From: Thermoplasmata archaeon
Lineage (GTDB): Archaea; Thermoplasmatota; Thermoplasmata; Thermoplasmatales; Thermoplasmataceae
DNA: 10,881 bases
Assembly (NCBI GenBank): GCA_021826795.1
Contig: JAKAYM010000058.1
Span: forward strand, 1-10,881
Direction: 5' to 3'
Shown here: piece after piece, positions 1 to 10,881 of the stretch
Numbering within the stretch: the first letter of the stretch is position 1
Layout of the letters: each line of letters starts with the position of its first letter
Program-made: the position numbers and the translations under genes
The notes under the pieces: generated by a model
What the model saw: only the letters and a program-made list of their open reading frames with translations
Database searches by the model: none
What the model was told of the DNA's origin: nothing

Positions 1-15
1 AAAATAGGAGGGATT

Positions 16-224
16 ATGAAACTTGATGAAATTGTAAGAAGGTAGTGTACCCACAGCACTGAAACAAAAAAAAGCCATGAAATGCCCACTCTGTAATCAA
101 CAAAAATAAAATTGATGTAAAGTCACGGTATTCCCTGACAGATGAGGGCGTGAGAATATTTATAGAGCACATCCATTCTAAGAAAAGAAAGAAAGAAATT
201 ATTGAAAATTATAAAATGAGATAA
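16..224 (+). pseudogene. Decayed small Cys-x2-Cys / winged-helix-like protein gene with two frameshifts
   Basis: Three short reading frames follow each other and together resemble one protein of about 68 residues. The first starts at ATG 16, after an AGGAGG-like ribosome site at 7-12, and reads MKLDEIVRR before a stop at 43. The second (38-109, no stop until 107) contains MKCPLCNQQ with a Cys-x2-Cys knuckle. The third (about 108-224) contains YSLTDEGVRIFI and ends in a lysine/arginine-rich tail. YxLTDEG is typical of the last helix and wing region of small winged-helix proteins. Both transitions shift the frame the same way, one near 40-45 and one in the A-rich run near 102-110. I infer a broken gene; sequencing error is an alternative. 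I do not recognise the family, and no neighbour suggests a role. Confidence 0.45.
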
Positions 225-280
225 TTATCGGGTGATAGAGTTGAAAGGATGACCTGCTGATCCGAGGAATACCATTTTAC

Positions 281-382
281 ATGGCGCTTCAATACATATA
301 CCAATCTACAGGACATGCGGAGAGTCTGCAATGGGGCATCATCAAATACATCACATTGTTTATCAATTATGATAAACAATAA
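281..382 (+). other. Possible remnant of a coding region (33 codons), doubtful
   Basis: An open frame with ATG at 281 and stop at 380-382 encodes 33 residues. The frame is open upstream to about 246, giving a protein-like run (IRGIPFYMALQYIYQ), but no start or ribosome site supports the longer form. It ends inside the perfect stem-loop at 355-380. It could be a fragment of a lost gene or chance. No family was recognised. Confidence 0.15.
355..380. repeat. Perfect 11-bp inverted repeat with 4-base loop
   Basis: Bases 355-365 (ATTGTTTATCA) are the exact reverse complement of 370-380, with ATTA between them. It lies 182 bases past the MFS stop codon on that gene's strand and 131 bases past the decayed gene at 16-224. 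It could be a transcript-end hairpin, an operator, or the scar of a mobile element. The sequence alone does not decide. Confidence 0.6.
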
Positions 383-561
383 TACATAATATTAATATAC
401 AGAATCAAAAGCTTTTAAGGATGTTAAAAATACCGTAATTAACCATATAAAAAATTCATTGAAATAATATTTGCACCTTTTTGCAGTTTAAATACTTAAG
501 CGTTTTATTTAAATAAAATCCTGGAAACTCCATGAAGATAGGGCATTTAAATAGAAACACT
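383..561. other. AT-rich non-coding spacer with a 16-bp perfect palindrome at 503-518
   Basis: No coding frame is credible here. Bases 503-518 form an exact palindrome (TTTTATTTAAATAAAA), about 45 bases downstream of the minus-strand transporter stop. A weaker TGCA-spacer-TGCA repeat sits at about 472-485. The palindrome may mark the 3' end of the transporter transcript, but archaeal terminators are mostly simple T-runs, so this is only a suggestion. Confidence 0.35.
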
Positions 562-1761
562 TTACATTAAACCTTTACTGGATTTGATTCTGTAGCTCAT
601 GATATATACTGCCAGTGCCACAAAAATTACTGTTACCCCCATTGCTGTCCACATATACATATAGGATTTAAAATGGTCAACAATAAACCCCGATATTGGA
701 GTACCTACAATGGTTCCAAGGCTTATGATAATAATGCTTACCCCACTGAACATACCAATCATTTCCTTCGGGGCAACTTCTGAAGTTATTGATACGAATA
801 CACCATTCCATGAAATGGCTGTTATGCCAATAAAAATGGAAAATAATACAGCCATATAAATTATACCTGAAAAATGTGGGAATGCAATTAATGTTACAGC
901 TGTAACTGCCATAATTACTGAAAATGTCCTGATATGATTGCCGTGAAACATTTTACGGCCAAGCCATGTCCACATAATCCTTCCGGCTATTGCACTGATA
1001 AGCACAGTAAACAGGAGAATCTCAGCAGATATTGTCTGGTAATTCTCTGACCTGTAATATACCACATAGTATGTCAGAACTGATTGCTGGACCCATGAAA
1101 GGAAAAGCCCGGCACCGCTAACCAGCATCAGATCCCTATTTTTAACTGCCACTCCAAAATCTTTGATATACTGTTTGAAGTTGAATACAGATTGATTGGT
1201 AATTTTCCTGAATGGTATAATAAATACAATAGCCACTGCAATTATAAATACAACAAGATATGTATACGAAATGCCTATGTTCAGGGCAATAACAGGAAGA
1301 ACTATGGCTGAAACAGCTGCACCCATGGGAACACCGGCCTGCTTGATACCCATTCTTGTTAAATGCTCCGGAAAATATTTTGACATAATATGGCTGTTGG
1401 TTGCCGGGGTTAGCAGCCCATAACCGAAACCAATAAAGTAAAAACCCGATAGAAGAAATGGATAATTAACCGCCCTGAAGATAATTATAGACCCAGTAGC
1501 CATTATTGCAAATGAGATCTTCATGGCATTCCTGTATCCAATTCTATCCACAAATATGCCTGTGAAAAATGACATTGAGGATGACCCTATAAATATAACA
1601 CTGGTGATCAGTCCGAGCTGTGCTGCAGTAAGTACAAAGTGGTTTTTGATAAAAGGTGCAAGTGGGGAATATGAGGAATCTATCAGATTCCCGAAGGCGA
1701 TGATAAACATGCTCTGCAGTACAGCCGGTATCTTTTCATTTAATGCTTTCATAGCTATCAT
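562..1761 (-). CDS. Major facilitator superfamily (MFS) transporter, 399 residues
   Basis: This is a cytoplasmic-membrane carrier predicted to have 12 transmembrane helices in two six-helix halves. The classic motif A between helices 2 and 3 is clear at residues 68-81 (GIFVDRIGYRNAMK). A GIKQAGVPMGAA segment at 138-149, near helix 5, resembles MFS branches such as the CynX/NarK-like carriers. The second half repeats the fold, with a motif-A-like GRIMWTWLGRKM in the matching loop. The length is normal and no frame break is seen. The start could be ATG 1761 or ATG 1752 (MKALNEK); neither has a strong ribosome site, and an AAATAATTTTT stretch at about 1769-1779 would better suit the second as a leaderless start. 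The substrate is unknown. The polyol operon at 3417-7183 makes a sugar or polyol tempting, but the ATPase gene intervenes and transcription is separate, so there is no operon evidence. Confidence 0.9.
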   Translation of the reverse strand: MIAMKALNEKIPAVLQSMFIIAFGNLIDSSYSPLAPFIKNHFVLTAAQLGLITSVIFIGSSSMSFFTGIFVDRIGYRNAMKISFAIMATGSIIIFRAVNYPFLLSGFYFIGFGYGLLTPATNSHIMSKYFPEHLTRMGIKQAGVPMGAAVSAIVLPVIALNIGISYTYLVVFIIAVAIVFIIPFRKITNQSVFNFKQYIKDFGVAVKNRDLMLVSGAGLFLSWVQQSVLTYYVVYYRSENYQTISAEILLFTVLISAIAGRIMWTWLGRKMFHGNHIRTFSVIMAVTAVTLIAFPHFSGIIYMAVLFSIFIGITAISWNGVFVSITSEVAPKEMIGMFSGVSIIIISLGTIVGTPISGFIVDHFKSYMYMWTAMGVTVIFVALAVYIMSYRIKSSKGLM

Positions 1762-2027
1762 TTCATCAAAAATTATTTGCCTGATATGGGATTACATGGT
1801 ATGGAGATATCCTATAATAAGCTTTATGCTATAAACCTATATTATAAAAAATTCATTTATCGCACTAAAATCATAATAATTATAACGGTATAATTTTAAT
1901 ACTATAAACTAAATATAATGGAAAATGATTAATGTTTAATTTATAGTGTTTGACGTAACTACCTATACCAATTAACCAGCAAACAGAAAACATGTAGAAT
2001 AGCCATTCATGTTTAATTTTAATATTA

Positions 2028-2045
2028 TGTTTCCGTTAAGAAACA
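2028..2045. promoter_or_regulatory. Upstream operator palindrome, TGTTTC-N6-GAAACA
   Basis: This 18-bp inverted repeat has 6-bp arms TGTTTC and GAAACA around CGTTAA. It covers the BRE/upstream side of the TATA box of the ATPase gene. The same arms recur at 2061-2078, with starts 33 bases apart (about three helical turns), so a dimeric regulator could bind both sites on one face of the DNA. Confidence 0.7.
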
Positions 2046-2049
2046 AAAA

Positions 2050-2058
2050 TATATAAAT
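2050..2058 (+). promoter_or_regulatory. TATA box of the ATPase gene
   Basis: TATATAAAT is preceded by an A-rich BRE-like stretch. Its centre is 27 bases before ATG 2081, the archaeal spacing expected for a leaderless transcript starting at or next to the ATG. This supports 2081 over the in-frame ATG at 2090. The box sits exactly between the two palindromic operators. Confidence 0.75.
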
Positions 2059-2060
2059 AA

Positions 2061-2078
2061 TGTTTCCTTAAAGAAACA
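2061..2078. promoter_or_regulatory. Downstream operator palindrome, TGTTTC-N6-GAAACA
   Basis: This is the second copy of the 18-bp palindrome, with the same 6-bp arms and a CTTAAA spacer. It ends two bases before ATG 2081 and therefore covers the predicted transcription start. Occupancy would block polymerase loading, which suggests repression. The cognate regulator is not identifiable here. Confidence 0.7.
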
Positions 2079-2080
2079 TA

Positions 2081-3394
2081 ATGATAAATATGGATGCCGT
2101 CAGACGGGCTATATCAGAATTCATAACTATGGATTTACCAGAGTCCATAGATCGTGATATTGATATAGATCTGTCCGTAAATAAAATTACTGTAATAGCA
2201 GGTATTCGCAGATCCGGAAAAACCTATGAAATTTTCAATATTATGAAGCATTTGCTGGATATCGGAACACCAAGAGGAAATATATTATACATAAATTTTG
2301 AGGATGAACGTTTTATAGGATTTGGTGCCGGGGACTTTGATTATATTATGGATGCGTTTGAACTGTTAAGCGATATAGATAAAAATCATGATATACACAT
2401 TTTTTTCGATGAAATTCAGAATGTTGCTGACTGGGATCGTGCCATCCGCAGATTGTATGATACAAACAAATATAAAATATTTTTAACAGGTTCGTCATCA
2501 AAACTATTGAGCATGGAAATATCAACATCGCTGGCCGGAAGGGATTTAACATATATTATGTATCCATTTTCCTTTAAGGAATTTTTAAGGGCCAAAAAAT
2601 TTAATCCGGATAAATTGCATGTATATTCTGATGCCGGTAAGTTAAAAAAATATGCTATGGAATATATTTTATATGGTGGATTCCCAGAAATTGCATATAT
2701 AGACGATACCAGTACCAAAAGAAGGATTATATCATCGTATTATGATACAATTATATTCCGGGATATGTCTGGAAGGTATAATATCTCTGATATAAATGTG
2801 TTGAAATTAATAATAGGTTACGCCATAAATTCGTATTCTTCTGAGTTCAGTTCCACAAAATTATATAATTACTTAAAATCTATAAATATAAGCATCAGCA
2901 AGAAGACTGTCAGTAATTATATTCAATACGCGGAAAATGCCTTTTTCATTTCCATGAACCTGAAATTTTCAAATAGCTATAAAAAAATGCATCAAACCAG
3001 GAAAAAGTTATATTTAATCGATAATAGTTTTTCCCTGCTTTATAAAAAATCAGACGATAATGGCAAATTACTTGAAAATTCAGTGTATATCCAGTTACTG
3101 CGCATTAAGGAAATATACAATAATATGGATATTTTTTATTATCGCAATGCCTGTGAAATTGATTTTATCGTTACAGAGGATTATAATCTGTTTATGGCAG
3201 TGCAGGCATGCTATGATTTAAATATGAATAACTTTGACAGGGAGGTTAAGCCATTAAAGAAATTCCTTGATAAGTATAATTTAAAAAATGGAATAATTAT
3301 AACCATGAATGATAATAATATAAACATCGGGGATGAGAGAATAAAAATATTAAACTTTTACCAGTGGATGCTGGGTGATATTACGGGTAAATAA
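2081..3394 (+). CDS. AAA_14/DUF4143-type ATPase, 437 residues
   Basis: This belongs to the widespread archaeal and bacterial family of AAA ATPases with a C-terminal DUF4143 domain; its cellular role is not established. Walker A is GIRRSGKT (41-48), Walker B is IHIFFDE (105-111), and a sensor-like LTGSSS lies at 135-140. The family signatures SLAGRDL..YPFSFKEFL (150-169) and YGGFPEIA (198-205) are present. A winged-helix segment follows at about 250-290. The C-terminal part has E332-N, then YYRNACEIDFIV (353-364) and VQACYDL, the layout of the nuclease-like DUF4143 fold, but the usual glutamate-x-lysine after the EIDF strand reads VQACYD, so nuclease activity is doubtful. The gene is monocistronic and visibly more AT-rich than the methyltransferase gene. 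Its start is fixed by the TATA spacing, and the promoter carries two operator palindromes, implying tight repression. The in-protein winged helix makes autoregulation conceivable, but that is inference. Confidence 0.88.
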   Translation: MINMDAVRRAISEFITMDLPESIDRDIDIDLSVNKITVIAGIRRSGKTYEIFNIMKHLLDIGTPRGNILYINFEDERFIGFGAGDFDYIMDAFELLSDIDKNHDIHIFFDEIQNVADWDRAIRRLYDTNKYKIFLTGSSSKLLSMEISTSLAGRDLTYIMYPFSFKEFLRAKKFNPDKLHVYSDAGKLKKYAMEYILYGGFPEIAYIDDTSTKRRIISSYYDTIIFRDMSGRYNISDINVLKLIIGYAINSYSSEFSSTKLYNYLKSINISISKKTVSNYIQYAENAFFISMNLKFSNSYKKMHQTRKKLYLIDNSFSLLYKKSDDNGKLLENSVYIQLLRIKEIYNNMDIFYYRNACEIDFIVTEDYNLFMAVQACYDLNMNNFDREVKPLKKFLDKYNLKNGIIITMNDNNINIGDERIKILNFYQWMLGDITGK

Positions 3395-3416
3395 TAAAGG
3401 ATATGATTAAATGTTT

Positions 3417-3710
3417 TTATGATTTGTCCTGTTTTACCATATGTTTTACCATACCTCTGTATTTGATATATAGATTATTATACATATCATAATCTTCCGG
3501 ATAATATGCTGTATAACCGGTATCAATACTGATATCACCATGGGAAGCCAGTATGGCAGCCCCATAGGCAGATCCACTATCTTCTTTAACCCTGACAGGC
3601 ATATTAAAGACACTGGCAATTATCTGATTCCAGAAATTGATTCTTGTGCCGCCACCGGTTAATATTAAATTTTTTCTATGTATATGGCTTTGGGACAATA
3701 TTATTTTATC
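3417..3710 (-). pseudogene. C-terminal fragment of FGGY (xylulokinase-like) sugar kinase
   Basis: This is the second half of the kinase whose first half lies at 5151-6221. It encodes the C-terminal actin-like ATPase lobe. The hallmark is LTGGGTRINFWNQIIASVFNMPV, followed by GSAYGAAILA, the adenine/phosphate-binding block of the FGGY family. Native coding begins at the GAT codon 3708-3710, shared with the other half, and runs 96 residues past it to the stop at 3417. Upstream the frame continues only three codons into the mobile element before a TAA at 3720-3722, and no promoter or ribosome site is evident. A GTG at 3711-3713 could be read as a start, but the product would lack the substrate lobe and catalytic aspartate. 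The fragment ends 22 bases from the convergent ATPase gene. Confidence 0.88.
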
Positions 3711-3761
3711 CACTTTCAGTTAACGGTATGCAAAACCTTTATTTTAGCTTTACTTCATAAA

Positions 3762-3770
3762 TTTATATAG
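3762..3770 (+). promoter_or_regulatory. TATA box of tnpB
   Basis: TTTATATAG is centred 26 bases before ATG 3792, the standard archaeal position for a leaderless transcript. No Shine-Dalgarno sequence lies before the ATG. The box is within the element's left end, so tnpB carries its own promoter wherever it inserts. Confidence 0.6.
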
Positions 3771-3791
3771 TGTTCTTATATTTTCCAGTAT

Positions 3792-5030
3792 ATGACTGTC
3801 TATAAAACTGTTACACAGAAATATACACCATCACAAACCATTACTGAACTACAGAAACAGTTTACTGCAATGACAAATCTGTGCATAACCAGAGCGATAG
3901 ACAATGATATTACATCAAGGAACAGCCTCTCAGAATTTGTATACAGGGAATTAAGTGAGAATTTTAATGTACCATCATATTACTACATAGCTGCAATAAA
4001 CAGGGGTACGGGCATTGTTAAGAACTACCGCAAGGCATCCAGAAAAATGGATAAAAAGAAAAAAGATCTTCTAAAGCTTAATAGTAGGATAAGGAAGATT
4101 AGAAAGGCAGTGAGAACTACAAGAAAGCATGGTACTAAGAAACATGCTAATGGGCTTCAGAGGTCAATGAAAACACTGTTAAAGAAGAGGGGCAGGGTAA
4201 GGTCCGGAAAAATAAAAAAACCGGTGGTCAGAAAACCATTCCTCACATCATATTTTGGATTTAAGATTGAGGGTGGCAATTTAATGGTACCATCAGGGTT
4301 CCATAAATATGAAGTAATACCATTAAATTCATACATAATTTCAGGGATAGAGAATGCAACAGTAAGATCATTTACCATTAATTCTACCACACTATCCCTA
4401 ACTATAGGAATGGAAGTGGAAGAAATTGAATGTAATACAACCATTGGAATAGATAGAAATATAAAGAATATAGCAGTGGGCAATGAGATACATGGAGGAT
4501 TATATGATATCTCAGATATACCAAAGATAAAGAAAAGGTGTAGAAAGAAGAAATTAAAGAGAAATGACAGGAGAATTGGAAGGATAATAGCAAAGAAGTA
4601 TGGGGATCGTAGCAGGAATAGAACTGATCAGATTATACACAGTGTATCAAATGATATTGTAAGGGAAGCAGTAGAGAATAGAGAGGCAATAGTACTGGAG
4701 AATATAAAGGGATTAAAGGATATTACACACCGTGGAGATTATAGGGGTGCTGATTACCGTTTTATATTCCATAATGCCTTTCCATATGGAAGGTTTCAGA
4801 ATACTGTAACATATAAGGCAGAATCCAGGGGAATACAGGTTATTGAACTGACAAGGAAAGAAACAGGAGGAACAAGCTCGTCGTGTACGGTATGCGGGTC
4901 AGAGACCCAAGTAGTACCAGGACGCTTAGTCTACTGTAATTCATGTGATTCTATATCTGACAGGGATGTTACTGCATATATTGATATTGCATTACGGGGT
5001 CGGATAAGGCTAAAACGATCCCAGCTATAG
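3792..5030 (+). CDS. tnpB: TnpB, RNA-guided RuvC-type nuclease of an IS605-family element, 412 residues
   Basis: TnpB proteins are omega-RNA-guided DNA nucleases, ancestral to Cas12, that cut next to a transposon-associated motif and help the element persist. Residues 1-80 match the family's N-terminal block. A basic linker (about 81-150) and beta-rich recognition part follow. RuvC-I is TIGIDRNIKNIAVG with D221, RuvC-II is IVLENIKGLK with E303, then comes a four-cysteine zinc finger (C365, C368, C382, C385) and RuvC-III DRD at 390-392. All three acidic catalytic positions are therefore present, and the protein is full length. RuvC-III reads DRDVTAYIDIA where most relatives have DRDxNAAxNI, so both conserved asparagines are replaced (T394, D398). 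The gene lies antisense to the kinase it disrupts. Its 3' end overlaps the likely omega-RNA region. Activity looks possible but is unproven. Confidence 0.93.
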   Translation: MTVYKTVTQKYTPSQTITELQKQFTAMTNLCITRAIDNDITSRNSLSEFVYRELSENFNVPSYYYIAAINRGTGIVKNYRKASRKMDKKKKDLLKLNSRIRKIRKAVRTTRKHGTKKHANGLQRSMKTLLKKRGRVRSGKIKKPVVRKPFLTSYFGFKIEGGNLMVPSGFHKYEVIPLNSYIISGIENATVRSFTINSTTLSLTIGMEVEEIECNTTIGIDRNIKNIAVGNEIHGGLYDISDIPKIKKRCRKKKLKRNDRRIGRIIAKKYGDRSRNRTDQIIHSVSNDIVREAVENREAIVLENIKGLKDITHRGDYRGADYRFIFHNAFPYGRFQNTVTYKAESRGIQVIELTRKETGGTSSSCTVCGSETQVVPGRLVYCNSCDSISDRDVTAYIDIALRGRIRLKRSQL

Positions 5031-5170
5031 CTAAAAGGCTATCCAGGTGAAGCAATGGTACTGGAATGTTCTGCCTCAAGCGGGTGAACTAATCCAGAAA
5101 GTCGATGGATAGAAGGGACCATTGTCCCACAGCCTATGTATATTCATGGAATCATATACATGTCTCAGGC
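5002..5170 (+). ncRNA. Candidate omega RNA (reRNA) of the TnpB element, with guide entering the kinase gene
   Basis: Known TnpB omega RNAs start inside or near the tnpB 3' end, span the right end and finish with a guide copied from flanking DNA. Nested pairings fit here: GGATA (5002-5006) with TATCC (5039-5043), enclosing GCTA/TAGC; CTGGA (5061-5065) with TCCAG (5093-5097), enclosing TTC/GAA; and the terminal hairpin GGGAC/GTCCC at 5115-5128. The guide would begin at about 5154 (ATATACATGTCTCAGG), on the strand antisense to the kinase mRNA. The 5' end is uncertain and processing is inferred from the family. Confidence 0.5.
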
Positions 5171-6221
5171 TGAAAGCAACACCCTGCATAATTGATATGA
5201 TAAGATCATCAATACCAGTATCAGAGGATAAATTATAAAATAAACCACGGATATCCGTGTTCATAATGGGCGACCTCTCACCATTCAGGTATGGCAGAAA
5301 TAAAACATTAGAAAACCCACCTAAATTTTTTAACCTTGAATACTTAATATTGAATGCTTTCATAAAACAGTCCAGAGAAGATGCTGCAGATTGTGTAACA
5401 CCCATCCAGTGCCATCTATTTTTTTCAGTATCGCAGAATAGATGTATAGATTTATTTTCTGGTATTTTATACTCATTGATTTTTACAAAGACCACACCGG
5501 ATGTTCCCAGTGATATGCCGGCATCGTTTAATGTTAAATTATTGCCATATGCTGCCGCTTCCTGATCACCTGCACCGGCAATTACTGGTATGCCATTAAA
5601 TGATCCATGTATATCCGTTGATTCAAGGACATCTCCGAAAAGCCCATGGTCTATATTTAATCCATTAAAGATTATATTAGACCATTTTCTGGATCTAACG
5701 TTAAATAGATATGTACCCGACCCATCGGTGACATCTGTTCCATGCACTTTCGTCATCATGAATTTGAGCCGGTCCTTTGCCACAAAGGCTTTATTCGCAT
5801 TTTTATATATATTTTTATTATACTTCCTTATCCATAATAGCCGGAGCAATGTAAAATTAGACAGGGGATAATTTCCTGTTTCCCTTATAAGATTTTCAGC
5901 GCCGAATTTTCCGGTAAGGTATTTAGAAAATTTGTACGACCGGTTATCCAGCCATAATATTGAATTCATCAGTGGTTTTCCGTTATTTGTTAATACCAGG
6001 CTATGCATCTGGCCTGTTATGCCAATGCCATCTATTTTCATATTAATATTTTTATACAGTTTTTTGAAGGTTTTTAACCATAACAATGGGTCCTGCTCAG
6101 CATAACCATTGCTGTAATAAATTACAGGATAATTTATAGAATTTTTATAGACCATGCCGTTTTCATTGATTACCACAAATTTCATCGATGTTGTTCCTAA
6201 ATCTATGCCGAGATAATTCAT
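5076..6221 (-). pseudogene. N-terminal fragment of FGGY (xylulokinase-like) sugar kinase, truncated by the TnpB element
   Basis: The intact enzyme would phosphorylate a sugar, most likely a ketopentose such as D-xylulose, using ATP in the cytoplasm. Native residues 1-357 (down to 5151) include the phosphate-binding DLGTTSMKF (7-15), GITGQMHSLV (67-76) and ILWLDNRS (88-95), which are typical of xylulokinases. They also include the catalytic base D219 in GAGDQEAA, SLGTSGVVF, and YLNGERSP (311-318). The next 24 residues and the stop at 5076-5078 come from the element. The rest of the ATPase lobe is at 3417-3710; rejoined, the protein would have about 453 residues, slightly short for the family. 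The start ATG overlaps the dehydrogenase stop as ATGA, indicating translational coupling. Without the GGG block of the C-terminal lobe the product should be inactive. The exact sugar is inferred from residue motifs and neighbour, not proven. Confidence 0.9.
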
Positions 6222-7183
6222 AATTCCACTATAGTTTTAAGGTATCTTTCATACTCTCTATTCTTCAGGTATAGATCTAAATCATTAATGCCTATATTCT
6301 TTTCAAAAAATGGTTTCAACCTGTTTCGATATTTCCTTATAATTTTAATGGACTCATTGAATGTATTACTGTACCTGAATATTCCGTGAACTGTGATTTC
6401 ATTTGATGTGATATAGAGAGGGTTTAGCCCGGATATACTGCCCATGCCTATTAAAAACAGGTCACCGCCTTTTCCTGTTTTGTTCTGTGCAAATTCGGTG
6501 GCCATTCCACTGCATTCAAAAACTGTATCATATTTATCACGAATTTCATCATTTAAAAATGCGGCAAATCCACATTTTATGGCATATTTTATCCTGTCCA
6601 TGCTTATATCACACAGTGTTACATTTGATCCATGTGCCTCCGCAGAGAATGCCGCCAGTATACCAACAGAACCGGATCCGACAATCAGTACATTGTTTTC
6701 CGGCCCAATTTTTGCCTTTCCTGTGGCATATACACCTACAGACATGGGTTCCGCTAAGCTCGCCTCATCAGTTGTTAAACCATCGGCACGGTAAACAAAT
6801 TCTTCAGGATATATAATATATTCCCTGAGAGAACCGTCTACAGGTGGGGTCGCAAAAAATTTAATATCCGGGCATAGATTGTACCTGCCAGTTTTACAGT
6901 ATTTACATTTTCCACATGGCAATCCCGGCTCTATTGCAACTATATCACCTTTCCTGATATTATTGCCATCACTTTCAGCTATGCCTGCCGTTTCATGTCC
7001 CAGTATCATGGGTTTTTCCAGAACAAAATCACCGATACGGCCATGGAGATAATAATGAATATCAGAACCACAGATGCCCACTGATTTAACCCTTATTTTA
7101 ATAAAACCCTCAGGTACATTATTTATACCCTCAATATCCTTAATTTTTATAACTCCGGGAGATTCAAGAAAAATGCCTTTCAT
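6218..7183 (-). CDS. Zinc-dependent polyol (sorbitol/xylitol-type) dehydrogenase, MDR superfamily, 321 residues
   Basis: This is a medium-chain alcohol dehydrogenase that should oxidise a sugar alcohol to a ketose with NAD. Catalytic zinc ligands are C38 (GICGSD), H63 and E64 (GHE), with E145 (AEP). The structural zinc site has four cysteines: C90, C93, C96, C104. The Rossmann glycine motif is VGSGSVGIL (168-176), and D192 at the end of the second strand favours NAD over NADP. CGSDIHYYLHGRIGDF and LAEPMSVG are typical of sorbitol/xylitol dehydrogenases. The protein is about 20 residues shorter than usual because the stretch between D192 and FECSG (222-226) is compressed; the frame is intact. 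It is the first gene of an operon with the kinase (4-base ATGA overlap), which suggests polyol to ketose to ketose phosphate. Threonine dehydrogenase-like activity is an alternative. Confidence 0.88.
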   Translation of the reverse strand: MKGIFLESPGVIKIKDIEGINNVPEGFIKIRVKSVGICGSDIHYYLHGRIGDFVLEKPMILGHETAGIAESDGNNIRKGDIVAIEPGLPCGKCKYCKTGRYNLCPDIKFFATPPVDGSLREYIIYPEEFVYRADGLTTDEASLAEPMSVGVYATGKAKIGPENNVLIVGSGSVGILAAFSAEAHGSNVTLCDISMDRIKYAIKCGFAAFLNDEIRDKYDTVFECSGMATEFAQNKTGKGGDLFLIGMGSISGLNPLYITSNEITVHGIFRYSNTFNESIKIIRKYRNRLKPFFEKNIGINDLDLYLKNREYERYLKTIVEL

Positions 7184-7409
7184 TACCTGATATTATAGAA
7201 TTAGTGTTAATTAATTTTTTTATTATAACGGTCTCTTCGCATGTCGAACTTAATATTTTTAAATGATGGATATTATACAGATTCGATCAGATGAAAATGT
7301 ATAAATTCACATAAAATGCCTATTAAAACTATCCAGATTAATTCACATGCAGAGAATCTGTTATACCAGAAACATTTAATAGTCTTACAACGATTAATCT
7401 CTGATTTAC
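7184..7409. promoter_or_regulatory. Divergent promoter region between the polyol operon and the methyltransferase operon
   Basis: On the minus strand an ATTAATTAA-type TATA element at about 7207-7217 lies 24-34 bases before the dehydrogenase ATG, a good leaderless position. On the plus strand CATTTAATA at 7373-7381 is centred about 33 bases before ATG 7410, giving a very short leader. The 8-base word AATTCACA occurs three times (7304, 7340 and 7414). No coding frame is supported within the region. Confidence 0.5.
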
Positions 7410-7565
7410 ATGGAATTCACAGTCTGCAAATCAGAACATAATAAAAAGCCATTCAAGGAGCAGTATTATGAAAAGTTTAAGGTTTCAGGGTACGAGTGCA
7501 AAGAAATACACAATTCCAACGTTTCAGATGACAGCATGATTTTCACCATACCAAGGGGTGATTGA
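7410..7565 (+). CDS. Small protein of 51 residues, first gene of the methyltransferase operon
   Basis: ATG 7410 opens a frame ending at TGA 7563-7565, two bases before the methyltransferase ATG at 7568. A stop codon at 7395-7397 means the frame cannot be much longer upstream. The protein begins MEFTVCKSEHNKKPF and ends FTIPRGD. It contains two spaced Cys-x3-His pairs (C6/H10 and C30/H34), which could form one zinc site, although this may be chance. The GGGGTGA at its end also serves as ribosome site for the next gene, so the two are probably translationally coupled. I do not recognise the family. It may be a regulator or accessory part of the system, or the tail of a decayed gene. No signal peptide or membrane helix is seen. 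Confidence 0.5.
   Translation: MEFTVCKSEHNKKPFKEQYYEKFKVSGYECKEIHNSNVSDDSMIFTIPRGD
7555..7561 (+). promoter_or_regulatory. Ribosome binding site that decides the methyltransferase start
   Basis: GGGGTGA closely matches the archaeal anti-Shine-Dalgarno complement GGAGGTGA and lies 6 bases before ATG 7568. The alternative in-frame TTG at 7562 directly abuts the motif and would have no spacing, so ATG 7568 is the better start. Confidence 0.6.
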
Positions 7566-7567
7566 GA

Positions 7568-10500
7568 ATGGTTAACCAGGATAAATTTGGACTGGATTTC
7601 TGGCTTGGCAAATTTAGGGAATTGGGTTATCCGATCAAGATCCAGGAGTTCCCGTTAACTCTTCTTAAAGAGCAAAAAATACTGCCTCCAAAAACAACTC
7701 CAACAAGAGTGCTCAGGTTGTTCAACAATGATTTGCTGGATATAGTTGTCGTGGAAGTATCCAATAAAGAACTTTCACGTGGTAGATGTGTAAGCATCGC
7801 ACGATCCTGGAAAAAAAATAATCTCCTCAGTCCGATAATTATTCTTACCGATTCTGTTGAATCCTATGTAACTATTATACCGGGAACAGGATTCAACTCT
7901 GAGGCTAAAATTCTATATCTTTCTGATGAGTTCTATTATACTGATAACCTCGTAATCCAGTCCATGAGATATACTAATGATAAGGTAGAACTGCTGAAGC
8001 TGTATAACAGCAACTTTTTTCCCTACCAGAGTGTCAGGGATGGCTTCTTTTTCAAGTACAGAGATATGTTTCAGGAAATGCTGGGTAAACTCACACCATA
8101 TCTGGAGAGCCATACCAGGTCGTTCGCACAGAAATTCCTAGGCAGGATGATGTTTCTCTATTTTCTGCAGAAAAAAGGGTGGCTTAAGGGTGACAAGAAG
8201 TTCATTAACACCATTAAGAGCTACGACGAACTTAGTTATCTCTATTACAACGGCTTTAATACTGGAAAAATAGAAGGCATACCATTCCTGAATGGATCAC
8301 TCTTTGACAGGGAAGATTACCTAACCAATGAGAAAGAGTCAGAAATATCCGGAATACTGGATGATACCTTCAAGAAAGCAAGAGAGTTTTTAGACCATTA
8401 TAACTTTACCGTGGATGAAACTGCTCCTCTTGAAATAGAAGTTAGTATAGATCCCGCCCTGATTGGAACAATTTTCGAAAATCTCCTGCTGGAGAAGGAA
8501 AGAGGGGAAAAGGGTACATTTTACACACCAAAAGATGAAATTTCATTCATATGCAGACGTGCACTGACACATTATTTAGGGCTTAAAGACAAATATACTT
8601 CTAATAACAAGGAGATGCTTGATGGTATAAAACTGTATCTGGAGGAGCTCAGAAAGAGCAAGGAGATAGATAAAATAAGAGATCTAAAAGAAAAACTTCT
8701 AAATGCTAGAGTTGTTGACCCTGCGGTGGGTTCTGGAGGATTTCTTGTAGTTATGATGCAGGAGATCGTTTCTATCATTACAGAAGCTGATTCCATTGCA
8801 GGTTGGAATTCTGATCCCTATGAATACAAAAAAGCGTTCCATCAAAATCTTTATGGTTTCGATATAGAGCCCGAGGCTGTTGAGATTGCAAGGCTCAGGC
8901 TCTGGCTGTCTATGATTATTGACCAGAAAGTTCCAATACCATTGCCAAACCTTGATTTTAAGATCGTTGATATTCCGGATTCTCTTGAACTTCAAAGTAT
9001 GCAGAAAAAGATAGAACCTGAAATAGAGGAGGAAAGGGACTATGTTGAAAAGTTAATTGAGCAATACTCCAATGAACACGTTAATGAAAATAAGAAGTCC
9101 TTGAAAAATAAAATAGCCCTGCATACAGAAAATCTAAGAAAATATGGCCTGAATCCTGAGGTTATTGAGAGCTACATCGTTAATCCTGCCGATATCGTAG
9201 TTATGAATCCCCCTTACGTAAGACAGGAATCCATAAACCCCGAGAGGAAGAAATATTATGTTGATACATACAAGTTAGACAAGAAATCTGATATATACGT
9301 TTATTTCTTTCTGAGATCTCTTAGACTCCTGAAACCAAATGGTTTTGTTTCTGTTATTTCATCGGACAAATGGCTTGAAACCTCTTATGGAGAGAAACTT
9401 CAGAGCCAGCTGAAAAGCAGGCTGGTGTCTATATATGGTCAGAGAAACAGGTCGTTCGAAGCAGATATAAACACAGTCATAACCGTTTACGGAAATGATA
9501 TGCAGAGCGGTCCTGTTGACTTCACCTACCTGGAAAACTATGCATCAAAAACCGTTATCCACAGAGTTTCTATGGAAAGGACTGAACTTAAGTCAGGCAA
9601 ATGGTTCTATCTCCGTGTTCCTGAATCCTTCCTCAAAGATATTATGCCGAAGCTCACCAACAAACTTGGCGATTTTGCCGAGATAAAGCGTGGTTTTACA
9701 ACAGGTGCCAATGACTTCTTCTACATGAAAGACGTTTCAGCACAGTATGAAACTGACTGCCTTTCTGATCCAAAGAAGTTCGAGGACTGGGGTGTTTTGG
9801 CTAAAAATGAAAAAGAATTGAGGGAGCATAGTCTTATCTATATTGAGAATGAAGGCGGAGAAAAGTTTGTTATTGATAAATCTGATACCAAACCACTAGT
9901 GAGAACCACAAAAGAGCTGAGTTCCTATGAAATCACGGATGTGAACAAACTTTGCCTTTACACGAAAACTCCGGGAGAGTTTACTAAGAAATATATCCTA
10001 TGGGGCGAGAACAAGGAGATTACAATCAGAGGCAGAAAAAAACCGGTAATCGGTTACAATAAAGTACCTTCTGTGTCTGGAAGAAAACAATGGTATTCTC
10101 TTAATGACCTTGAACCAACAAATATAATCCTGCCCATGTACATTATGGATCGATTCTTTATTCCCAGTTCCAAAGACCCGGTTATTTGTGATAATACATT
10201 TTACACTTTTTCGCCTAAAGTAAAAGGTATTCAGAATTATCTGAACTCAACATTTTTTTATATTACAATAGAACTATATTTAAGAAGATTGGGTGGGGGT
10301 GTGGGTGAGGTTAAGGTTGACGATTACAATAAAATACCAGTTCCAGATTTAAGAAAATTTGACCTGACACACATAAATGTAGAACTTAATAGGAAAGTAA
10401 TGAGGTATTTTGAAGAAGTTGGGATGGATGACCGGAAGGCTCTGGACAGAGAAATAGCCAAATGTATTGGAATCAAAGAATTCCAAATTGATGAATTTTA

Positions 10501-10582
10501 CAATGAATTCAAAGAACTTGTAGATGACAGACTGATCAAAGCGGATAGACCACTTAAAAGGAGGGAAGGAGACAATGACTAA
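7568..10582 (+). CDS. Eco57I-like adenine-N6 DNA methyltransferase with fused target-recognition domain, 1004 residues
   Basis: This should methylate the exocyclic amine of adenine at a specific site using S-adenosylmethionine. Residues 1-150 form an alpha/beta domain (LLDIVVVEVSNKE at 56-68) resembling the N-terminal part of other archaeal Eco57I proteins; D58 and E63 fall roughly where a PD-(D/E)XK site might be, but no E-x-K is present. After a helical linker come GTFYTP (316-321, motif X), DPAVGSGGF (384-392, SAM binding), GFDIEPE with D432, and the catalytic NPPY (547-550). A helical insertion at about 475-540 precedes NPPY. From about residue 690, LGDFAEIKRGFTTGANDFF and later GGGVGEVKVDDYNKIPVP are typical of type I/IIG/PglX-like recognition domains. 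It is full length, with two bases between it and the upstream small gene and an 8-base overlap with the downstream gene. It probably belongs to a modification/restriction or BREX/DISARM-like defence operon. A type IIG enzyme with its own nuclease cannot be excluded. Confidence 0.9.
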   Translation: MVNQDKFGLDFWLGKFRELGYPIKIQEFPLTLLKEQKILPPKTTPTRVLRLFNNDLLDIVVVEVSNKELSRGRCVSIARSWKKNNLLSPIIILTDSVESYVTIIPGTGFNSEAKILYLSDEFYYTDNLVIQSMRYTNDKVELLKLYNSNFFPYQSVRDGFFFKYRDMFQEMLGKLTPYLESHTRSFAQKFLGRMMFLYFLQKKGWLKGDKKFINTIKSYDELSYLYYNGFNTGKIEGIPFLNGSLFDREDYLTNEKESEISGILDDTFKKAREFLDHYNFTVDETAPLEIEVSIDPALIGTIFENLLLEKERGEKGTFYTPKDEISFICRRALTHYLGLKDKYTSNNKEMLDGIKLYLEELRKSKEIDKIRDLKEKLLNARVVDPAVGSGGFLVVMMQEIVSIITEADSIAGWNSDPYEYKKAFHQNLYGFDIEPEAVEIARLRLWLSMIIDQKVPIPLPNLDFKIVDIPDSLELQSMQKKIEPEIEEERDYVEKLIEQYSNEHVNENKKSLKNKIALHTENLRKYGLNPEVIESYIVNPADIVVMNPPYVRQESINPERKKYYVDTYKLDKKSDIYVYFFLRSLRLLKPNGFVSVISSDKWLETSYGEKLQSQLKSRLVSIYGQRNRSFEADINTVITVYGNDMQSGPVDFTYLENYASKTVIHRVSMERTELKSGKWFYLRVPESFLKDIMPKLTNKLGDFAEIKRGFTTGANDFFYMKDVSAQYETDCLSDPKKFEDWGVLAKNEKELREHSLIYIENEGGEKFVIDKSDTKPLVRTTKELSSYEITDVNKLCLYTKTPGEFTKKYILWGENKEITIRGRKKPVIGYNKVPSVSGRKQWYSLNDLEPTNIILPMYIMDRFFIPSSKDPVICDNTFYTFSPKVKGIQNYLNSTFFYITIELYLRRLGGGVGEVKVDDYNKIPVPDLRKFDLTHINVELNRKVMRYFEEVGMDDRKALDREIAKCIGIKEFQIDEFYNEFKELVDDRLIKADRPLKRREGDND

Positions 10583-10881
10583 GATAATTGACAACAGTAA
10601 GGGGACTTTATCATCGGTTTTAAATAAGGAAATATCTCACATTGATGAGGTTGCAATTGCTTCAGCATATTTTAATCTAGCTGGCTACAGGGCAGTGGCT
10701 ACTGGCTTAAAGAATAAACCTTTGAAGTTACTTTTAGGTCGTGAGCCATCAGAAAGCGTGAAGTTCGAAGAAGAAGTCATAAAAAGGCTTGAAGAGTTTG
10801 ATGAGGATTTTGCTAGTGAACAGAAGGAGATACTTGGCAATGAGATTATTCAGAACGAGGATAATGGGGATTATAGATCGG
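10575..10881 (+). CDS. Partial gene: phospholipase D (HKD)-like N-terminus, probably of a SNF2-type helicase
   Basis: The frame opens at ATG 10575, after the purine-rich ribosome region AAAAGGAGGGAAGGAGAC, and runs 102 codons to the window edge without a stop. It overlaps the last 8 bases of the methyltransferase gene, so the two are co-translated. The visible part has HIDEVAIASAYFNLAGY (22-38) followed by LKLLLGRE, the strand-turn pattern of PLD-like domains that begin many large SNF2/DEAD helicases next to DNA methyltransferases. A long acidic, helical segment follows. The HKD catalytic motif and any helicase motifs lie beyond the window, so nuclease and helicase functions are inferred from pattern and context only. 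In this family the domain is thought to act as nuclease or DNA-binding module of restriction-like systems. Confidence 0.65.
   Translation, partial: MTKIIDNSKGTLSSVLNKEISHIDEVAIASAYFNLAGYRAVATGLKNKPLKLLLGREPSESVKFEEEVIKRLEEFDEDFASEQKEILGNEIIQNEDNGDYRS

Follow-up and report, generated by a model that had tools for sequence, protein, structure and literature searches.

Twin palindromes 33 bases apart before AAA_14/DUF4143 ATPase genes as a probable private operator of the ATPase

We describe a pair of palindromes located directly before the gene of an AAA_14/DUF4143 ATPase in a Thermoplasmata archaeon, within a stretch of 10,881 nucleotides (contig JAKAYM010000058.1, hereafter the window). Other palindromes, at the same spacing, are found upstream of other AAA_14/DUF4143 genes, in archaea and bacteria. 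The two palindromes are probably, with a probability which we set at about 0.7, a private operator, and the ATPase, a member of a family for which we know of no settled function, would repress its own gene by binding both dyads. The features of the window are the following:

2028-2045: dyad 1, TGTTTCCGTTAAGAAACA, arms TGTTTC and GAAACA with spacer CGTTAA (exact pattern scan)
2046-2060, + strand: 15-base gap of A and T only, with a TATA-box candidate, TATATAAAT, at 2050-2058
2061-2078: dyad 2, TGTTTCCTTAAAGAAACA, same arms with spacer CTTAAA (exact scan; spacing the same in orthologues)
2081-3394, + strand: AAA_14/DUF4143 ATPase gene, 437 aa, proposed autorepressor (Pfam, PADLOC)
2186-2779, + strand: AAA+ ATPase module, about residues 36-233 (AlphaFold2 model)
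2792-3016, + strand: predicted winged helix-turn-helix, about residues 238-312 (AlphaFold2 secondary structure)
2900-2938, + strand: predicted recognition helix, residues 274-286 (model; the region associates with operator sequence)
3059-3373, + strand: C-terminal domain, residues 327-431 (AlphaFold2 model, conservation)
3417-3713 (- strand), 3792-5030 (+ strand), 5076-6221 (- strand): TnpB-family ORF inside an FGGY sugar-kinase gene (Pfam, ORFs)
7562-10880, + strand: BREX PglX / type IIG-like methyltransferase, then the start of a gene without Pfam match

Rescanning of the window returned exactly what the initial annotation had reported: two sites at these coordinates, with identical 6-base arms and starts 33 bases apart, and a TATA-box candidate in the 15-base gap. 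Its claim that the pattern TGTTTC-N6-GAAACA occurs nowhere else in the window holds for exact matches; when up to two mismatches are tolerated, one further match appears at 10072-10089, against a chance expectation of 0.65 single matches at this tolerance. Exact sites being rare both in the window and in 101 related genomes, two of them inside 51 bases are therefore not a product of chance. Only two bases, TA, separate dyad 2 from the ATG of the ATPase at 2081, and TATATAAAT is centred about 27 bases upstream of the same ATG, so that the natural prediction, and a likely one, is a transcript without leader that begins at the ATG or beside it. Dyad 2 would then lie between the TATA candidate and the predicted start, and not over the start, where the initial annotation had placed it.

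A 66%-identical orthologue, found in the Thermoplasmata MAG TL2-1.bin29 (locus L079), carries the pair at equal spacing, directly before its ATG. Alignment of the window to this locus by blastn covers 2023-3100 only, starting five bases upstream of dyad 1: operator and gene align as a single block, between flanks that do not. In the genome containing the locus (G001, 1.9 Mb), this pair accounts for all exact sites. The exact single-site pattern has 19 forward-strand matches, distributed among 16 of 101 related genomes: 11 are lone sites without a neighbour, while 8, in five genomes, precede the ATPase (G001, G008 and G041) or its decayed remains (G005 and G010). At the latter two loci (L119 in G005, L118 in G010) the exact twin operator stands before an ATPase gene with many stops and frame changes. 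Conservation before orthologous genes, on which the initial annotation had made its reading depend, is thus found at L079 and in G008 and G041. A specific operator at its own promoter, conserved with the gene, is one of the marks of an autoregulated repressor, and was observed here.

The paired pattern of the window, with up to three mismatches and no protein information, was then scanned over 389 genomes of the phylum, resulting in six places in five genomes; a reversed control pattern found none in the same 389 genomes. Four of the six lie at already known ATPases or their remnants, one each in G001, G005, G010 and G008. The fifth, in G623, precedes a newly found ATPase, 44% identical and featuring a SKKTI helix; the ATPase is supported as the binder by this result, because a search by operator only led to an ATPase with an SKKT helix. 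The sixth, again in G008, lies 377 bases away from the pair already known there and has no ATPase after it. This pair (L343 4393-4443, - strand, 3 mismatches) faces an IS200/IS605 Y1 transposase (3794-4267, - strand); whether it is a relict operator or serves transposon regulation is undecided, and it is the sole hint of the link to mobile elements which the initial annotation had considered. Nothing in these scans pointed to the stress response named there as well. A regulon, also envisaged there, did not appear for the window operator: with exact sites just at the ATPase in G001, and six paired places in 389 genomes, the regulon reading was rejected for this operator, the one to which both scans refer.

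Upstream regions of other AAA_14/DUF4143 genes contain different palindromes at the same spacing. Pairs were scored by how far their four 6-base half-sites agree (36 at most), with spacings of 22-47 allowed, and the criterion was a score of at least 30 at spacing 32-34. Three overlapping sets of upstreams were analyzed, with homologue start codons assigned by script. In the first, 46 out of 120 upstreams had a score equalled by no more than 2 in 60 dinucleotide shuffles (p<0.05), with spacing 32-34 in 41 out of the 46; in the second, the criterion was reached by 60 out of 180 upstreams versus 3 out of 467 control ORFs. The final set comprises 277 distinct homologue upstreams, 85 of which pass, versus 3 out of 641 controls, which are mechanically defined ORFs (at least 120 aa, first ATG) of the same loci and may not all be genes (Fisher p 9e-45, relatedness ignored); a perfect score is attained by 17 homologue upstreams and by none of the 641 controls. 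The remaining 192 homologue upstreams miss the criterion. Spacing among the 102 upstreams scoring at least 30 is sharply distributed: 33 in 50, 32 in 22, 34 in 13 and any other value in 17. What had been regarded as unusual for a lone AAA_14/DUF4143 ATPase is, by these counts, a recurrent feature of the family. The geometry does resemble that of a two-site operator.

The homologue loci were the best-scoring ones (best 80 of 576 confirmed stretches, and up to 30 loci per further search), plus 60 further regions fetched from one search, and the set is not a random sample. The 277 exclude 30 PF01637 loci, upstreams containing N or shorter than 100 bases, hits whose match to the model begins past position 60, and upstreams that repeat the last 60 bases of another; L344, L345 and four plasmid loci were added later and lie outside the 277. 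Clustering the proteins longer than 330 aa by single linkage, the pair is found in 38 out of 88 clusters at 50% identity, and in 9 out of 19 at 40%. With a score of at least 29 and spacing 32-34, prevalence is 10 out of 10 above 500 bits to the A1 model, 10 out of 14 at 400-500 bits, and about a quarter to a third below 400. Pair-bearing members are found in Thermoplasmata, DPANN, other archaea and several bacterial phyla. When the DUF4143 genes of 20 genomes, many of them distant, were evaluated, 5 out of 27 had the pair, at least three of which (L205, L207 and L218) were already in the main set. None of the four named plasmid homologues passes; by eye, those of Sulfuricurvum and Calditerrivibrio plasmids show half-degenerate pairs with TTGACA in dyad 1. 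Upstream of the ATG of an Ignavibacteria homologue (L015) there are apparently three successive ATCCTT..AAGGAT palindromes, and at L062 a + strand control ORF, starting at base 158, is preceded by two near-identical palindromes, ATATCAAATATGATAC and GTATCAAATATGATAC, 32 bases apart.

Placement relative to the gene is of two main kinds. In the 93 pairs with score at least 29 and spacing 32-34, whose gaps are 85% A+T, the centre of the second dyad lies at -18 to -5 relative to the start codon in 49, that of the window included, and further upstream, at -60 to -25, in 35. In four members (L028, L047, L061 and L310, with CCTTG or TACTTG operators) dyad 1 contains a -35-like hexamer and the gap ends with a -10-like one; a -35/-10 regular expression matches 8 out of 93 pairs in all. 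Since both placements and the bacterial -35/-10 arrangement share the same spacing, no single core-promoter type seems to dictate it.

The window protein scores above the Pfam cut-offs for both AAA_14 (PF13173; E 3.2e-36, 124.6 bits versus 27) and DUF4143 (PF13635; E 8.8e-14, 52 bits versus 28.1), and thus belongs to the family, while no match to PF01637 was found up to E 0.001 in Pfam, which places it outside that one. Its AlphaFold2 model has a mean pLDDT of 90.9, and the residues checked in Walker A (G41-T48) and Walker B (D110-E111) vary little or not at all among the 91 sequences of alignment A2. A sequence search of solved structures with the window protein gave no match up to E 1; fold-search matches of the whole protein fall mainly on residues 12-325. 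In the C-terminal domain, E332 and D361 are presumably the acidic residues of a PD-(D/E)xK-like arrangement, with C377 at what we take to be the position of the catalytic lysine. The lysine test speaks against a PD-(D/E)xK nuclease: position 377, C in the window, is T, C or S in 233 out of 268 homologues and K in just 15, and because of this scarcity of lysine the domain is probably not an ordinary nuclease.

These genes are abundant (in one search, 4407 proteins at E<=0.001 among 7996 candidates scored), multicopy, patchily distributed and in places plasmid-borne: 13 matches were counted in G008, and the 1-Mb genome G116 has 25 for DUF4143. The plasmid collection holds no close DNA match to window positions 1900-3420. 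Viral relatives amount to one distant IMG/VR locus, none in another search, and 20 phage records below 60% identity. In the window, a toxin-antitoxin operon was considered and rejected, because the first + strand ORF of 60 aa or longer after the ATPase is TnpB, 397 bases past its stop. The TnpB ORF splits the FGGY kinase, with the larger part on one side and the C-terminal end on the other; no TnpA was found among the window ORFs scanned. The region at 7562-10880 is possibly a defence or restriction locus.

Operator sequence follows the protein. Comparing 65 pairs between genomes, mean operator identity is 0.88 at 70-97% protein identity (19 comparisons), 0.68 at 50-70% (53), 0.51 at 40-50% (151) and 0.45 at 30-40% (1210). 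For paralogues of the same genome (28 comparisons), the mean is about 0.45 and the maximum 0.61, and in G046 three neighbouring ATPases, within 5 kb, have three different operators. The arms thus follow the ATPase, not the host; because the operator diverges with the protein and differs among paralogues of one genome, the factor that reads it would be encoded along with it, i.e. the ATPase, and a general host transcription factor is ruled out by the differences between paralogues. At the predicted recognition helix, SKKT goes with GTTTC arms in 6 out of 6 cases versus 0 out of 91, and Asp275 with CCTT arms in 12 out of 22 versus 1 out of 75, both tests having been framed after inspection of the operator table, with P-values that ignore phylogeny. 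When all upstreams are taken, irrespective of the operator call, 5 out of 11 SKKT proteins lack three or more GTTTC half-sites. Operator and winged helix covary modestly (peak partial r 0.15-0.18, phylogeny not corrected for); windows 123-143 and 25-49 are also near the top of the ranking, and the highest single column, R123, lies in the AAA module. A DPANN homologue again has GTTTC arms, and arms of the TCCTT type are found in both bacteria and archaea. Given the association of helix and arms and the co-divergence of operator and protein, the reading best supported by these sequence comparisons is the one suggested in the initial annotation, binding of the ATPase by way of its winged helix.

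In the mechanism that we propose, an ATPase dimer would sit on each dyad, contacting it through the recognition helices of the winged-helix domains. The two dimers would lie on one face of the DNA, as 33 bases are about three turns, and would clamp the core promoter between and beneath them, BRE/TATA in archaea and -35 and -10 in bacteria, so that the product would shut down its own gene. Repression may be lifted by ATP binding, AAA+ assembly or another trigger.

Placement speaks for a different role, in which the ATPase would bind its own operator as an activator, or the operator would be a resting platform for the AAA+ protein. Archaeal activators usually bind upstream, where the 35 more distant pairs are located, and STAND-type ATPases are switches; at those 35 pairs, which count against our best explanation, activation is as plausible as repression. 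In 49 of the 93 pairs, however, the window's among them, the second dyad is centred 5-18 bases before the start codon, over the core promoter or adjacent to it. The position of the -35-like and -10-like hexamers in four members implies exclusion of the polymerase. We regard a role as activator or platform as unlikely. That a separate, dedicated transcription factor occupies the palindromes is distinctly improbable: operators of such size are mostly bound by small helix-turn-helix regulators, but no other small HTH gene is evident next to the ATPase in the window, and operators which differ between paralogues of a genome and agree among close homologues across genomes would require a co-travelling regulator for each clade. 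Moreover, the arms track the predicted helix of the ATPase itself, and both GTTTC and TCCTT-type arms cross lineages.

A multicopy, patchy, partly plasmid-borne gene, whose product combines an Orc1/Cdc6-like fold with nuclease-like acidic residues in the C-terminal domain, might also suggest that the pair is the DNA target of another activity, namely a recombination, homing or replication site. The pair lies at the promoter and start codon, though, neither the 3' end of the gene nor any other part of G001 holds a second exact pair, and the rarity of the expected catalytic lysine (15 out of 268 homologues) points the same way; we give this explanation very little credence. Chance similarity finds some ground in A+T-rich upstreams, which yield weak palindromes (27 out of 641 controls score 30 at any spacing), but not in the sharp peak at 33, given 3 out of 641 controls at spacing 32-34; an RNA hairpin pair in the leader is opposed by the position of dyad 1, which, being upstream of the TATA candidate, would stay untranscribed. 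The likelihood of either is almost nil. Autorepression by the ATPase remains the reading that we prefer.

Several known systems resemble parts of this arrangement. The archaeal AAA+ ATPases SSO1545 (PDB 2fna) and PABY2304 (PDB 2qen) have a similar fold, and VIA-align superposes the window ATPase on them over residues 17-323. Both are, we assume, PF01637 proteins. Genes of PF01637, taken from relatives of G001, were rejected as carriers of the same device: the 33-base pair is rare among them (1 out of 30 at score at least 29 and spacing 32-34, with start codons assigned by script and one locus with an ORF of just 75 aa), and several have instead a single palindrome, which lies at the start codon or immediately ahead of it. 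In ten of these loci (L222, L224, L225, L231, L234-L236, L238, L240 and L244), from several genomes, a single palindrome of the shared type AGTATAAAGTATTATACT is placed likewise relative to an ATG, and is perhaps a different self-operator. Controller (C) proteins of restriction-modification systems autoregulate through two adjacent dyads before their own gene, as proposed here, but are small one-domain HTH proteins with another dyad spacing, and not ATPases. Orc1/Cdc6 initiators (PDB 2qby), the top Foldseek match (E 9.6e-8), share AAA+ and winged helix, but the TM-score is just 0.32, and these proteins act at replication origins. The window protein also matches the PADLOC models of PDC-S01 (best E 3e-105), presumably a candidate label for phage defence; in the material consulted it is a candidate label only, with no mechanism or regulation attached. 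IniR, the mycobacterial AAA+ regulator of iniBAC, is like the window ATPase in joining an SSO1545-like AAA+ to a DNA-binding domain, and is reported to bind a promoter, but it has MalT-like and SdiA-like domains and reportedly activates an operon other than its own (PMC5760070). Among the open-licence PMC papers listed first in the searches, no title or abstract describes a twin self-operator device.

For Thermus, a report on an ago mutant states that TT_P0211, an AAA_14/DUF4143 gene, is 6.6-fold up in plasmid-bearing wild-type cells, and that no gene changed over 4-fold in the mutant (PMC4406477). Judging from domains and place, this is presumably TT_RS11170 of T. thermophilus HB27 (pTT27), upstream of which (L344 15074-15190, - strand) lie two perfect, unlike palindromes, TGCCATCTC-N5-GAGATGGCA and TGAATGA-N3-TCATTCA. 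The PDC-S01 match and the rise of TT_P0211 may be leads to what might lift repression, and are not taken as evidence.

A private, conserved operator predicts which DNA each AAA_14/DUF4143 protein should bind, and suggests how many paralogues can coexist. A self-operator also turns the matter of what lifts repression into a question for a reporter screen, and the pairs of helix and operator are a natural series for the specificity code of winged helices. Tentatively, and with considerable doubt, one may go further and imagine a one-gene switch, common to archaea and bacteria, in which a STAND-like ATPase would sit on its own promoter through two dyads spaced by 33 bases until an invader signal released it into a burst of its own expression, with private operators, evolved lineage by lineage, letting many paralogues coexist without cross-talk.
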